From NCBI RefSeq assembly GCF_000686945.1, contig NZ_JMME01000006.1, positions 62,001-126,000 on the forward strand: a stretch of DNA of 64,000 nucleotides, written 5' to 3'. Made by a program: the position numbers and the translations under genes. Below, in pieces: positions 1 through 64,000 of this stretch (position 1 is its first letter; every line of letters begins with the position of its first letter). A model generated the notes under the pieces. The model searched no databases and was not told the DNA's origin. It worked only from the letters and a program-made list of their open reading frames with translations. Origin of the DNA: Selenomonas sp. AE3005. GTDB taxonomy: Bacteria; Bacillota; Negativicutes; Selenomonadales; Selenomonadaceae.

Positions 1-2
1 AG

Positions 3-248
3 CTGCTGAAAGACCTGCAGCCCAACAAGGAACAGTGCCAGGAATGGCTCGATAAGAGTGTTGGTATCGTAACGGCTATGCTGCCGCATATCGGTTATGA
101 AAACTCCGCTATGATTGCCAAAGAGGCATACAACACGGGCCGTCCGGTGCGTGAAGTAATTCTGGAGAAGGGCCTCATTACCAAGGAACAGATGGATAAG
201 ATTCTGGAACCGAAGGAAATGACCACTCCGGGTATCGCCGGCAAATAA
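3..248 (+). CDS. aspA: Aspartate ammonia-lyase, C-terminal end (partial)
   Basis: The window opens inside this gene; only the last 81 codons are present, ending in TAA. The translated tail includes SVGIVTAMLPHIGYENSA and MTTPGIAGK, the typical C-terminal domain of the aspartase/fumarase class II superfamily. The arrangement (the GIVT...LPHIGY helix, then ...EKGLITKEQMD and an MT.PG end) fits aspartase better than fumarase, but the signature loop that would separate them lies outside the window. The enzyme would interconvert L-aspartate and fumarate plus ammonia in the cytoplasm, feeding fumarate to succinate and propionate fermentation. A terminator follows 33 bases after the stop. Confidence 0.8.
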   Translation: MLKDLQPNKEQCQEWLDKSVGIVTAMLPHIGYENSAMIAKEAYNTGRPVREVILEKGLITKEQMDKILEPKEMTTPGIAGK

Positions 249-280
249 TAAGCTAATACTAGTAACATTTCCATAATATG

Positions 281-317
281 GCAAAGAGGCTTGGGGCGTG
301 CCCTGAGCCTCTTTTGC
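281..317 (+). terminator. Rho-independent terminator of aspA
   Basis: GCAAAGAGGC pairs with GCCTCTTTTGC around a GC-rich loop, and the 3' arm contains the T-run. It closes the transcription unit ending at 248. Confidence 0.8.
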
Positions 318-342
318 ATGCAGGATTTTGCCTTACGAAGAC

Positions 343-558
343 GCTCCGGTTAGTATAATAACTGTCCATCACTTAGACGCAGAGCGTCAAACGTTCTGGC
401 CAGCTATTATAACGCCGTTGTTCCAGTTTTGCCATAGGCAAAACTTCCTCTTGGCGTTTCAACGAGGTGGGAGATATGCTCGCCGCCTGTTTTGGTATTC
501 GTGCCCCCCACCTGCTGAGGTGGGGGACATTTTCTTGCCTCGTTATACTAACCGGAGC
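343..558. repeat. 216-bp element bounded by perfect 16-bp inverted repeats (MITE or structured RNA)
   Basis: GCTCCGGTTAGTATAA (343-358) is repeated exactly in reverse complement at 543-558. Inside lie several nested hairpins: 376-388 (GACGC/GCGTC), 426-444 (GTTTTGCC-ATA-GGCAAAAC) enclosed by 411-416/453-458 (AACGCC/GGCGTT), 461-467/538-544 (AACGAGG/CCTCGTT), and a strong CCCCCACC/GGTGGGGG hairpin near 506-526. Some arms compete: 354-363 can pair with 402-410, and 465-471 with 508-514. There is no good coding frame. It could be a miniature transposable element with terminal inverted repeats or an unrecognised folded RNA. No clear target-site duplication flanks it. Confidence 0.55.
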
Positions 559-608
559 TCAGTGCGGCATAGGAACGGCTCATGGTATTTGTAAGGGGAT
601 TTTTCTGG

Positions 609-637
609 TGGCAAAGATTGGCGTTTGGGGTTATAAT
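609..637 (+). promoter_or_regulatory. Possible serS promoter
   Basis: A perfect TATAAT lies at 632-637, 55 bases upstream of the chosen serS start. The -35 region 17 bases upstream (TGGCAA, 609-614) is poor. Between the inverted-repeat element (ends 558) and this site, I see nothing else recognisable. Confidence 0.4.
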
Positions 638-692
638 GGTAGAATAGCAAAAATATGGGCCGAGGGGCTATGAGATATGGAGAGTGAGAATT

Positions 693-1964
693 GTGTTAGA
701 CATTAAGTTTGTCCGTGAACACTTGGACGAGGTGCGGCAGATGCTGCAGAACCGTCATAATCCGCTGAATCTGGATGATTTTTCTGCCTTGGAAAAGGAA
801 CGCCGTGAGCTGCTGCAGCAGACGGAAACGTTGAAAGCAGAGCGTAATGAGGTATCCAAGGTCATCAGCCAGATGAAGAAAAACAAGGAAAATGCTGATG
901 ATAAGATTGCGGAAATGCGTGCTGTCGGGGAGAAAATTTCTGCGCTTGATGCCAAGCTGAAAGATGTAGAGGAAAAACTGCGCGACATTCTGCTGCATAT
1001 TCCGAATATGCCTAAGGCTGATGTGCCTATCGGCAAGGACGATACGGAAAATCCGGAAGTGCGCAAATGGGGCACGCCGAAAGAATTCTCCTTTGAGCCC
1101 AAGGCACATTGGGATATCGGCACGGATTTGGATATTTTGGACGCTGACCGCGCGGCAAAGGTTACCGGTGCCCGGTTTATGTTCTACAAGGGGCTGGGGG
1201 CGCGCCTGGAACGTGCCTGCATTAACTTTATGATGGACCTGCATGCCAATAAGCATGGTTACACGGAAATGCTGGCTCCGTATATTGCCAACAAGGACAG
1301 CATGACCGGTACGGGCCAGCTGCCGAAGTTCGCTGAGGATATGTTCAAGCTGGAAGGGCAGGATTATTATCTGGTGCCGACCGCGGAAGTGCCGACGACG
1401 AACTACCATCGCGATGAAATTCTTGATGGCGACAAGCTGCCGGAATACTACAGTGCTTACACGGCTTGTTTCCGGGCTGAGGCTGGCAGCGCCGGCCGTG
1501 ATACTCGTGGCCTTATCCGTCAGCATCAGTTTAATAAGGTAGAACTTATTAAATTTGTTAAGCCGGAAACCAGCTGGGACGAACTGGAAAGCATGGTAGA
1601 TGCAGCAGAAGATGTACTGCGGATTTTGGAATTGCCGTATCACGTCGTGCAGCTTTGCACTGGTGATATGAGCTTTACCTCTGCCAAGACCTATGATATT
1701 GAGGTTTGGTTCCCGTCGCAGGGGAAATATCGTGAGATTTCCTCCTGCTCCAACTGTCTCGATTATCAGGCACGCCGGGCTAATATAAAGTTCCGTCGTG
1801 ACAGCAAGTCCAAACCGGAATTTGTGCATACGCTGAATGGTTCCGGTCTGGCTGTAGGCCGTACGGTGGCAGCTATCCTCGAGAACTATCAGCAGGAAGA
1901 TGGTTCGGTGGTAGTGCCGAAGGCTCTGGTGCCGTATATGGGCGGTGTGGAAGTAATCCGCTAA
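693..1964 (+). CDS. serS: Seryl-tRNA synthetase
   Basis: Class II aminoacyl-tRNA synthetase that charges tRNA-Ser (and tRNA-Sec where present) in the cytoplasm. The 423-residue product has the expected N-terminal helical tRNA-binding arm (about residues 30-105, rich in Glu/Lys), then the catalytic core with motif 2 ([17 protein letters not shown], about 257-273) and motif 3 ([17 protein letters not shown], about 380-397). The GTG at 693 is preferred because GGAG at 679-682 lies 10 bases upstream and the product then begins MLDIKFVRE, the normal family start; an in-frame GTG at 684 is too close to that site. It appears to be a single-gene unit. I looked for a T-box leader and did not find one. 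Confidence 0.97.
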
Positions 1965-1982
1965 GGGCAGTGGCTGAATCTG

Positions 1983-2002
1983 ATGTGTACGATTGTACAC
2001 AT
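1983..2002. promoter_or_regulatory. 20-bp palindrome downstream of serS
   Basis: ATGTGTAC-GATT-GTACACAT is a perfect 8-bp inverted repeat with a 4-base spacer. It has no T-run, so it is a poor terminator; it resembles an operator for a dimeric repressor acting on the downstream symporter gene. The regulator is unknown. Confidence 0.3.
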
Positions 2003-2037
2003 GGATTACAATAATGTGTCCTATACTGCTGGACAAG

Positions 2038-2101
2038 ATTCGCTCTTTGCTGTAATATAGATAAGTAATTATCTGTTATTATCGGTAAAGAGCGAATTTT
2101 T
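2038..2101 (+). terminator. Terminator-like hairpin before the symporter gene
   Basis: ATTCGCTCTTT (2038-2048) pairs perfectly with AAAGAGCGAAT (2087-2097), followed by a T-run. The 38-base loop holds a smaller AGATA/TATCT hairpin. It ends only 22 bases before the start of the next gene, so it either closes serS transcription or acts as a leader terminator. Confidence 0.6.
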
Positions 2102-2122
2102 ATTGTAAGGAAGGTGTAGTTT

Positions 2123-3496
2123 TTGGAACGGAATGGATTTTCTACCCGGTTAGGGTTCATACTGGTCTCGGCCGGCTGTGCTATCGGCCTGGGTAATGTT
2201 TGGCGATTCCCGTATATTACCGGTCAGTATGGTGGGGCGTCGTTTGTACTCATTTACTTGTTGTTTTTGGCTATTTTAGGTCTGCCCATCATGGTGGCAG
2301 AGTTTGCGGTGGGGCGTGCCAGCTGCCGCAGTGCCGCGATGTCCTTTGATGTGCTGGAGCCGAAGGGAACTAAATGGCACTGGCATAAGTATACGGCTAT
2401 TGGCGGTAATATGATTCTTATGATGTTTTATACTACCGTAGCCGGCTGGATGCTTTATTACCTCTATAAAACGGCCACAGGTGCTTTTGACGGTTTGGAC
2501 GCCGCTGGCATCGGGGCAATTTTTGGCGGACTTTTGCAGGACCCTGTGACCATGGGCGGCTATATGATGGCCATTGTAGTGCTGTGCGGTGGTGTCTGCT
2601 ATTTAGGTGTTGAGGCCGGCGTTGAGCGCATTACGAAATTTATGATGACCTGCCTGCTGGTTCTGATGGTTATTCTGGGCATTAACTCGGTGCTGCTGCC
2701 CGGGGCTGGTGAAGGACTTAAGTATTACCTTTACCCGGATTTTGGCCGTTTGATGGAGCATGGCCTTAAGGAAGTTATCTTTGCCGCTATGGGGCAGGCG
2801 TTCTTTACCCTGTCTATCGGTATGGGTTCCCTGGCCGTGTTTGGTTCGTATATTGGCAAGAGCAAGCGTCTGAGCGGTGAGGCTGTCTGGATTATCATAC
2901 TTGATACTTTTGTGGCTATTATGGCAGGTTTGATTATTTTCCCGGCTTGTTTCAGCTATGGTGTCAGTCCCTCCAGTGGGCCGAATCTGTTGTTTGTGAC
3001 GCTGCCGAATGTTTTTAATTCCATGCCCTTTGGGCGCCTGTGGGGCACATTGTTCTTCCTCTTTATGACCTTTGCGGCTATGTCCACGGTTATCGCGGTA
3101 TTTGAAAACCTTGTAGTTTGTTTCTTTGACCTGCTGCATATTGACCGGCGGAAGATTATCTGCGTTGGTATCCCCGTGGTTATTTTGCTGTCCCTGCCTT
3201 GCGTGTTAGGCTTTAATGAATGGAGCTGGATTCAGCCGCTGGGTAAAGGTTCAGGTGTACTGGATTTGGAGGATTTCCTGGTATCCAACAACATTTTGCC
3301 TTTAGGCAGTTTGGTGTATATGGCTTTCTGTACGAGCCGTTACGGCTGGGGCTGGGATAACTTCATCAAAGAGGCGGATACGGGCCAGGGCATGGCCTTC
3401 CCGAAGTGGATTCGTTTCTATGTGACGTATATTCTGCCCATAATCGTACTGGTTATCTTTGTTAATGGGTATTATGCGTTGTTCTTTAGTAAGTAA
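2123..3496 (+). CDS. Sodium-dependent symporter of the NSS (SNF/SLC6) family
   Basis: A 457-residue polytopic inner-membrane protein related to LeuT-type Na+-coupled transporters of amino acids or other amines. The N-terminal hallmark GLGNVWRFPY is at about residues 22-31, followed by about 11-12 hydrophobic segments across the whole length, as in bacterial NSS members. The TTG start at 2123 is supported by AAGGAAGG at 2107-2114, 8 bases upstream. It stands alone between two hairpins. Substrate cannot be read from sequence; amino acids such as tryptophan, tyrosine or alanine are usual for the family. Confidence 0.9.
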   Translation: MERNGFSTRLGFILVSAGCAIGLGNVWRFPYITGQYGGASFVLIYLLFLAILGLPIMVAEFAVGRASCRSAAMSFDVLEPKGTKWHWHKYTAIGGNMILMMFYTTVAGWMLYYLYKTATGAFDGLDAAGIGAIFGGLLQDPVTMGGYMMAIVVLCGGVCYLGVEAGVERITKFMMTCLLVLMVILGINSVLLPGAGEGLKYYLYPDFGRLMEHGLKEVIFAAMGQAFFTLSIGMGSLAVFGSYIGKSKRLSGEAVWIIILDTFVAIMAGLIIFPACFSYGVSPSSGPNLLFVTLPNVFNSMPFGRLWGTLFFLFMTFAAMSTVIAVFENLVVCFFDLLHIDRRKIICVGIPVVILLSLPCVLGFNEWSWIQPLGKGSGVLDLEDFLVSNNILPLGSLVYMAFCTSRYGWGWDNFIKEADTGQGMAFPKWIRFYVTYILPIIVLVIFVNGYYALFFSK

Positions 3497-3504
3497 ATGT
3501 AGTA

Positions 3505-3538
3505 TAATAAATTGGCACCGTTGGGTGTCAATTTATTA
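3505..3538 (+). terminator. Terminator after the symporter gene
   Basis: Fifteen-base arms TAATAAATTGGCACC and GGTGTCAATTTATTA pair around GTTG with one G-T wobble. The A and T runs in the arms make it plausible on either strand. Confidence 0.75.
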
Positions 3539-3562
3539 TTAGTAAGATTGGAGTGAATGCCT

Positions 3563-4624
3563 GTGATAAAGTTTTCTCATGTGGAGAAGACCTATGACAG
3601 TCCGGCCGGGCCAGTGCCGGCACTGAAAGGCATTGATTTAGAAATCGCCAAGGGCGAGATTTATGGCATTATCGGTTTATCCGGGGCTGGCAAGTCCACC
3701 CTGGTGCGCTGTATCAATATGTTGGAGCGGCCTACGGGCGGCAAGGTTATCGTGGACGGACAGGACATGACGGCGCTCAGTGACAGTGAACTGCGTGCGG
3801 CCCGCAAGGATATCGGTATGATATTCCAGCATTTCAACCTGCTGTCTTCAGCGACTGTATACGACAATATCGCTTTTCCGTTGAAATTGGCCGGCAAGTC
3901 TGCTGAGGAAATCAAGGCCAAGGTGGAGCCGTTGTTGAAACTGGTGGGGCTGGAGGCCAAAGCTGACCAGTACCCGTCACAGCTGTCCGGCGGACAGAAA
4001 CAGCGTGTGGGTATCGCCCGGGCCTTGGCCAGTGAGCCGAAGGTGCTGCTCTGTGACGAGGCCACGAGTGCTTTGGACCCGCAGACAACCAAGGCTATTT
4101 TGGAGCTTATCCGGGATATCAACCGTAAGCTGCAGCTGACGGTGGTGGTTATCACTCATGAAATGCAGGTTATCAAGGATATCTGTGATAAAGTGGCGGT
4201 AATTGACAAAGGCGTTATCGCTGAGGAAGGCACGGTGCTGGAGGTCTTTACCAATCCGCAGCAGCCCATCACCAAGGAATTTATCAGCGTGCTGCTGTCT
4301 AACGACCTGCCGGCGGCTTTCCGTGGGGGCAAAATCAGTCAGGAACCGGACAAAGATGCGTACCTGCTCCTGCGGCTGACCTTTATCGGGGAGTCGGCAG
4401 ATGACCCGGTGATTGCTGATATGATTCGCAAGTTCACGGACGTGGAAACCACATTGTTGTTCGGCAACCTTGACCATATCAAGAACACACCTTTTGGCCG
4501 TATGATTATCGGACTGAAAGGGGAACCTGACCGGGTGCAGGCGGCGCTTGCTTATCTCAACAGCCGTGACTTAAAGGAGGAGGTGATTGGTTATGTCAAA
4601 CGACATGATTCCTCTTCTGACTAA
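3563..4624 (+). CDS. metN: Methionine ABC importer, ATP-binding protein
   Basis: Cytoplasmic ATPase of the MetNIQ methionine importer. It carries Walker A (GLSGAGKST, about residues 38-46), the signature LSGGQKQRVGIARAL (about 140-154) and Walker B LLCDEATSALDP, then a C-terminal NIL/ACT-like domain (about 265-345) that in MetN binds methionine and inhibits transport. The GTG at 3563 is preferred over ATG 3557, since GGAG at 3550-3553 is 9 bases from it. metI overlaps its 3' end by 32 bases and metQ follows, the standard order. No SAM-responsive leader is present in the 60 bases upstream. Confidence 0.95.
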   Translation: MIKFSHVEKTYDSPAGPVPALKGIDLEIAKGEIYGIIGLSGAGKSTLVRCINMLERPTGGKVIVDGQDMTALSDSELRAARKDIGMIFQHFNLLSSATVYDNIAFPLKLAGKSAEEIKAKVEPLLKLVGLEAKADQYPSQLSGGQKQRVGIARALASEPKVLLCDEATSALDPQTTKAILELIRDINRKLQLTVVVITHEMQVIKDICDKVAVIDKGVIAEEGTVLEVFTNPQQPITKEFISVLLSNDLPAAFRGGKISQEPDKDAYLLLRLTFIGESADDPVIADMIRKFTDVETTLLFGNLDHIKNTPFGRMIIGLKGEPDRVQAALAYLNSRDLKEEVIGYVKRHDSSSD

Positions 4625-5246
4625 GGCGTTGGGCGAAACTGTCTACATGGTGGCCGTTTCCATGGCCATCGCGTCCGCACTGGGGATTCCCTTGGGTGTG
4701 CTGCTTTATGCAACGGATAAGGGACAGATTCTGGAGTCGCCGAACCTTAACAAAATCATTGGTACGGTGGTTAACGCCGTGCGTTCCATTCCGTTTATTA
4801 TTTTGATGGTGGCGATTATTCCGCTTACGCGCCTGCTGGTGGGTTCGGCTATCGGCACCACGGCGGCCATGGTGCCGCTGGTTATCGCCTCGATTCCCTT
4901 CATCGGCCGGCAGGTGGAAACCAGCCTTAAGGAAGTGCCCTACGGTCTGATTGAGGCGGCTTTGTCCATGGGCGCGACGCCGGTGCAGATTATCAGCAAG
5001 GTGCTGCTGCCGGAATCCATGCCCAGCATTGTGGCACAGCTGACCACGGTGGTTATCAGTCTGGTCGGTGAGTCGGCCATGGCCGGAGCCATCGGCGGCG
5101 GTGGCCTGGGTGACCTGGCTATCCGTTACGGCTATCAGCGTTTCCGTCCGGAAGTGATGATTGCCACGGTTATTATTCTGATTGTTCTTGTGCAGGCGGT
5201 ACAATTTGTAGGCAATACCATCGCCAAGCGCTTGGATAAAAAATAA
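4593..5246 (+). CDS. metI: Methionine ABC importer, permease
   Basis: Inner-membrane permease of MetNIQ, 217 residues with five predicted membrane segments and the EAA-loop region around GLIEAALSMGATPVQI, which contacts MetN. The ATG at 4593 is chosen because AAAGGAGGAGG (4573-4583) is 9 bases upstream; a TTG at 4587 is too close. The reading frame overlaps the end of metN, indicating translational coupling. Confidence 0.95.
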   Translation: MSNDMIPLLTKALGETVYMVAVSMAIASALGIPLGVLLYATDKGQILESPNLNKIIGTVVNAVRSIPFIILMVAIIPLTRLLVGSAIGTTAAMVPLVIASIPFIGRQVETSLKEVPYGLIEAALSMGATPVQIISKVLLPESMPSIVAQLTTVVISLVGESAMAGAIGGGGLGDLAIRYGYQRFRPEVMIATVIILIVLVQAVQFVGNTIAKRLDKK

Positions 5247-5271
5247 GCATTCATTATAAGGAGGTATCCTC

Positions 5272-6081
5272 ATGAAAAAAGTTTTAGCACTTATCGGTAC
5301 GCTGCTGATTGCGGCTATGGCCTTTGCCGGCTGTGGTGACCAGCAGGCAGCCAAGGACAGCAAGGCTTTGAAGGTCGGCGCTACGGCCGTTCCGCATGCA
5401 GAGATTCTGGAAATCGTGAAACCTTTGCTGGAAAAAGACGGTATCAAGCTGGAAATCGTGGAATTCAACGATTATGTACAGCCGAACCTGGCGCTTAACG
5501 ACAAGGAACTGGACGCCAATTTCTTCCAGCATGAGCCTTATCTTGTGAACTTCATGGAAGAACATAAGGAAGTTAAGTTGAAAAATGCGTTCGGTGTGCA
5601 TATCGAACCCATGGGGATATACTCCAAGAAGGTAAAAGACCTCAAGGAACTCAAAGATGGCGCTGCTATCGCTATTCCCAATGACCCCACCAACGGCGGC
5701 CGTGCCCTGCTGCTCCTGCAGAAGGCTGGTCTGATTACGCTTAAAGATGGTGTAAAGGAAAAGGCTACGGTACAGGACGTGACCGGCAATCCGCATAACT
5801 TCAAGTTCCAGGAAGTAGAGGCAGCCCAGGTGCCCCGTACGCTGGATGACGTGGACGCTGCTGTTATCAATACCAACTATGCTATGCAGGTTGGTCTGGT
5901 GCCCACGAAAGATGCGCTCGTGATGGAGGACAGCACGTCTCCTTATGTCAACATTCTGGCTGTGCGTGTCGGCGATGAAAACCGTCCGGAAATCAAGGCT
6001 TTGATTAAGGCCCTGCAGAGCAAGGAAGTAAAGGACTTCATTACGGAAAAATACAAGGGTGCGGTAGTACCGGCATTCTAA
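5272..6081 (+). CDS. metQ: Methionine-binding lipoprotein (NlpA family)
   Basis: Substrate-binding lipoprotein of the MetNIQ importer, 269 residues. A lipoprotein signal peptide ends in FAGC with the lipid-modified Cys21. The mature part has the NlpA pattern: VGATAVPHAEILE, DYVQPNLAL, DANFFQHEPYL and the substrate-contact segment IAIPNDPTNGGRALLLLQ. AAGGAGG lies just upstream of the ATG. It ends the met operon, followed by a terminator. Confidence 0.96.
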   Translation: MKKVLALIGTLLIAAMAFAGCGDQQAAKDSKALKVGATAVPHAEILEIVKPLLEKDGIKLEIVEFNDYVQPNLALNDKELDANFFQHEPYLVNFMEEHKEVKLKNAFGVHIEPMGIYSKKVKDLKELKDGAAIAIPNDPTNGGRALLLLQKAGLITLKDGVKEKATVQDVTGNPHNFKFQEVEAAQVPRTLDDVDAAVINTNYAMQVGLVPTKDALVMEDSTSPYVNILAVRVGDENRPEIKALIKALQSKEVKDFITEKYKGAVVPAF

Positions 6082-6124
6082 TGGCATCTCGCTTGCTTAA
6101 ATACAGTAATATATGCTAAAATTG

Positions 6125-6166
6125 CCCGGTGGCAGGTGCAGAAAGTTATCATCAGCCACCGGGTTT
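6125..6166 (+). terminator. Terminator of metNIQ
   Basis: CCCGGTGGC (6125-6133) pairs exactly with GCCACCGGG (6155-6163), followed by TTT. Confidence 0.75.
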
Positions 6167-6202
6167 AATGTATGCTTATATAGGGAGAAAGGAAGACGTT
6201 TC

Positions 6203-7015
6203 TTGAAATATAAAATGATAGCGCTGGATTTGGATGGGACGCTGAATAATGATGATAAGGTGATTACACCGCGCACGCGGGAGGCTTTATTGGCGGTTCA
6301 GGAGCAGGGCGTAATCGTGGCGCTGGTATCCGGGCGTCAGGCCCCGGGCTTGCAGAGAGAGGCTGATGCGCTGCGCCTGGAAAACTATCATGGCCTCAGA
6401 ATATCCTATAATGGCGGCCGTATTCAGGATGCTGCCACGGGGGAAATCCTCTTTGACAGCGCCATTGACCATGAAACGGCTGTGGCTTTCCTGCGACATT
6501 TGGAGGCGTGGCCGGAATTGTCACCCATCGTTGATGACGGTGAGTTTATCTATACGACGGACGCCAGCCGGCACAAAGTCATGGACGAAAGCCGCAACAA
6601 CAACTTAAAGGTAAAGATTGTCGAAAATATCGCTGCGGCCGTAACATTTAAACCCGTTAAGATTTTGACGGCGGCTCCGAATGAAATTCTGGTGCCCCAT
6701 TTGGACGATATCCGCCGGGGCTTTGAGGATAAACTGTCCTTTGTGCAGTCTGCGCCGTGGTTCTATGAGGCGACGGTAAAGGGCGTCAGCAAGTCCAGTG
6801 CGCTGGGGGCGGCCTGTGAGCGCCTGGGGATAAAGCCGGCCGAGGTTATGGCTTTTGGTGACGCCCAGAATGATATAAGCATGCTGGACTTTGCCGGCTA
6901 TGGCGTCGCCATGGGCAACGCCTGCGAGGAATTAAAGGCCATGGCTGATGAAATCACGGCCAGCAATAACGAAGATGGCATCGCTCTGACGTTGGAAAGG
7001 TATTTTGCGATATGA
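6203..7015 (+). CDS. Cof-type HAD-superfamily phosphatase
   Basis: A 270-residue cytoplasmic hydrolase of the Cof/IIB haloacid-dehalogenase group. The nucleophile motif DLDGTL is at residues 9-14, the motif II region SGRQ follows, and FGDAQNDISML (about 217-227) is motif IV with the Mg-binding aspartates. Family members dephosphorylate sugar phosphates or flavin nucleotides; the substrate here is unknown. The TTG at 6203 is chosen because AAAGGAAG (6188-6195) is 7 bases upstream; a longer frame from 6113 would run through the metQ terminator. It overlaps the next gene by four bases (ATGA). Confidence 0.88.
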   Translation: MKYKMIALDLDGTLNNDDKVITPRTREALLAVQEQGVIVALVSGRQAPGLQREADALRLENYHGLRISYNGGRIQDAATGEILFDSAIDHETAVAFLRHLEAWPELSPIVDDGEFIYTTDASRHKVMDESRNNNLKVKIVENIAAAVTFKPVKILTAAPNEILVPHLDDIRRGFEDKLSFVQSAPWFYEATVKGVSKSSALGAACERLGIKPAEVMAFGDAQNDISMLDFAGYGVAMGNACEELKAMADEITASNNEDGIALTLERYFAI

Positions 7016-8097
7016 CGGAAGAAAAGCAGCATAAACGCCGCATTCATTACAGTGGCAAGTATCCGCGGCATTTTGCGGAGAAGTATAAGGAGTTAAACCC
7101 CGAAAAATATGGGGAGGAAGTGGCGCATGTGCTGGCTAAGGGCAATACGCCGGCCGGCATGCATATCCCCATTATGGTGGAGGAGATTTTAGAGGTGCTG
7201 GCGATTAAACCCGGGGAGCAGGGCTTTGATGCTACTTTAGGGTATGGCGGCCACACCACGGCCATGCTGGAAAAACTGTCCGGGCAGGGGCGGCTGTTCA
7301 GCGGTGATATCGACCCTATAGAGTCGAAAAAGACGGAGGCCCGTATTCGGGCCAAAGGCTATGGCCCGGAAATCTGGCAGCTCAGGAATATGAATTTCTG
7401 TCAGATTGACGAACTGGCGGCGGAAGTTGGCGGCTTTGATTTCGTCCTGGCTGACCTCGGTGTGTCCTCCATGCAGATAGATAATCCTGAACGTGGTTTT
7501 ACGTTTAAAAGTGACGGGCCGCTGGACCTGCGGCTGAATCCCGAGTCGGGAATCACGGCGGCGGAACGCCTGGCAGATATTTCCAAGGAAGAACTGGAGG
7601 GCATGCTGCGTGAAAATGCTGACGAGCCCTATGCCGCGGAGATTGCCAGGCAGCTTGTCCGGCGCCGCTGGCCCGTCAAGACCACTAAGGAACTGTATGA
7701 CGAGGTGGCCAAGGCACTGGCCAAGGTGGAACTGCCGCCGGCTATGAAGGAGCGGGCCGGCTACAGTACGAAGAAACAGGCTTTGGCGCGTGAGGAGCTC
7801 ATAAAAAAGAGCAGCGCCCGGGTGTTCCAGGCACTGCGTATTGATATAAACCATGAATATGAAGTTCTCTATGAGTTTATGGAGAAACTGCCGGCCGCGC
7901 TGCGTCCCGGGGGACGGGCGGCCATTCTGACTTTCCATTCCGGCGAGGACAGGATTGTCAAGAAAGCCTTTAAGGCTTTTGCCCAGCAGGGCGTATACAG
8001 TGATATCGCCCCCGATGTAATCCGTCCGAGCCGTGAGGAGTGTTACCGCAACAGCCGGGCTCATTCCACCAAAATGCGCTGGGCGGTAAAGGCTTAG
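7012..8097 (+). CDS. RsmH-like 16S rRNA methyltransferase with N-terminal extension
   Basis: A 361-residue SAM-dependent methyltransferase of the MraW/RsmH family, which N4-methylates C1402 of 16S rRNA. Core motifs are present: HIPIMVEEILEVL, DATLGYGGHT (SAM loop), ADLGVSSMQIDNPERGF and a C-terminal HSGEDRIVKKAFK. It is about 50 residues longer than usual RsmH because of a basic N-terminal extension, and it reads DATLGYGGHT where canonical RsmH has DGTLGGGGH. It is not in a mraZ-rsmH-ftsL cell-wall cluster. It is therefore probably the paralogue found in many Firmicutes rather than RsmH itself. It is translationally coupled to the phosphatase and meets the next gene tail to tail with a 4-base overlap. 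Confidence 0.8.
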   Translation: MTEEKQHKRRIHYSGKYPRHFAEKYKELNPEKYGEEVAHVLAKGNTPAGMHIPIMVEEILEVLAIKPGEQGFDATLGYGGHTTAMLEKLSGQGRLFSGDIDPIESKKTEARIRAKGYGPEIWQLRNMNFCQIDELAAEVGGFDFVLADLGVSSMQIDNPERGFTFKSDGPLDLRLNPESGITAAERLADISKEELEGMLRENADEPYAAEIARQLVRRRWPVKTTKELYDEVAKALAKVELPPAMKERAGYSTKKQALAREELIKKSSARVFQALRIDINHEYEVLYEFMEKLPAALRPGGRAAILTFHSGEDRIVKKAFKAFAQQGVYSDIAPDVIRPSREECYRNSRAHSTKMRWAVKA

Positions 8098-10739
8098 TCA
8101 ACGTATTTTTCCCAGAATTGCTCGGCCGGTATCGGACGGGCAAAGAGGAAACCTTGGCCAATGTTACAGCCGGCCTCCTGCAGCAATGCCTCCTGGGCCG
8201 GTGTTTCGATGCCTTCGACCAGAACGGTCATACCCAGACGCTTGCCCAGTTCAATGACCTGCGTCAGGATAGTATGGGAGCGTTCGGACTGTTCGGCGGC
8301 TGTGAGCATGCTGCGGTCTACTTTCATAATGTCCATGGGCAGGTTGCGCAGCATGGCTATAGACGAATAGCCGGTACAAAAATCATCCATAGAGAGGGCA
8401 TAGCCCATACTTTTCAAACGCCTTGTGATTTGCAGGGCGTTTTCGTTTTCTGTTTTGGTCGTGAAGTCGATAAAGGAAGTTTCCGTAAGTTCCAGTTCAA
8501 CAAGTTTCCGCGGCAGTTTGTAGCGCTCGGCTATTGACTGCATACGGGAGAGATAACCGCGCTCGGTGATATGGAGGCCGGTCTGGTTTACCGATATCGG
8601 CACCACGGTAAGTCCCTGCCTGATACGTTCCTGCAGCTGCTGGCAGACACGTTCCAGTACGTAGTAGTCCAGCTGAACGGCAAAGCCGTTGCGTTCAAAG
8701 AGATTTATGAAACTGCCGGGGCCTAAAAAGCCCAGCTCGGGACTTTGCCAGCGGACCAGGGCCTCTGCCCCATATATACCCTTGGTGGTCAGGTCGTATT
8801 TGGCCTGCAAAAATATTTGGAACTCACCGGCGGCCAAAGCCTTTTCCATATAGAGCTCCATTTGCTGCTGCTGGAGCAGCTCATCGTGCATGGCGGTGTT
8901 GTAAAGGCCGATATTCTTGCTCTTGCCGATGATTTCATTATGGGCCATCATGGCGTTATCCATGAGGATAGCCGCCTCCAAGTCACCGCTCCGGGGAACG
9001 GGACAGATACCAATATGATAAGTGAAACTGGTGGGAACGCCGTTGAGGTCAATGATGTGTGACGCTTTTTCAATGCGTTCCGCAGCCTGCCGGAAGGTAA
9101 GTCCGGGCGGTTTCTTACAGAGCATATAGGCGTGAGTTATTTCCTCGGAGAGGCCAAAGCGCAGAATCCACGGCAGCTTGGCTTTTACCTTATCGATGAT
9201 GGATTTTACGGCTAAAGCGTAGTTTTTCGTTCCGTAAATCTCTTTGATAAAGGCCACGCGCTGCGGCGAAATGGCTACGACAAAAAGTTCTCCCTGCTGA
9301 CGGGCCTTGGCGTATTTGTTGATGGTGGGCAGGAGCTCATTGGCAAACCAATGGAGATTGTGGGTTTGCGCCGAACTTACGATATTGGCCTGCTGCCAGA
9401 GGTCATGCGTGTGTTTGCGCCGCAGCCACATGATGTAGAGCAGGGTGACGATTATGAGGAACAGGACACTGCCCAGCACCGCCATGGACATCAGCGGATT
9501 GCGATAGATGAAGGCCTGCAATGTATCCTTGGCATGTACGCGATAGACCTCACTGTTGATGATACTGTAGACGTCCTGCGGGTTTATATGCGCGATTTCC
9601 TTGTTCAGAATGCGGACGAGAATCGGGTCAGCATTCTGGCTGACCGCCATGGCAACAGCGTGGCTGAAAACTACATTGCCGTTGGTGTAGAGGTTGTAAT
9701 AGTTTCCCTGGTAAATATCACTTTGCGCAGTTATGGCTTTGACAAAGGTCATATCCGCGTCACCGTTGTTGACAGCGGCCATACAGTCAGCGACGTCCAA
9801 ATAATAGCGGCGCTGCTCGGCCGGGTACATGTGCTCTATGTGGGCCTGGGTATAGAAATGTGCCCGGGCGCAGGCGATGACAGGTTTTTCCGGCAGGGGC
9901 TTGTCCTTGCGCATGACGGCGACATAGTTAAGCGCGAGGTAAGGGAAGGTCAGGGTGGCATTGTGTGCCTTGGCCCAGTTGTTATCGTCATAGGCATCCA
10001 TGACGAGGTCGGCAGTTCCCTCGGTCAGCTTTTCCATCATATTTTGATGGGTGTCGGCCTGAACAAATTCCAGACGTATGCCTAAATCTACCTCTATGCG
10101 GTTGGCGATACAGCCAATAACCCCCATGGCCTGTCCGTCCTGCAAATAGGCGTAGGGCGGCTGCCGGGGCGATATCATGGCTCTGATGACGGGGTGGGCC
10201 TCCAGATAGGCACGTTCCTCGTCCGTGAGATTCAGGGTGTTGCCGGTGACATGGTATTTTGCCTGCAGGTCGTTTTGATAGAAGGTATTGACTTTATTGA
10301 TGGTGGCGATAGCCAGGCGGAGCTGTTCGGCCAGCTCCGGACGCTTTTCGTCGACGAGCAGCCAGCCAATGCCGCGCCCCAGGGCAACGGATATAGTCCC
10401 GGGCGGCTGATTGACAGGGGCTGGCTCGCCGTTGCCGGCATAATACTCGCCGGCAGGCAGCATAATTACGTCAATGATTCCCGATTTCAGGTATTGCAGA
10501 GTAGTCGCGGGGGTGCCAATTACGTAGCTGTTTTTCACATTCATATAGTTGCTGATGGTCTCGGAAAATTCGTAGGCCGCACCGTGGTACATAAGCCGGC
10601 TGTCCTGCCAGATGATACCCGGATTGTCGGTAAAGCCGATAATCAGCGTTGAGCGGGTAGTTTGCTCACAAAAAACCGCGGCTGCCAGCTGCGTCCACGC
10701 CAGTGCCGTGATGATAAAAAGCCGTATCCAAAAGCGCAT
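8094..10739 (-). CDS. Membrane EAL-domain protein with two periplasmic solute-binding-like domains
   Basis: An 881-residue putative cyclic-di-GMP phosphodiesterase. Order: signal peptide (residues 1-25), two tandem SBP_bac_3-like domains (about 30-170 and 185-400), one membrane segment (about 415-437), a GGDEF-like domain without the GGDEF motif (about 470-610), and an EAL domain (about 630-880). EAL motifs look functional: EALVRW, ELTETSF, KVDRSML and EGIET; the usual DDFGTGYSS reads DDFCTGYSS. The periplasmic domains suggest sensing of a small ligand such as an amino acid. The start is fixed by AAGGAGGAGGG six bases upstream of ATG 10739. It is divergent from the suf operon and overlaps the end of the RsmH-like gene by 4 bases. 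Confidence 0.9.
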   Translation of the reverse strand: MRFWIRLFIITALAWTQLAAAVFCEQTTRSTLIIGFTDNPGIIWQDSRLMYHGAAYEFSETISNYMNVKNSYVIGTPATTLQYLKSGIIDVIMLPAGEYYAGNGEPAPVNQPPGTISVALGRGIGWLLVDEKRPELAEQLRLAIATINKVNTFYQNDLQAKYHVTGNTLNLTDEERAYLEAHPVIRAMISPRQPPYAYLQDGQAMGVIGCIANRIEVDLGIRLEFVQADTHQNMMEKLTEGTADLVMDAYDDNNWAKAHNATLTFPYLALNYVAVMRKDKPLPEKPVIACARAHFYTQAHIEHMYPAEQRRYYLDVADCMAAVNNGDADMTFVKAITAQSDIYQGNYYNLYTNGNVVFSHAVAMAVSQNADPILVRILNKEIAHINPQDVYSIINSEVYRVHAKDTLQAFIYRNPLMSMAVLGSVLFLIIVTLLYIMWLRRKHTHDLWQQANIVSSAQTHNLHWFANELLPTINKYAKARQQGELFVVAISPQRVAFIKEIYGTKNYALAVKSIIDKVKAKLPWILRFGLSEEITHAYMLCKKPPGLTFRQAAERIEKASHIIDLNGVPTSFTYHIGICPVPRSGDLEAAILMDNAMMAHNEIIGKSKNIGLYNTAMHDELLQQQQMELYMEKALAAGEFQIFLQAKYDLTTKGIYGAEALVRWQSPELGFLGPGSFINLFERNGFAVQLDYYVLERVCQQLQERIRQGLTVVPISVNQTGLHITERGYLSRMQSIAERYKLPRKLVELELTETSFIDFTTKTENENALQITRRLKSMGYALSMDDFCTGYSSIAMLRNLPMDIMKVDRSMLTAAEQSERSHTILTQVIELGKRLGMTVLVEGIETPAQEALLQEAGCNIGQGFLFARPIPAEQFWEKYVD

Positions 10740-10818
10740 GGAAAACCCTCCTCCTTGGGGAATTCTGCGAATCAACTTCTACTGTTTTTATTCGTTGTAA
10801 GAAGGGAATTTCCTTCTA

Positions 10819-10847
10819 TTGACTTTTAAGCATAAACCCCCTAAAAT
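10819..10847 (+). promoter_or_regulatory. suf operon promoter
   Basis: TTGACT (10819-10824), a 17-base spacer and TAAAAT (10842-10847) form a near-consensus vegetative promoter about 90 bases before sufC. Confidence 0.75.
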
Positions 10848-10854
10848 AAAATTG

Positions 10855-10915
10855 TTAATCCCGACAATTTTACTAAGGATTAAATGAGCAGAGTTTTAAA
10901 CAGGTTAATCCTGTT
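10855..10915 (+). promoter_or_regulatory. Repeated TTAATCC elements downstream of the suf promoter
   Basis: TTAATCC (10855-10861) faces GGATTAA (10877-10883) across 15 bases, and a third copy is the centre of the 17-bp palindrome AACAGG-TTAAT-CCTGTT (10899-10915). They lie between the -10 box and sufC, where a repressor or leader structure would act. The regulator is not identified; an Rrf2/IscR-type Fe-S regulator is an inference only. Confidence 0.45.
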
Positions 10916-10937
10916 GTTTTAAAAGGAGAGTTTATAA

Positions 10938-11690
10938 ATGGCTGAGCAGCTTTTGGAAATTAAAGACCTGCACGCTGGCGTGGAGGATAAGGAAATATTG
11001 AAAGGGCTGTCCCTGTCAGTGGGCAAAGGTGAAGTCCATGTTATCTTGGGGCCGAATGGTTCCGGTAAGTCCACGTTGATGAACATCATCATGGGGCATC
11101 CGAAGTACACCGTAACCGGCGGTACGATGGAATTTGAGGGCGAGGATATGAAGGATATGAAGACCTTCGAACGCAGCCGCAAGGGCCTGTTCCTGTCCTT
11201 CCAGACGCCGGAAGAAATCCCCGGTATCACCGTGGAAAATATGCTGCGCACGGCCAAGCAGGCTATCACGGGCGAGAAGGTAAAACTCCTGCCTTTCCGC
11301 AAGGAGCTTAAGGCCACCATGCAGGAGCTCAAGATGAATCCGGAGTACGCCCAGCGCTATCTCAATGTGGGCTTTTCCGGCGGTGAGAAGAAACGCACGG
11401 AAATCCTGCAGCTTTTAATGCTGAACCCAAAACTGGCATTGCTCGATGAAACGGATTCCGGCCTCGATGTGGACGCTGTGCAGATTGTGTCGGAGGGCGT
11501 GGCCAAGTTCCATAACGAAAACAATTCCTGCCTGATTATCACGCATAACACGCGCATTCTCGAACATCTGAAGGTCGATAAGGTACATGTCCTGATGAAT
11601 GGCCAGATTGTGGAAGAAGGCGGCCCGGAACTGATTGAGGATATCAACAGCCGCGGTTTTGCCCATATCCGTGAAGAGCAGGAAGGTTGA
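10938..11690 (+). CDS. sufC: Fe-S cluster assembly ATPase SufC
   Basis: A 250-residue ABC-type ATPase that forms the SufBC2D scaffold for iron-sulfur cluster assembly in the cytoplasm. Walker A GPNGSGKST is at about residues 37-45, the signature FSGGEKKRTEILQ and Walker B ALLDETDSGLDVDAV follow, typical of SufC rather than a transporter ATPase. AAAAGGAGAG precedes the ATG. It is first gene of sufC-B-D-S-U, the usual firmicute operon, with sufB starting 7 bases after its stop. Confidence 0.97.
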   Translation: MAEQLLEIKDLHAGVEDKEILKGLSLSVGKGEVHVILGPNGSGKSTLMNIIMGHPKYTVTGGTMEFEGEDMKDMKTFERSRKGLFLSFQTPEEIPGITVENMLRTAKQAITGEKVKLLPFRKELKATMQELKMNPEYAQRYLNVGFSGGEKKRTEILQLLMLNPKLALLDETDSGLDVDAVQIVSEGVAKFHNENNSCLIITHNTRILEHLKVDKVHVLMNGQIVEEGGPELIEDINSRGFAHIREEQEG

Positions 11691-11697
11691 GGCGCAT

Positions 11698-13107
11698 ATG
11701 GCTGAGAAGAAGAAAACTTATGTAGAGGATATAGAACGTACCCTCTACGATATTAAGAACGAGGACCGTTCTGTTTATAAATCCCATAGCGGCCTGACGC
11801 CGGAAATCGTCAAGGATATTTCCCAGCGCAAGCATGACCCGGAATGGATGACGGAGTTCCGTTTAAAATCGCTGGAAGTTTATAATTCGCTGGAACTTCC
11901 CACCTGGGGGCCGTCCCTCGAAGAATTAAATATGGACGATATCGTGACCTATGTGCAGCCCGATGCCAAGATGACCGGCAGCTGGGAAGAAGTTCCGGAA
12001 GATATCAAGGATACCTTTGACCGGCTCGGTATTCCCGAGGCGGAAAAAACGTCCCTGGGCGGCGTTGGTGCCCAGTACGACTCGGAAGTGGTTTATCATT
12101 CCATTCAGGAGGATATGGTCAAGCAGGGCGTCATCTACACCGATATGGAAACGGCGCTTGTGGAGCATGGAGATATTGTGAAGGAATACTTCATGACACT
12201 CGTGCCGCCGAAAGACCATAAATTTGCGGCCCTGCATGGTGCTGTCTGGTCCGGTGGTTCCTTCGTCTATGTGCCGGAAGGCGTCCATGTGGAAATGCCG
12301 CTGCAGAGCTATTTCCGCCTGAATGCTGCCGGTGCCGGCCAGTTTGAACACACATTGATTATCGTGGAGAAAAATGCCAGCCTGCACTTTATCGAAGGCT
12401 GTTCCGCGCCGAAACACAATGTGACCAACCTCCATGCCGGCTGCGTGGAACTTTTCGTCAAGGAGGGGGCGCGCCTGCGCTATTCCACGATTGAAAACTG
12501 GTCGCGTAATATGATGAACCTCAACACCAAGCGTGCGCTGGTGGAGAAGGACGGCATTATCGAATGGGTGTCCGGCTCGTTTGGTTCGCATATTTCCTGC
12601 CTGTACCCCTGCAGTGTGCTCCATGGGGAAAACGCCCGTTGCGAGTTTACGGGCGTAACCTTTGCGTCCAAGGGGCAGAATCTCGACACGGGAGCCAGCG
12701 TCATTCATGCTGCACCGCATACGTCGGCCAATATCAATACGCGTACGATTTCCAAGGCTGGCGGTATGGCCACTTACCGCAGTGCGGTGAAGGTGACGAA
12801 GAATGCGCCGTATGCCAAGTGCTCCGTGAACTGTGAGTCTTTGATGCTTGATAACCTGAGCCGCAGTGATACGCTGCCGGTCATGGACATTGAGGGTGAT
12901 GAGGCCGATATCGGGCATGAGGCCAAGATTGGCCGTATCAGTGACGAGGCCATCTTCTATCTGACCAGCCGTGGCATCGACGAAGAAGAGGCCCGGGCCA
13001 TGATTGTGCGCGGCTTTGTGGAGCCGATTGCCAAGGAACTGCCGCTCGAATATGCACTCGAAATGAACAATCTTGTCAATATCGAGCTTGAAGGTACTAT
13101 GGGTTAA
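11698..13107 (+). CDS. sufB: Fe-S cluster assembly protein SufB
   Basis: A 469-residue scaffold subunit of SufBC2D, on which clusters are built. The length and the beta-helix core (GGSFVYVPEGVHVEMPLQ, then HFIEGCSAP and the C-terminal EADIGHEAKIGRISDEAIFYL) match SufB. The ATG at 11698 is chosen although the frame stays open upstream, because the longer frame would overlap sufC and lacks a ribosome site. It lies between sufC and sufD with short spacing. Confidence 0.97.
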   Translation: MAEKKKTYVEDIERTLYDIKNEDRSVYKSHSGLTPEIVKDISQRKHDPEWMTEFRLKSLEVYNSLELPTWGPSLEELNMDDIVTYVQPDAKMTGSWEEVPEDIKDTFDRLGIPEAEKTSLGGVGAQYDSEVVYHSIQEDMVKQGVIYTDMETALVEHGDIVKEYFMTLVPPKDHKFAALHGAVWSGGSFVYVPEGVHVEMPLQSYFRLNAAGAGQFEHTLIIVEKNASLHFIEGCSAPKHNVTNLHAGCVELFVKEGARLRYSTIENWSRNMMNLNTKRALVEKDGIIEWVSGSFGSHISCLYPCSVLHGENARCEFTGVTFASKGQNLDTGASVIHAAPHTSANINTRTISKAGGMATYRSAVKVTKNAPYAKCSVNCESLMLDNLSRSDTLPVMDIEGDEADIGHEAKIGRISDEAIFYLTSRGIDEEEARAMIVRGFVEPIAKELPLEYALEMNNLVNIELEGTMG

Positions 13108-13120
13108 GGAGGAAAAGAAA

Positions 13121-13957
13121 ATGATAAGTGAAGAAATTTTTTCCGCCATACCTATGCGTACCTGGCGGTGGCTGAAAGTCAATGAAGTTCCCGTTCCGGC
13201 AGGACTTAGCGAAGATGTACAGACGGAAAAAATTCTCGTGGAGTCCGGGGAGAGCAAGAACATTGTGCTGGACAGACGCGAGGGCGGTGCCCTGGAAGTG
13301 CAGGCGCATATCGCTGACGGCGGCGAACTGAATCTGATTTATGCCCAGCTGGCAGACGAGGAGCAGGCTGCCACGAGCCGCATTAAGGTCTATGTGGGCA
13401 AGGGCGCAAAGTTCAATTATACGACGGTCGAGGCCGGTGCCAAACATACGGCGGCCGAACTGACCGTGGATATGGCCGGCGATGACAGCATTGCCGATGT
13501 CTGGGGCCTGTACTTCGGTGACGGCGGGCGCAAGATTGACTTAAACTACATTATCCGTCAGCAGGGCAAGCGTACGGACGCCAATATGCAGGTGCGCGGC
13601 GCACTCCTGGGCGGTGCGGTCAAAACTTTCCGCGGCACGCTCGATTTTCTTGAAGGCTCCAAGGGTTCTGTGGGACGCGAGGACGAGGAAGTCATGGTAC
13701 TGTCTGACCATGTGCAGAACCGCAGCGTACCCATCATGCTGTCCCATGAAGATGATGTGGACGGCCATCATGCTGTAAGTATCGGCAAGATGGACGAGGC
13801 CAAGCTCTTTTATCTGATGAGCCGCGGCCTGGACCTGGCTGAGGCGCAGAAACTTGTGGTGGAGGCGTCCTTCCAGCCTGTCCTTGACCGCATTGATAAC
13901 GCTGAATTAAAGGCAGAAATTGACGCTTACCTGCAAAGGAGGCTTTCTAATGGCTGA
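13121..13957 (+). CDS. sufD: Fe-S cluster assembly protein SufD
   Basis: A 278-residue SufB paralogue, shorter than typical firmicute SufD (about 430). It retains the C-terminal SufBD core with SLDFLEGSKGSVGREDEEVM-like sequence, HEDDVDGHHAVSIGKMDE and LFYLMSRGLDLAEAQKLVVEA. Most N-terminal family sequence is missing, as in other compact SufD proteins. It partners SufB and SufC in the scaffold complex. AAGGAGG lies 9 bases upstream of ATG 13121, and sufS overlaps its end by 8 bases. Confidence 0.92.
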   Translation: MISEEIFSAIPMRTWRWLKVNEVPVPAGLSEDVQTEKILVESGESKNIVLDRREGGALEVQAHIADGGELNLIYAQLADEEQAATSRIKVYVGKGAKFNYTTVEAGAKHTAAELTVDMAGDDSIADVWGLYFGDGGRKIDLNYIIRQQGKRTDANMQVRGALLGGAVKTFRGTLDFLEGSKGSVGREDEEVMVLSDHVQNRSVPIMLSHEDDVDGHHAVSIGKMDEAKLFYLMSRGLDLAEAQKLVVEASFQPVLDRIDNAELKAEIDAYLQRRLSNG

Positions 13958-15185
13958 CGCCCAAGAATTTCTCAAAGATTTTCCCCTGCTGAACCGTCAG
14001 ATTAACGGCAAGAAGGTGGCGTATCTGGATAATGGTGCGACCACGCAAAAGCCGGAACAGATGATACAGTCCCTGTGCGGTTATTATGGGGGCTGCAATG
14101 CCAACCCGCATCGGGGCGCGTATGCCCTGTCCGTGCAGGCTACGGATATTTACGAGGGCGCCCGGGCCCGGACGGCGAAGTTTATCAAGGCCAAACGCCC
14201 GGCGGAAATCATCTTTACCAAAAACGCCACGGAGGCGCTGAATCTCGTGGCGTACAGCTACGGCCTGCATCATGTTGAGGCCGGGGACGAAATCGTGATT
14301 TCCGTGTCGGAACATCACAGCAACTGCGTACCCTGGCAGATGGTGGCCAAGGCCAAGGGCGCGACGCTCAAATACATCTATCTGGAAAAAGACGGCAATC
14401 TGTTGGCGGAAGATATTGAAACGAAAATTACGGAACGCACCAAAGTCGTAGCTGTAACGCAGGTTTCCAATGTGCTGGGACTCAAAAATGATGTTAAGGC
14501 CATTGTGAAAAAAGCCCATAGTGTCGGTGCTGTCTGCGTTGTGGACGGTTCGCAGAGTGTAGCGCACATGGCCGTTGACGTGTCAGATTTGGACTGCGAT
14601 TTCTTCGCCTTCTCCGGTCATAAGATGCTCTCACCGATGGGCATTGGCGTGCTCTATGGCAAATATGAGCTGCTCGACGCGATGGAGCCCTTCCTGCGCG
14701 GCGGCGACATGATTGAGTATGTGGAAGAGCAGGATTCCACGTGGGCTGAAGTGCCGGCCAAGTTTGAGGCCGGTACGCAGAATGTCGGCGGGGCAGCTGG
14801 TTTGGTAGCAGCCATTGACTATCTGGAAAAAATCGGCTTTGACCGCATTGAGGCCATTGAGGCGGATTTATTAAACTATGCCCTGCCCCAGCTGCGTGAG
14901 CTGCCTTTTATTGAATTGTACGGCTGTGACAGCACCCGGGACAACAAGACGGGGATTATCGCGTTCAATGTCAAGGACGTCCATCCCCATGATGTGGCCT
15001 CCATTCTTGACAGCGACGGCGTAGCTGTCCGGGCCGGTCATCACTGCGCCCAGCCCCTGCACCGTTATCTCGGGCAGAATGCTACCTGCCGGGCCAGTTT
15101 TTACCTTTACAATACAAGGGAAGATATTGACCGCTGGATTGAATCATTGAAGAAAGTAAGAGGTGTACTTGGTTATGGCGCTTGA
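13950..15185 (+). CDS. sufS: Cysteine desulfurase SufS
   Basis: A 411-residue PLP enzyme (group II cysteine desulfurase) that converts cysteine to alanine and holds the sulfur as a persulfide. The PLP lysine is in FSGHKMLSPMGIGVLYG (about residue 226) and the catalytic cysteine in RAGHHCAQPLHRYLG (about residue 365). AAAGGAGG precedes ATG 13950. It passes sulfur to SufU, whose gene overlaps its end by 11 bases. Confidence 0.97.
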   Translation: MADAQEFLKDFPLLNRQINGKKVAYLDNGATTQKPEQMIQSLCGYYGGCNANPHRGAYALSVQATDIYEGARARTAKFIKAKRPAEIIFTKNATEALNLVAYSYGLHHVEAGDEIVISVSEHHSNCVPWQMVAKAKGATLKYIYLEKDGNLLAEDIETKITERTKVVAVTQVSNVLGLKNDVKAIVKKAHSVGAVCVVDGSQSVAHMAVDVSDLDCDFFAFSGHKMLSPMGIGVLYGKYELLDAMEPFLRGGDMIEYVEEQDSTWAEVPAKFEAGTQNVGGAAGLVAAIDYLEKIGFDRIEAIEADLLNYALPQLRELPFIELYGCDSTRDNKTGIIAFNVKDVHPHDVASILDSDGVAVRAGHHCAQPLHRYLGQNATCRASFYLYNTREDIDRWIESLKKVRGVLGYGA

Positions 15186-15606
15186 TGATGTGTATACGGA
15201 AGTTTTAGGAGAGCATAGCCGCAACCCTGACCATAAACATAAACTTTCCTGTGCTACCTGCCAGATGAAAGGCAAAAACCCCAGCTGCGGTGATGAAATC
15301 ACCATTGAGCTGCAGGTGGAGGGCGGTATCGTGAAAGAGGCCGCCTTTACGGGGATTGGCTGTGCTATCTCGCAGGCCAGCACGGATATTATGGCGGAAC
15401 TTATCCGCGGCAAAAGCGTGGAAGACGCCAGACGTCTGGCCAATAAATTTATCTCCATGATTAAGGGCGAGCTGGTGGACGAGGACGAACTCGAAGAACT
15501 CGACGAGGCCCTGGCGCTGAAAAATGTGGCCCATATGCCGGCCAGAGTGAAATGTGCAGTATTGGCCTGGCATACTTTGGATGATGCCTTGAAGGACCAA
15601 AAATAA
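15175..15606 (+). CDS. sufU: Sulfur-transfer protein SufU
   Basis: A 143-residue IscU-fold protein that accepts persulfide sulfur from SufS through a zinc-bound site. The zinc ligands are visible as Cys38 and Asp40 (NPSCGDE), Cys63 (IGCAIS) and Cys127 (KCAVLAWHTL). It completes the sufCBDSU operon. An in-frame GTG at 15163 is possible but would extend further into sufS. Confidence 0.96.
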   Translation: MALDDVYTEVLGEHSRNPDHKHKLSCATCQMKGKNPSCGDEITIELQVEGGIVKEAAFTGIGCAISQASTDIMAELIRGKSVEDARRLANKFISMIKGELVDEDELEELDEALALKNVAHMPARVKCAVLAWHTLDDALKDQK

Positions 15607-15629
15607 GAAAATTGAGCAGAAAAAGCAAG

Positions 15630-15727
15630 TTATCCACAAAATACGGTGGATATCCACGGCAATACTGTGGATAACACCTATATTTTGTGGATTTCGTGTA
15701 GAAAACGGTTCTTAATGTTGTGGATAA
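15630..15727. promoter_or_regulatory. Cluster of DnaA boxes
   Basis: Three exact DnaA boxes (TTATCCACA or its complement) lie at 15630-15638 (+), 15666-15674 (-) and 15719-15727 (-). Three near matches are at about 15645-15653, 15650-15658 and 15686-15694. The 147-base gap between sufU and the flavin reductase gene is almost filled by them. Adjacent boxes are arranged as inverted repeats. dnaA is not nearby, so this is more likely a regulatory DnaA-box cluster than the replication origin. Confidence 0.6.
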
Positions 15728-15750
15728 AATGTTGATGAGAAAGGATGTTA

Positions 15751-16257
15751 ATGATGGCTGTAAAAGAAGTTCGCCCTGATGATTTTAAAGAAAGCGTATT
15801 TAAGGTAATCGGCAAGAAATGGCTGCTCGTGACCGGGGAGGCAGAGGGGCGCAGCAATGCCATGACAGCGTCCTGGGGCGGTATGGGCATTATGTGGGGC
15901 AAGCCCGTGGCCTTTATCTTTATCCGTCCGTCTCGTTATACGAAGGAGTTTGTGGATAAAGCAGAAGGCCTGACCTTGTCCGTATTCGGTGAGGACCGCC
16001 GGCAGATGATGAATTACTTCGGCACGGTGTCCGGCCGTGATGAGGATAAAATTGCCAAAAGCGGCCTGACAGTAAAGCATGACAACGGCCGCACTTACTA
16101 TGACGAGGCTCGTGTCACCATGTTGTGCCATAAGCTCTATGCGCAGGAGTTAAAGCAGGAGTGTTTTGTGGATAAGGCCGCAGACGAGCGCTGGTATCAG
16201 GACGATTATCATACAATGTATATCGTGGAAATCGAAAAGATTCTGGTGCAGGACTAA
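15751..16257 (+). CDS. Flavin reductase-like FMN-binding protein
   Basis: A 168-residue protein of the flavin reductase/flavoredoxin split-barrel family. The segment GRSNAMTASWGGMGIMWGKP resembles the FMN-binding strand of such proteins, followed by FIFIRPSRYTKEFVDKAEG and LSVFGEDRRQMMNYFG. Members reduce flavins or bind FMN as electron carriers. The start is ATG 15751 or 15754, based on AAAGG at 15740-15744; the ATG at 15745 is too close to that site. It is preceded by DnaA boxes and followed 3 bases later by a Crp/Fnr regulator, suggesting co-transcription. Confidence 0.8.
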   Translation: MMAVKEVRPDDFKESVFKVIGKKWLLVTGEAEGRSNAMTASWGGMGIMWGKPVAFIFIRPSRYTKEFVDKAEGLTLSVFGEDRRQMMNYFGTVSGRDEDKIAKSGLTVKHDNGRTYYDEARVTMLCHKLYAQELKQECFVDKAADERWYQDDYHTMYIVEIEKILVQD

Positions 16258-16260
16258 GCC

Positions 16261-16956
16261 ATGGGCAGCGCTAAGGAGCAGCTGGCTGACCTGCTCAAAC
16301 AGTGTTCCCTGTGCCAGGGCATGAGCGAGGCGGACGTGCAGGAACTGTTAGCCTCAGCTCAGGTGCGGCAGGTGGATTACCCCAAGGGAGAAATTGTGTT
16401 CCATGAAGGTGATATGCCCAAGTCACTCTACATTCTGTTGGCCGGCGAAGTTCATATCTTAAAGGATACCTTTTCCGGGCGGCGGATTTTCCTGTCGGAA
16501 ATAAATACGCCGGGAGATATGTTCGGAGAGGTTTATGAGGTTTTAAAACAACCCTATGATATGTACGTAGAGGCGGTCACGCCCGTAAAACTTCTGGAGA
16601 TTGCCAGCGGCCTGTTCACGTTGGCCGATGGCGGTCAGCTCAGTTCCTGCGGTCTGCAGATTCAAAGAAATCTCATGCGTATCTTTGCTCGGAAGGCCTA
16701 CTTCATGCACAACAAGATAAAGGTGCTGGCCAGCGGCAGCCTGCGCGAAAAAATCATTCGTTTTTTGTTCATTGAGCTGCAGGGGAAACGGGAACTGGAA
16801 CTGGCCGGCAGCCGGGAATTTATGGCTGCGTATCTGGCCGTAACCAGACCGTCCCTGTCAAGGGAACTATCTGCCCTGCAACGGGAAGGGATTCTCCAAG
16901 TAGACGGCAAGAATATCAAAGTGCTCGATAGGGAACGCTTTGAGGAATATCTGTAA
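16261..16956 (+). CDS. Crp/Fnr-family transcriptional regulator
   Basis: A 231-residue regulator with an N-terminal cyclic-nucleotide-binding fold (about residues 10-135; PKGEIVFHEGDMPKSLYILL and the GDMFGEV strand) and a C-terminal winged helix (about 165-225; AYLAVTRPSLSRELSALQREG as recognition helix). It lacks an N-terminal cysteine cluster typical of Fnr, so it is probably not an oxygen sensor of that type; Cys residues at 15 and 18 are only a CSLC pair. It directly follows the flavin reductase gene and is closed by a strong terminator. Confidence 0.88.
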   Translation: MGSAKEQLADLLKQCSLCQGMSEADVQELLASAQVRQVDYPKGEIVFHEGDMPKSLYILLAGEVHILKDTFSGRRIFLSEINTPGDMFGEVYEVLKQPYDMYVEAVTPVKLLEIASGLFTLADGGQLSSCGLQIQRNLMRIFARKAYFMHNKIKVLASGSLREKIIRFLFIELQGKRELELAGSREFMAAYLAVTRPSLSRELSALQREGILQVDGKNIKVLDRERFEEYL

Positions 16957-16965
16957 ATTGCATAG

Positions 16966-17000
16966 AAAAAAGGACATGCTGTGGGGGCATGTCCTTTTTT
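16966..17000 (+). terminator. Terminator after the Crp/Fnr gene
   Basis: AAAAAAGGACATGC pairs with GCATGTCCTTTTTT around a G-rich loop; the T-run is part of the 3' arm. Confidence 0.9.
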
Positions 17001-17066
17001 AGAGAGAATTAGAGAATGTAGGAATATATAGGTAATCCTTTTGAGGAAGGATTATCGGCTGGTTAA

Positions 17067-17300
17067 TCAGGTGTTTTTGGCAATAATCGCACCCACGACG
17101 GCGCCGACGATGGCGGCGGTGTTGCGTTCACCTTCGGAGTATTTCTTCGGGTGCTTGTGGGAAAGCTGCTGAACTTCGTAGTTGTGGCCATGGTGCAGGG
17201 CACTGGCCTCGGCTGCACTTACCGTAATGCCGCCCATCCCCAGGCTGACACATCCGGCAAGGGCAATAGCTGTCATCTTCACATTTCGTTTGCTAAGCAT
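17067..17300 (-). CDS. Small exported protein, unknown function
   Basis: A 77-residue protein with a signal peptide (MLSKRNVKMTAIALAGCVSL, cleavage near VSAAEA). The short mature part is histidine-rich (HHGHNYEVQQLSHKHPKK) and ends in a Gly/Ala hydrophobic helix (AAIVGAVVGAIIAKNT). I do not recognise a family. The ATG at 17300 is chosen because AAAGGAG is 9 bases upstream, whereas the ATG at 17309 abuts it. A promoter lies upstream. The histidines could bind metal, which is speculation. Confidence 0.65.
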   Translation of the reverse strand: MLSKRNVKMTAIALAGCVSLGMGGITVSAAEASALHHGHNYEVQQLSHKHPKKYSEGERNTAAIVGAVVGAIIAKNT

Positions 17301-17355
17301 AAAGTACATCTCCTTTACTAAAAGGTCGAGTTGCTAATTCCTTACTACATGACCA

Positions 17356-17384
17356 ATTATAGGAGGTGTTTCTTAAAATGTAAG
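17356..17384 (-). promoter_or_regulatory. Promoter of the small exported protein
   Basis: On the minus strand, CTTACA, a 17-base spacer and TATAAT (17361 to 17356) lie about 55 bases before the gene. Confidence 0.55.
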
Positions 17385-17419
17385 GTGATTTCAATTAAAT
17401 GTTGATTAAGAAAAGTATT

Positions 17420-18070
17420 TTATTCATCGATAAGGGAATTCTTCATGGCCACCTGCTGAGCTTTGTTCATGGTTATTTTGCCATGCAGCAGGGTGATAAG
17501 CCCTTCGTCCTTAAGTTTTACGACACCGCGGTTGACAGTCTTGACGCTGGTGCCGATGTCATCGGCTATCTGCTGCCGGCTGGTATGCAGGATGAAGAGG
17601 TCCGTATCGATATCGCCCAGGCGTTTCAGCAGATATGTCTGCAGACGGTTGAGGCTGGGGAGGAACTTGACGCGGCCGGCCTCGTTGGAGGTGGGATACA
17701 TTTTGGCTGCCAGCAGCTGGGCTACCGCCAGCGCGAAGTCATTATCGATGCGCATCCACTGCAGGAAGGTTTCGGACCGCATGGCGATGACCTCACACTG
17801 CGTGCTGACCTCAGTGGAGGCAGAGTACAGTTTTTGCCCGGCCAAAACTTCCAGGTCGCCAATCAGGTCAGGGACATCGAGCGTGCCGAAGGTAAAACGC
17901 TGGCCGCTGGCAAATTCATTGCTGACTCTGATAGTGCCCCGGGTAATCAGATAGACGTGCCGGGCCTCTTCCCCTTTGCGGACGATGCTTTCCCCGGGGA
18001 AAAATATTTTATGCGTTGTCTGACGGCGGATTTCGTCAGGCATATGGTCAAGGATATAATCAAGTTTCAT
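17420..18070 (-). CDS. Crp/Fnr-family transcriptional regulator (second paralogue)
   Basis: A 216-residue regulator with a cyclic-nucleotide-binding-like domain (FPGESIVRKGEEARHVYLI, about residues 19-37) and a C-terminal helix-turn-helix (TSRQQIADDIGTSVKTVNRG, about 168-187). The start at ATG 18070 is fixed by AGGAGAGGG seven bases upstream; the frame is open further upstream but would pass through the promoter. It shows no cysteine motif for an Fe-S cluster. A palindrome at its likely transcription start suggests autoregulation or another dimeric repressor. Confidence 0.88.
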   Translation of the reverse strand: MKLDYILDHMPDEIRRQTTHKIFFPGESIVRKGEEARHVYLITRGTIRVSNEFASGQRFTFGTLDVPDLIGDLEVLAGQKLYSASTEVSTQCEVIAMRSETFLQWMRIDNDFALAVAQLLAAKMYPTSNEAGRVKFLPSLNRLQTYLLKRLGDIDTDLFILHTSRQQIADDIGTSVKTVNRGVVKLKDEGLITLLHGKITMNKAQQVAMKNSLIDE

Positions 18071-18098
18071 AGCAGTTCCCTCTCCTAAAATGCGGTGC

Positions 18099-18121
18099 GT
18101 AAATACATTATTTACATTATA
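18099..18121 (-). promoter_or_regulatory. -10 box and 17-bp palindrome of the second Crp/Fnr gene
   Basis: On the minus strand TATAAT occupies 18121-18116, immediately followed by the perfect palindrome GTAAATA-ATG-TATTTAC (18115-18099). This is where transcription would begin, so the palindrome is well placed as a repressor site. Confidence 0.5.
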
Positions 18122-18245
18122 TATGATTTCGTGTGGGGAAAAAAGGTTATTATCCGGACTATTGTCCTTTTTTTTTCGGGGGAAAGTCACTAGAATAGAT
18201 GTAGAAGTTGTACAAGCATACGCTTACATGGCTTTCTTTTCCTCT

Positions 18246-18357
18246 GGAATCCTGTTTTGGGGCAGGATTCCGGGTGCAACGTTTGTTGCAGAGAATTTAC
18301 ATAAAGCTTTTGACGTGGACTCTGTTTCGTTCCTGCAAGACGAAACGGGGTCTTTTG
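18246..18357 (+). promoter_or_regulatory. Structured untranslated region before the REC-GGDEF-EAL gene
   Basis: Three hairpins follow each other in the otherwise empty 400-base gap: GGAATCCTG/CAGGATTCC (18246-18254/18263-18271), TGCAAC/GTTGCA (18275-18280/18285-18290) and GACTCTGTTTCGT/ACGAAACGGGGTC (18318-18330/18340-18352, with G-T pairs), the last followed by TTTT. It resembles a leader RNA ending in a terminator. It does not match the GEMM-I cyclic-di-GMP riboswitch consensus as I know it. The rest of the gap is AT-rich with no other recognisable feature. Confidence 0.45.
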
Positions 18358-18471
18358 TCATATGAGCAATTATTTTTCTTTAGAAGGATTTTGGCTGGTC
18401 TTTGTAGTATATAAACATATAGTATACGTATGAGCATGAAAAGATACTCACACAGTAAAGAAGGCGATATT

Positions 18472-20175
18472 GTGGGCAATAAACCTGTTATGTTAATAGT
18501 TGATGACGTGGAAATCAACCGGGTGGTGCTGACCCAGTTCTTTCAGGAAGAATATAATATTCTGGAGGCGGAAAACGGTAAGGATGCCTTGGAAATCATT
18601 GAGGGGCAGGCTGTGTCTATTGTATTGGTAGATATGGTCATGCCGGTGATGGATGGTTTTCAGCTGCTGGGCATATTAAAGACCAATGACCAATATGCCG
18701 GTATCCCTGTGGTGGTCATGACCGCCAACAATGATGGGGACAGTGAGGCGCGTGCCATGGAGATGGGGGCCGCGGATTTTATAACCAAGCCGTATAATCC
18801 TACCATTGTGCGCTGCCGTATCCGCAATGTTATGGCCCGGGAGGAAATTGAATGGCGCAGGGTGGAGCAGGTGGCACAGAACCGCCAGCTATTGGAAATG
18901 CACCAGCGCATTGAACTTGATTCCCTGACGGGCATTTACAACCGGGAGGCTTTTTACCGCCGGGCCGGTGATATGCTGCAGGGACATGCCAATACTTCGT
19001 ACAGTATTGTGTACCTGGACATCAGCTGCTTTAAGGTCATCAATGATTTGTTCCGTATGGAAACCGGTAATCTCATATTGAAAACGGCAGCGTTTTATTT
19101 TAGCATGTTCGTAGGCGAAAAGGGCATCTGTGCCCGTATTGAGGCGGACCATTTTGTATTGTGTGTGCCTGCGGATAAGCTGGATATGGATAAGCTCATC
19201 GCCGGGGTGGACAGCACCATTCAGTCTTTGGGCATTAGTCACCATATTCATTTCTATGCCGGGGTCTATCAGGTGGATAACGCCTTCCTGCCGGTGGACC
19301 AGATGTGTGACCGCGCCCATATGGCACTCAATCGTATCAAGGGACAGTACATGACCCGTTACGCTTTCTATGATAATGGTATGCGTGACCAGATGATTGA
19401 GGAGCAGATGATTGTCCGCAATATGGAATATGCCTTGAATGAAGGCCAGTTTGGCATTGTGCTGCAGCCGATGTACAATCTGAACTCCAAGAAAATTGTC
19501 GGGGCGGAGGCCCTGGTGCGTTGGAATCACCCCAAGCAGCAGATTTCGCCGGGCAAGTTTATTCCTATTTTTGAAAGCAATGGCTTTATCGTGCGTCTGG
19601 ACAGGTACGTCTGGGAACAGGCCTGTATCACTCTGCGGCAGCAGATTGACAGGGGGCTCGATGTAGTACCCGTATCCGTCAATGTATCCCGGCTGAATTT
19701 CTATAATAGTGATTTTATGGACTATTTGCTGAGCCTGGTCAAAAAATACGACATTGAGCCACGGCTGTTGAAACTGGAAATTACCGAAAGTGCCTATATG
19801 GACAATCCGCATCAGCTGATTGCCATGGTCAGAGCTTTTCGAGGGCATGGATTCCCTGTGCTGATGGATGATTTTGGCAGTGGTTTTTCCTCGCTTAATA
19901 TGCTCAAGGATTTGCCGGTAGATGTGCTGAAAATCGACATGGCCTTTGTCCGGGAAGTGGGCAGGTCCAGCAGGGCCGGTGCTATTATGGAGTCCATTGT
20001 AGACCTGGGCGGGCGCCTCAATATGGAAGTTGTCGTGGAAGGCGTGGAAACGCAGGAGCAGGTGGATTTCCTGGAGAGCATTGGCTGCCATGATATTCAG
20101 GGGTATTATTTTGCCAAGCCCTTGGATGTGGAAAGCTTTATGGGATTGGTAGAACGTAGTCAAAAGGGAGAGTAA
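18472..20175 (+). CDS. Response regulator with degenerate GGDEF and EAL domains
   Basis: A 567-residue putative cyclic-di-GMP phosphodiesterase. The receiver domain (about residues 5-120) has the DD pair (VDDVEIN), the phospho-acceptor in LVDMVMPVMDG and the lysine in TKPYNP. The GGDEF-like domain (about 160-290) reads EADHF where GGDEF is needed, so it should not make cyclic-di-GMP. The EAL domain (about 310-560) keeps EALVRW, EITESAY, DDFGSGFSS, KIDMAF and EGVET. The GTG at 18472 is preferred because AAAGAAGG (18457-18464) is 7 bases upstream; an in-frame ATG at 18430 lacks such a site. No partner histidine kinase is adjacent. A HAD hydrolase gene follows 3 bases later. Confidence 0.88.
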   Translation: MGNKPVMLIVDDVEINRVVLTQFFQEEYNILEAENGKDALEIIEGQAVSIVLVDMVMPVMDGFQLLGILKTNDQYAGIPVVVMTANNDGDSEARAMEMGAADFITKPYNPTIVRCRIRNVMAREEIEWRRVEQVAQNRQLLEMHQRIELDSLTGIYNREAFYRRAGDMLQGHANTSYSIVYLDISCFKVINDLFRMETGNLILKTAAFYFSMFVGEKGICARIEADHFVLCVPADKLDMDKLIAGVDSTIQSLGISHHIHFYAGVYQVDNAFLPVDQMCDRAHMALNRIKGQYMTRYAFYDNGMRDQMIEEQMIVRNMEYALNEGQFGIVLQPMYNLNSKKIVGAEALVRWNHPKQQISPGKFIPIFESNGFIVRLDRYVWEQACITLRQQIDRGLDVVPVSVNVSRLNFYNSDFMDYLLSLVKKYDIEPRLLKLEITESAYMDNPHQLIAMVRAFRGHGFPVLMDDFGSGFSSLNMLKDLPVDVLKIDMAFVREVGRSSRAGAIMESIVDLGGRLNMEVVVEGVETQEQVDFLESIGCHDIQGYYFAKPLDVESFMGLVERSQKGE

Positions 20176-20178
20176 TCT

Positions 20179-20838
20179 TTGCAAAAAATCGGAGCATTTA
20201 TTTTTGATATGGATGGGGTTATTATCGACAGTGAGCCCATTCATTCACGGGTGAAACTTGATACCTTTGCCCATTTCGGGATTCCCTTTCGGGCGGAGGA
20301 TTTGGCCCGTTACATGGGACGTACCAGCGGTGCAATTTTTCGGGACGCCCTGGCTGCCTGCGGCCGGCAGGATATTAAACCGGAAGATATGGCGGCCTAC
20401 AAGCACGCGCATTATCTCGAGGTGCTGGAAAGTGGTGTCATTGACCCCGTGGCTGGCAGCGTGGATTTGATAAAGAATCTGCATGCCGCTGAGATTCCTT
20501 TGGGACTGGCTACGTCGTCCAACGTACGCGTGATGAATACGGTACTGGACAGTTTTGCTATCAGAACTTATTTTTCCTCGATTCTGTCGGGAGGCGAATT
20601 GCCGGAGAGCAAACCGAATCCGGCAATTTATCTCATCAGCGCGGAACGTTTGGGAGTGGCACCGGCAGACTGCGTGGTGCTGGAAGATACGGAAAACGGT
20701 ATTTTAGCAGCCAAGCGAGCTGGTATGTACTGTATTGCCTTTCGGAACCTAAATTCCGGCCGGCAGGATTTAAGCCTGGCTGATGAGGTGGTGGACAGTC
20801 TGACTGAGATTGACGTAAACCGCTTGGCAGGAAAATAA
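20179..20838 (+). CDS. HAD-superfamily hydrolase, beta-phosphoglucomutase-like
   Basis: A 219-residue HAD subfamily IA protein. The nucleophile motif FDMDGVIIDSEP is at residues 9-20, the motif II threonine/serine in LATSSNV, the lysine in ESKPNPAIYL, and motif IV in VLEDTENGILAAKRAGM. This pattern matches phosphatases and phosphoglucomutases acting on sugar phosphates. The TTG start at 20179 has GGGAG 8 bases upstream, and the gene is probably co-transcribed with the response regulator. A strong terminator follows. Confidence 0.88.
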   Translation: MQKIGAFIFDMDGVIIDSEPIHSRVKLDTFAHFGIPFRAEDLARYMGRTSGAIFRDALAACGRQDIKPEDMAAYKHAHYLEVLESGVIDPVAGSVDLIKNLHAAEIPLGLATSSNVRVMNTVLDSFAIRTYFSSILSGGELPESKPNPAIYLISAERLGVAPADCVVLEDTENGILAAKRAGMYCIAFRNLNSGRQDLSLADEVVDSLTEIDVNRLAGK

Positions 20839-20850
20839 AATAAATAGAAA

Positions 20851-20879
20851 AGCCCGGATAAACGCTTATCCGGGCTTTT
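20851..20879 (+). terminator. Terminator after the HAD hydrolase gene
   Basis: AGCCCGGATAA pairs perfectly with TTATCCGGGCT around ACGC, followed by TTT. Confidence 0.9.
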
Positions 20880-20914
20880 AATATCGTGTTGACAATAATG
20901 CAGCAGACGGGCTG

Positions 20915-21190
20915 TTACACTACATCGAAACTTTCGATGGTGCCGTACTGGAGGTACTGGCTGGCCTTGGTGGGCTCGCCGTCCAGAATTTCTTTGCTGA
21001 CAGCATCCATCTGGCCTTCAGTAACATTGACACGGCCAGCTTTGATTTCATCTTCAACCTTGGTCAGCAGCTCTTTACGAGCTTTCTTCGTAGTGTTGTA
21101 GACAGTGTGGTTGTAGAAAATGTTCATGGATTTCTGCGTCTTTTCTTCATCGCAGTTGAAGAAGACATAAACTTTTTTTTCGGTTGCCAT
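20915..21190 (-). CDS. Small conserved-looking protein of unknown function
   Basis: A 91-residue, mostly hydrophilic cytoplasmic protein beginning MATEKKVYVFFNCDEEKTQK. It has no signal peptide or membrane segment and I do not recognise a domain. GGGGGA lies 12 bases before the ATG, and the gene has clean codon use on its own strand between convergent and divergent neighbours. Its 5' region (21191-21320) is AT-rich. Confidence 0.65.
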   Translation of the reverse strand: MATEKKVYVFFNCDEEKTQKSMNIFYNHTVYNTTKKARKELLTKVEDEIKAGRVNVTEGQMDAVSKEILDGEPTKASQYLQYGTIESFDVV

Positions 21191-21321
21191 AATTGATAAT
21201 CCCCCTTGAAATAATATAAAAATAATTTCATTTGTGAATATGTAACCAATACAAACATTATAGCATACTTTGTCAAAAATGATAAATTAAATTGAATTTA
21301 GCGAATTGTAAAGGCAAAAGG

Positions 21322-21350
21322 TTGACAAACAAAACCGTAAAGAGTAAAGT
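21322..21350 (+). promoter_or_regulatory. Promoter upstream of galM
   Basis: TTGACA (21322-21327), a 17-base spacer and TAAAGT (21345-21350) lie 84 bases before the gene. Confidence 0.5.
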
Positions 21351-21433
21351 GAACTTGTATAGAATTGCATGAAATAATAGCAAATTCCGCAACAATTCAT
21401 GTGAGATTATCCTATGGTTTGGAGGTATCATTC

Positions 21434-22561
21434 ATGGCAGTCATTAGAAAAGAAAACTTTGGCAAGCTCAGCGATGGACGAGAGGTGGAACTCTATACCC
21501 TGCGCAATACCAAGGGGACTGAGGTAAAGGTGACGACTTACGGGGCGCGGCTGGTGAGCTGGCGCATTATGGGCAAAGCGGCTAAATTCGTCGATGTGGT
21601 GCTGGGCTATGAAGATGCGGCAGCTTATGAAAAAGATACCACCAGCATGGGCGGTGTAGTGGGCCGCCATGCCAATCGTATTGCCGGGGGCAAGGCGGTT
21701 ATCAACGGTCAGGAGTATCAGCTGGATTTAAATACCGGCTCCCGGAAACAAAATCATATTCATGGCGGTACGAAGGGCTTTCACAATGAATTGTGGCAGG
21801 CCGAGGAAGTATATGAAGGTGTCAAGCTGACTTATCACAGCAATGATGGTGACGCTGGCTATCCCGGCAATATGGACGTGACAGTTATTTATTCCCTGTC
21901 CAATGACAATGAGCTCTCCATTCAGTATGAGGCTGTCAGCGACAAGGACACCATCTGCAACCTGACCAATCATGCCTATTTCAATCTGGACGGCTTTGAA
22001 TCACCGTCCATACTTGACCAGAAAATGCAGATATTTGCTGATAAATATACCTGGGCCGACAGTGAATCCCTGCCGGACGGCAGAATCCTCTCGGTGGAGG
22101 GTACGCCCATGGATTTGCGCCAGCCGACGGCCATCGGTGCACATATTGACGATGATTTTGACCAGCTGCAGATGGCGCACGGGTATGACCACAACTGGGT
22201 GCTGCGTGATGAACCGGCCATGGTGGAAATGAAACCCGGTATGTTTGGCTACGATCCCCATTGCCCGATTGATTACCTGAAAGGCGGACTTAAAAAGGCT
22301 GCCTATGCCGAGTCTGATAAATCGGGGCTGACGCTTACCTGCTATACAACTTTGCCGGGGATTCAGTTCTATGCCGGCAACTACCTCAATGGCGGCCTGC
22401 CGGGCAAAAAGGGCGTGGAGTTCCAGCGCCGTTCCGGCTTCTGTCTGGAAACGCAGTATTTCCCCAATTCGCTGGCTAATCCGCATTTTCCGCAGCCGAT
22501 TATCAAGGCCGGGGAAAAATATCAGTCTCAGACTGTATTTGTGCTGTGGCCCAAGGATTAA
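21434..22561 (+). CDS. galM: Aldose 1-epimerase
   Basis: A 375-residue mutarotase that interconverts alpha and beta anomers of sugars such as galactose and glucose. Family signatures are present: NHIHGGTKGFHNELW with a substrate-binding histidine, NLTNHAYFNLDG with the catalytic histidine, and GFCLETQYFPNS with the catalytic glutamate. The ATG at 21434 is supported by GGAGGT at 21421-21426; the frame is open upstream without a ribosome site. No other galactose genes are adjacent; sucC begins 60 bases downstream. Confidence 0.95.
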   Translation: MAVIRKENFGKLSDGREVELYTLRNTKGTEVKVTTYGARLVSWRIMGKAAKFVDVVLGYEDAAAYEKDTTSMGGVVGRHANRIAGGKAVINGQEYQLDLNTGSRKQNHIHGGTKGFHNELWQAEEVYEGVKLTYHSNDGDAGYPGNMDVTVIYSLSNDNELSIQYEAVSDKDTICNLTNHAYFNLDGFESPSILDQKMQIFADKYTWADSESLPDGRILSVEGTPMDLRQPTAIGAHIDDDFDQLQMAHGYDHNWVLRDEPAMVEMKPGMFGYDPHCPIDYLKGGLKKAAYAESDKSGLTLTCYTTLPGIQFYAGNYLNGGLPGKKGVEFQRRSGFCLETQYFPNSLANPHFPQPIIKAGEKYQSQTVFVLWPKD

Positions 22562-22621
22562 CGGAAAAAACGTCGAATATATATAAATGGTAAATTCGTT
22601 TGATTTTAGGGAGGCAAAAGC

Positions 22622-23809
22622 ATGAATATTCATGAGTACCAGAGTAAGGCCGTACTGAAGGCCTATGGGGTTACAGTTCCCGAGGGGCTGCCGGCCTTTA
22701 CGGTGGAAGAAGCCGTAGAGAATGCCAAGAAAATCGGCACCCCTGTGGTAGTGGTCAAGGCCCAGATTCACGCAGGCGGACGCGGCAAGGCAGGTGGTGT
22801 AAAAATCGCCAAGAGCCTTGATGAGGTGAAAACCTATGCGACGGAACTGTTGGGCAAGACACTTGTAACTCATCAGACAGGGCCGGAAGGCAAGAAAGTG
22901 GGCCGCCTCCTGATTGAAGCAGGTTCCAATATCAAGAAAGAATATTATCTCTCCTTTGTCATTGACCGCCAGACGGCCCGTGTAGTCATGATGGGCTCGG
23001 AAGAAGGCGGCATGGAAATCGAAAAAGTGGCTGCCGAAATGCCGGATAAGATTTTCAAGGAATACATCGACCCGGTAGTGGGACTGGCTCCGTTCCAGGC
23101 TACGCGCATGGCCTATAATATCAATATTCCCCAGCCGGCAATCCGCAAGGCGGTGAAACTCATGACTTGTCTCTACAATGCCTTTGTGGGCAAGGACTGT
23201 TCGCTGGCGGAAATCAATCCGCTCGTGGTTACGGCTGAAGATGATGTGGTGGCGCTTGATGCCAAACTGAACTTTGATGACAGTGCGCTGTTCCGTCACC
23301 CGGATATCGAGGAACTCCGTGATGAAAGCGAGGAAGATCCCAAGGAACGCCGGGCAGCTGAGGCCGGACTCAACTATGTAAACTTAGGCGGCGATGTGGC
23401 CTGCATGGTCAATGGCGCCGGTCTGGCCATGGCTACGGTCGATATCATCAAGCATTATGGCGGTGAACCGGCCAACTTCCTCGATGTGGGCGGCGATTCC
23501 TCACCGGAAAAGATTGCTGAGGCATTCCAGATTATGCTTGACGGCGGCCAGGCCAAGGGCATTTTCGTCAATATCTTCGGCGGCATCAATCGCTGTGATG
23601 CGGTGGCTGCCGGTATTGTCGAGGCGGCAAAAATTATCTCTGACGATGGTAAATCCCTGCCTGTTCCCGTAGTGGTGCGCTTAGAGGGCACTAATGTGGA
23701 GCAGGGACGCAAGATTCTGCAGGATTCGCCCATAGCCAATGTCATTATGGCACCGACTATGGAAGGCGGCGCAGAGGAAATCGTCAAGCGTGTCAAAGCA
23801 GCACAATAA
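22622..23809 (+). CDS. sucC: Succinyl-CoA synthetase, beta subunit
   Basis: A 395-residue ADP-forming beta subunit with an ATP-grasp domain. It starts [17 protein letters not shown] as expected, has the nucleotide-binding [16 protein letters not shown] and the C-terminal [15 protein letters not shown] CoA-ligase segment. With SucD it makes or uses succinyl-CoA coupled to ADP/ATP; in succinate- and propionate-forming Negativicutes it links succinate to methylmalonyl-CoA metabolism, which is inference here. GGGAGG precedes the ATG, and sucD follows after 15 bases. Confidence 0.97.
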
Positions 23810-23824
23810 GGGAGGCCATCAAAC

Positions 23825-24730
23825 ATGGGTGTTTTAGTCAATAAAGATACAAAAGTCATAGTACAGGGAATAACGGGCAAGCAGGCTACGTTCCATACCA
23901 AGCAGATGCTGGCTTATGGTACGAAGATTGTAGCCGGCGTAACGCCGGGCAAGGCTGGTCAGGAAGTAGAGGGCGTGCCGGTATTCAATACGGTTAAGGA
24001 CGCCGTGGAGGCTACCGGAGCTACAGCGTCGGTGGTTTATGTGCCGGCCAGATTTGCTGCTGATTCCATTATGGAAGGCGTAGATGCCGGTCTTGACCTC
24101 GTGGTGTGCATTACCGAACACATTCCGGTGCAGGATATGGTTAAGGTCCGCCGCTATATGGAAGGCAAGAAAACCAGACTTATCGGCCCGAACTGCCCGG
24201 GAATTTTGACTACCGATGAGGCTAAGCTGGGCATTATCCCCGGCAACATTCAAAAGAAAGGCCATGTCGGACTGGTATCCCGTTCCGGAACCCTGACCTA
24301 TGAGGCCGCTTTCCAGCTCATGAACGCCGGTATCGGCGTGACCACGGCCATCGGTATTGGCGGTGACCCTGTCAAGGGCACGGACTTTATCGATGCACTG
24401 GAACTCTTCAAGAATGACCCCGAAACCAAGGCGGTGCTGATGATTGGTGAAATCGGCGGCACCGCCGAGGAAGATGCGGCGAAATGGATAAAGGAAAACA
24501 TGCCGGATAAACCGGTAGCGGCCTTTATCTCCGGCCGTCAGGCGCCTCCGGGAAAACGCATGGGCCATGCCGGTGCCATTATCTCCGGCGGCAAAGGTAC
24601 GGCGGCTGATAAAATCAAGGCTCTCAATGGTGTAGGCATTGAAGTGGCCGACACGGTCGCCCATATTGGGGAAACTGTGGTCAATACACTGAAAAAAGCC
24701 GGCATTTACGACGAGTGTCATACCTGCTGA
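23825..24730 (+). CDS. sucD: Succinyl-CoA synthetase, alpha subunit
   Basis: A 301-residue alpha subunit with the CoA-binding N-terminal Rossmann domain ([16 protein letters not shown]) and the phosphohistidine loop [16 protein letters not shown] near residue 245. It pairs with SucC from the preceding gene. A ribosome site (GGGAGG) lies 10 bases upstream of ATG 23825. Two hairpins follow before the convergent dehydrogenase gene. Confidence 0.97.
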
Positions 24731-24742
24731 AAATGAATAAAA

Positions 24743-24762
24743 GCCTTCCCGCACGGGAAGGC
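24743..24762 (-). terminator. Hairpin acting as terminator on the minus strand
   Basis: GCCTTCCC-GCAC-GGGAAGGC is followed by a T-run only when read on the minus strand, so it backs up termination of the dehydrogenase gene. Confidence 0.6.
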
Positions 24763-24770
24763 ATATAAAA

Positions 24771-24796
24771 AACGCTGGACGAAAGTCCAGCGTTTT
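24771..24796. terminator. Bidirectional terminator between sucD and ldh
   Basis: AACGCTGGAC-GAAA-GTCCAGCGTT has a T-run on both sides and sits between two convergent genes. Confidence 0.85.
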
Positions 24797-24816
24797 TGTT
24801 TGCCGTAACAGCAATC

Positions 24817-25773
24817 TTATTTGATGCCAGCGCCATCGAGAGCGGAACGAACGCTCTGAGCAGCTTTGTGCATTTTTTCGAGTTCATCGTCAGTGAGGTG
24901 AACTTCGAAGGAGCGCATGATACCATCAGCGCAAACCATACGGGGAATGGAAAGAGCAACGTCTTTCAGGCCGTATTCGCCTTCGAGAACTGCGGAGCAG
25001 GGCAGGATGGTGTGTTCATCATACAGAACGGACTTGATGAAACGGCAGGCAGCCATAGCGATACCGGTGTTCGTGAAGCCCTTCTTGTTGATAACATCGT
25101 AAGCAACCTGAACCAGTTCCTGTTCAACAGCCTCGTGGCTGAGTTTTTCCGTGCGGTGGAAATATTCATCCAGATCATCAATGGGGAAACCAGCGCAGCC
25201 AGTCGTGGACCAAGCAACGAAAGCAGCGTTGCCGTGTTCACCGAGAACATAACCGTTGATGTTCTTCGGGTCAACCTGGTACTTGTCAGCCAGGATGCGG
25301 CGGAAACGATAAGTTTCGAGCATCGTACCAGTACCAAGGATGAGGTTGCGCGGATAATCGAACTGCGTGGAAACAACATAAGTAGCAACGTCAAGCGGGT
25401 TGGTGATCATGATGATCATAGCTTCCTTGGTGCGTTTTACGATCTCGCCCATAACGGAGCTCATGATCTTGGCGTTGGTGCCAGCCAGTTTCAGGCGGTC
25501 CGGAGTTTCGCCCGGGCGGATGGACGGACCAGCCGTGATAACGATGATGTTTGCATCTTTGCAGTCTTCATAGTCACCGAGGTGGAACTTGATGTTCGTG
25601 CTGTAGATGCAGCTCGTTGCATGGCTGGAGTCCTTAGCTTCGCCCCAAGCCTTGTCTTCGTTGAGGTCGATGAGGACTACTTCCGTAGCCAGCTGGAAGT
25701 CAGCGATTTTGTTGGCAACTGCGGAGCCAACGTTGCTGGCGCCAATGACGACGATTTTTCTTCTGTTGTTCAT
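24817..25773 (-). CDS. L-lactate/malate dehydrogenase-family 2-hydroxyacid dehydrogenase
   Basis: A 318-residue NAD-dependent dehydrogenase with the LDH/MDH fold: Rossmann motif GASNVGSAVA, the NAD-specific acidic residue in VVLIDLN, ITNPLDVATYV, and the catalytic His180 in LGEHGNAAF. In the substrate loop it reads AGPSIRPGETPDRL, so the position of LDH Gln102 (Arg in MDH) is Ile85 and that of Arg109 is Pro91; Asp168 is replaced by Glu153, while Arg156 (Arg171) is kept. It may be lactate dehydrogenase of a Selenomonas lineage or act on another 2-oxo acid. AAT-rich leader, consensus promoter and a GGGGG ribosome site support strong expression. Confidence 0.8.
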   Translation of the reverse strand: MNNRRKIVVIGASNVGSAVANKIADFQLATEVVLIDLNEDKAWGEAKDSSHATSCIYSTNIKFHLGDYEDCKDANIIVITAGPSIRPGETPDRLKLAGTNAKIMSSVMGEIVKRTKEAMIIMITNPLDVATYVVSTQFDYPRNLILGTGTMLETYRFRRILADKYQVDPKNINGYVLGEHGNAAFVAWSTTGCAGFPIDDLDEYFHRTEKLSHEAVEQELVQVAYDVINKKGFTNTGIAMAACRFIKSVLYDEHTILPCSAVLEGEYGLKDVALSIPRMVCADGIMRSFEVHLTDDELEKMHKAAQSVRSALDGAGIK

Positions 25774-25825
25774 TTTGTTATTACCCCCTGATTGAATAAG
25801 TGAAATATATCCCTAAGTCGTGTTA

Positions 25826-25854
25826 ATCGTAGCACTATTAAGACCTAGTGTCAA
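25826..25854 (-). promoter_or_regulatory. Promoter of the 2-hydroxyacid dehydrogenase gene
   Basis: On the minus strand TTGACA (25854-25849), a 17-base spacer and TACGAT (25831-25826) form a strong vegetative promoter 53 bases before the ATG. Confidence 0.75.
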
Positions 25855-26053
25855 TGATGAATTTTAAAGAAACAAAAGCAATATTTTTCACAAAATTACA
25901 GTAAATGTCAAAAATGACGGGAAAATGTGTAAATTTACAAGGTCTGGAGAATAGCTAAGATTTTCTTAGGTTAAGTTATTGTAATTAGGAGGGTTTTATT
26001 ATATATTATAGATTGTTGTATGCGTATGTAACCGGAAGGAGATTGTAACATAG

Positions 26054-27076
26054 ATGTTTGGTATGTCATTGGATATCGGTATAGATTTGGGCACGGCAAA
26101 TGTGCTGGTATACGTAAAGGGTAAAGGTATTGTTCTGCGTGAACCGTCTGTGGTGGCTATTGACAGGGACACCAACCGGGTGCTGGCTATCGGTGAAGAG
26201 GCACGGCAGATGATTGGCCGTACGCCGGGCAATATCGTGGCTGTCCGTCCTCTGCGCGAGGGCGTTATTGCCGATTATGATATCACGGAAAGCATGCTGC
26301 GTCACTTCATTGAAAAGGTGGTAGGACGCCGTTTTGTATTCCGTCCCCGGATTATGATTTGTATCCCGTCAGGGGTTACGATGGTGGAGCAGCGTGCTGT
26401 GCAGGAGGCTGCTGAACAGGCTGGTGCCCGTCATACCCAGCTGATTGAAGAACCGCTGGCCGCAGCGCTCGGGGCTGGTCTGGATATCTCGGAACCGCGT
26501 GGTTCCATGGTGGTCGATATCGGCGGCGGCACGACGGATATCGCCGTGATTTCCTTGGGCGGCATTGTAAATAGTGCGTCCCTGCGCGTGGCTGGCGACA
26601 AGTTCGATGAGGACATCATGGCTTACGTGAAAAAGGAATTTAACATCATGATTGGCGAACGCACTGCTGAAGATGTGAAGATGGTAGTGGGCGCTGCTTT
26701 TGCCACGGCGCGCAACGAAGTGATGGATATCCGCGGCCGTGATATGTTGTCGGGCCTGCCGAAGAATGTGCAGATTACGACAGCACAGGCTGCCGAGGCC
26801 ATGCGTGATTCGGTGACGAAAATCGTTGACTGCGTGAAGAAGGTATTGGAAGAAACGCCGCCGGAACTGGCTGCAGATATCATGAACTGCGGTATCGTCC
26901 TCACGGGCGGCGGCGCAATGCTCTACGGTCTGGACGAGCTTATCCGCCGGGAAACTGATATCCCCACGGCACTGGCTGAGGAAGCTATGAGCTGCGTGGC
27001 GATTGGCTGCGGCAAGGCGCTGGATTCGTTCTCCAAATTCGATGGCAAAGCACGTAATGTAAAAACCGGCCGTTAA
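26054..27076 (+). CDS. mbl: MreB-family actin-like cell-shape protein (Mbl)
   Basis: A 340-residue bacterial actin that forms membrane-associated filaments directing sidewall peptidoglycan synthesis. Motifs: phosphate-1 GIDLGTANVLVYVKGKGI, VDIGGGTTDIAVISLGG (phosphate-2) and GIVLTGGGAMLYGLDELI (adenosine). It is followed by flgF and flgG, the same order as mbl-flhO-flhP in Bacillus, and no mreC/mreD is adjacent, hence Mbl rather than MreB. AAGGAG at 26036-26041 is 12 bases from the ATG, a long spacing. The 280-base gap upstream is AT-rich, with a small CTAAGA/TCTTAG hairpin near 25957-25971. Confidence 0.9.
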   Translation: MFGMSLDIGIDLGTANVLVYVKGKGIVLREPSVVAIDRDTNRVLAIGEEARQMIGRTPGNIVAVRPLREGVIADYDITESMLRHFIEKVVGRRFVFRPRIMICIPSGVTMVEQRAVQEAAEQAGARHTQLIEEPLAAALGAGLDISEPRGSMVVDIGGGTTDIAVISLGGIVNSASLRVAGDKFDEDIMAYVKKEFNIMIGERTAEDVKMVVGAAFATARNEVMDIRGRDMLSGLPKNVQITTAQAAEAMRDSVTKIVDCVKKVLEETPPELAADIMNCGIVLTGGGAMLYGLDELIRRETDIPTALAEEAMSCVAIGCGKALDSFSKFDGKARNVKTGR

Positions 27077-27093
27077 AAAAATAATTATCAGCG

Positions 27094-27125
27094 AGAGAAA
27101 CTCTGACAGGAGTTTCTCTTTTTTT
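27094..27125 (+). terminator. Terminator after mbl
   Basis: AGAGAAACTC pairs with GAGTTTCTCT around TGACAG, followed by a run of T. Confidence 0.9.
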
Positions 27126-27176
27126 CGCGAATTATAGAGGCAAGGAAAAGTGTAGATGTTAGGGGAGTGACATAAT

Positions 27177-27977
27177 ATGTGGCGTGGTCTTTATACGGCA
27201 GGCGCAGGAATGATTACGGAAACCAAGCGCACCGACACGCTGGCAAATAATCTTGCCAACGCCAATACAACGGGATTTAAAAGAGATGAGGCCATCAATC
27301 GGGAGTTCCGGCCCATGCTGATTCGCCGTATCAATGACGGTGTCAATCGTGAAGATGTGACCAGTTTCAAACAGTTCCATGTAGGGGAGGCTTTCCCCGT
27401 GGTCGGTACCCTGGGGCTCGGTTCTTATATCGATGAGATAGCGACGGAACATACGCAGGGCGCGTTTGAAACTACGGGAAATCCTTTGGACCTGGCTATT
27501 TCCGGTGAGGGATATTTTGCCATTCAGACGCCTAACGGCGTACGCTATACCCGGGACGGCAATTTTTACAAGTCGGCCACGGGGCAGATTCAGACGGTGA
27601 ATGGTCAAACAGTGCTGGGGCGTAATGGGCAGGGGATAACCATTCCCGAGGAAACCACCAGCATTATGGTCGGTTCCCAGGGTGAGGTTTACGCCGATAA
27701 TGTGCAGATTGGCCAACTGGAGTTCGTGCAGTTTGACAATCGCCGGGCTGTGCTGAAACAGGGGAATAATCTTTATTATCCGCAGGAAGGTGCCCGGCCA
27801 CAGCCGGCGACAGGGGAAATCCAGCAGGGGCTGCTGGAACGCTCCAATACTAATGTCGTATCGGAAATGGTGGAGCTTATCAATAATTACCGCGTGTATG
27901 AGGCCGGTTCCAAGGCGGTGACGACGCAGGATTCCATGCTGGATAAATCGGTAAATGAAGTTGGCAGATTGACTTAA
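27177..27977 (+). CDS. flgF: Flagellar proximal rod protein FlgF
   Basis: A 266-residue flagellar basal-body rod protein. The N-terminal rod motif LANNLANANTTGFKRDEA and the C-terminal helix VVSEMVELINNYRVYEAGSKAVTTQDSML are the conserved coiled-coil ends of the FlgF/FlgG/FlgE family; length and position before flgG favour FlgF (Bacillus FlhO). It is exported by the flagellar type III system without a cleaved signal. GGGGAG precedes ATG 27177. A hairpin-rich repeat separates it from flgG. Confidence 0.88.
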   Translation: MWRGLYTAGAGMITETKRTDTLANNLANANTTGFKRDEAINREFRPMLIRRINDGVNREDVTSFKQFHVGEAFPVVGTLGLGSYIDEIATEHTQGAFETTGNPLDLAISGEGYFAIQTPNGVRYTRDGNFYKSATGQIQTVNGQTVLGRNGQGITIPEETTSIMVGSQGEVYADNVQIGQLEFVQFDNRRAVLKQGNNLYYPQEGARPQPATGEIQQGLLERSNTNVVSEMVELINNYRVYEAGSKAVTTQDSMLDKSVNEVGRLT

Positions 27978-28014
27978 GATTTTTGTCGGTTTGTTCGATA
28001 TATAAAGGAGATAC

Positions 28015-28143
28015 GTTTTCTGTACTTTTCTTTAGCGTAAAGAAAAGTACCAAAAGAAAACAGCGGACTGAAATCACATCACGTGATTTACGTCCGCCTG
28101 CGCCCTTCCATGGGCGCTGGGCAACGATATAGCATTATCGTTT
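28015..28143 (+). repeat. Hairpin-rich intergenic repeat between flgF and flgG
   Basis: Four hairpins in 129 bases: GTACTTTTCTTT/AAAGAAAAGTAC (28022-28033/28039-28050, nested in GTTTTCT/AGAAAAC), GCGGAC/GTCCGC (28063-28068/28092-28097, enclosing AAATCAC/GTGATTT), GCGCCC/GGGCGC (28100-28105/28112-28117) and CGATA/TATCG (28125-28129/28136-28140). The first unit looks like the dispersed intergenic repeats of many bacterial genomes containing CTTTTCTTT...AAAGAAAAGTACCAAAAGAAAA. It does not encode a plausible protein and interrupts the rod-gene operon. Confidence 0.6.
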
Positions 28144-28167
28144 TGTGGTGTAAGGAGGTAGCTCGTT

Positions 28168-28959
28168 ATGATGAGAGCGCTTTGGTCGGCAGCTTCGGGT
28201 ATGAAGGGGCAGCAGACTAATATGGATGTTATTTCCAATAATATTGCTAATGTTAATACCTACGGCGGCAAGAAGGTCAGAGCTGAATTTCAGGATTTGA
28301 TTTACCAGACCTTGCGTGATGCCGGGGCGCAGAGTGGGCAGGATAATCAGTATCCTACGGGTCTGCAGATTGGTTTGGGAACCAGAGTGGCGGCTACGCA
28401 GCGTGTTATTACGCAGGGGCCGCTGCAGACTACGGAGAATCCTACAGATGTGGGTATTCAGGGAGAAGGCTATTTCCGTGTTACCCTGCCGGATGGCACT
28501 ACAGGCTATACCCGTGATGGTGCGTTCAAGCTGGATTCGCAGCGCCGTCTGGTAACGTCTGATGGTTATCTGTTGGCTGACGGCATTACCTTTGGTGAAA
28601 CTTCGCCGGTGGATTCCATCGTTATTGCCGGTGATGGCCAGGTTTCGGAAACGCCGGCCGGCGGTACGCAGCAGAATGTAGGCCGTATTACGTTGGCACG
28701 TTTTGTCAATCCTGCCGGTCTTACGGCTATCGGCAAAAACCTCTTTATCGTATCGGAGGCCTCCGGGCAGGCTATTGAGAGCAATCCCGGAACCGACGGC
28801 GCAGGAACGCTGACGCAGGGCACGTTGGAAATGAGCAATGTGCAGATTGTCGAGGAAATGGTCAATATGATTATTTCCCAGCGTGCTTATGAATCAAACT
28901 CCAAGGCTATTACGACCTCCGATTCCATGCTGGAAATCGCCAATGGACTTAAACGTTGA
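28168..28959 (+). CDS. flgG: Flagellar distal rod protein FlgG
   Basis: A 263-residue rod protein beginning MMRALWSAASGMKGQQTNMD with the rod motif ISNNIANVNTYGGKKVRAEF and the C-terminal MVNMIISQRAYESNSKAITT segment diagnostic of FlgG. The distal rod crosses the periplasm up to the P- and L-rings. AAGGAGG at 28152-28158 is 9 bases upstream. The stop overlaps the flgA start by one base. Confidence 0.95.
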   Translation: MMRALWSAASGMKGQQTNMDVISNNIANVNTYGGKKVRAEFQDLIYQTLRDAGAQSGQDNQYPTGLQIGLGTRVAATQRVITQGPLQTTENPTDVGIQGEGYFRVTLPDGTTGYTRDGAFKLDSQRRLVTSDGYLLADGITFGETSPVDSIVIAGDGQVSETPAGGTQQNVGRITLARFVNPAGLTAIGKNLFIVSEASGQAIESNPGTDGAGTLTQGTLEMSNVQIVEEMVNMIISQRAYESNSKAITTSDSMLEIANGLKR

Positions 28960-29741
28960 TGAAAACTAAAAGAAGCCGCTTAGCCATTCGCAGTATATTA
29001 TGTATGCTATGGAGTGGCTTCTTCTGTCTGTTAGCACTGGGATTTTCGCCGCGGGCAGAAGCTATTTATGGCGGTAATACGCAGGCGGAGGTATTTCCCC
29101 AGATGGTCAGCTCACAGAAACTGGCCGGCCTGGCCCGGCAGCAGCTGGAGCTGGAATTGCATAAATGTGGTGAGGATAGGCGGCATGTGCTGACACTTAC
29201 CACTAATCCCACCAATGTGCGCCTGCCGGCCGGCAAGGTTACCTTTGAGTCCGAAATCTCGGGAACACTGCGTTATGGCGGTGTGCAGCCGGTGCATATC
29301 AGCATTATGCTGGACCAAAAATTATACCGGCGTGTCATTTGCTATTATCGGGTGCAGGTCTTTGAAAAGGTGTTGGTGGCAGGTGCTAATCTGCCGCTCG
29401 AAACAGCGATTTCTCCGAGTGCGGTACACGTGGAAGAACGTGAAGTTACGGGAGGCAAAGGACGCTATCTGACCAAGGCCGAAGATATTGCCGGACGGGT
29501 GCCGGTGCGTTATATCCGTATGGGGCAGCCCATAGAGCAGAATATGCTGCAAAATCCCATTGTCGTTCATTCCGGGGCGCCGGTGCGGCTGCTTACCAAT
29601 TACAATGGCGTGGAGGTCAGTGCCGAGGGCGTAGCCCTGCAAAAGGGGCGTATTGGTGAGGTTATCAAGGTGCGTAATGCCCGGTCAGCCAAGACTTTGC
29701 GCGGCAAGGTTATCGACGCTGCTACGGTGAAGATTGAATGA
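28959..29741 (+). CDS. flgA: Flagellar P-ring assembly chaperone FlgA
   Basis: A 260-residue exported protein: a long basic N-terminus and hydrophobic segment (signal sequence to about residue 40), then a C-terminal SAF-like domain (about 130-258) with ANLPLETAISPSAVHVEERE and RLLTNYNGVEVSAEGVALQKG. FlgA is a periplasmic chaperone that helps FlgI assemble into the P-ring. Its ATG (TGATG overlap with flgG) indicates translational coupling. It lies directly upstream of flgH and flgI. Confidence 0.88.
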   Translation: MKTKRSRLAIRSILCMLWSGFFCLLALGFSPRAEAIYGGNTQAEVFPQMVSSQKLAGLARQQLELELHKCGEDRRHVLTLTTNPTNVRLPAGKVTFESEISGTLRYGGVQPVHISIMLDQKLYRRVICYYRVQVFEKVLVAGANLPLETAISPSAVHVEEREVTGGKGRYLTKAEDIAGRVPVRYIRMGQPIEQNMLQNPIVVHSGAPVRLLTNYNGVEVSAEGVALQKGRIGEVIKVRNARSAKTLRGKVIDAATVKIE

Positions 29742-29761
29742 TATAAAGGCAGGTAGTGACT

Positions 29762-30361
29762 ATGAAGTTAAAATATAAAAAACAAATAGCCCTGGCCCTG
29801 ACGGCCGGTACGTTGTTTTTCTCCGTGGCACCGGTGGTTTCTGCTCAGTCGCTGTGGGCAGGCGGCGGCCGGTACCGGAATATCTTTTCCGACCGTAAGG
29901 CCTCGGATGTGGGGGATATCCTGACCATTGTCATCAGCGAGTCCACCAGTATTTCGGACACCCGTTCCAATTCCAACAGCAAGAGCGGCAAGACCAATCT
30001 GAATGCCGGTATAGGCATTTTTGATTTTTTGAAGATGGCCACGGCCTCTGGTTCGGATTCCTTTAAGGCTGATGGTGCGGCTACTTCCAAGAATTCCACC
30101 AATGCCAATGTGACGGTGACGGTGGTGGACGTGCAGCCCAATGGTAATTTGGTGCTGGAGGGGACGCAGTCCATTTGGAATAACAAGAATGAACACAAGA
30201 TAACCTTTAAGGGTATCTGCCGTCCTGAGGATATTACGGCCAATAATACCATTTCTTCCACGAAAATCGCGGGGGCAACGGTGCGGTTTGATGGCAAGGG
30301 GCCGCTGAATGCTAAACAGCGTCAAGGTATACTCACGCAAATCTTTAATTTCCTGTTCTAA
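29762..30361 (+). CDS. flgH: Flagellar L-ring protein FlgH
   Basis: A 199-residue outer-membrane ring protein. After a signal peptide ending SVAPVVSA, it has SLWAGGGRYRNIFSDRKASD, VGDILTIVISESTSISD and the C-terminal region ICRPEDITANNTISSTKIAGA characteristic of FlgH. Unlike enterobacterial FlgH there is no lipobox cysteine at the cleavage site; the signal looks type I. Presence of an L-ring implies an outer membrane. ATG 29762 is preferred over GTG 29756 because AAAGGCAGG ends 9 bases upstream. Confidence 0.93.
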   Translation: MKLKYKKQIALALTAGTLFFSVAPVVSAQSLWAGGGRYRNIFSDRKASDVGDILTIVISESTSISDTRSNSNSKSGKTNLNAGIGIFDFLKMATASGSDSFKADGAATSKNSTNANVTVTVVDVQPNGNLVLEGTQSIWNNKNEHKITFKGICRPEDITANNTISSTKIAGATVRFDGKGPLNAKQRQGILTQIFNFLF

Positions 30362-30378
30362 GACTACGGAGGCAATAC

Positions 30379-31497
30379 ATGAAGAAACTATTGGCTTGTT
30401 TACTGGCCGGGGCTATGGTTTTAGGGGCTGTGCCCCCCTTAGCGTCGGCAGATAATGCCGTGACAAGGATAAAGGATATCGCCAAGGTGCAGGGCGTCCG
30501 TTCCAACCAGCTGATGGGCTATGGCCTGGTAGTAGGCCTCAATGGCACGGGTGATTCCAATAAGTCCGTGGAAACGGTACAATCCATTGTCAATATGCTG
30601 AAAACTTACGGGGTGACGGTAAGCCAGGGAGCTTTGAAGTCGGATAACGTGGCTGCGGTTATTGTAACAGCCAACTTACCGCCCTTTGTACGCGAGGGTG
30701 ATACCATCGATATTACCGTATCCTCGATTGGTGATGCTGACAGCATTCAGGGCGGTACGCTCTTGCAGACACCCTTGAAAGCCGGCAACGGTGAAGTATA
30801 TGCTGTTGCGCAGGGGCCTGTTTCCACGGGCGGCTTTATGGCCGGCCGGGGCGGCGGCAACTCCACGGCAACGAAGAATTTCCCCACGGTGGGTATGACA
30901 CCCAACGGGGCTATCGTCGAGCGGACGGTGGAAGATGATTTAGGCAACAACGGGCGTTTGTCCCTGTCGCTGGCTCATCCGGACTTTACGACCGCCAGCC
31001 GTATGGCAGAGGCCATCAATTCGCAGTATGGCGCTATTGCCTCGGCCGTCAATCCGGGACGTATTGATATAAGTGTACCGTCTTACTTCCGGAGAAACGT
31101 GGTGGGCTTTGTGGCCTCTATTGAGGAATTGCCGGTAATGCCCGACAAGGTGGCTAAGATTGTGGTGAATGAACGTACCGGTACCATTGTTATGGGCGGC
31201 GATGTGTCCGTTGATGAAATTGCCATTACCCAGGGCGGCTTGTCCATCAGGGTACAGAAAAACCAGAATGCCAATCAGCCGGACCCGTTCAGCTATGGTA
31301 CGACCATTGTGACGAAAAACACTGATGTGACGGTGACGGAAGATAAGGCCAGTACGATTGTGCTGCCGGCTACGGCAAATGTCAGCGATATTGTCGGCGC
31401 GTTAAATGCCGTAGGGGCAACGCCGCGCGATACGATCTCCATTCTGCAGGCGATGAAGGCGGCAGGTGCCCTGCACGCTGAACTGCAGTTGATTTAA
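30379..31497 (+). CDS. flgI: Flagellar P-ring protein FlgI
   Basis: A 372-residue periplasmic ring protein with signal peptide MKKLLACLLAGAMVLGAVPP and cleavage near ASADN. The body has the FlgI sequence blocks RIKDIAKVQGVRSNQLMGYG, LVVGLNGTGDSNKS and the C-terminal LNAVGATPRDTISILQAMKA. GGAGG is at 30367-30371. It assembles around the rod with help from FlgA. Confidence 0.97.
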   Translation: MKKLLACLLAGAMVLGAVPPLASADNAVTRIKDIAKVQGVRSNQLMGYGLVVGLNGTGDSNKSVETVQSIVNMLKTYGVTVSQGALKSDNVAAVIVTANLPPFVREGDTIDITVSSIGDADSIQGGTLLQTPLKAGNGEVYAVAQGPVSTGGFMAGRGGGNSTATKNFPTVGMTPNGAIVERTVEDDLGNNGRLSLSLAHPDFTTASRMAEAINSQYGAIASAVNPGRIDISVPSYFRRNVVGFVASIEELPVMPDKVAKIVVNERTGTIVMGGDVSVDEIAITQGGLSIRVQKNQNANQPDPFSYGTTIVTKNTDVTVTEDKASTIVLPATANVSDIVGALNAVGATPRDTISILQAMKAAGALHAELQLI

Positions 31498-31510
31498 GCA
31501 GGTGATAATT

Positions 31511-31927
31511 ATGCAGATTACACCCTTGGGAATTAACAGCAATACAGAACTGACGGGCAATAACACTTATGAGTCAGCCCGGACAGCGGCAGAATCAGCT
31601 AAGTTTGCCGATGTGCTGAAAGATTTGCAGAATAAGGCTGCCGTCAAGCCGGAGGACACCGAGGCCGCTAAACGGGACAAGGATTTGCGGAAAGCCTGTG
31701 AGGGTTTTGAGGCGATGTTTTTGTCCATGATGTATCGGCAGATGCGGGCAACCGTGCCGAAGAATGAGCTGTTTGGAGAGTCCAATGCCTTGAAAATTTT
31801 TCAGGACATGCGCGATGATGAACTGATGAAAAATGTAGCTGCCGGCGGTGGTATCGGCATTGCCGATATGATGTATAAGCAGCTGAAACCACAGGTTGAG
31901 AAACAGAGTCAAAATGTGATAAAATAA
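31511..31927 (+). CDS. flgJ: Rod-binding protein (FlgJ N-terminal domain only)
   Basis: A 138-residue protein with the rod-binding domain (about residues 55-120: LRKACEGFEAMFLSMMYRQM and GGGIGIADMMYKQLKPQ). The C-terminal muramidase domain of proteobacterial FlgJ is missing, so another enzyme must open the peptidoglycan for the rod. ATG 31511 is preferred to GTG 31502 because CAGGTG lies just before it. It ends the flgF-to-flgJ cluster, with a terminator 10 bases after the stop. Confidence 0.88.
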   Translation: MQITPLGINSNTELTGNNTYESARTAAESAKFADVLKDLQNKAAVKPEDTEAAKRDKDLRKACEGFEAMFLSMMYRQMRATVPKNELFGESNALKIFQDMRDDELMKNVAAGGGIGIADMMYKQLKPQVEKQSQNVIK

Positions 31928-31936
31928 GGCAAGGCT

Positions 31937-31967
31937 GGGGCGGTTGTGTCAACCGCCCCATTTTTTT
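31937..31967 (+). terminator. Terminator of the flagellar cluster
   Basis: GGGGCGGTT pairs with AACCGCCCC around GTGTC, followed by A and seven T. Confidence 0.95.
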
Positions 31968-32005
31968 CCTTTTGGTTTTGCTTATTCTACGGGAGGTCTT
32001 TGAGT

Positions 32006-33493
32006 TTGTTTATGAAGTCTCGTAATCTGGTTACGTTGTCGTTGGCGGTATCTTTGCTGGGGCTGCCGGTGGGAGTAAGCGCGGCAGATTTGACGTCTGT
32101 GCGCTATCACAGCGGTTCTGCGCATGACCGGGTGGTTTTTGACTGGTCAGCTATTCCTAAGTACAATGTGACCTTGTCAGCAGACAAGCGGACGCTGACG
32201 GTGGATTTTTTCAATGCAGATAAACGCAGTATTGCGGAGAAAAGTTTTTCCAGTTCCCGGGTGGAATCGGTGAAGTACACGGAGCGCAATGGTCATTTAC
32301 TCGTGACAATGCGCCTGCGTGACGGCTATACATATAAAGTAGAAAAACTGGCTAATCCGCCACGCGTGTTTGTGGACGTTCTGGCGGCAGCGCAGAAAAA
32401 AACAGCCAAGAAACCGTCTGGTGTTACCGCTAATGCCGGAAAAAATGGTGTGGGCAAGGAGCTCGAAGGCAATCTGTTACGCTTGAAATTTGACGGCCTG
32501 TACAGTGAGATGGTGGCGCCGGGCATGGCCAGACGCGAGTATGTCTATTGGAATGATGCCGGTAAGGTTTCGGCTTACTTTGTCGAGGCGGATAAAAATA
32601 TCTATAATGTAAAACCGGCACTGGCCCGGGGACGTGTGCCAGGCTTGCAGACCACCAGCGGTATTTCGGATATGACGGACGCTGTGGCGGCTGTTAATGC
32701 CACGTATTTTGCCGGCAATGGCGATGCCATCGGCATGGTGAAAATCGATGGCGACATGGCCGGTACGACGTATTATAAACGTACGGCACTGGGGATTCTG
32801 TCCAACGGGCAGCCGGTGATGGGGCGTGTTTCCTATAATGGCCGGGTTACCATTGGCGGTGTCAGCCAGGCCGTGTCCGGGGTGGACGCTGAGCGCGGTG
32901 AGGATAATCTCACTCTCTATAATCACTGGTATGGCACGCGGACGCGCACTAATGAGTTCGGTAAAGAATATACGGTCGTAAATGGCAAGGTGACGGCGAT
33001 AAATAAAGGCAATTCGGTTATTCCGAAAAACGGCGTGGTGGTATCGGTGCATGGTGCCGCAGCCGATGCGTTTGCCCAGGTAAAAGTGGGCGATAAGGCC
33101 GTCATTTCCCAGGAACTCGGCAGCCCCTGGAATCAGGCGGTTGAGATTATGGGCGCCGGCCCCCGGCTGGTGGAAAATGGCAATGTCAAGGTAACGGCCG
33201 GCTGGGAGCAGTTCCCTTCCGATATCCGTTATGGCCGTGCGCCGCGCAGTGCCGTGGCTATTTTGAAAAACGGCAACTATCTTTTTGGTGTAGTTGACGG
33301 CCGTCAGGAGGACAGCGTAGGCCTGACGCTTACGGAATGGGCCGAACTGCTCGTTAAAATGGGCGCCAAGGATGCCATGAACTTAGATGGCGGCGGCTCC
33401 AGTGCCTTGGTCGTGGGCGGCGAGGTGCAGAATTCCCCGAGCGATGGTCATGAACGTTCGGTGGGGTCGGCACTGATACTTACTAAAAAATAA
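32006..33493 (+). CDS. Exported AMIN and NAGPA (phosphodiester glycosidase) domain protein
   Basis: A 495-residue exported protein. Order: signal peptide (to about residue 27, GVSAAD), an AMIN-like beta domain (about 28-130; SGSAHDRVVFDWS, VESVKYTERNGHLLVTMRLR), a linker, then a C-terminal phosphodiester glycosidase (NAGPA) domain (about 225-490) with AVNATYFAGNGDAIGMVKID, GAGPRLVENGNV, RAPRSAVAILKNG and the acidic MNLDGGGSSALVV motif. AMIN domains bind peptidoglycan, so it probably acts in the cell envelope on a glycan phosphodiester. TTG 32006 is 9 bases from GGGAGG; ATG 32012 is an alternative. It lies between flagellar genes and the S55-like gene. Confidence 0.82.
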   Translation: MFMKSRNLVTLSLAVSLLGLPVGVSAADLTSVRYHSGSAHDRVVFDWSAIPKYNVTLSADKRTLTVDFFNADKRSIAEKSFSSSRVESVKYTERNGHLLVTMRLRDGYTYKVEKLANPPRVFVDVLAAAQKKTAKKPSGVTANAGKNGVGKELEGNLLRLKFDGLYSEMVAPGMARREYVYWNDAGKVSAYFVEADKNIYNVKPALARGRVPGLQTTSGISDMTDAVAAVNATYFAGNGDAIGMVKIDGDMAGTTYYKRTALGILSNGQPVMGRVSYNGRVTIGGVSQAVSGVDAERGEDNLTLYNHWYGTRTRTNEFGKEYTVVNGKVTAINKGNSVIPKNGVVVSVHGAAADAFAQVKVGDKAVISQELGSPWNQAVEIMGAGPRLVENGNVKVTAGWEQFPSDIRYGRAPRSAVAILKNGNYLFGVVDGRQEDSVGLTLTEWAELLVKMGAKDAMNLDGGGSSALVVGGEVQNSPSDGHERSVGSALILTKK

Positions 33494-33591
33494 ATGCTGC
33501 CTGGGACTTTCTGCCTATGGCAAAAGAATGGGTAACGGGTTATAATGAAATGATGGCATATTATAATGTATAGCAAATGAGGTGAATTATT

Positions 33592-35637
33592 TTGCATAAA
33601 TTTAAAACCGGTAGGGCACTGGCAAAAAAGATTACTGCCCTGGGATTGGCCGGTATGCTTTTGACTGCACCGGCAACGGGCTGGTCTATGGACCCGATAA
33701 TGCCGCACAGCCAGGTACAGGAAGGCATGGTGGGTACAGCTTATACGGTAATTGACAGCAGCGGGGAACTGCGTGATTTTCAGGTTGATATCGTAGGCAA
33801 TATGGAAAATGGCAAGGGCTCCCAGCCCATGATTATGGCCAAAGCCTCCGGGCCGGTGGTACAGCAGACTGGTGGTATCTTGCAGGGCATGAGCGGCAGC
33901 CCCGTTTACGTGGACGGCTATCTGATTGGCGCTGTGGCCGCTGGTATCAAGGAAATGACGCCGTATACGTTCTTTATTACGCCCATTGATGAAATGATTC
34001 CCTTATGGTCAATGCCGGACAAGAAGAACAAGACCAGAATTTCTACGATAAATATAAAAAAGGCGGCTGAAAACCGGGAAAAGGCCGAGGCTGAGAAGAA
34101 AAAAGAACAGGAAGAACGGGCCAAAGCAGGCGATAAGAAAGTCTATGGTGATGACCTTCTGGACCGGGCCCGTAAGGCTGTCGAGGCGGACAAAGAAAAT
34201 GCTGATACGGCAAAAGAGTCAGTTGAGCCGCAGGATGTCAAAGATGTCAAAGAAGTTAAAGAGTCCAAAGAGGCTAAAGAGCTAAAAGATACTAAGGAAC
34301 CTGCTGCGGCTAAGGCAGAAAAAACGGCTGAGCCCAAGGACGTTATGTATTTTGCCGGTTTTAACCAGGCCGGTTTAAACTTCCTGAAACAGCAGATAGA
34401 CCCGGGCAACACCATGCAGTTCCTGCCGATGGGGGCACCCGGCGAGGCCGTTCAGGGGCAGACGAAATACAATGCCAGCTTAGTACCGGGGGCGGCAGTC
34501 GGTGTGGCTGTAACTTACGGTGACTTTGCTGTAGGGGCTACCGGAACCGTTACGGCGGTAGATGGTGACCGGATTTTGGCTTTTGGTCATCCTTTTCTGC
34601 ACCGCGGCAATGTCAATTACTTCATGACTGACGCCACGGTCGTAGGTACAGTCAGCGGTCAGAGCAACGGCATGAAGGTCGCCAATATCGGCAATATTAT
34701 CGGCCGCATAAGTCAGGACAGAGCCACGGGCATAGCCGGGACATTGGGCGTATTCCCCATGGTTGTACCCATTAAGGTAAACGTCAAGGATAATGGCCTG
34801 GCCCGCAGTGAAAATTACGGCGCCCGCATTGCCTATGATGAAGATTTCCTGCCGCAGCTTTCCGGCGGCATTGCCTATGCGGCACTGTCCAAGACCAGTG
34901 ACAACCTCAGCGGCAGCACCGCCAAGGTGGGCTTTAAAATCCGCACCAACGCGGTAAAGAGCGGTGTGGTGACCAGAGATAATATGTTCTACAATAACGC
35001 TGATGTGGGACAGATTGCGATGGCGGAACTCATGCAGGCCATGAACACCATCTGCCAGAACAGCGAAAAAGAATCGGATATCATTGACGTACAGGTGGAC
35101 ATTACCGTGGAAGGCGGCCGCAAGACAGCCTCCCTCGTATCAGCTGTGCCGGATAAGAAAAAGGTAAAACCTGGTGAAACGGTCAAATTCACCACAACGA
35201 TAAAGCCTTACCGCAAGGCGCAGGAAACATTGGTAATTCCGTATAAGGTGCCGGAGGCGCAGCCGGCCGGCTCCCTGAATCTGGATATCCGCGGCGGCGG
35301 CCTGATTCCGGCCACGGCCCTCATGCTCCTGCAGCAGTCGGGCATCGATTTGACCAGTGAGGCCGATATGAAACAGACCACAGAGGATAAACTGCTGAAA
35401 CTGGAAAAATCCGGCAAGAACAACGAGATAGTCATTACGCCGGGCGCTGTGCAAAAGCCGGTCAGCCAGGATAACATACTGGCGGCGAAAGAGGCTGCCA
35501 TGCAGCGGAGCCGGGAAAAAGTCAGCAAGCTGGACGAGTTTGGCAAGACGCCGCTGACACCTGGGGAAACCAAGTTTGCCACGGGCTATATCATTGACAA
35601 TGTAATCCATTCCACTTTGACCGTGGAAAGAGGTTAA
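33592..35637 (+). CDS. SpoIVB-like S55 peptidase-domain protein, apparently permuted, with Lys/Glu-rich insertion
   Basis: A 681-residue exported protein with a signal peptide (about residues 1-32). [20 protein letters not shown] (Ser101) matches the catalytic-serine strand of SpoIVB, and [14 protein letters not shown] (His333) the histidine region. In SpoIVB the histidine comes first; here the serine block is N-terminal and the two are split by a charged segment (about 155-250) rich in Lys, Glu and Ala, including [17 protein letters not shown]. The C-terminal 250 residues resemble no domain I know, though they are beta-rich and include a loop of the type expected for an Ig-like fold. No sporulation genes are near. 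The TTG start has GAGGTGA 7 bases upstream. It may be a periplasmic protease or a degenerate scaffold. Confidence 0.7.
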
Positions 35638-35725
35638 AACTGCCTATTGTAAAGACTTACGGTTAATGGTAAACTATTGGTTGGTGCTTGCACAAAGCAT
35701 GACTATTGGGAGGATAAAGAACTTA

Positions 35726-36991
35726 ATGGAAAAGTTGATTATACATGGGGGACAGCCGCTTAAAGGGCGTGTAAAAATCAGCGGTGCCAAGAATGCGGTA
35801 TTGCCAATAATTGCCGCTACGCTGCTGGGGCAGGATACAGCCAGCCTTTTAGATGAAGTCCCTGCTTTGGAAGATGTACATACCATTACTGAAGTCTTGA
35901 AAAAATTAGGCGTTAAAGTGGAGTTCGATGTGGAAAAGCATCAGCTGCACGTTGACAGCAGTGTCATTGGCAGCTGTGAGGCTCCCTATGACCTGGTGCG
36001 GAAAATGCGCGCCTCGTTCCTGATTATGGGGCCGTTGCTGGCACGCTGCGGTCAGGCCAAGATTTCCCTGCCGGGCGGCTGTGCCATCGGTACCCGGCCG
36101 ATTGACCTGCACTTGAAAGGCTTTGAGGCTCTGGGGGCAGAGATTAAAATCGGTCATGGTTTCATCGAGGCCACGGCTCCTGAAGGTCTGAAGGGCGCTA
36201 AAATCTATCTGGATTTCCCGAGCGTAGGTGCTACGGAAAATATCCTGATGGCTGCGGCTATGGCTGAGGGCGTTACGGTGCTGGAAAATCCTGCGCAGGA
36301 ACCGGAAATCGTCGATTTGGCCAATTACCTCAACGTGATGGGGGCCAAGATTCGTGGTGCCGGTACTAACGTCATTAAAATCGAAGGCGTGTCCAAACTG
36401 GTAGGCCGTGATTACACCATCATTCCTGACCGCATTGAGGCCGGCACTTACATGGTAGCTGCGGCTATGACGCAGGGCGATGTATACATTGAAAACGCCA
36501 TCAGTGAGCATCTGAAACCGGTTATTGCCAAGCTGAAAGAGGCTGGTGTATCCATAGAAGAAGATGTTGACGGCATTCGTGTTTCCTGTAATAAGCGCGT
36601 CAAGGCGGTAGATATCAAAACCATGCCATATCCCGGGTTCCCCACGGATATGCAGGCGCAGTTCATGGCCATGCTGGCTGTGGCCGAAGGTACGGGACTG
36701 GTGACAGAAACTGTCTTTGAAAACCGTTTCATGCATGTGGACGAATTAAAGCGCATGGGGGCGAACATCAAGATTGATGGCCGTACCTCTGTAGTGGAAG
36801 GCGTAGATACGCTGACCGGCTGTCAGGTGAAGGCTACGGACCTGCGCGCTGGGGCAGCCATGGTACTGGCAGGCCTGGTAGCGGAAGGTGAAACGCAGGT
36901 GGGCTATATCCACCACATCGACCGTGGTTATGACAACCTTGTACAGAAGTTAGTAGGGCTCGGGGCAGATATCTGCCGCCGTGATTCCTAA
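35726..36991 (+). CDS. murA: UDP-N-acetylglucosamine 1-carboxyvinyltransferase MurA
   Basis: A 421-residue enzyme that transfers enolpyruvate from PEP to UDP-GlcNAc, the first committed step of peptidoglycan synthesis. Motifs: [18 protein letters not shown] at the N-terminus, the catalytic cysteine Cys119 in [15 protein letters not shown] (Cys115 equivalent, the fosfomycin target), and the conserved [21 protein letters not shown] 35726 is supported by GGGAGGA 14 bases upstream; an open frame from 35666 lacks support. It lies downstream of the flagellar/mbl region, as murAA does in Bacillus. Confidence 0.96.
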
Positions 36992-36997
36992 GATAGA

Positions 36998-37034
36998 AAA
37001 GTGCTGGTTTTGACCTTGTCAAAACCAGCACTTT
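36998..37034 (+). terminator. Terminator of murA
   Basis: AAAGTGCTGGTTTTGA pairs perfectly with TCAAAACCAGCACTTT around a 5-base loop; the T-run is short. It overlaps the -35 box of the tRNA promoter. Confidence 0.75.
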
Positions 37035-37045
37035 GGCGTTATAAT
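37016..37045 (+). promoter_or_regulatory. Promoter of tRNA-Arg(CCU)
   Basis: TTGTCA (37016-37021), 18 bases, then TATAAT (37040-37045), 10 bases upstream of the tRNA. The -35 box is inside the murA terminator stem. Confidence 0.6.
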
Positions 37046-37055
37046 GATATATGTT

Positions 37056-37132
37056 GCGGTTGTAGCTCAGTTGGATAGAGCGTCCGCCTCCTAAGCGGCA
37101 GGTCGCGCGTTCGAATCGCGCCAATCGCACCA
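37056..37132 (+). tRNA. tRNA-Arg, anticodon CCU
   Basis: A cloverleaf can be drawn: acceptor GCGGTTG with CAATCGC, D-arm AGCTCAGTTGGATAGAGC, anticodon loop CTCCTAA giving anticodon CCU (reads AGG), and T-arm GCGCG-TTCGAAT-CGCGC. The terminal CCA is encoded in the DNA. The anticodon stem has one weak closing pair. Confidence 0.92.
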
Positions 37133-37144
37133 TTTAGTAAATAT

Positions 37145-37190
37145 AAAAGCTGTGAAGTCAGCGGCATAGTCCGCACTTCACAGCTTTTTT
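37145..37190. terminator. Bidirectional terminator after tRNA-Arg(CCU)
   Basis: AAAAGCTGTGAAGT pairs with ACTTCACAGCTTTT, enclosing a GCGG/CCGC inner stem, with T-runs on both strands. It serves the tRNA and the convergent DUF1097 gene. Confidence 0.85.
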
Positions 37191-37717
37191 TAGTCATTAT
37201 TGGGGTTATAACCGGCCAGGCGGCAGATTCTTTGTACAAACCAGCCTTCGAACAGGCCGATGATATTGCCGCCGTTAATATAGAGGAACGCCAGCACGAT
37301 GTTGAGCCAGTAATCAGGATGTACCGGGAAACCATTCAGATAATAACCGGCAAAGATACAGGAGAAGGCATTAAAGCCAACCAGCGGCTGAATGCCGGGA
37401 ATCTTGAAGGTCAGAATCAGCAGCAGGATATTGGGGAAAACACCGATGATATTCGGCAGCAGCCAGGGGAGATAAGGTTTCAGCAGGTCAATGCAGACGA
37501 CTGAGGACAGGGCCAGTACGCCGCCTAAGATACAGGTGATGGCACCTTCTTTGATGGCACGGACATTAGCACCGATGGACAAGTACCACGTCCAGCCGAT
37601 AAACACGGCCCAGACAGGAATATCCACCAGCATGAAAAGCGCCGTAAGCCCGGAGGCTGTGGCCATGATGAAATCTTCCCGATTGGCATTCTTGATTGCA
37701 TATATTAACTTTTCCAT
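37190..37717 (-). CDS. DUF1097 membrane protein
   Basis: A 175-residue inner-membrane protein with about five hydrophobic segments (for example AFLYINGGNIIGLFEG near the end). The pattern ATASGLTALFMLVDIPVWAV and GANVRAIKEGAITC resembles DUF1097 proteins such as E. coli YcdZ, of unknown function. It is 22 bases downstream of the guanine deaminase gene on the same strand, so a role in purine uptake or use is possible but unproven. CGGAG is 7 bases from the ATG. Confidence 0.7.
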   Translation of the reverse strand: MEKLIYAIKNANREDFIMATASGLTALFMLVDIPVWAVFIGWTWYLSIGANVRAIKEGAITCILGGVLALSSVVCIDLLKPYLPWLLPNIIGVFPNILLLILTFKIPGIQPLVGFNAFSCIFAGYYLNGFPVHPDYWLNIVLAFLYINGGNIIGLFEGWFVQRICRLAGYNPNND

Positions 37718-37739
37718 TTACATACTCCGTTATAACAAT

Positions 37740-39005
37740 TTATTTTTTGACGGCGAGACCATTTACATAGACTTCGCGAATATCCTGAGCAGTGCCGTGG
37801 TAAATGAAGTATTGCAGCTGTTCGTCCACAGTGCGTTCCTGCTGATATGCCGGTACGTCGGTGATGAGGAAGTCAGCAGCCCAGCCCTGTTCAAAGCTGC
37901 CTGTCTGACCGAAGAATTCACCGCCGGCCTTGGTGGCCAGATAGAAGGCCTCGGAGAGTTTCAGCGGCGTTTCTGCCGGATTGGCAATACTGCGGATTTT
38001 GGATACTTCAATGGCGCGGACGATTTCGTGCGGCATATATAAGGTGTGGCCGGCACCAATATCGCTGCCCAGAACCACCTTGACACCAGCGTCGAGCATT
38101 TTGCGCATCGGCATGAGGCCGCTGGACAGGTTCAGGTTGGAGGCCGGGCAGTGAACAGCGTAGACACCGGTCTGCGCCATGATGGCGATTTCCTCGGCAG
38201 AAAGATGGATACAGTGAGCCATAAGCGTCGGCGTCTGTCCAAAGAGACCGAAACGCTCGTAGACGCTCATATAGTATTTATCTTCAGGGAAGAGTTCCTT
38301 GACCAGCTGAATTTCGCCGGGATTTTCCGACAGATGGCTTTGTACGGGAATCTGATATTTCTTGGCCAGTTCGCCCAGGCCGGTCATCATTTCAGCTGTG
38401 ACTGAGGGGACGAACCGCGGAGTGATGATGGGCTTGACCAAAGGGTGATTCTGCCATTTACTGATAAATTCTTCCGTAGCCTGCAGGGAAGACGCGGTGT
38501 CCTCCGTGAGTGCCGGGGCGGAGTTGGTATCCATATTTACCTTGCCGACATAGGCACGCAGCCCCTTTTGCGCGAGCAGGTCACACAGGATATCGGTGCT
38601 TTCCTGGTGAATCGTGGCAAACATTGTTGACGAGGTCGTACCGCAGCTGGCCAGCTCATCGACAAAGAGCGGATAAATTTCACGGGCATAAGCCGGGTCA
38701 GCGAATTTTGGTTCTTCTTTAAACGTATAGCCGTCCAGCCAGTCCAGCAGTTTGTAATCCATGCCCATACCAATCTGAATGTACTGGGGGGCATGCAGGT
38801 GCATATCCGCAAAGCCCGGCATGATGAGCTGGCCGTGGCAGTCTTTTACTGGCAGTCTGTCAGCTGCGGCCGGTTTTTCCGCCGCAACGGCCGTGATTTT
38901 GCCATCTTCTACGACCATGTAGCCGTTTTTTAAAGAAATGAAGTTGTCTTTATCAGGGGTATAGATAATATTTCCATGCAGAACAAAAGAGGTTTGTTTT
39001 TCCAT
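37740..39005 (-). CDS. guaD: Guanine deaminase
   Basis: A 421-residue zinc amidohydrolase that converts guanine to xanthine. Zinc and catalytic motifs are visible: GFADMHLHAPQY (HxH), SHLSEN, MAHCIHLSAEE and LGSDIGAGHTLYM; the PQYxQ pattern after HLHA favours guanine deaminase over other amidohydrolases. GGAGTG lies 6 bases before the ATG. It is probably co-transcribed with the DUF1097 gene. I found no purine riboswitch upstream. Confidence 0.92.
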   Translation of the reverse strand: MEKQTSFVLHGNIIYTPDKDNFISLKNGYMVVEDGKITAVAAEKPAAADRLPVKDCHGQLIMPGFADMHLHAPQYIQIGMGMDYKLLDWLDGYTFKEEPKFADPAYAREIYPLFVDELASCGTTSSTMFATIHQESTDILCDLLAQKGLRAYVGKVNMDTNSAPALTEDTASSLQATEEFISKWQNHPLVKPIITPRFVPSVTAEMMTGLGELAKKYQIPVQSHLSENPGEIQLVKELFPEDKYYMSVYERFGLFGQTPTLMAHCIHLSAEEIAIMAQTGVYAVHCPASNLNLSSGLMPMRKMLDAGVKVVLGSDIGAGHTLYMPHEIVRAIEVSKIRSIANPAETPLKLSEAFYLATKAGGEFFGQTGSFEQGWAADFLITDVPAYQQERTVDEQLQYFIYHGTAQDIREVYVNGLAVKK

Positions 39006-39113
39006 TACTTACACTCCAAATCAAGTTTTAGTTTGTTCTATTCGTTTTTATCTTTATTTTAAGAAAAAAAGGACGAAAAAGGAAAGGACATGTGACCGCG
39101 ATTTGCCGTGGCA

Positions 39114-39146
39114 TGAAAAAAGACCTTCCTTATATCAAGGAAGGTT
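39114..39146 (-). terminator. Terminator of the small protein gene at 39159
   Basis: Read on the minus strand, AACCTTCCTT-GATAT-AAGGAAGGT is followed by CTTTTTT, 14 bases after the stop codon. Confidence 0.85.
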
Positions 39147-39158
39147 GGGGATATGAAG

Positions 39159-39545
39159 TTAAGAGATGGGACAGGAAGGGGCATCGCCATTGCGCTCGGC
39201 AGAATGCTTTCCTTCAAAGAGGGCCTGGCTGACCTTGCGCATCAGTTCGTCCTGTTCTGCGGCGGCCGAGAATATCAGTTTATTTTCGGGAGCAGTGCTT
39301 TCCTGCTCCAGCTCTGTGATAGCCAGCTGCAGGCGATGACTTTTGTCCTTGCGGAAGGAATAATTCTTTCGCGTAGCCAGCCATTCTGTAATCATTTCGA
39401 TATTCTGGAAGGAGGCTGTCTTGTTGTAATCTTTGTAAACCTCAGCTGCCAGCTGGGCGGCTTTGTTCTTGTCACTGGCAACGCCAACTAACGAGAAGGT
39501 CGTGGCGTCACCTTCGGTAACCAGACTGTTAATGATGTAAAGCAT
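39159..39545 (-). CDS. Protein of unknown function
   Basis: A 128-residue soluble protein beginning MLYIINSLVTEGDATTFSLV with no signal peptide, membrane segment or domain that I recognise. AGAAAGG lies 7 bases upstream of the ATG; there is a near-consensus promoter with an overlapping palindrome upstream and a strong terminator downstream, so it is a well-delimited single-gene unit. Confidence 0.7.
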   Translation of the reverse strand: MLYIINSLVTEGDATTFSLVGVASDKNKAAQLAAEVYKDYNKTASFQNIEMITEWLATRKNYSFRKDKSHRLQLAITELEQESTAPENKLIFSAAAEQDELMRKVSQALFEGKHSAERNGDAPSCPIS

Positions 39546-39581
39546 GCTAAAACCTTTCTTTCTACATGAATTGCTTACTAT

Positions 39582-39616
39582 ATTGTAGCAGATACAGTAT
39601 AGCTGTCAAATGACAG
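39582..39616 (-). promoter_or_regulatory. Promoter and overlapping palindrome
   Basis: On the minus strand TTGACA (39609-39604), a 16-base spacer and TACAAT (39587-39582). The -35 box is half of the perfect palindrome CTGTCA-AA-TGACAG (39603-39616), a likely repressor site. Confidence 0.6.
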
Positions 39617-39868
39617 CCTGCCGGCGTATGACAGCAGCTGCTGCCTGGTGTATACAGGAAGTGGACAAGTGGCTGGACTGTACGCGCTATATTACAAGTT
39701 TACAAAAACAAATATTTTTTTGTGTTATTTTATTTACACGTCTAGCTTGTATAGGGCATATATGGTGTACTTTTTTTATTTGCATATATAAAAAGGACAA
39801 ATGTCTTTGTTTTGCAGAGCGAAAAAATATATAGTCAGCAATATAACAGTTTTTACACATTGGGCTAC

Positions 39869-39897
39869 TTTGCAGATACTTATATTTGTGCTATAAT
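39869..39897 (+). promoter_or_regulatory. Promoter of the peptide transporter gene
   Basis: TTTGCA (39869-39874), 17 bases, then an extended -10 box TGC-TATAAT (39892-39897), 73 bases before the gene. The rest of the gap from 39617 is AT-rich and I see no other clear element. Confidence 0.65.
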
Positions 39898-39969
39898 GTC
39901 TACTCGTAGCAAACATTGCCGGTGGCAATGTGCTGTGTATGTATATTTAAGAAGTTAGGAGTAATGATT

Positions 39970-41460
39970 ATGGTGGAATCTCAGCCAGTCAATCGTAAAA
40001 AAGCGTTTAATATGCTTTTTTTCCTGGAATTTTGGGAACGGTTTGGTTATTACGGCCTGCAGGCCGTGTTGGCAGGTTTCTTTGTAAGGAGCCTGGGCAT
40101 GGAAGATGCTGAATCCTTTGTGGTGTTCGGTGCTTTCAGTGCTATGGTGTATGGTTATGTATCTATCGGCGGTTTTATCGGCGATAAGGTGCTGGGGACG
40201 CAGCGTACAATTGCGTTAGGTGCCGTGGTGCTGATGGTCGGCTACATTATGATGGGGCTGGCCGGTTCCAATAAAGACCTGGTGTTCCTGGCATTGGGGG
40301 CCATTGCCTGCGGTAATGGTATCTTTAAGGCCAATCCTTCGTCCCTGCTGTCCAAGCTGTATGAAGGTGCAGAAGAAGAGCTGGATAGTGCTTTCACCAT
40401 GTACTATATGGCCGTTAATATCGGCTCGTTTGTTTCCATGCTGCTCGTGCCGATTATTGGTGCACAGTATGGCTTGTCCCTCGGTTTTATGATTTGTGCT
40501 ATGGGCCTCGTGCTGGCTATCGGCGGCTTTGTTAGTTTCCGTTATCTGGTCAAGGGCATTGACTCGCCGGTGGGCAACATGCCGCTGTCCAAGACGAAAC
40601 TGGTGGCGACTATTGCCGGTGTAGTGGCCATGACTTTTGTGTCCAGCTGGCTGCTCAGCCACCTGTCTGTGGCTCACTGGCTGCTGCTGATTATTGGTAT
40701 TGTCGTATATGGCGTTTTCTTCAAGATGATTTTCCAGGAGCGGGGCGCTACGCGCAGCCATATGATTGCGGCCATGATTCTCATTGTGGAGGCTATCGTA
40801 TTCTTCACGCTGTACAATCAGATGCCGACGTCCTTGAATTTCTTTGCCATTAAGAATGTAGAGCCTTCTATCATGGGTATTGCCATTCCCGACGCACAGA
40901 TTTTCCAGACGCTGAATCCGTTCTGGATTATGCTGGCCAGCCCGGTTCTGGCTTTCCTGTATTCCCGGTTTGGCAGTCAGGGCAAGGATTTGTCCATGCC
41001 TTCCAAGTTTACGCTGGGCATGCTGCTGACGGCCGGCTCCTTCCTCGTGGTTGGTTTCTCGGCCAACTTTGCCAGCGAGGCCGGTATCGTTTCTGCCTGG
41101 TGGCTGGTTGGTTCTTACTTCCTCAGCTCCATTGGTGAGCTCCTTATCAGCGGCTTGGGCCTGTCCATGATTTCCAAGCTCGTGCCGCAGAAACTGATTG
41201 GTTTCCTCATGGGAGCCTGGTTCCTGACGACGGCTATTTCTTCCATTATCGGCGGCTGGGTAGCCAGTCTGACGGCTGTGCCGAAAGATGTTACGGACCC
41301 TGTACTGACTTTGGGCGTTTACTCTGATGTATTTACCCAGATTGGTATGGTGACGCTGGGCATCACGGTGCTTATGGCAGCCACGGTTCCTCTGCTGAAC
41401 AAACTCATTAACAAGTCTGATGAGGTAGAGGAAAACGCAGAAGTTGCTCTGCAAAAATAA
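39970..41460 (+). CDS. POT/PTR-family di- and tripeptide transporter
   Basis: A 496-residue inner-membrane proton-coupled peptide transporter (MFS fold, about 14 hydrophobic segments). The ExxERF motif is visible in LEFWERFGYYGLQAVL, followed by GGFIGDKVLGTQRTIALGAV and the PTR2 signature region around FTMYYMAVNIGSFVSMLLVP. It would import short peptides, relevant to an amino-acid-using anaerobe. ATG 39970 is 8 bases after AGGAG; ATG 39964 is too close. The tRNA promoter begins 8 bases after the stop and no terminator intervenes. Confidence 0.93.
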   Translation: MVESQPVNRKKAFNMLFFLEFWERFGYYGLQAVLAGFFVRSLGMEDAESFVVFGAFSAMVYGYVSIGGFIGDKVLGTQRTIALGAVVLMVGYIMMGLAGSNKDLVFLALGAIACGNGIFKANPSSLLSKLYEGAEEELDSAFTMYYMAVNIGSFVSMLLVPIIGAQYGLSLGFMICAMGLVLAIGGFVSFRYLVKGIDSPVGNMPLSKTKLVATIAGVVAMTFVSSWLLSHLSVAHWLLLIIGIVVYGVFFKMIFQERGATRSHMIAAMILIVEAIVFFTLYNQMPTSLNFFAIKNVEPSIMGIAIPDAQIFQTLNPFWIMLASPVLAFLYSRFGSQGKDLSMPSKFTLGMLLTAGSFLVVGFSANFASEAGIVSAWWLVGSYFLSSIGELLISGLGLSMISKLVPQKLIGFLMGAWFLTTAISSIIGGWVASLTAVPKDVTDPVLTLGVYSDVFTQIGMVTLGITVLMAATVPLLNKLINKSDEVEENAEVALQK

Positions 41461-41468
41461 AAAAAGTG

Positions 41469-41497
41469 TTGACATCTGCGCTCAAGGTCGCTATAAT
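41469..41497 (+). promoter_or_regulatory. Perfect consensus promoter of tRNA-Arg(ACG)
   Basis: TTGACA (41469-41474), exactly 17 bases, and TATAAT (41492-41497) match the sigma-70 consensus at all 12 positions. Confidence 0.9.
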
Positions 41498-41530
41498 CAT
41501 TTATGTTGATTGCGAGTGCAGTTGACCAAT

Positions 41531-41608
41531 GACTCAGTAGCTCAGTTGGATTAGAGTATTTGACTACGAATCAAAGGGTCGGGGGTTCGAGTCCCTCCTG
41601 GGTCACCA
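41531..41608 (+). tRNA. tRNA-Arg, anticodon ACG
   Basis: Acceptor GACTCAG pairs with CTGGGTC (one G-T), the D-arm is AGCTCAGTTGGATTAGAGT, the anticodon arm TTTGA-CTACGAA-TCAAA gives anticodon ACG (A34 to inosine, reading CGN), and the T-arm is GGGGG-TTCGAGT-CCCTC-like. CCA is encoded at 41606-41608. Confidence 0.95.
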
Positions 41609-41621
41609 TATTGTCTATTTT

Positions 41622-41657
41622 AAAAGCTGTGTCCATATTTGGATATGGCTTTTTTTG
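41622..41657 (+). terminator. Terminator of tRNA-Arg(ACG)
   Basis: CCATAT-TTGG-ATATGG with outer AAAAGC/GCTTTT pairing, ending in a run of T. Confidence 0.75.
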
Positions 41658-41673
41658 CGTGTACTACGTTTGA

Positions 41674-41859
41674 TTTGCCCAAACCAATGATAACATTGAC
41701 ATTGAACTGATAAGTGGTGGCTTAGCCCACGATATCCTTGCAGAGTCTGTAGATGATGAACGCATGACTGATTTGGGGGCAGATATCATTCGCAATACGG
41801 CAAAATTGAGTTCGTATGCTTATCAGCAGGGGAAAAATATCGTGAAAATTACGTTGTAA
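41674..41859 (+). pseudogene. 61-codon open remnant downstream of tRNA-Arg(ACG)
   Basis: Between the tRNA terminator and thiD an open frame runs from just after a TGA (41671) to TAA at 41857. It reads FAQTNDNIDIELISG and ends SSYAYQQGKNIVKITL, protein-like in composition, but has no start codon or ribosome site near its 5' end. It looks like the C-terminal end of a lost gene, perhaps left by an element that once inserted at the tRNA. I do not recognise a family. Confidence 0.35.
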
Positions 41860-42666
41860 TTATACGGTGTGAAGATTCCAGCCATGGTGCAGCGGCCCTG
41901 CGCCGTGCCCTAAATCAAGATTAGCCTGCAGGGCACCCGTGATATAGGCCTTAGCGTTCTTTATGGCAGTAGTTAGTTCCTGAGCTTTGGCCAGATTGCT
42001 GGCAATGGCGGAGGAGAGGGTACAGCCGGTGCCGTGGGTGTTGGGATTGTCGATATGTTCGCCTTTCAGCCACAGGGGGCCGTCTGCGGTATAAAACAGG
42101 TCGTCGGCGTCCTGCAGGCGATGGCCGCCTTTGCAGAGCACATTGCAGCCGTAAGTTTTGTAAAGTTTTTGGGCGGCTTGTATCATATCTTCGTGGCTCT
42201 TGATTTCCAGACCGGCCAAAACCTCGGCTTCCATGAGATTAGGGGTAATGACTGTGGCCAGCGGCAGAAGTTTTTTCTTCAATGCCGAGATAGCATCTTC
42301 ATTCAGCAGTCTGGCACCGCTGGTAGCTACCATTACGGGGTCAACCACGATGTTTTTCGCGTGATACTGGGTGAGTTTAGCGGTGATAACCTCAATCAGT
42401 TCGCTGTCAAAGACCATGCCGGTCTTTATGGCATCCGGGAAAATATCGGTAAAGACGCTGTCTAATTGTGCGGCAAGAAAATCCGGGGCTGTCCTTGCTA
42501 CTGCCGTGACACCTGTGGTATTTTGCGCAGTCAGGGCGGTGATGGCGCTCATGCCATAGACACCACTCGCAAGCATGGTCTTGAGGTCAGCCTGAATGCC
42601 TGCTCCGCCGCTGGAGTCACTGCCGGCAATGGTCAGAACGGTTTTGAGTTCGCATTTTTTTACCAT
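41860..42666 (-). CDS. thiD: Hydroxymethylpyrimidine (phosphate) kinase
   Basis: A 268-residue ribokinase-fold enzyme that phosphorylates HMP and HMP-P in thiamine synthesis and salvage. Signature sequences: LTIAGSDSSGGAGIQADLKT at the N-terminus, VDPVMVATSGARLL and the anion-hole NTHGTGCTLSSAIA. AAAGGAG precedes the ATG. It is last in thiM-thiE-thiD and starts 2 bases after thiE ends. Confidence 0.96.
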   Translation of the reverse strand: MVKKCELKTVLTIAGSDSSGGAGIQADLKTMLASGVYGMSAITALTAQNTTGVTAVARTAPDFLAAQLDSVFTDIFPDAIKTGMVFDSELIEVITAKLTQYHAKNIVVDPVMVATSGARLLNEDAISALKKKLLPLATVITPNLMEAEVLAGLEIKSHEDMIQAAQKLYKTYGCNVLCKGGHRLQDADDLFYTADGPLWLKGEHIDNPNTHGTGCTLSSAIASNLAKAQELTTAIKNAKAYITGALQANLDLGHGAGPLHHGWNLHTV

Positions 42667-42668
42667 AA

Positions 42669-43313
42669 TTAAAACTCCTTTGCAATAAGCTGTCGCAGGT
42701 TGGCGGCGGCTTTTTTTATGTCCTTTTGGGCAAAGATGGCCGATACCACGGCGGCACCGGCAATGCCCGTGCCGGAAAGCTGGGCGATATTATCTGCGTT
42801 AATGCCGCCGATGGCCACTACAGGAATATCCACAGCGGCTGTAATGGTTTTCAGCATATCCAGGGGGACTTCGACGGCATCTGTTTTTGTGCCGGTGGGA
42901 AATACAGCGCCTACGCCTAAATAATCGGCGCCGTCCCGGCAGGCGGTAACAGCCTGCTGGGCGGTTTGAGCCGATACGCCGAGAATTTTATCCGGCCCTA
43001 GAAGTTGACGAGCCTTAGCGGCAGGCATATCGTTCTGGCCGATATGGAGGCCGTCGGCATCACAGGCCAGGGCAATGTCCAGATTATCGTCCACGATAAA
43101 GGGGACATGATAGTTTTGACAGAGTGCTTTTATTTCCTTGGCAGTGCGCAGAAATTCGTCAAAGGGCAAGTGCTTTTCCCGCAGCTGTACACAGGTTACG
43201 CCGCCGGCCAAGGCCTTTTCGACTACTTCGGCAAGAGAGTTGCCATTTAACCAGCGGCTGTCGGTTACGGCATAGAGCTGTAAAGCAGCGGCGGTAATAT
43301 TAGAGGATTTCAT
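42669..43313 (-). CDS. thiE: Thiamine-phosphate synthase
   Basis: A 214-residue TIM-barrel enzyme that joins HMP-PP and thiazole phosphate to thiamine phosphate. Motifs: TCVQLREKHLPFDEFL, IVDDNLDIALACDADGLHIG, YLGVGAVFPTGTKTDA and VAIGGINADNI. The ATG is inside the end of thiM (14-base overlap) with GGGGGC 5 bases upstream, so the two are translationally coupled. Confidence 0.96.
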   Translation of the reverse strand: MKSSNITAAALQLYAVTDSRWLNGNSLAEVVEKALAGGVTCVQLREKHLPFDEFLRTAKEIKALCQNYHVPFIVDDNLDIALACDADGLHIGQNDMPAAKARQLLGPDKILGVSAQTAQQAVTACRDGADYLGVGAVFPTGTKTDAVEVPLDMLKTITAAVDIPVVAIGGINADNIAQLSGTGIAGAAVVSAIFAQKDIKKAAANLRQLIAKEF

Positions 43314-44118
43314 ATTTTGCCCCCTTAGTTAGCTCTTCTGCCGTCAAGTGACAGATAGTGTCGATTATGCGGCTGCGGTAGGCAGCATTGCCTTCGTGGG
43401 GGAGAAGGTGCTTATGGGCAAGTTCTCCTGCCAGCCCCATAGCCATTACGGCAGCAGCGGCAGCTTTCAAAGGCTTGGCGGGACTGGCGGCAATGCAGGC
43501 GGCAACGAGCGCCGAGCACTGACAGCCGGTGCCCGTGATACGGCTCATTTCCGGATGGCCGTTACGGATGATATAGCAGTTTTTCGTGTCGGCAACCAAA
43601 TCGATGGCGCCGGTAATAGCCACAATGGTGTTTAACTGTTGGGCGGCCTGCTGGGCAAATTCGCAGGAATTTGTGAGGTTTTCCTCGGTTACGCTGTCTA
43701 CGGCGGCGGCATCTACGCCCTTAGTGTTGCCTGTGCCATGAATCAGGGTTTTGATTTCCGAGATATTGCCCCGCACGCAGGTAACGCTGCCGGTCTGTAA
43801 AATATCCAGCGCGGTCTGTGTTCGCAGCTTAGTGGCACCAGCCCCTACCGGATCGAGCACAACCGGATGGCTTAATTCCTTTGCCTTGCGGGCGGCGCTC
43901 AGCATGGCCGGGATAGTACGTCCGTTGAGCGTGCCGATATTCAAACATAGCCCTGCAGCCAGCTGCGTGATTTCAGCTGTTTCTTCCACATCATCGGCCA
44001 TAACGGGGCTGGCCCCACAGGCCAGCGTGATATTGGCCACATCATTTACCGTCACATAGTTGGTGATGTGATGAATCAGCGGCGCGGTTTGGCGAATGTT
44101 TTCCCAGGTGTTAAACAA
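43300..44118 (-). CDS. thiM: Hydroxyethylthiazole kinase
   Basis: A 272-residue ribokinase-fold enzyme that salvages the thiazole moiety of thiamine. It contains PLIHHITNYVTVNDVANITLA-type N-terminal sequence, the substrate motif ASPVMADDVEE, LDPVGAGATKLR and the ATP site RITGTGCQCSALVAA. The start is TTG 44118, with AAGGAGG 7 bases upstream. It is first in the thiMED operon, which is therefore mainly a thiamine-salvage unit, controlled by the TPP riboswitch. Confidence 0.95.
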   Translation of the reverse strand: MFNTWENIRQTAPLIHHITNYVTVNDVANITLACGASPVMADDVEETAEITQLAAGLCLNIGTLNGRTIPAMLSAARKAKELSHPVVLDPVGAGATKLRTQTALDILQTGSVTCVRGNISEIKTLIHGTGNTKGVDAAAVDSVTEENLTNSCEFAQQAAQQLNTIVAITGAIDLVADTKNCYIIRNGHPEMSRITGTGCQCSALVAACIAASPAKPLKAAAAAVMAMGLAGELAHKHLLPHEGNAAYRSRIIDTICHLTAEELTKGAKYEIL

Positions 44119-44156
44119 GTTAATTCCTCCTTCAGCTGGAGGGAAATGGGCAAACG

Positions 44157-44185
44157 AAAAGGACTATCCAATTTTTGGATAGTCC
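44157..44185 (-). terminator. Expression-platform terminator of the TPP riboswitch
   Basis: Read on the minus strand, GGACTATCCA-AAAAT-TGGATAGTCC is followed by TTTT. It lies just 3' of the aptamer and before thiM, so it can switch off transcription when TPP is bound. Confidence 0.85.
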
Positions 44186-44187
44186 CG

Positions 44188-44308
44188 AATGACGTTATTC
44201 CTACTTCCCTACGTTGGCATTATCCAAATCAGGTTAGGAACTGACTCTGCAGTTCCGTAACGGTCGAAGTGCATAACTTCCTCTCAGCCCGTCTGCGAGC
44301 TCCCGTGT
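44188..44308 (-). promoter_or_regulatory. TPP riboswitch (THI element)
   Basis: On the minus strand the aptamer shows ACGGGAGC near its 5' end, the pyrimidine-binding GGGCTGAGAGG, and the 3' core ACCTGATTTGGATAATGCCA followed by CGTAGGGAA, all invariant parts of the thi box. An extra P3a-type hairpin (GGAACTGC...GCAGTTCC region) is present. It controls thiMED by premature termination. Confidence 0.96.
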
Positions 44309-44324
44309 ATGTGATTATGTCTTT

Positions 44325-44353
44325 AGTTTAGCGGCCAGGGATAGTTTTGTCAA
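44325..44353 (-). promoter_or_regulatory. Promoter of the thiMED operon
   Basis: On the minus strand TTGACA (44353-44348), 17 bases, and TAAACT (44330-44325). The transcript would start within about 10 bases of the riboswitch 5' end. Confidence 0.75.
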
Positions 44354-44421
44354 ATAAATAAAAACGAGAGCACATCAGCTTAGTGTCCACCTGGCAAAAA
44401 TATTATTATAGCAGGTATTGG

Positions 44422-44449
44422 TTGCAGTGGGGGCGAATAAATATAATAT
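44422..44449 (+). promoter_or_regulatory. Possible promoter of the diguanylate cyclase gene
   Basis: TTGCAG (44422-44427), 16 bases and TAATAT (44444-44449). A run of eight G at about 44460 follows. Otherwise the gap 44354-44600 shows nothing clear. Confidence 0.3.
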
Positions 44450-44600
44450 TGTCTTTCTGGGGGGGGACAAATATCTCTCATTGGCAGCTAATTATCAACA
44501 AGTTAATCGTGAATACATAAGCCTTCCTTTTTAGAACAGGTTACCCTTATGGATAAGGTAAAAGATATTGCAGCTATGCGCAAAGGAGGTGAGGCAGAAT

Positions 44601-45809
44601 ATGTACTACTGCTTGGTGGATTGTCTGGCTCTGCTGGTGCTCCTGATTCTCAATCATGATGTGGTGCTGAAAAAAGCAGCCTGTGATGAGGAGGCCTACA
44701 AGAAGAATTATCGCTATTTTTTGTATGCGATGATTGCCTACTATTTCGTTGATTTTTTATGGGCCTGGCTGTATGAAATACAAGAGCTCGATTGGCTGTA
44801 TCTGGACACGGAAGTATATTTTATCGTTATGGCGGCAAGTGTTTGGCTCTGGACCCGTTATGTGGTGTCTTATTTGGAAATCAATAATGATTTCAGCCGT
44901 TTCCTAAAGTATATGGGTGGGGGGCTCTTTGCCGGTGTCGTGCTGGCTACGCCGCTTAACCGCTTTTGGCCGCTGATGTTCTACTTCGATAGCAGTGGCG
45001 TTTATCATGGGGACATAGTCCGGGACGGTATGTTCATCCATCAGATAATCCTTTTGCTGCTGACCTCTATCTATACGCTTTCCTTTGCTCCGGCCAGCAG
45101 TGAGAAAAAGCGGCAGCGGTATTGGACCATTGGTTTTTCCGGCCTGCTGATTATGTTTTTTGTGGCGGTGCAGGTATTTTTCCCCACGTATCCGCTCTAT
45201 GCCATCAGCTATATGATTGGCGGGTGCCTGTTGCGGACGTTTGTTATTGAAAATGAGCGGGAAGAATACCGCAGAACTTTGGAAATTGCGCTGGAACGTG
45301 AGCAGGAGCAGTTTCAGGAGTTGTGCAAAGCCTGGCAACTGGCGTATAAGGACGCCCTTACTGGTGTGAAAAGTAAACTGGCCTATGCGGAGAAAATCGA
45401 GCAGATTGACCGGGAGATTGCCAAAGGGATAAGACAGGAACTTGCTTTGGTAGTGCTGGATGTCAATAACTTGAAACGCATCAATGACACCTTAGGCCAT
45501 GAGGTAGGGGATGAGTACATAAAAGCAGCCTGCCGTTTGATTTGTGACAGCTTTAAGAAAAGTCCTGTTTACCGGGTAGGCGGCGATGAGTTTGTGGTCT
45601 TTTTGGAACAGGAGGACTATGAAAATCGGGAAAAACTGCTGGCAGCATTTAATGAGGCGGTTGAGGAAAACCGTCAGCATGATGCCGTGGTCGTGGCAGC
45701 GGGGATAGCTGAGTATGTCCCTGGGCAGGACAACAGCTGCAAGCGGATTTTTGACCGGGCAGACGAGGCGATGTACGAGCGGAAACATGCGCTGAAAAAT
45801 ATTGCCTGA
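44601..45809 (+). CDS. Membrane diguanylate cyclase (GGDEF)
   Basis: A 402-residue protein with about seven membrane segments in residues 1-215, a short coiled-coil linker (ENEREEYRRTLEIALEREQE), and a GGDEF domain (about 250-400). The active-site motif RVGGDEFVVF is intact (about 325-334), with DVNNLKRINDTLGHEVGDEY upstream, so it should make cyclic-di-GMP from GTP. The inhibitory RxxD site is not visible where expected (SFKKSPVYR). AAAGGAGGTG is 10 bases from ATG 44601. It is a single-gene unit facing away from thiMED. Confidence 0.92.
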   Translation: MYYCLVDCLALLVLLILNHDVVLKKAACDEEAYKKNYRYFLYAMIAYYFVDFLWAWLYEIQELDWLYLDTEVYFIVMAASVWLWTRYVVSYLEINNDFSRFLKYMGGGLFAGVVLATPLNRFWPLMFYFDSSGVYHGDIVRDGMFIHQIILLLLTSIYTLSFAPASSEKKRQRYWTIGFSGLLIMFFVAVQVFFPTYPLYAISYMIGGCLLRTFVIENEREEYRRTLEIALEREQEQFQELCKAWQLAYKDALTGVKSKLAYAEKIEQIDREIAKGIRQELALVVLDVNNLKRINDTLGHEVGDEYIKAACRLICDSFKKSPVYRVGGDEFVVFLEQEDYENREKLLAAFNEAVEENRQHDAVVVAAGIAEYVPGQDNSCKRIFDRADEAMYERKHALKNIA

Positions 45810-45812
45810 GAC

Positions 45813-45846
45813 ACACCGTCATTGCGATATGGCGGTGTATTTTTTT
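45813..45846 (+). terminator. Terminator of the diguanylate cyclase gene
   Basis: ACACCG pairs with CGGTGT with further inner pairing, followed by A and six T. Confidence 0.85.
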
Positions 45847-45965
45847 ACATACACCCCAATGGGAAAAAGCTCCTAGAGGTTCTGTATAAAATGACTAAGT
45901 ATTCACTGCTTGTGTTATAATTCTGTATATATCATTAAATGGTGGTTCTTTAGTGGGAGTTGCGA

Positions 45966-46871
45966 ATGAGTGATAAATTGAAGGGCAATGTAATGCTGCT
46001 GCTGACGGCTATGATTTGGGGCGGCGGCTTTGTGGCGCAGAGTGCTGGCATGGATTATATCGGGCCGTTTACTTTTTGTGCAGCGCGGTATGTATTGGCG
46101 ATGATAGCGCTGATTCCGGTAGTTTTGCTGTTCAGCGTGCAGGCGCGGCAAAATCCGCAGGCGTCCTTGTGGGAAATGTTTGCTCCGGATAAGGCAACGT
46201 TGTGGGGCGGTCTTTACTGCGGCCTGACTTTAGGCGTGGCCGACGCCCTGCAGCAGGTCGGGATTTGCTATACGACAGCAGGCAAGGCTGGTTTTATTAC
46301 GGCACTTTATATCATTATGGTGCCTTTGATGGGCCGGGTAATCGGTCAGCGCATTCCCAAGGTTCTGGCATTTTGCGTGCTGCTGGCAATTGTAGGGTTC
46401 TATTTCTTGTGTGTTAATGAGGAACTCAGCGTGGGCTATGGTGATTTCCTGACGCTTTGCTGTGCGGTGTTTTTCTCGCTGCATATTTGGGTTATTGATT
46501 ATTTTATGAAGAAAAAAGCAGATGGCATAAAGCTGTCCTGGGTGCAGTTTGCGGTGGCGTTTGTCTTTGCCGGCAGTCTGGTCGGAGGCTTTGAAACACC
46601 GTCGGCAGATAGTTTGTGGGCGGCCAGATATCCGTTGTTGTTTGCCGGGGTGATTTCCAGCGGCATAGCATATACTTTGCAGATTTTGGGGCAGAAATAT
46701 ACTGACCCGACGATTGCCACGCTGCTCATGAGTCTGGAATCGGTGTTTGCGGTCCTGGCCGGCTGGGCAGTGCTGGGCGAGGTTATGAATGGCCGGGAAA
46801 TTGGGGGCTGTGTGCTGGTCTTTGCGGCGGTATTGCTGGCTCAGCTGCCATTACCGGTGTTAAAAAGATAA
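45966..46871 (+). CDS. EamA/DMT-family transporter
   Basis: A 301-residue inner-membrane protein of the drug/metabolite transporter superfamily with two EamA repeats of five segments each (first repeat GNVMLLLTAMIWGGGFVAQS; second TPSADSLWAARYPLLFAGVI and LLMSLESVFAVLAGWAVLGE). Such proteins export or import amino acids, nucleotides or drugs; substrate unknown. ATG 45966 is 7 bases after GGGAG. A TATAAT at 45916-45921 may be its -10 box. The transposable element follows its stop. Confidence 0.9.
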   Translation: MSDKLKGNVMLLLTAMIWGGGFVAQSAGMDYIGPFTFCAARYVLAMIALIPVVLLFSVQARQNPQASLWEMFAPDKATLWGGLYCGLTLGVADALQQVGICYTTAGKAGFITALYIIMVPLMGRVIGQRIPKVLAFCVLLAIVGFYFLCVNEELSVGYGDFLTLCCAVFFSLHIWVIDYFMKKKADGIKLSWVQFAVAFVFAGSLVGGFETPSADSLWAARYPLLFAGVISSGIAYTLQILGQKYTDPTIATLLMSLESVFAVLAGWAVLGEVMNGREIGGCVLVFAAVLLAQLPLPVLKR

Positions 46872-47043
46872 CGAGGCAGGATAATAATGCACGGTTGGCG
46901 AAGTCTTTTTACCAAATGCGCCGTAAAGCCCCTGCCTTTAGGCATGGGGATATAAGGCGCGTCCACCGAATTTGCGTAAGCAATTGAAGGTGGACAGTGT
47001 AGCTTGCTAATTGTAAAATAGACTTGTAAGGTGGTGATTGCAG

Positions 47044-48147
47044 GTGAGAACCTATCGCTTTAAGCTGTATAATTCAAAAAGAAACAGGAAACTCCATAGA
47101 CAAATCAATGTGGCAGGCCTTGTCTACAATCATTGTATTGCTCTGCATAAAAGATACTATAGGCTGTTTGGCAAGTCGCTGAATATGTACCAATTGCAGA
47201 AGCATTTAACCAAATTGAAAAAGATTTCTAGATTTGCGTATATAAAAGAAATAGGTTCCCAAGCAGTACAGGATATAACTCAACGGATAGATAGAGCGTA
47301 TAAATTATTTTTCCGCAACTTAAAACATAAAATCCGTACTGCGCCGCCAGCCTTCAAAAAGATAAGGAAATACAAGTCCTTCACTTTGAAACAGGCTGGT
47401 TGGAAACTCAATGAAGCCGACAGTAGTATCGTAATCGGCAAGCAACGCTATCGTTATGCAAAGTCAAGAGAAATAGACGGTAGGGTAAAAGTCCTCACTG
47501 TCAAACGGGATGCATTGGGCGATATATATTTGTATTTCGTCTGTGAGACATCAGAAAATAAAGTCTTAACAAGAACAGGTAAAAGTGTCGGTTTTGACTT
47601 TGGTCTGAAAATGTTTCTTAATGCCTCGGACGGCAAGGATATTGCTTCCCCTCTATTCTTCAAGCAAAATGCCAATTCTATAAAAAGAGCAAGCAGAAAT
47701 CTGTCCCGCAAAGCTAAAGGCTCCAATAATCGCAAGAAGGCAAAACTTGCCATAGCAAGATTGCATAGGAAGATAGCCAACCAAAGAGATAATTTTCACT
47801 GGCAGGCAGCCAACAAACTCGTTGGAGAATATGCTCTGATATGCCTTGAAGATTTAAATCTAAAGGCTATGCAAAAACGTTTCGGAAGAAAAATATCTGA
47901 TTTAGGATTTGCTGATTTTGTGAACAAGCTGAAATATATGGCACAAAGAACAGGTACATCTGTTGTAGAAATAGATAGATTTTTTCCTTCAAGTCAGCTA
48001 TGTTCAGAATGCGGTTATCAGAACACGGAAACAAAAAATCTAAAAATCAGAGAGTGGATTTGTCCCAAGTGTGGGAGTATGCACGATAGGGACAGAAACG
48101 CTTCGATAAATATAGAACGCGAGGGAAACAGAAAATTCTTCGCATAG
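47044..48147 (+). CDS. tnpB: TnpB RNA-guided nuclease (OrfB family)
   Basis: A 367-residue TnpB, full length. The N-terminal OrfB helix-turn-helix region starts RTYRFKLYNSKRNRKLHRQI. The RuvC-like nuclease triad is intact: Asp in SVGFDFGLKMFL (about residue 185), Glu in LICLEDLNLKAM (about 270), Asp in MHDRDRNASINIE (about 348). A zinc finger (CSECG and CPKCG, about 320-342) precedes the last Asp. GTG 47044 is 9 bases after AAGGTGG; TTG 47038 is an alternative. Known TnpB proteins cut DNA guided by an RNA from the element's right end. The composition is richer in A/T and Lys than neighbours, consistent with transfer. Confidence 0.93.
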   Translation: MRTYRFKLYNSKRNRKLHRQINVAGLVYNHCIALHKRYYRLFGKSLNMYQLQKHLTKLKKISRFAYIKEIGSQAVQDITQRIDRAYKLFFRNLKHKIRTAPPAFKKIRKYKSFTLKQAGWKLNEADSSIVIGKQRYRYAKSREIDGRVKVLTVKRDALGDIYLYFVCETSENKVLTRTGKSVGFDFGLKMFLNASDGKDIASPLFFKQNANSIKRASRNLSRKAKGSNNRKKAKLAIARLHRKIANQRDNFHWQAANKLVGEYALICLEDLNLKAMQKRFGRKISDLGFADFVNKLKYMAQRTGTSVVEIDRFFPSSQLCSECGYQNTETKNLKIREWICPKCGSMHDRDRNASINIEREGNRKFFA

Positions 48148-48258
48148 AATAATAATGGGCAGGGCATTGTCCATTGTGGAGAGAACTCGTAAGACCTGCT
48201 ATTTCAGTGGGCAAGGTTCGCTAATATCCCAGAATCCCCCGGCTTTAGCCGTGGGGAG
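48090..48258 (+). ncRNA. Probable omega (right-end) guide RNA of TnpB
   Basis: The 3' end of tnpB and the 110 bases after it end in the hairpin TCCCCCGGCTTTAGCCG...GGGGA, the form usual for right-end scaffolds. The guide would be read from the flank beginning about TTTGGAGTTAACGACAGGAG, at the 5' side of the dehydrogenase gene. Limits are estimates from the known organisation of such elements. Confidence 0.55.
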
Positions 48259-48297
48259 TATGTCAAGTTTGGAGTTAACGACAGGAGGACGATGAAT

Positions 48298-49170
48298 ATG
48301 GGCATTAAGAATATCGGTTTTATTGGTACGGGCATTATGGGCGCGGCTATGGCTGGCCATCTTATGGAGGCCGGGTTTTCCGTCAGTGTGTACAACCGCA
48401 CCAAAGCCAAGGCGGAGGGGCTGATAGCCAAAGGGGCTAAATGGTGTGAGAGCCCCGGTGCCTGCGCTAAAGGGCAGGACGTGGTGATTACCATTGTGGG
48501 CTATCCGAAAGATGTGGAAGAAGTCTATCTGGGGCAGAATGGTATTTTGGAAAATGCCGCCAGCGGTGCTTATGTGGTGGATATGACTACGTCATCGCCT
48601 ATCTTGGCGGAAAAGATTTTTACGGCGGCGCAGGCCAAAGGCATTCATGCCGTAGACGCGCCGGTGACCGGTGGGGATATCGGGGCCAAAAATGCTACAC
48701 TGTCCATATTGGTGGGCGGTGAGGAAAGTGCCTTTACGGCTTTGCAGCCGGTGTTTGCGGCGATGGGCAAAAATCTGGTCTATATGGGCAGTGCCGGTGC
48801 CGGCCAAAAAGCCAAGGCCTGCAATCAGATTGCCATTGCCGGCGCTTTGGCCGGGGCTTGTGAGGCGTATGCTTATGCCAAAGCCTCCGGCATTGACCTG
48901 GAAAAAACCTTTAAGGCCATTTCTGCCGGGGCGGCTGGCAGTTTCCAAATGAGCAATGTCGTGCGCCGGGGACTGGACGGTGACTTTGCGCCAGGCTTTA
49001 TGATGAAACACTTCGGCAAGGATTTGGCCATCGGTACGGAAACGTCAGCAGCTTATGGCACGGCTTTGCCAGTGCTGGGGCAGGTGCTCAGCGAAGTGCG
49101 CCAGATGGAACGGCAGGGCGCCGGAGATAAGGGCACACAGGCGCTGCTGAAATATTATGGGATTGAGTAA
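48298..49170 (+). CDS. 3-hydroxyisobutyrate/2-hydroxy-3-oxopropionate dehydrogenase-family oxidoreductase
   Basis: A 290-residue NAD(P)-dependent beta-hydroxyacid dehydrogenase. Rossmann motif IGFIGTGIMGAAMAGHLM is at the N-terminus, followed by the substrate motif DAPVTGGDIGAKNATLSILVGG, the catalytic lysine in GAGQKAKACNQIAIAG and KHFGKDLAIG. It could be tartronate semialdehyde reductase, 3-hydroxyisobutyrate dehydrogenase or a related enzyme. ATG 48298 gives the usual family start 9 bases after AGGAGG; ATG 48292 is equally possible. It lies directly behind the tnpB element and before a strong terminator. Confidence 0.88.
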   Translation: MGIKNIGFIGTGIMGAAMAGHLMEAGFSVSVYNRTKAKAEGLIAKGAKWCESPGACAKGQDVVITIVGYPKDVEEVYLGQNGILENAASGAYVVDMTTSSPILAEKIFTAAQAKGIHAVDAPVTGGDIGAKNATLSILVGGEESAFTALQPVFAAMGKNLVYMGSAGAGQKAKACNQIAIAGALAGACEAYAYAKASGIDLEKTFKAISAGAAGSFQMSNVVRRGLDGDFAPGFMMKHFGKDLAIGTETSAAYGTALPVLGQVLSEVRQMERQGAGDKGTQALLKYYGIE

Positions 49171-49176
49171 ATGACA

Positions 49177-49222
49177 TAAAAAGAAGGACGTCGCATGGTT
49201 AGGTGCAACGTCCTTCTTTTTC
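49177..49222. terminator. Bidirectional terminator
   Basis: AAAAAGAAGGACGT(CGCA) pairs with (TGCA)ACGTCCTTCTTTTT, between convergent genes, with A and T runs for both directions. Confidence 0.92.
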
Positions 49223-49223
49223 T

Positions 49224-51824
49224 TTAATCCCGACGGATAAAGTCGGAGATACTTTTTCTTACGGGTTTGTCTGTGGCTGCAGCTGACGCCTGGCTTTGGC
49301 CGATGGCCTCAGCGAGCCCTGGGATATGCTTGTTGGGTTCGGCGTGGTGCATGGGAGCGGCGTCAGCGGCGTTGATGGTGGACAGCGTGGGCACACCATG
49401 TACGGCGCTGGGGACAGGTGCAGGAGCAGGGGCCTCAGCCGGCGGTACAGCGGCAGCTGGTGTGGCTCCGGACTCAGTCCCGGCCGTAGTGGCTGACAGG
49501 GAGGGCGTGATGGGAACATCACGGCTGGTCAGCTGTACTTCCAGAGTATCGCCGTTTTTCACCGGGTCGGTGAAGTCCACGGGAATACCGTTGACCAAAA
49601 TGGTGAAGGTCACGCGGCTGGTAGCGGCTGGCGGCTGGAAGTTGACTGCCAGCAGGGCGTCACTGACCGTGGTGGCCACCCGGGCGGAGGTGTGATAGGT
49701 GATATCACAGCCATCGTCAATAATGGTGCCCGGGCTGGCGGTGCGGCCGTTGACCATCAGCTCTACATTGGCAGACGGGATAGCAAATTCCTTGCCTTCG
49801 TAGTAAATCATGACGGAGGTATCGGCATTTTTGATGTTCAAAATATCGCCCAGTTTCGGGTCATCGTCAGCGATGTATTCCACATGGTCCCCCTCGTGGA
49901 TAGGCATGGAAATACTGGCTGGCAGGTCGTTGAGCAAAATTTCCGGCGTGCAGCTGTATACGGTTTCCGAACCGTTCAGAGTGTAGTGAATCTTGCGGCC
50001 GGTGGGCGGATAGCCTGCGGCCAGCAGCGCCTCGCCCAGACTCTTGAATTCCCGGCTTTCAATCACATCGCCATCAGCCAGCAGCTGGTCGGCGTCAGCC
50101 TCTTTGCCGTTGACGGTCACGCGCTGACGGATATGTTTTTCGCGGCCGTTGATGTAAATGGTGTATTCCTGTCCGGCAGTGACCAAATCACCCAGGCGTA
50201 CGGTGGGGGTGGTGCCGTTTTCACCGGGAATGACGGTGATACGGGCACCGTCCCTGATGACAGTATCAAGGTCAGCCTCTTCGTCCCCGAGCATGATTTT
50301 GGCAAAGGTGCCCATGGTGCCGGGGAAGAATTTCTTTTCCGTGCCGATATTGACCATCAGGCCCAGGCCGGGGTGGCCGTTATACTTGCGCATGTTGATA
50401 CCGGCGTTCAGGAGCGCGTCAGAGACGGTGAGCTCGCGGAAATTAAACAGGCTGTATTCTTCGTCATTGACATAGACGGAGAGAAAGTGCAGGGTGTTGA
50501 GCGAGGCAATTTTCAGTATGCCTAAGGGTGTTACGGCGTCAGGCAAATGCAGTTCATCGGGAATGTCAGTAATGCCGTTGACTACATCCGGCTTGCGGAC
50601 GGCAACTCTGTTTTCCGGCATACCCATAGCATCGGCGACAAATTTTGCCAGTCCCGGCGTCTGGGAACCGCCGCCTACGAGCATAACGGCCTGCGGCGTA
50701 TCGCCGTTCAGTTCAAAAATCTGTTTGGCGATGGCGTTGGCCAAGTTTTCGATATTGGGCATAACGGGGTCCAGTATTTCCCGGGCGGTAAGATGGTACT
50801 CGGTGCCTAAAATATCGGTGAAGGTGACATCTTCGCCGTTGGCAGCCTGCCGTTTGATTTGTTCTGCGATATTGAAGTCCAGCAGGAAACGCTGGCTGAT
50901 GGCCTCGGTTACTTCGTCACCGGCCAGGGGCACCATGCCGTAGGCAATGACAGAACCGTTTTTGGTGATGGCCACGTCGGAGGTGCCGGCGCCGATATCC
51001 ACGAGCACCAGATTGAGATGGCGCATGGTCGGCGGAATCAGCACGTTGATGGCGGCAATCGGCTCCAAAGTCAGAGCGCGCATTTCCAAATTGGTAGCAT
51101 GGAGCGCTGACTGCATGGAGTCAATGACCTGCCGGGGCAGGAAGGTGGCAATGACCACGGCCTTGGCTTTTTTGCCGCGCTGGCCAATCAGCATTTTCAG
51201 CTGAATATCGTCCAGAACGTAACGTATGGTGCTGTAGCCAACGCAGTAATAGCGGCTGGGGTCATCGACAGTGTGGCTTTCGGCCAAAGCGGTCTGCGCC
51301 GCCTGTACGCCGGCAAAATCCAAATTGCGCTGCTGTTCAGCTGTGATGAGGCCGTTTACTTCCATTTCGGCCTCGGCGGTCATGGTGTAGAGGGCACGGC
51401 CGGCGGCAGCAACAGCGGCCGTTTTGATGGGGCCGGTCTTTTCAATCAGGGCATTTTTTACCTTTTCGACGATGGCTGCTACCTGCGGGACATCGTGAAT
51501 TTGTCCGTCGAGCATGGCTCTGGTCTTATGTTCAAGTCTGTTAGTGGCGATGACGTGCAGGTTCTCGTCGTCACCTTCCTCGGCCACGATACCGATAACA
51601 CTGCGCGTGCCAATATCCAGGGCAAAAATGCGCTCGTGTTGTTTGACTGCTTTGGGCGGCGGTGTTTTGATGACGTTGATGGCCTCCACCACTTCCGGGC
51701 TGAGTTCTTCCTCGACAGGAACCTCGACAGGCTTGGCTTTTTTTGTGGTGCGAGTGGTTTTCTTAGGGGCGGCGGTTTTGGCAGCGCCGTCTATATCTGC
51801 TGTAGTTTTCTTTACTGTTGGCAT
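49224..51824 (-). CDS. Very large FtsA/PilM-like actin-fold protein
   Basis: An 866-residue cytoplasmic protein. Residues 1-60 are Lys/Thr/Pro-rich; about 65-445 form an FtsA-like actin ATPase (RIFALDIGTRSVIGIVAEE phosphate loop, a 1C/SHS2-like segment, LVLVDIGAGTSDVAITKNG, VMLVGGGSQTPGLAKFVAD). The following 320 residues contain at least three similar beta-rich units (TVRLGDLVTAGQEYTIYING, SLGEALLAAGYPP, TVSDALLAVNFQPPA) suggestive of ubiquitin-like or SLBB folds. The last 90 are Ala/Pro-rich and end KSISDFIRRD. FtsA itself is about 420 residues and ends in a membrane helix; none is evident here. No ftsZ is nearby. AAGGAG is 7 bases before the ATG. Function unknown. Confidence 0.75.
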   Translation of the reverse strand: MPTVKKTTADIDGAAKTAAPKKTTRTTKKAKPVEVPVEEELSPEVVEAINVIKTPPPKAVKQHERIFALDIGTRSVIGIVAEEGDDENLHVIATNRLEHKTRAMLDGQIHDVPQVAAIVEKVKNALIEKTGPIKTAAVAAAGRALYTMTAEAEMEVNGLITAEQQRNLDFAGVQAAQTALAESHTVDDPSRYYCVGYSTIRYVLDDIQLKMLIGQRGKKAKAVVIATFLPRQVIDSMQSALHATNLEMRALTLEPIAAINVLIPPTMRHLNLVLVDIGAGTSDVAITKNGSVIAYGMVPLAGDEVTEAISQRFLLDFNIAEQIKRQAANGEDVTFTDILGTEYHLTAREILDPVMPNIENLANAIAKQIFELNGDTPQAVMLVGGGSQTPGLAKFVADAMGMPENRVAVRKPDVVNGITDIPDELHLPDAVTPLGILKIASLNTLHFLSVYVNDEEYSLFNFRELTVSDALLNAGINMRKYNGHPGLGLMVNIGTEKKFFPGTMGTFAKIMLGDEEADLDTVIRDGARITVIPGENGTTPTVRLGDLVTAGQEYTIYINGREKHIRQRVTVNGKEADADQLLADGDVIESREFKSLGEALLAAGYPPTGRKIHYTLNGSETVYSCTPEILLNDLPASISMPIHEGDHVEYIADDDPKLGDILNIKNADTSVMIYYEGKEFAIPSANVELMVNGRTASPGTIIDDGCDITYHTSARVATTVSDALLAVNFQPPAATSRVTFTILVNGIPVDFTDPVKNGDTLEVQLTSRDVPITPSLSATTAGTESGATPAAAVPPAEAPAPAPVPSAVHGVPTLSTINAADAAPMHHAEPNKHIPGLAEAIGQSQASAAATDKPVRKSISDFIRRD

Positions 51825-51940
51825 AAAAAAACTCCTTACGACTAATAATTTAAAGGGTTATGTATACTATTTCGCGAAATATATAGTATAATCCTGTTTT
51901 AAGAGGAAAATATTCCAAGCTATAGAATGGGTGTGATATT

Positions 51941-53197
51941 ATGACAGGAAATAAAGAAGTAATTACAGGCAGTGATTTTAAAAGAATGGTTGCCGGGGCT
52001 TATAGTGAGTTTTTGCTGGAGTACGAGGAGATAAATCGTTTGCCCGGAGCCGGCAGTATGCCGGGAACGCATGTTTTGCGTACCATGGGTTCCGCCGTTA
52101 TGCCTTTGAAGGATACGAATGATGACAGCATTGGCGGTTTGTCACGCCGTGTAGCCTCCGGGGCGTTGTTTGGGGCCCGGGGCAGTGCCGGCGTGGTGCT
52201 CGCACAGATGTTCCGCGGCCTGGGTAAGGGGCTGCTGGGGAAGTACAATGCTTCGTCCTCGGAGTTTGGCAAGGCTTTTCAGTACGGAATTTTATACGCA
52301 CAGCGCGTGATTCCCGAACGCCCGGAACGTCCCATTATCACACTGGCCAAGGAAGTGGCCAAGGGAGCTTACCATGCTGTACGAGCCAATAAGCCAATTT
52401 CGGAAATTTTGGAAACGGCCATCGTAGCCGGGGAAAAGGCTTTGCAGAAGGTAGGCACAGAGGATGCCGGGGCGCGGATTATGTTTGCGTTTTTGCAGGG
52501 CTGTCTCAAAGGTTTGGACGGTAATTTCGTATCGCCGGCTGTAAGCCTGTCTTTGGGCTTGGAGGCACAGCAGGCAGGTCTGCCTGACCCGCGCAATGAT
52601 GTGGTTCGTCCTTACTGCGTACGTTTTTCGGTGAAAAATGTGCAGGTGGATATGAAGGAGCTTGAGGCTCATTTGAAGGAATTCTCCACCTTTGCGCTGG
52701 TGGAGAGAGCGGCTACTGGTGTTGATGTGCATTTGCATACTGACCATCCCGGCAGGGTTATCGAGCAGGCCATCGGCTGGGGGCCGTTGAAGGGCATTCA
52801 TGTCACCAATATGAGCGAACCGCATACCCTGTCGGCGCATGACGCTTTGATGAAGGTGGCCCTGCTGGCTGTAGCGGAAAATCGCGTACAGGCCAAGGAA
52901 ATGCAGGAACAGGGCGTGCAGATTCTCGTTACCGGCAGTGAGACGGAAAGCCCCTCAGTGGCTGATCTCATCAATGCAGCTCATAGTGATTTGGCTGATG
53001 CTTATGTGCTGGTGGCGTGGAATTATGATTTCTGGCAGGCGTTCCGGCAGGTAAAGCGGCTGCTGGGTGAACGCGTGGAACTCGTGCTGTGTGAAACGAA
53101 ACAGCAGCAGGCAGCAGCTATTAAGGCGTTTGACGCCAATCTGACCGCGGTGGAAAATGCCATCGTGATGCGTGAGGCTGCTGAACAGGCAAAATAA
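51941..53197 (+). CDS. DAK2/FakA-like protein with altered metal site
   Basis: A 418-residue protein resembling the N-terminal DhaL (DAK2) and middle domains of fatty-acid kinase FakA/YloV. The GARGSAGVVLAQM motif (FakA GARGNSGVILSQ) and the later VDVHLHTDHPGRVIEQAIGWG segment are recognisable. At the DhaL Mg-ATP site, where an LPDGDTGTNM-type motif is normal, it reads LPGAGSMPGTHV, so all metal-binding aspartates appear to be gone. It is also about 130 residues shorter than FakA. It is divergent from the FtsA-like gene across 116 bases that include a TATAAT. It may be a non-catalytic paralogue. Confidence 0.7.
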   Translation: MTGNKEVITGSDFKRMVAGAYSEFLLEYEEINRLPGAGSMPGTHVLRTMGSAVMPLKDTNDDSIGGLSRRVASGALFGARGSAGVVLAQMFRGLGKGLLGKYNASSSEFGKAFQYGILYAQRVIPERPERPIITLAKEVAKGAYHAVRANKPISEILETAIVAGEKALQKVGTEDAGARIMFAFLQGCLKGLDGNFVSPAVSLSLGLEAQQAGLPDPRNDVVRPYCVRFSVKNVQVDMKELEAHLKEFSTFALVERAATGVDVHLHTDHPGRVIEQAIGWGPLKGIHVTNMSEPHTLSAHDALMKVALLAVAENRVQAKEMQEQGVQILVTGSETESPSVADLINAAHSDLADAYVLVAWNYDFWQAFRQVKRLLGERVELVLCETKQQQAAAIKAFDANLTAVENAIVMREAAEQAK

Positions 53198-53218
53198 TTT
53201 TTCCCAAGGTAAAATGAC

Positions 53219-53260
53219 AAATGGGTGGTTGACAAGTCAAATGTCAGCCACCCATTTTTG
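53219..53260 (+). terminator. Terminator after the FakA-like gene
   Basis: AAATGGGTGG-TTGACA pairs with TGTCAG-CCACCCATTT, followed by T. It separates this gene from the peptide-synthetase operon. Confidence 0.85.
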
Positions 53261-53383
53261 TGGTTATCGATAATAAAAGGAATAAGTTGATAAATGTCGA
53301 AAAATAAAAAATTAAGGAAATATTTACAGCAGTAATGACTTTGGGCCGTTGATTTCTGAAGGCGGGTTAACGGAGGAATAAAG

Positions 53384-56300
53384 ATGGATTTGCAAGTGAA
53401 AAAAATTTTGGCAGTGTCTGAAGGCGAGAAGTATGTTTATGATACTTCTGAGACATGGGTGGATTTATTTCAGAAACAGGCAGAGAAATATCCTGATAGA
53501 CTGGCCGTGGCTGATGAAAACGGCAGCATGACATATAGGGAATTGGATGAAGTATCCGACCGCGTGGCAGCGTATCTCCTGGAGAAGGGACTAAAAGAGA
53601 ATACCTTTGTGGCTATCCGCATGGGGCGGTCCAAGGAATTTATTGCGGCGGCACTGGGCGTGCACAAGGCAGGCGGCGCTTATGTACCGCTGGACTTGGA
53701 ATATCCTGCCGGCCGCGTGACCTACATGATGGAAGATTCCGAGGCAAAACTTGTCATAACGGAAAATTTCGTAAGGGAGGCCACAGGAAAGGGCTTACCG
53801 CTTGGCAAGCATGATTATAAGCTGTCGCCGGAAGGCCTGGCTTATATGATTTATACCTCCGGCTCCACGGGAAAGCCCAAGGGGGTAATGATACAGCACA
53901 AGGCGCTCTTAAACTTTGTCCACTTCATTCGGGAGCGTTGGCAGCTGACGGAAAAGAGCCGGATTGCCTGCCATTCGAACTTTGCTTTTGATGCCTCAGT
54001 GGAGGATTTGTATCCTGCGCTTACGGCTGGCGGTTGTGTTTATATCGTCCCGGAAGAGGCCCGGCGTGATATCTTTGAAATGAAAAAATTCATCGAAAAG
54101 CACGGCATTACCGGCGGCTGCTATACCACCCGTTTCGGCCAGATGCTGGCCGGGGATGAGCCGCTGAATGTGGACTACATCGTGCTGGGTGGCGAGGCCA
54201 TGACGAGCACCGTCAAAGCGCGCGGTGCGGTCTATAATACCTATGGCCCCACGGAATTTACGGTGGATGCTACGTATTTTGAACTGGAGAAGGGGAAGGA
54301 ATATAATCCCATCCCCATTGGCCGTCCACTTTACAACTGCGCGGCGTTTATTCTGGGAGAAAAACAGGAACTGCTGCCACTGGGGGAAGTGGGTGAACTC
54401 TGCCTGTCCGGCCCGCAGCTGGCCAAAGGGTATTGGAAACGGCCGGAACTTACGGCGGAGAAGTTCATTGAGATTAAGATAGCAGATGATGATGTGCGGC
54501 GCGTTTATCGCACGGGCGATTTGGCCCGTTACAATGAGGACGGGCAGCTGGAATTCTTTGGACGCATAGACTTTCAGGTGAAACTGCGCGGATTTCGCAT
54601 TGAACTCGGGGAAGTGGAGAGCGCGGCCCTGAAATATCCGGGCATTATGCAGGTGGCGGCCGAAGTAAAGCACGATACTCTTTGCCTTTACTACACGGCT
54701 GACAAGGATATCGACGAACAGGCCTGGAAGTCTGCCATGGAAGAAAGCCTTACGGATTACATGATTCCCGGCTGTTTCGTCCGGCTTGATAAAATGCCGG
54801 AAACGCCTAATGGCAAACTGGACCGTAAAGCGCTGCCGGAGCCGGTTATGGAGCGTGATGTAGAGTACGTTGCGCCGCGCAATGAACTGGAGCAGGCGAT
54901 AGCCGACTGCATGAAGAAGGCTTTGGAACGGGATGTGAAGATTGGCGCTCTGGACAATTTCTTTGAGATTGGCGGCGACTCCATCAAGGCTATCCGTATG
55001 GTCAGTTTCCTGCGGGCACAGGGAATCCTGCTGAAGGCTAATGATGTGCTGAAACACCGCGTGGTGGAAAAGATTGCCCAGTTTGCCAGATATGGCGCTG
55101 CAGAAGTACAGGCAAGCCAGGAGCCGATAGAAGGTTTGGTGGAGGACAGCGGCATTTTCCTCTTCTACAAGGACCTTGACTACCCGGACAGTGCTTATTT
55201 CAATCAGTCCACCCTGCTGGAATGGAAGGGCAGGGCCGATTTTACGGCCTTGCAGGCGGCCTTTGATGGCATCACCTTCCAGCATGATATGCTGCGCAGT
55301 AGGTTTGAGCAGGGGCATCTCTTTGTAAAGGCCGCAGCTGCCGGTGAACATGGGGTGACACTGGAAGAATATACACTGCCTGATGAGACAGACAAGATAA
55401 AGGAACTCTGCGAGGATATCCAGTCCCATCTGGCGGTGGACAAAGCCTTGGTGCGGGCGGCGCTCCTGCATGCAGGCGCAAGGGACCTTTTCTTCATTAC
55501 GGCGCACCATACCATTGTGGACGGCATTTCCTGGCGTATTTTGCTGGAGGATTTGGAGACGGCCTATGGTCAGGTTTTGGCCAAGGAACCCGTTAAGCTG
55601 CCGGAAAAGACGCATACCTATCAGGACTATGCGCAGGCCATGAAAGAGTACCGGGACAGCTATGCCCTGTCGCTGGAGATTCCATATTGGCAGGAAACGG
55701 TCCGCAAGGTTCTGGCTATGGAGACCTCCAAGGGGAAGGACTATAGCCGTCATTTTGCGCAGCTTACCGTTTCTCTGGACAAGCCCGGGACAGACAAACT
55801 GCTCGCGGCCAAACTTTCTGCCTATCAGCTGGAGATTAACGACCTGTTGCTGACGGCTGTCGGCAGAAGTTACCGGCAGACCTTTGGCAAGGACTCCCTG
55901 TCCCTGCAGCTGGAAGGTCATGGCCGTGAATACATTGGCAAGGAACTATTGACCGACCGCACCATTGGCTGGTTTACTTCCATCTTTCCGGTCGTGTTGG
56001 AAAAGCTGAATGGAGAGGCGCAGCATGATCTCATACGGGTGAAGGAGACGCTGCACCGTATTCCGAACAAGGGTGTCGGCTATAATGTCCTCGCCTTTGT
56101 GGAGGGACAGCATAAGCTCGCTTGGGAAAAGAATCTCATTCCGAAAATGGTGTTCAACTATCTGGGCGATGTGGCAGGTGCTGAGGACAACAGAAAGTAT
56201 TTTGCCCCGGACAGCAAGGATGGTTTTTCCACGGGGCTGGACTATCAAGCGGTGAAGAATTGTGACGGCCCGGATTTGGCGGTCAACTGTCTGATTGACG

Positions 56301-59300
56301 GAGGACGGTTTGCCCTCTATTTGGACTACAATACGGGTCTTTACGATGAGAAAACAGCACAGGCCTTTGCACAGGGGATTCTGGGCGAGATTGGGGCGCT
56401 GACAGCGCATTTGGACGGTGTTCGTGAACCTGTGGCCACGGCCTCGGATTTAGGGGAAACTTCTTGGAGCGAGGAAGAATTCAACGCTGTTGTTGCTGAA
56501 TTCGCGGCAAGAGGGGAACATATCGAGCGGATTTATCCGCTGACGCCGCTGCAGGAAGGAATGCTCCTTTCCCATGTCATGGACCCCCATGATTCGGCTT
56601 ACCGACTGGTGGATATCTATGCCCTGAACTTCCTGCCCACGGAAAAAGAACTTCGCCTGGCATTGGATGCACTGGCCGTTAAGCATGAAGTCCTGCGCAC
56701 GGCCATCATTCATGAAGGGGTAGCGGTACATCGTCAGGCCATCACGGACAGGAAACCCGGCCTTTCGCTGGTGGATATCAGCAAAGAGCAGGACAACTTT
56801 GCTGTCGCGAACAGGATACGGGAGAAAATGCTTAGAGAGGGCTTTGACCTGCAGAGAAGGCCGTTGTTCCAGATTATCTGCGCCAAGACCTCGGAGAATA
56901 CTGCCTGCCTGATTACGGCTGTTCATCATATTATCGTTGATGGCTGGTGTGTGGGCACATATCTGAAAGACTTTGAGCATTTCCTGCAGATGGCAAGGGA
57001 AGGGATAACGCAGCCGGAGATTATGTCTGACAAGAATGGCCTTTATGAGGCCATGGTCAGGGAACTCATTGCCAAGGACAGGAAAGTTGCTGCAAGGTAC
57101 TTTGCTAATCTATTGGAAGGCTATGAAAATCAGGCGGAGATTCCTGCCTATGGCAGGATTGCCGAACATGAGCGCTATAAGGATAATAGGATTATCAGAC
57201 ATCTGGATGCCGGACTGATTGGGCAGTTTGAGCAGATGTGCCGCAATGCGGGCGCAACTCTATCCAGTGGTATGGAACTGGCCTGGGGCATGGTGTTGCA
57301 GACTGTCTGCCGTCTGGATGATGTGGTGTTTGGCAAGGTGGTTTCCGGTAGGGATAATACCTCCGCCGATGTGTCCGACCTGGTCGGCCTGTTCATCAAT
57401 ACGGTTCCTGTGCGGCTTAAGGCAGGCAAGGATTCTACCGCGGCAGAACTGTTGCAGAATCTTTATGAACAGTCCCTGGAGGGAAATCCGTTTGATTTCT
57501 GTCCGCTGGCTGATGTACAGAAAGCGATTGGCATGACTGATGGTCTGGTCTATTCCATTCTTTCCTTTGAGAACTACGGGGATGATGAGGAAGGTTTGTC
57601 CATGCTGAAGCCCATGCTCGTCAAAGAAGAGCATGTGGGCAGTTATGTCGGCATTGATGCAATGGCTTTGGCCGATGGCAGCATCGAGGTGATTCTGTCC
57701 TTCGACCCGCAGCGTTACCGCAAGATTGAGATGGAACGCATCTTCGCCCTTATGGAACATTACATTGCCTGCATGGTGGAGCAGCCGCAGCGTTCACTTC
57801 ATTCTCTGCCGCTGCTGGACAAAGAACAGGAAGCGGAGCTTATAGCTCTGTCCCAAGGGCCGACATATGTGTATGATATGTCCGAAACCTGGGTGGATAT
57901 GTTCCTCAAGCAGGTGAAAGAAAGACCGGAACATACGGCCGTTGTGGACAGCACAGGAAAGTATACCTACGGGGAATTGGAGCAGGTGTCCAACAGCATA
58001 GCAGCCTGGCTGCGGGAAAAGGGAACCAAAGAGGGCGACTTTGTAGCCCTGCGCATGGACCGTGTTAAGGAATTCCTGGCCGGTGTGATTGCCGTGGAAA
58101 AGCTGGGGGCAGCCTATGTGCCCATTGACCCGGCATATCCGGAGGACCGTATTGCTTACATGCTCGAGGACTCGGCTGCGCGGGCTGTTTTGACCGAAGA
58201 CGTGGTGGCGGAGGCCATAGCAAAATATCCAAAGGCAGAGTCGGTTAACCGCGCAGTGCCGCAGGGGCGCGCCTATATGATTTATACTTCCGGCTCCACG
58301 GGACGTCCCAAGGGAGTAGTGCAGAGTCACCGTTCCCTGCGTGCCTATGTGGAATGGCGGCTGGTTGATTTTGCTATCACGGAAAAGAGCGTTCATGCCG
58401 TGCATCCGAGTTTTTCCTTTGATGCATCTTTGGAGGATTTGCTCTGTCCCATCGCCGCCGGGGCTGAAATTCATATCCTGTCGGAGGAATTGCGCCGCAA
58501 TATGGAGGAGATGAAGGACTACATCATCGAGCATGGCATCGTCCAAGCCTCGTTTTCCACGCAGATGGGCATGGCTATGCTCAATCAGTATCCAGATTTG
58601 CCCATGCGTTATATGTTGATGGGCGGCGAAAAGATGCTGCCCTGCAGAAAGACGGATATCCAGATTGTCAATGGCTATGGCCCCACGGAATTCACCGTGT
58701 GTTCGTCCTATCACTGGGTAGACCAGGAAAAAGACATAGATATTCCCATCGGCCGTCCCGTGCCCAACACCTATTCCTTTATCTGTGACGCCTATGGTCA
58801 TCTGCTGCCCCAGGGAATGGCAGGCGAATTGTGTCTGGCTGGAAATCAGATTGCGGATGGCTACTGGAACAAGCCGGAAATCACCGCCAGAAGCTTTGTA
58901 CCCTGTCCTTGGCTGCAGGGGCAGAAAATGTACCGTACAGGCGATTTGGCCCGTTACAATGAAGACGGGGAACTGGAATATTTAGGCCGCATAGACCATC
59001 AGGTCAAACTGCGCGGCTTCCGCATAGAACTCGGTGAGATTGAGAACTGTGCCAGCCGGTACGATGGCATTGAGCAGGTGGCGGCAGCTGTGGTGAAGGA
59101 GCAGCTGGTCCTTTATTACACGCAGGCAGAGGGCACTAAGGTAGATGTAGAACAGTTTAAGCACTTCCTGTCCGGGACACTTACGGAATATATGGTGCCA
59201 ACCGTCTATATACCGCTTGAAGTCATGCCGCTGACGCCCAATGGCAAAATCAACCGCAAAATCCTGCCCGTGCCGGACTTGCAGGGCCAGCATGTTGCCT

Positions 59301-60778
59301 ATGAGGCACCGACCAACGAGATAGAGAAAAAACTCTGTGATGTCTTTGCCAAAGTCTTAGGCCTGGAAGAAAACAGTGTGGGCAGAAATGATGATTTCTA
59401 TCTTTTGGGCGGTGACTCCATAAAATCCATGCGGGTCATGGCAACGGCGGATATTGAGGGACTGAGTGCCAAGACCATCTTCAAGTGTAAGACAGCAAAG
59501 CGCATAGCGGCAGAACTTTCCGGACAAATGCTGGGGAATCTGCAGGCGTATGATGAAGAGGCGCGGAGCAAGGCTATCCCGGCAACGCTGGCGCAGATGC
59601 TGATGATTGATGACCAATTCATGGACGTACGTTCGCCCATGTATAATATTCCCGTATTCTATCGCCTGGAGGCAAAACTGGATGCAGAAAAGCTGGCCAA
59701 GGCGGTGGATGAGGCAGTAAGCCATCATCCTTCCTTAAACTCTGTGTTTACCATAGATATAGAGGGGGAAGGGGAAATCAGGCAGCATATAGAGCCGGGA
59801 ATTCTGCAGAAAACAACCGTTAAGGATGTCACAGAAGAGGAACTGGAACAACTGACGCAAACGTTGGTGCAGCCGTTCCGTATCTTCAATGCGCCGCTTT
59901 TCCGCTCGCAGATTTTCCGCTGCGGTGAAAAGTTATATCTTTTCATGGACGTACATCACATGGTGTCTGATGGCACTTCCCAGGGCGTATTGCTCGCAGA
60001 CATTGCCAAGGCTTACTGGGGAAAACCACTGGTACGCGATTACTATTACAGCTATCTGCGGCAGGAATGGGAGGCCCAGGGCACCAAGGAATTTGATGAG
60101 GCCAAGGCCTATTTCCAAAATCTCCTGGCCGGCCATGACTGGTGCAGGATTCCTACTCCGGATTTCGAGACATGGGAGACGGACTCGCATATAGAGGCAG
60201 AAGATGGCATCGTGACCGTCCAGCAGGTCGAGGCGGCGGAAAAACGCCGGGGCTACTCCCGCACCGTTTTGGCTATTACGGCAGCCATGCTCGCCTTGCA
60301 GGAATACTGTCATAAGGACGAAATCAATGTCGATTACCTCAACAGCAACCGTACGGAAAAATATTTGCAGAATACCGTGGGGCTCGTATTTAAGATGCTG
60401 CCTCTGGCTGTGGATTTGCAGCAATATTCTTCCCTGGAAATGCTGCTGCAGGAAGTGAACCGTCAGGTCATCGAGAGTTTTGCCAACAGTATTTGCGATT
60501 ATAGTGCCAAGGAAAACATCGCCGAAGAAGACGCCATCGTGGTCAATTACGTTGCCCAATTGGGTGATGCCTCCAATATGGAGGGCTTTGAACCGACGGA
60601 AGTTCCCTTGGCCGGTGTGGACGAATCCATGATGGGACATGCAGATCTCTATCTGCAGGAGAAAAAAGGCGAGGTCAATATCCATATCGAATATTTGGCC
60701 CATGCCTATGCTGAGGGCAGTATCCGGAAGTTCCTGGATATCTACATCAAGCATTTCAAACAGTTGGTAAATGGATAA
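53384..60778 (+). CDS. Two-module nonribosomal peptide synthetase (A-T-E-C-A-T-C)
   Basis: A 2464-residue synthetase. Domains: adenylation 1 (about residues 25-505; YMIYTSGSTGKPKG, NTYGPTEFTV, YRTGDLARYNEDG, TPNGKLDRKALPEP), carrier 1 (GGDSIK, Ser533), epimerization (about 585-1025; HHTIVDGISWRILLEDL, LEGHGRE, DRTIGWFTSIFPV, FNYLG), condensation (about 1045-1480; HHIIVDGW), adenylation 2 (about 1495-1960), carrier 2 (GGDSIK, Ser2012), and a terminal condensation-type domain (about 2062-2464; HHMVSDG). There is no starter condensation domain and no thioesterase or reductase. The product should begin with a D-residue joined to a second amino acid. Both adenylation domains start with similar sequence (YVYD.SETWVD), suggesting module duplication. 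GGAGG is 11 bases before the ATG. Confidence 0.93.
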   Translation: MDLQVKKILAVSEGEKYVYDTSETWVDLFQKQAEKYPDRLAVADENGSMTYRELDEVSDRVAAYLLEKGLKENTFVAIRMGRSKEFIAAALGVHKAGGAYVPLDLEYPAGRVTYMMEDSEAKLVITENFVREATGKGLPLGKHDYKLSPEGLAYMIYTSGSTGKPKGVMIQHKALLNFVHFIRERWQLTEKSRIACHSNFAFDASVEDLYPALTAGGCVYIVPEEARRDIFEMKKFIEKHGITGGCYTTRFGQMLAGDEPLNVDYIVLGGEAMTSTVKARGAVYNTYGPTEFTVDATYFELEKGKEYNPIPIGRPLYNCAAFILGEKQELLPLGEVGELCLSGPQLAKGYWKRPELTAEKFIEIKIADDDVRRVYRTGDLARYNEDGQLEFFGRIDFQVKLRGFRIELGEVESAALKYPGIMQVAAEVKHDTLCLYYTADKDIDEQAWKSAMEESLTDYMIPGCFVRLDKMPETPNGKLDRKALPEPVMERDVEYVAPRNELEQAIADCMKKALERDVKIGALDNFFEIGGDSIKAIRMVSFLRAQGILLKANDVLKHRVVEKIAQFARYGAAEVQASQEPIEGLVEDSGIFLFYKDLDYPDSAYFNQSTLLEWKGRADFTALQAAFDGITFQHDMLRSRFEQGHLFVKAAAAGEHGVTLEEYTLPDETDKIKELCEDIQSHLAVDKALVRAALLHAGARDLFFITAHHTIVDGISWRILLEDLETAYGQVLAKEPVKLPEKTHTYQDYAQAMKEYRDSYALSLEIPYWQETVRKVLAMETSKGKDYSRHFAQLTVSLDKPGTDKLLAAKLSAYQLEINDLLLTAVGRSYRQTFGKDSLSLQLEGHGREYIGKELLTDRTIGWFTSIFPVVLEKLNGEAQHDLIRVKETLHRIPNKGVGYNVLAFVEGQHKLAWEKNLIPKMVFNYLGDVAGAEDNRKYFAPDSKDGFSTGLDYQAVKNCDGPDLAVNCLIDGGRFALYLDYNTGLYDEKTAQAFAQGILGEIGALTAHLDGVREPVATASDLGETSWSEEEFNAVVAEFAARGEHIERIYPLTPLQEGMLLSHVMDPHDSAYRLVDIYALNFLPTEKELRLALDALAVKHEVLRTAIIHEGVAVHRQAITDRKPGLSLVDISKEQDNFAVANRIREKMLREGFDLQRRPLFQIICAKTSENTACLITAVHHIIVDGWCVGTYLKDFEHFLQMAREGITQPEIMSDKNGLYEAMVRELIAKDRKVAARYFANLLEGYENQAEIPAYGRIAEHERYKDNRIIRHLDAGLIGQFEQMCRNAGATLSSGMELAWGMVLQTVCRLDDVVFGKVVSGRDNTSADVSDLVGLFINTVPVRLKAGKDSTAAELLQNLYEQSLEGNPFDFCPLADVQKAIGMTDGLVYSILSFENYGDDEEGLSMLKPMLVKEEHVGSYVGIDAMALADGSIEVILSFDPQRYRKIEMERIFALMEHYIACMVEQPQRSLHSLPLLDKEQEAELIALSQGPTYVYDMSETWVDMFLKQVKERPEHTAVVDSTGKYTYGELEQVSNSIAAWLREKGTKEGDFVALRMDRVKEFLAGVIAVEKLGAAYVPIDPAYPEDRIAYMLEDSAARAVLTEDVVAEAIAKYPKAESVNRAVPQGRAYMIYTSGSTGRPKGVVQSHRSLRAYVEWRLVDFAITEKSVHAVHPSFSFDASLEDLLCPIAAGAEIHILSEELRRNMEEMKDYIIEHGIVQASFSTQMGMAMLNQYPDLPMRYMLMGGEKMLPCRKTDIQIVNGYGPTEFTVCSSYHWVDQEKDIDIPIGRPVPNTYSFICDAYGHLLPQGMAGELCLAGNQIADGYWNKPEITARSFVPCPWLQGQKMYRTGDLARYNEDGELEYLGRIDHQVKLRGFRIELGEIENCASRYDGIEQVAAAVVKEQLVLYYTQAEGTKVDVEQFKHFLSGTLTEYMVPTVYIPLEVMPLTPNGKINRKILPVPDLQGQHVAYEAPTNEIEKKLCDVFAKVLGLEENSVGRNDDFYLLGGDSIKSMRVMATADIEGLSAKTIFKCKTAKRIAAELSGQMLGNLQAYDEEARSKAIPATLAQMLMIDDQFMDVRSPMYNIPVFYRLEAKLDAEKLAKAVDEAVSHHPSLNSVFTIDIEGEGEIRQHIEPGILQKTTVKDVTEEELEQLTQTLVQPFRIFNAPLFRSQIFRCGEKLYLFMDVHHMVSDGTSQGVLLADIAKAYWGKPLVRDYYYSYLRQEWEAQGTKEFDEAKAYFQNLLAGHDWCRIPTPDFETWETDSHIEAEDGIVTVQQVEAAEKRRGYSRTVLAITAAMLALQEYCHKDEINVDYLNSNRTEKYLQNTVGLVFKMLPLAVDLQQYSSLEMLLQEVNRQVIESFANSICDYSAKENIAEEDAIVVNYVAQLGDASNMEGFEPTEVPLAGVDESMMGHADLYLQEKKGEVNIHIEYLAHAYAEGSIRKFLDIYIKHFKQLVNG

Positions 60779-60797
60779 TGTGAAAGGGGACCGCTGG

Positions 60798-62135
60798 ATG
60801 AAAATAGAGCTTTCCGAACATTTTACGTATAAAAAAATATTACTCTACAGCCTGCCGAATATCGGCACCATGCTGGCGATTACTTCGTTTCAGATGGCAG
60901 ATGGTTTTTTCGTGTCCAACTGGCTGGGGGTAAGCTCCTTTGCGGCTGTCAATCTGGTATTTCCCCTGCTGATGATGCTGGTGGCACCGGGTTTTATGAT
61001 TGGTGAGGGCGGCAGTGCCTTTATCTCCAAGCTCAAGGGCGAGGGCAATATAGAAAAAGCCCGGCAGTATTTTACGCTGCTGGTGGCGGTGATATTTATC
61101 TGGGGCGCTTTCTTTAGTACTTTGATGTATATCTTCCTGCCGGATATTGTCCGGCTGCTGGGGGCATCAGAAGAACTTGTGCCCTATTGTCTGCGCTATG
61201 GACGCATATTGTTTCTGTTTATTGCGCCGCTGCTCGTAACAACGTCCTTTCAAAGTTTGTGGGTTATGGCCGAGAAATCACAGACAGGTTTTTACCTTTC
61301 TGTGGTGCAGGGCGTGACGCATGTTATTTTTGACTGGCTGTTTATCGTCGTGCTGGCATATGAAATCGAGGGAGCGGCGACGGCAACCGGCTTGGCAACT
61401 GTCGTGAACACGATTATTACCTTGTGGTATTTCTCCCGTCCCAATGCCTCCGGACTGCATTTTGTGCGTTTCCGCTTTGACCTCTATCGGCTGGCGAAGA
61501 TTTGCTACAATGGCATATCCGAGATGGTTGATGCCGTTTCAGTCAATATCCTGGAGCTGGTATACAATCTGCAGCTCATGCTGCTGCTCGGGCAGTTAGG
61601 TGTAGCGGCTATCGGTGTGCACAGCTATGTCGGTGAGGTGTTTTTATCCGTTTTCTTTGCCCTCAATACGACAACGGTGACGGTAGTCGGGTATAAATAT
61701 GGTGCAGGGGATTTTGACGGCATAAGGGATTTGATGAAGAAAAACATCGTTTTAACGCTCGGCTTGGGTTTCATAATGACCGTTGTTGGTGTTTCTTTGG
61801 CCGATGAAATTGCCACCTTATATCTCGGCTACGACGCAGAGGCACATGCTTTTGCGACCAGAGCCCTTAGAATTTGCGCACTGGAATTTTTCCTGTACGG
61901 TTTTTGCCTTGTGACCTCGGGCTTTTTTACGGGGCTGGACCGCGGAACAATTTCGGCAGTCATTGCTGTCTGCCAGTCGCTTATTGCGCCGATTGTCTTT
62001 ATCTACTTGTTCCCGGTACTGTTCGGCGCAGATAACATCTGGTACGCTGCTCCGGCGGCTACAGTGGTAGGCGCTATTCTTGGCACGGCCTTCCTGATAA
62101 AGAAAATGCCGTTGCTCGGCACGGAAGAGGATTGA
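60798..62135 (+). CDS. MATE-family efflux transporter
   Basis: A 445-residue inner-membrane protein with about 12 hydrophobic segments in two MATE repeats (LYSLPNIGTMLAITSFQMAD and GISEMVDAVSVNILELVYNL begin each half). MATE proteins export organic cations or peptides with H+ or Na+. ATG 60798 is 7 bases after AAGGGGA and 20 bases after the synthetase stop; the ATG at 60771 overlaps the synthetase end and has no ribosome site. Its position between synthetase and transferase suggests that it exports the peptide. Confidence 0.92.
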   Translation: MKIELSEHFTYKKILLYSLPNIGTMLAITSFQMADGFFVSNWLGVSSFAAVNLVFPLLMMLVAPGFMIGEGGSAFISKLKGEGNIEKARQYFTLLVAVIFIWGAFFSTLMYIFLPDIVRLLGASEELVPYCLRYGRILFLFIAPLLVTTSFQSLWVMAEKSQTGFYLSVVQGVTHVIFDWLFIVVLAYEIEGAATATGLATVVNTIITLWYFSRPNASGLHFVRFRFDLYRLAKICYNGISEMVDAVSVNILELVYNLQLMLLLGQLGVAAIGVHSYVGEVFLSVFFALNTTTVTVVGYKYGAGDFDGIRDLMKKNIVLTLGLGFIMTVVGVSLADEIATLYLGYDAEAHAFATRALRICALEFFLYGFCLVTSGFFTGLDRGTISAVIAVCQSLIAPIVFIYLFPVLFGADNIWYAAPAATVVGAILGTAFLIKKMPLLGTEED

Positions 62136-62141
62136 TGACGT

Positions 62142-62801
62142 TTGGGTGAAGTGATTATTACGCTATTGCCGGTGGCCTGTCTGCGCACACATCTGTGGGA
62201 GGCTGAAAGACTTTTGCCGGCAGCGCGCTTTTCCAAGATGATGCGTTACCGGCAGGAGGCTGACAGGCTGCGGTGCTTTGCCTCCTCCCTGCTGCTGCCA
62301 AAAGCTGCCCAGGGCCGCAGTGTTTCTTATAATGAAGAGGGAAAACCTCTGGCGGAGGGGCTTTTCTTCAATCTGTCGCATAGTGGGGCGTATGCCGTAC
62401 TGGCCGAGGCAGACAGTCCTGTGGGCGTGGATATCGAGGAAATGGTGCCGCTGGGCGGCTGGGTACGGGAGGCGCTGACAAGTCAGGAATATGCCTGGAT
62501 GCTGCAGGGGGAAGATGAGACTGTATGCCAGGAACGGTTTTATCGCTTATGGACAAGGAAGGAAAGTCTGGTGAAATGCGAGGGACAAGGTTTTGCGTCA
62601 GCGCCCGGAGAAATCAGTACCCTGCCTGTGGCTGAAGAGCAGTTAACAGATTATCTGGGAAAGACGTATGGGATTGGCAGTCTTAACCTCGGTGGTTATA
62701 TGTTGTCGGCTGCCTTGCAGGGAAAGCAGCCGCGCCTTATAAGGCGTGACATTTCCTGGAAGGAAATCACCGGTGACAGTTGTTTGCTGCGCGAAGTTTA
62801 A
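62142..62801 (+). CDS. Sfp-type 4'-phosphopantetheinyl transferase
   Basis: A 219-residue enzyme that attaches phosphopantetheine from CoA to carrier-domain serines. The Sfp signatures are present: FFNLSHSGAYAVLAE, GVDIEEM (about residues 95-101) with the Mg-binding Asp and Glu, and RLWTRKESLVKCEGQG (about 132-147). It starts with TTG, 6 bases after the MATE stop, with GGAAGAGG about 10 bases upstream. It would activate Ser533 and Ser2012 of the adjacent synthetase. Confidence 0.94.
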   Translation: MGEVIITLLPVACLRTHLWEAERLLPAARFSKMMRYRQEADRLRCFASSLLLPKAAQGRSVSYNEEGKPLAEGLFFNLSHSGAYAVLAEADSPVGVDIEEMVPLGGWVREALTSQEYAWMLQGEDETVCQERFYRLWTRKESLVKCEGQGFASAPGEISTLPVAEEQLTDYLGKTYGIGSLNLGGYMLSAALQGKQPRLIRRDISWKEITGDSCLLREV

Positions 62802-62818
62802 GTTTTTACATAAAAGAA

Positions 62819-62866
62819 GGGCCTTGTGGCAATACTTTTACATGGAAAAGCATTGCCGCAAGGCCC
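62819..62866 (+). terminator. Terminator of the peptide-synthetase operon
   Basis: GGGCCTTGTGGCAAT (62819-62833) pairs with ATTGCCGCAAGGCCC (62852-62866), with a further CTTTTACATGGAAAAG hairpin in the loop. T-richness follows only loosely on the plus strand. Confidence 0.75.
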
Positions 62867-62891
62867 GCTTGTTTTCGCGTGGCATGACATG

Positions 62892-63959
62892 TCAAAGCAG
62901 TTCACACAGTTTTTGGGCGACGGTTTCCGGCTTGATGGCATTCATGCAGGCATTGGTTTTATATTTGCATTTTGTTTTGAGACAGCGGCGGCAGGAATGG
63001 GGGCTGATGATGAATTCGTGCCCGGCCGTCAGCGGCCCGTAAACGTCAGGCTGGGTTGGTCCCCAGAGGGACAGCGTCCGGCAGCCGACAGCGTCAGCGA
63101 TATGCAGGGGGCCGGTGTCACAGGAGAGCAGCAGCGTGACCGTTTTTAACAGGGCCCCCAGTTCCTGCAGGCTGGTTTGTCCGGCAATGGAAATGCTGGG
63201 ACGGTTTAAGTGCTGCTGGGCCTCCTTTATAAAGACCTCATCGCTGGGCGCACCGCTGAAAACGATTTGGACGTTGGCCGGAACAGCCTGCAGGGCAATG
63301 CCGAAGTTTTGCGGCGCCCAGTTTTTGTCCGGCCAGGTAGTACGTACGGTCACCATCAGGATGGGGCGGCTGGTGTCGATGCTGCGCTCCTGCCAAAACT
63401 TGGCGGCAAAGCCGTCCAGGCTCACGGGCAGGTTCATGGTCAGCCCCGGGGTGAAATCTGACAAGTCAAAACCGAGGGGGATGAGGGCGCTCAAATAGCG
63501 GTGTACCTTATGGGGGCTTTTTATGTTGGGAGCCATTTCCGTCATGAAAAGGCTGTTGCCCTCGTGGCGTTCATGAATGCCGATGCGCCGCTTGGCACCG
63601 GACAGGCGCGCCAATATGCCGGTCAGAAACAGGCCCTGAATATCGAGCACCATATCAAAGTGCCGTGGCTTTAGCAGGGTACGGGCTTTTTTGATTTCCC
63701 GGCAGGCACTCATGAGGTCAAAGGCCGAAACGGCCTGGTCTAAAGGGCGCCTGTCCCAAAGCAGTATTTCATCGATAAACGGGTTTCCCGCCAGCATTTT
63801 ATCAGCCGGCGGACTGACCAGCCAGGTCAGGTGACAGCCGGGCATAATTCCTTTGAGGTGCCGGGCCACGGTGGTGGCATGCAGGACATCACCGATGGCT
63901 GATAAGCGGATGATGAGTATGCGGCAGGACTCAGCTACAGCCGTGGTTTTATTTTGCAT
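62892..63959 (-). CDS. Glycosyltransferase family 9 (heptosyltransferase-like)
   Basis: A 355-residue cytoplasmic GT-B enzyme of the LPS heptosyltransferase group. Motifs: RILIIRLSAIGDVLHATTVA at the N-terminus, DIQGLFLTGILARLSGAKRRIG, and the ADP-heptose site LLSCDTGPLHIADAVGCRTL with LWGPTQPDVYGP. It would add heptose or a similar sugar to the lipopolysaccharide core, so the cell is expected to have LPS. ATG 63959 gives a normal family length; TTG 63992 is an alternative, because GGAAGG is 13 bases away from the ATG. It is convergent with the synthetase operon and its upstream region is cut by the window edge. Confidence 0.88.
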   Translation of the reverse strand: MQNKTTAVAESCRILIIRLSAIGDVLHATTVARHLKGIMPGCHLTWLVSPPADKMLAGNPFIDEILLWDRRPLDQAVSAFDLMSACREIKKARTLLKPRHFDMVLDIQGLFLTGILARLSGAKRRIGIHERHEGNSLFMTEMAPNIKSPHKVHRYLSALIPLGFDLSDFTPGLTMNLPVSLDGFAAKFWQERSIDTSRPILMVTVRTTWPDKNWAPQNFGIALQAVPANVQIVFSGAPSDEVFIKEAQQHLNRPSISIAGQTSLQELGALLKTVTLLLSCDTGPLHIADAVGCRTLSLWGPTQPDVYGPLTAGHEFIISPHSCRRCLKTKCKYKTNACMNAIKPETVAQKLCELL

Positions 63960-64000
63960 AAAGGTTGGTTTTCCTTCCTGTTCATAGTACAATGATTAGA

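Follow-up and report, generated by a model that had tools for sequence, protein, structure and literature searches.

How does a non-ribosomal peptide synthetase (NRPS) that ends in a condensation (C) domain release its product? The question is raised by a gene in the window, a 64,000-nucleotide stretch of DNA from Selenomonas sp. AE3005, in which a single uninterrupted frame on the plus strand (53384..60778), with GGAGG 8 bases 5′ of its ATG, encodes an NRPS of 2,464 amino acids. In a Pfam search the protein matched Condensation three times, AMP-binding and PP-binding twice each, and AMP-binding_C, and no other model. The protein has the architecture A-T-E-C-A-T-C (A, adenylation; T, carrier; E, epimerisation), without a thioesterase or reductase domain, and the stop codon (60776-60778) comes directly after the last C domain. 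A sequence-only reading had described a two-module NRPS closing on a condensation domain without a thioesterase, which our analysis bears out, except that the epimerisation domain of module 1 was absent from that description.

All domains lie on the plus strand. Module 1 comprises A1 (residues 29-488, 53468..54847), the Pfam PP-binding carrier T1 (residues 504-567, 54893..55084) and the E domain (about residues 586-1010, 55139..56413), which has intact catalytic motifs (HHTIVDG, EGHGRE, GVGYN and FNYLGD) and falls in the E group of our tree (100/100). The internal C domain (residues 1048-1486, 56525..57841) carries HHIIVDG and is of the DCL type, again with 100/100 for the group. It is followed by A2 (about residues 1501-1965, 57884..59278) and T2 (about residues 1973-2050, 59300..59533, from Pfam and alignment), whose serine, correctly given beforehand as Ser2012, lies in LGGDSIK at 59417-59419. 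Asp235 is present in both A domains, and the nine specificity positions, read by alignment, are DAECVGTVD in A1 and DAESLGGVC in A2; for the placing of all these residues we took the PheA numbering to apply. To our eye both codes vaguely resemble those for basic amino acids, and we make no substrate claim from them. Searches of PDB sequences with A1 and A2 returned LgrA as the best matches and yielded no substrate assignment.

The terminal C domain occupies residues 2062-2464 (59567..60775), with HHMVSDG at residues 2191-2197 (59954-59974), in agreement with the motif expected near residue 2190. The start previously assigned to the feature, 59560, is out of frame, while residue 2062 is in frame from 59567; likewise, the length of about 450 residues holds when counted from Ser2012, the C domain itself having 403. 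Among PDB sequences it matches NRPS C domains, the best being the TycC PCP-C structure 2jgp (6.8e-26). An AlphaFold model built from 32 aligned sequences (pLDDT 90.3, pTM 0.87) has the same structure as its best Foldseek match (E 4.6e-28, among 50 of 852 matches listed). Hence this is a genuine and complete C domain, with a likeness to NRPS C domains far beyond chance, and it keeps HHxxxDG intact. The motif is also kept in 13 of 13 relatives that were retrieved without a motif pattern; the terminal domain is therefore not a remnant.

We placed the domain in a tree of 115 rows, made of 49 gut rows (reduced at 58% identity) and 66 references, and in a hand-picked subset of 58 rows that leaves out long or oddly placed rows, including L029_term (genome G008), L112, L106, the stand-alone C rows and L134 829. 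Both trees are without fungal CT domains, those of the rhabdopeptide/xenortide (RXP) type and other known amine-adding C domains. In each tree the terminal domains come together apart from the E, DCL, LCL and starter references, each set of which has a group of its own; the terminal group has bootstrap 100 and SH-aLRT 99 in the 58-row tree. Grouping of the window's terminal C domain and its two nearest kin with 15 LCL references was rejected (AU p 4.5e-141), as were DCL, starter and E groupings of the same three domains (AU p 5.1e-40, 1.0e-7 and 0.0025, respectively); the LCL test was set by the sequence-only reading and the other groups were named only after the first tree had been seen. An ordinary LCL, DCL, starter or E domain is thus rejected by the AU tests.

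The clade also has a signature in its residues. At residue 2219 all 84 terminal domains have Asp, where 33 LCL references have Leu (weighted 96%). Asp also stands at residue 2076 in 94%, and at residues 2114 and 2342 the Arg that belongs to the LCL pattern is replaced. Four protein-ending rows of the 115-row tree (L028_term, L125 5368, L134 829 and L029_term) stand outside the 28-row terminal clade, as do protein-ending E domains, and the first three, which belong to ordinary lines, sit in or beside LCL. Terminal position and clade membership are therefore not equivalent. A stand-alone C domain of 444 amino acids (L023:9602-10936, genome G030), with HHIIYDG and lying directly after a sodium:dicarboxylate symporter gene, joins the terminal clade in the 115-row tree.

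Downstream of the NRPS gene lie a MATE-family exporter (60771..62135, plus strand; Pfam MatE 147 bits, NCBIfam matE) and a 4′-phosphopantetheinyl transferase (PPTase) of the Sfp/AcpT-like kind with a TTG start (62142..62801, plus strand; Pfam ACPS 43.7 bits, cut-off 25). The longest MATE frame begins inside the end of the NRPS gene, and the start common to relatives (MKIELSEHF; protein of genome G011) is at 60798. The order of NRPS and then MATE is kept in the orthologues of three genomes, all with open frames; G010 and G011 are 96% identical over the terminal domain, and G023 is 51% identical over that domain and 61% over the whole protein. Elsewhere in the window we noted an 866-amino-acid FtsA/PilM-like ATPase (49224-51824, minus strand), whose C-terminal half contains ubiquitin-fold stretches resembling ThiS/TGS, and a transposon protein judged by eye to be TnpB-like (47038-48147).

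A search of the organism's own genome with Pfam Thioesterase (PF00975) gave two matches, neither over the cut-off, and a stand-alone thioesterase acting from elsewhere was set aside on this ground. In five relatives the same search gave one match each in four, of which one, on another contig of G011, exceeded the cut-off (29.3 bits, positions 43-107 of 226, in a 494-amino-acid frame); we read it as a general alpha/beta hydrolase. The sequence-only reading had counted LCL placement of residues 2062-2464, joined with a downstream module or stand-alone thioesterase, against its own proposal. LCL placement is rejected and the own genome has no thioesterase match above the cut-off, but a separate A-T-C protein is encoded 9.8 kb downstream of the NRPS gene, beyond the window (1,041 amino acids; L015:12618-17086, which is C5:132617-137085 of the own genome). 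A second MATE gene begins five bases after the stop of this A-T-C gene, and a NirJ1/NirJ2-like radical SAM pair (L015:10177-12369) precedes it.

This neighbour suggests a split line, in which the terminal C domain might hand the dipeptide over to a carrier in trans, that of the A-T-C protein, and the chain would then be ended by the terminal C domain of the A-T-C protein. Among 22 same-genus genomes, the three with the two-module gene all carry the A-T-C gene, which occurs in eight including the own genome (Fisher p 0.036, a value that ignores kinship), and at L046:3948-15726 the two genes stand together with one MATE gene between them. The same pairing is broken elsewhere, as in five of the eight genomes the A-T-C and MATE genes occur with no two-module gene. 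G010 has the two loci on one chromosome but distant from each other, with a MATE gene at each, and in G023 the only A-T-C proteins accompanying the two-module gene are distant ones, at 29-31% in their C domain. Furthermore, the ordinary protein-ending C domains L125 5368 and L134 829 stand with LCL in the 115-row tree, unlike the window's domain. Passage to the A-T-C protein is the strongest alternative within this cell, but an acceptor carrier in trans is weakened by these observations and we judge it improbable. The other carriers of the own genome, an AcpP-like protein (C4) and a 72-amino-acid protein (C7, in an unrelated cluster with free-standing A domains), were considered as partners and set aside, leaving only the A-T-C protein.

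Two of these loci have features of their own. At L046 the two-module NRPS is spread over three overlapping frames, and the adjoining A-T-C protein is 76% identical to that of the own genome. In G023, L024:1-12201 is a run of same-strand genes made up of a tandem pair of the A-T-C kind together with genes for a MATE protein, a STAS-APH kinase-like protein and an A-T protein.

To collect the wider family of the terminal domain, we aligned ten terminal C domains, scanned a set in which each species is represented by a single genome, and kept the best 80 of 246 matches; among these, loci L044, L045, L050, L053, L055, L056 and L057 repeat genomes of the same-genus set. The scan pattern contains 'HH', so HH in these terminal domains is partly selected, and the pattern-free check given above is separate. 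In 75 of the best 80 the matched domain is the last of its frame, although position was not a search criterion; the exceptions are L115 and L120-L123, two of them at a contig end. The 75 frames are 40 A-T-C, 29 A-T-C-A-T-C, 2 A-T-E-C-A-T-C, 2 T-C, 1 C and 1 A-C. The members of the clade come mostly from rumen and gut bacteria, most entries being metagenome bins, and their record titles name Selenomonas, Lachnospiraceae, Butyrivibrio and other Clostridia, Synergistaceae, Verrucomicrobia, Akkermansia, Lentisphaerae, Prevotellaceae and Chloroflexi.

The A domains of these proteins differ at a telling position. Asp235 of an A domain holds the alpha-amino group of the substrate, and an A domain that has lost it should therefore load an acid without an alpha-amine, as in acyl-amide synthesis. 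Among the 40 A-T-C frames within the best 80 of 246, Asp235 is absent in 25, where Val, Ile or Thr replaces it, present in 12 and without a call in 3; two of the 12 (L058 and L081) are broken two-module pieces and one (L102) is cut by a contig end, leaving nine that are clean. The A-T-C-A-T-C frames are more uniform: A1 is without Asp235 and A2 has it in all 29, the nine letters of A2 are an identical DVVTDGVMG in 28, and the terminal C domain keeps HHxxxDG in 29 of 29. Their internal C domains have exchanged the second His of the motif for Leu in 28 of the 29 (27 HL and 1 QL; L059-L117), with the Gly of the motif replaced by Ala in 9 of those 28 (for example L059:5126-11239), and L047 is the sole frame with an internal HH. 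The window NRPS, with its E domain and Asp235 in both A domains, is unlike these other two-module relatives, and its function may therefore have shifted.

Of the best 80 of 246 loci, 64 could be judged for a MATE gene at a distance of up to 1.5 kb, which is present in 45 and absent in 19, while 16 at contig ends were not judgeable; the chance expectation is about 0.012, from 11 MATE genes (22 half-domain matches) in 2.82 Mb. By kind, it is near 26 of 28 judgeable A-T-C-A-T-C frames, 8 of 9 A-T-C frames with Asp235 and 3 of 17 A-T-C frames without it. The link to MATE is therefore found mainly where an amino acid is the expected substrate of the last A domain. The low count for the A-T-C frames without Asp235 weighs against the reading favoured below; proteins of that kind may thus belong to a different pathway.

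The same release domain is common to one- and two-module proteins, so its chemistry must make sense for a single residue. A single-module A-T-C protein makes no dipeptide, which makes a diketopiperazine impossible, and hydrolysis would only return its substrate; both points therefore favour an external acceptor, and a side-chain lactam from a single amino acid such as ornithine is a further possibility. By descent, the terminal C domain of the window should likewise transfer its chain to a free acceptor. Of the two outcomes offered by the sequence-only reading, attachment to an external acceptor is thus the better supported, the clade being common to single-module A-T-C proteins, many of them without Asp235, while formation of a cyclodipeptide gains no support from the relatives, though a D-L dipeptide is expected here.

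Because module 1 carries an E domain, ring closure is nonetheless the strongest alternative for the NRPS itself. Two modules and an E domain would give a D-L dipeptide, which suits ring closure, and the terminal C domain could cyclise D-Xaa1-Xaa2 to a diketopiperazine as a bacterial counterpart of the fungal CT domain. Cyclising terminal C domains do exist in fungi, according to a review (PMC11546977). We consider such cyclisation unlikely here, given that the same clade serves single-module proteins and that no entry named TqaA appeared in the PDB sequence matches or in the 50 of 852 fold matches listed, from a library in which TqaA may itself be absent; within the same matches, sequence and fold comparison showed no preference for CT.

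Hydrolysis of the thioester to a linear dipeptide has a precedent among fungal terminal C domains in that of IvoA, which frees a D-amino acid in the account of the same review (PMC11546977), and the E domain of the window NRPS would make such a release productive. The single-module sisters without an E domain, however, would only waste ATP by it, and the retained HHxxxDG of the relatives found without a motif pattern argues against an idle remnant with chance hydrolysis. Whether by an active or an idle domain, we regard hydrolysis as quite improbable.

The reading that we favour, and hold to be probable from the sequence comparisons, is that the terminal C domain actively releases the chain by conjugation, passing the dipeptide to a free acceptor for export of the conjugate by the MATE protein. 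A1 would load amino acid 1 onto T1, where the E domain would convert it to the D form, and the DCL-type C domain would join D-Xaa1 to the second amino acid, carried by T2. With D-Xaa1-Xaa2-S-T2 as the donor of the terminal C domain, a freely diffusing nucleophile would then attack the thioester to give a dipeptidyl conjugate, to be exported by the MATE protein. Ordinary metabolism most likely supplies the acceptor, as a small amine or an amino acid, because the trio of NRPS, MATE and PPTase genes holds no gene for making one. Diamines are possible acceptors; the own genome has two matches over the cut-off to PF02784, of the diamine decarboxylase type, and such genes single out no acceptor.

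Terminal C domains that add a free amine are established. C13 of glidonin synthesis joins the chain to putrescine (PMC10587159), RXP synthetases release their chain onto a free amine (PMC9872161), and OaaC, from a preprint, is a free-acceptor C domain of gut bacteria that makes amides (PMC13142362). As in the RXP and glidonin types, the window's C domain stands directly after the last loaded carrier, with no working thioesterase needed, and has an intact HHxxxDG, a likeness of architecture and motif drawn outside the trees. The RXP enzymes are also small, with C at the end and no thioesterase, but their modules, as described there, start with C and often carry a methyltransferase (PMC9872161), whereas the window NRPS starts with A, has an E domain, adjoins MATE and PPTase genes and belongs to a Gram-negative-type Firmicute. 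Glidonin C13 releases its chain onto a free diamine, a role like the one proposed for the window's domain, and the second His of its HHxxxDG matters; it is followed by A*-T-TE (PMC10587159), while the window protein ends with C.

The OaaC type resembles the clade in its gut hosts and in its free small-amine acceptor, as proposed for the clade, and many members of the clade are expected to load acids that lack an alpha-amine. It is, however, described as a stand-alone C domain with separate A and ACP proteins and nearest to starter C domains (PMC13142362), whereas the window's C domain is fused and its starter grouping is rejected. The OaaC motif, (D/H)HxxxD followed mostly by Ser or Ala with Gly in 17% (PMC13142362), is a weak criterion for setting it apart from HHMVSDG of the window, which has Gly. 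Fungal CT domains likewise take the place of a thioesterase at the NRPS end, but are portrayed in the review as fungal and cyclising, with a blocked acceptor side (PMC11546977); they were compared by sequence and fold matches, outside the trees. Nearer in habitat, the rumen NRPSs mru0068-0069 and mru0351-0352 of Methanobrevibacter ruminantium adjoin a MatE exporter like the window locus, but they are described as ending in a thioesterase (a thioester reductase in one legend) (PMC2812497) and the window NRPS ends in C.

Other C domains of these genomes occur in regulatory settings. L016:9252-12562 (own genome, C4) and L029:8443-15455 (G008) encode a STAS domain fused to a C domain in which YHAIMDG replaces HHxxxDG, and the adjoining MATE protein has a histidine-kinase-like ATPase domain as its tail; from their sequences these appear to be NRPS parts fused to partner-switch regulators. 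For comparison, mru0068 has anti-sigma and MatE neighbours (PMC2812497). At L043:8106-10446 (own genome, C1) an RsbW-like frame of 147 amino acids follows a 622-amino-acid protein whose C domain is degenerate, matched by Pfam in two partial pieces, and whose tail looks by eye like a cyclic-nucleotide-binding domain.

Free-acceptor chemistry of terminal C domains is already known. Among the papers listed by searches of the open-licence PMC literature, none describes the gut clade. At roughly even confidence, we propose that one release-C clade in NRPSs of the rumen and gut conjugates a free small molecule with an amino acid or a dipeptide, or with an acyl or N-acyl-aminoacyl group if Asp235 is missing from the A domain, that a dedicated MATE exporter often goes with it, and that these enzymes make up an undescribed class. 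A survey of the rumen counted 5,346 NRPS clusters, with no products named for them in the sections available (PMC8241843). If our proposal is true, rumen and gut NRPSs that seem truncated for want of a thioesterase would be complete small conjugating enzymes, and their products would bear an added acceptor that a prediction expecting hydrolysis or ring closure would miss. Amides made by the free-acceptor C domain OaaC of gut bacteria can act on host receptors, according to the preprint (PMC13142362). The terminal-C clade would then provide a sequence mark by which such enzymes can be found.
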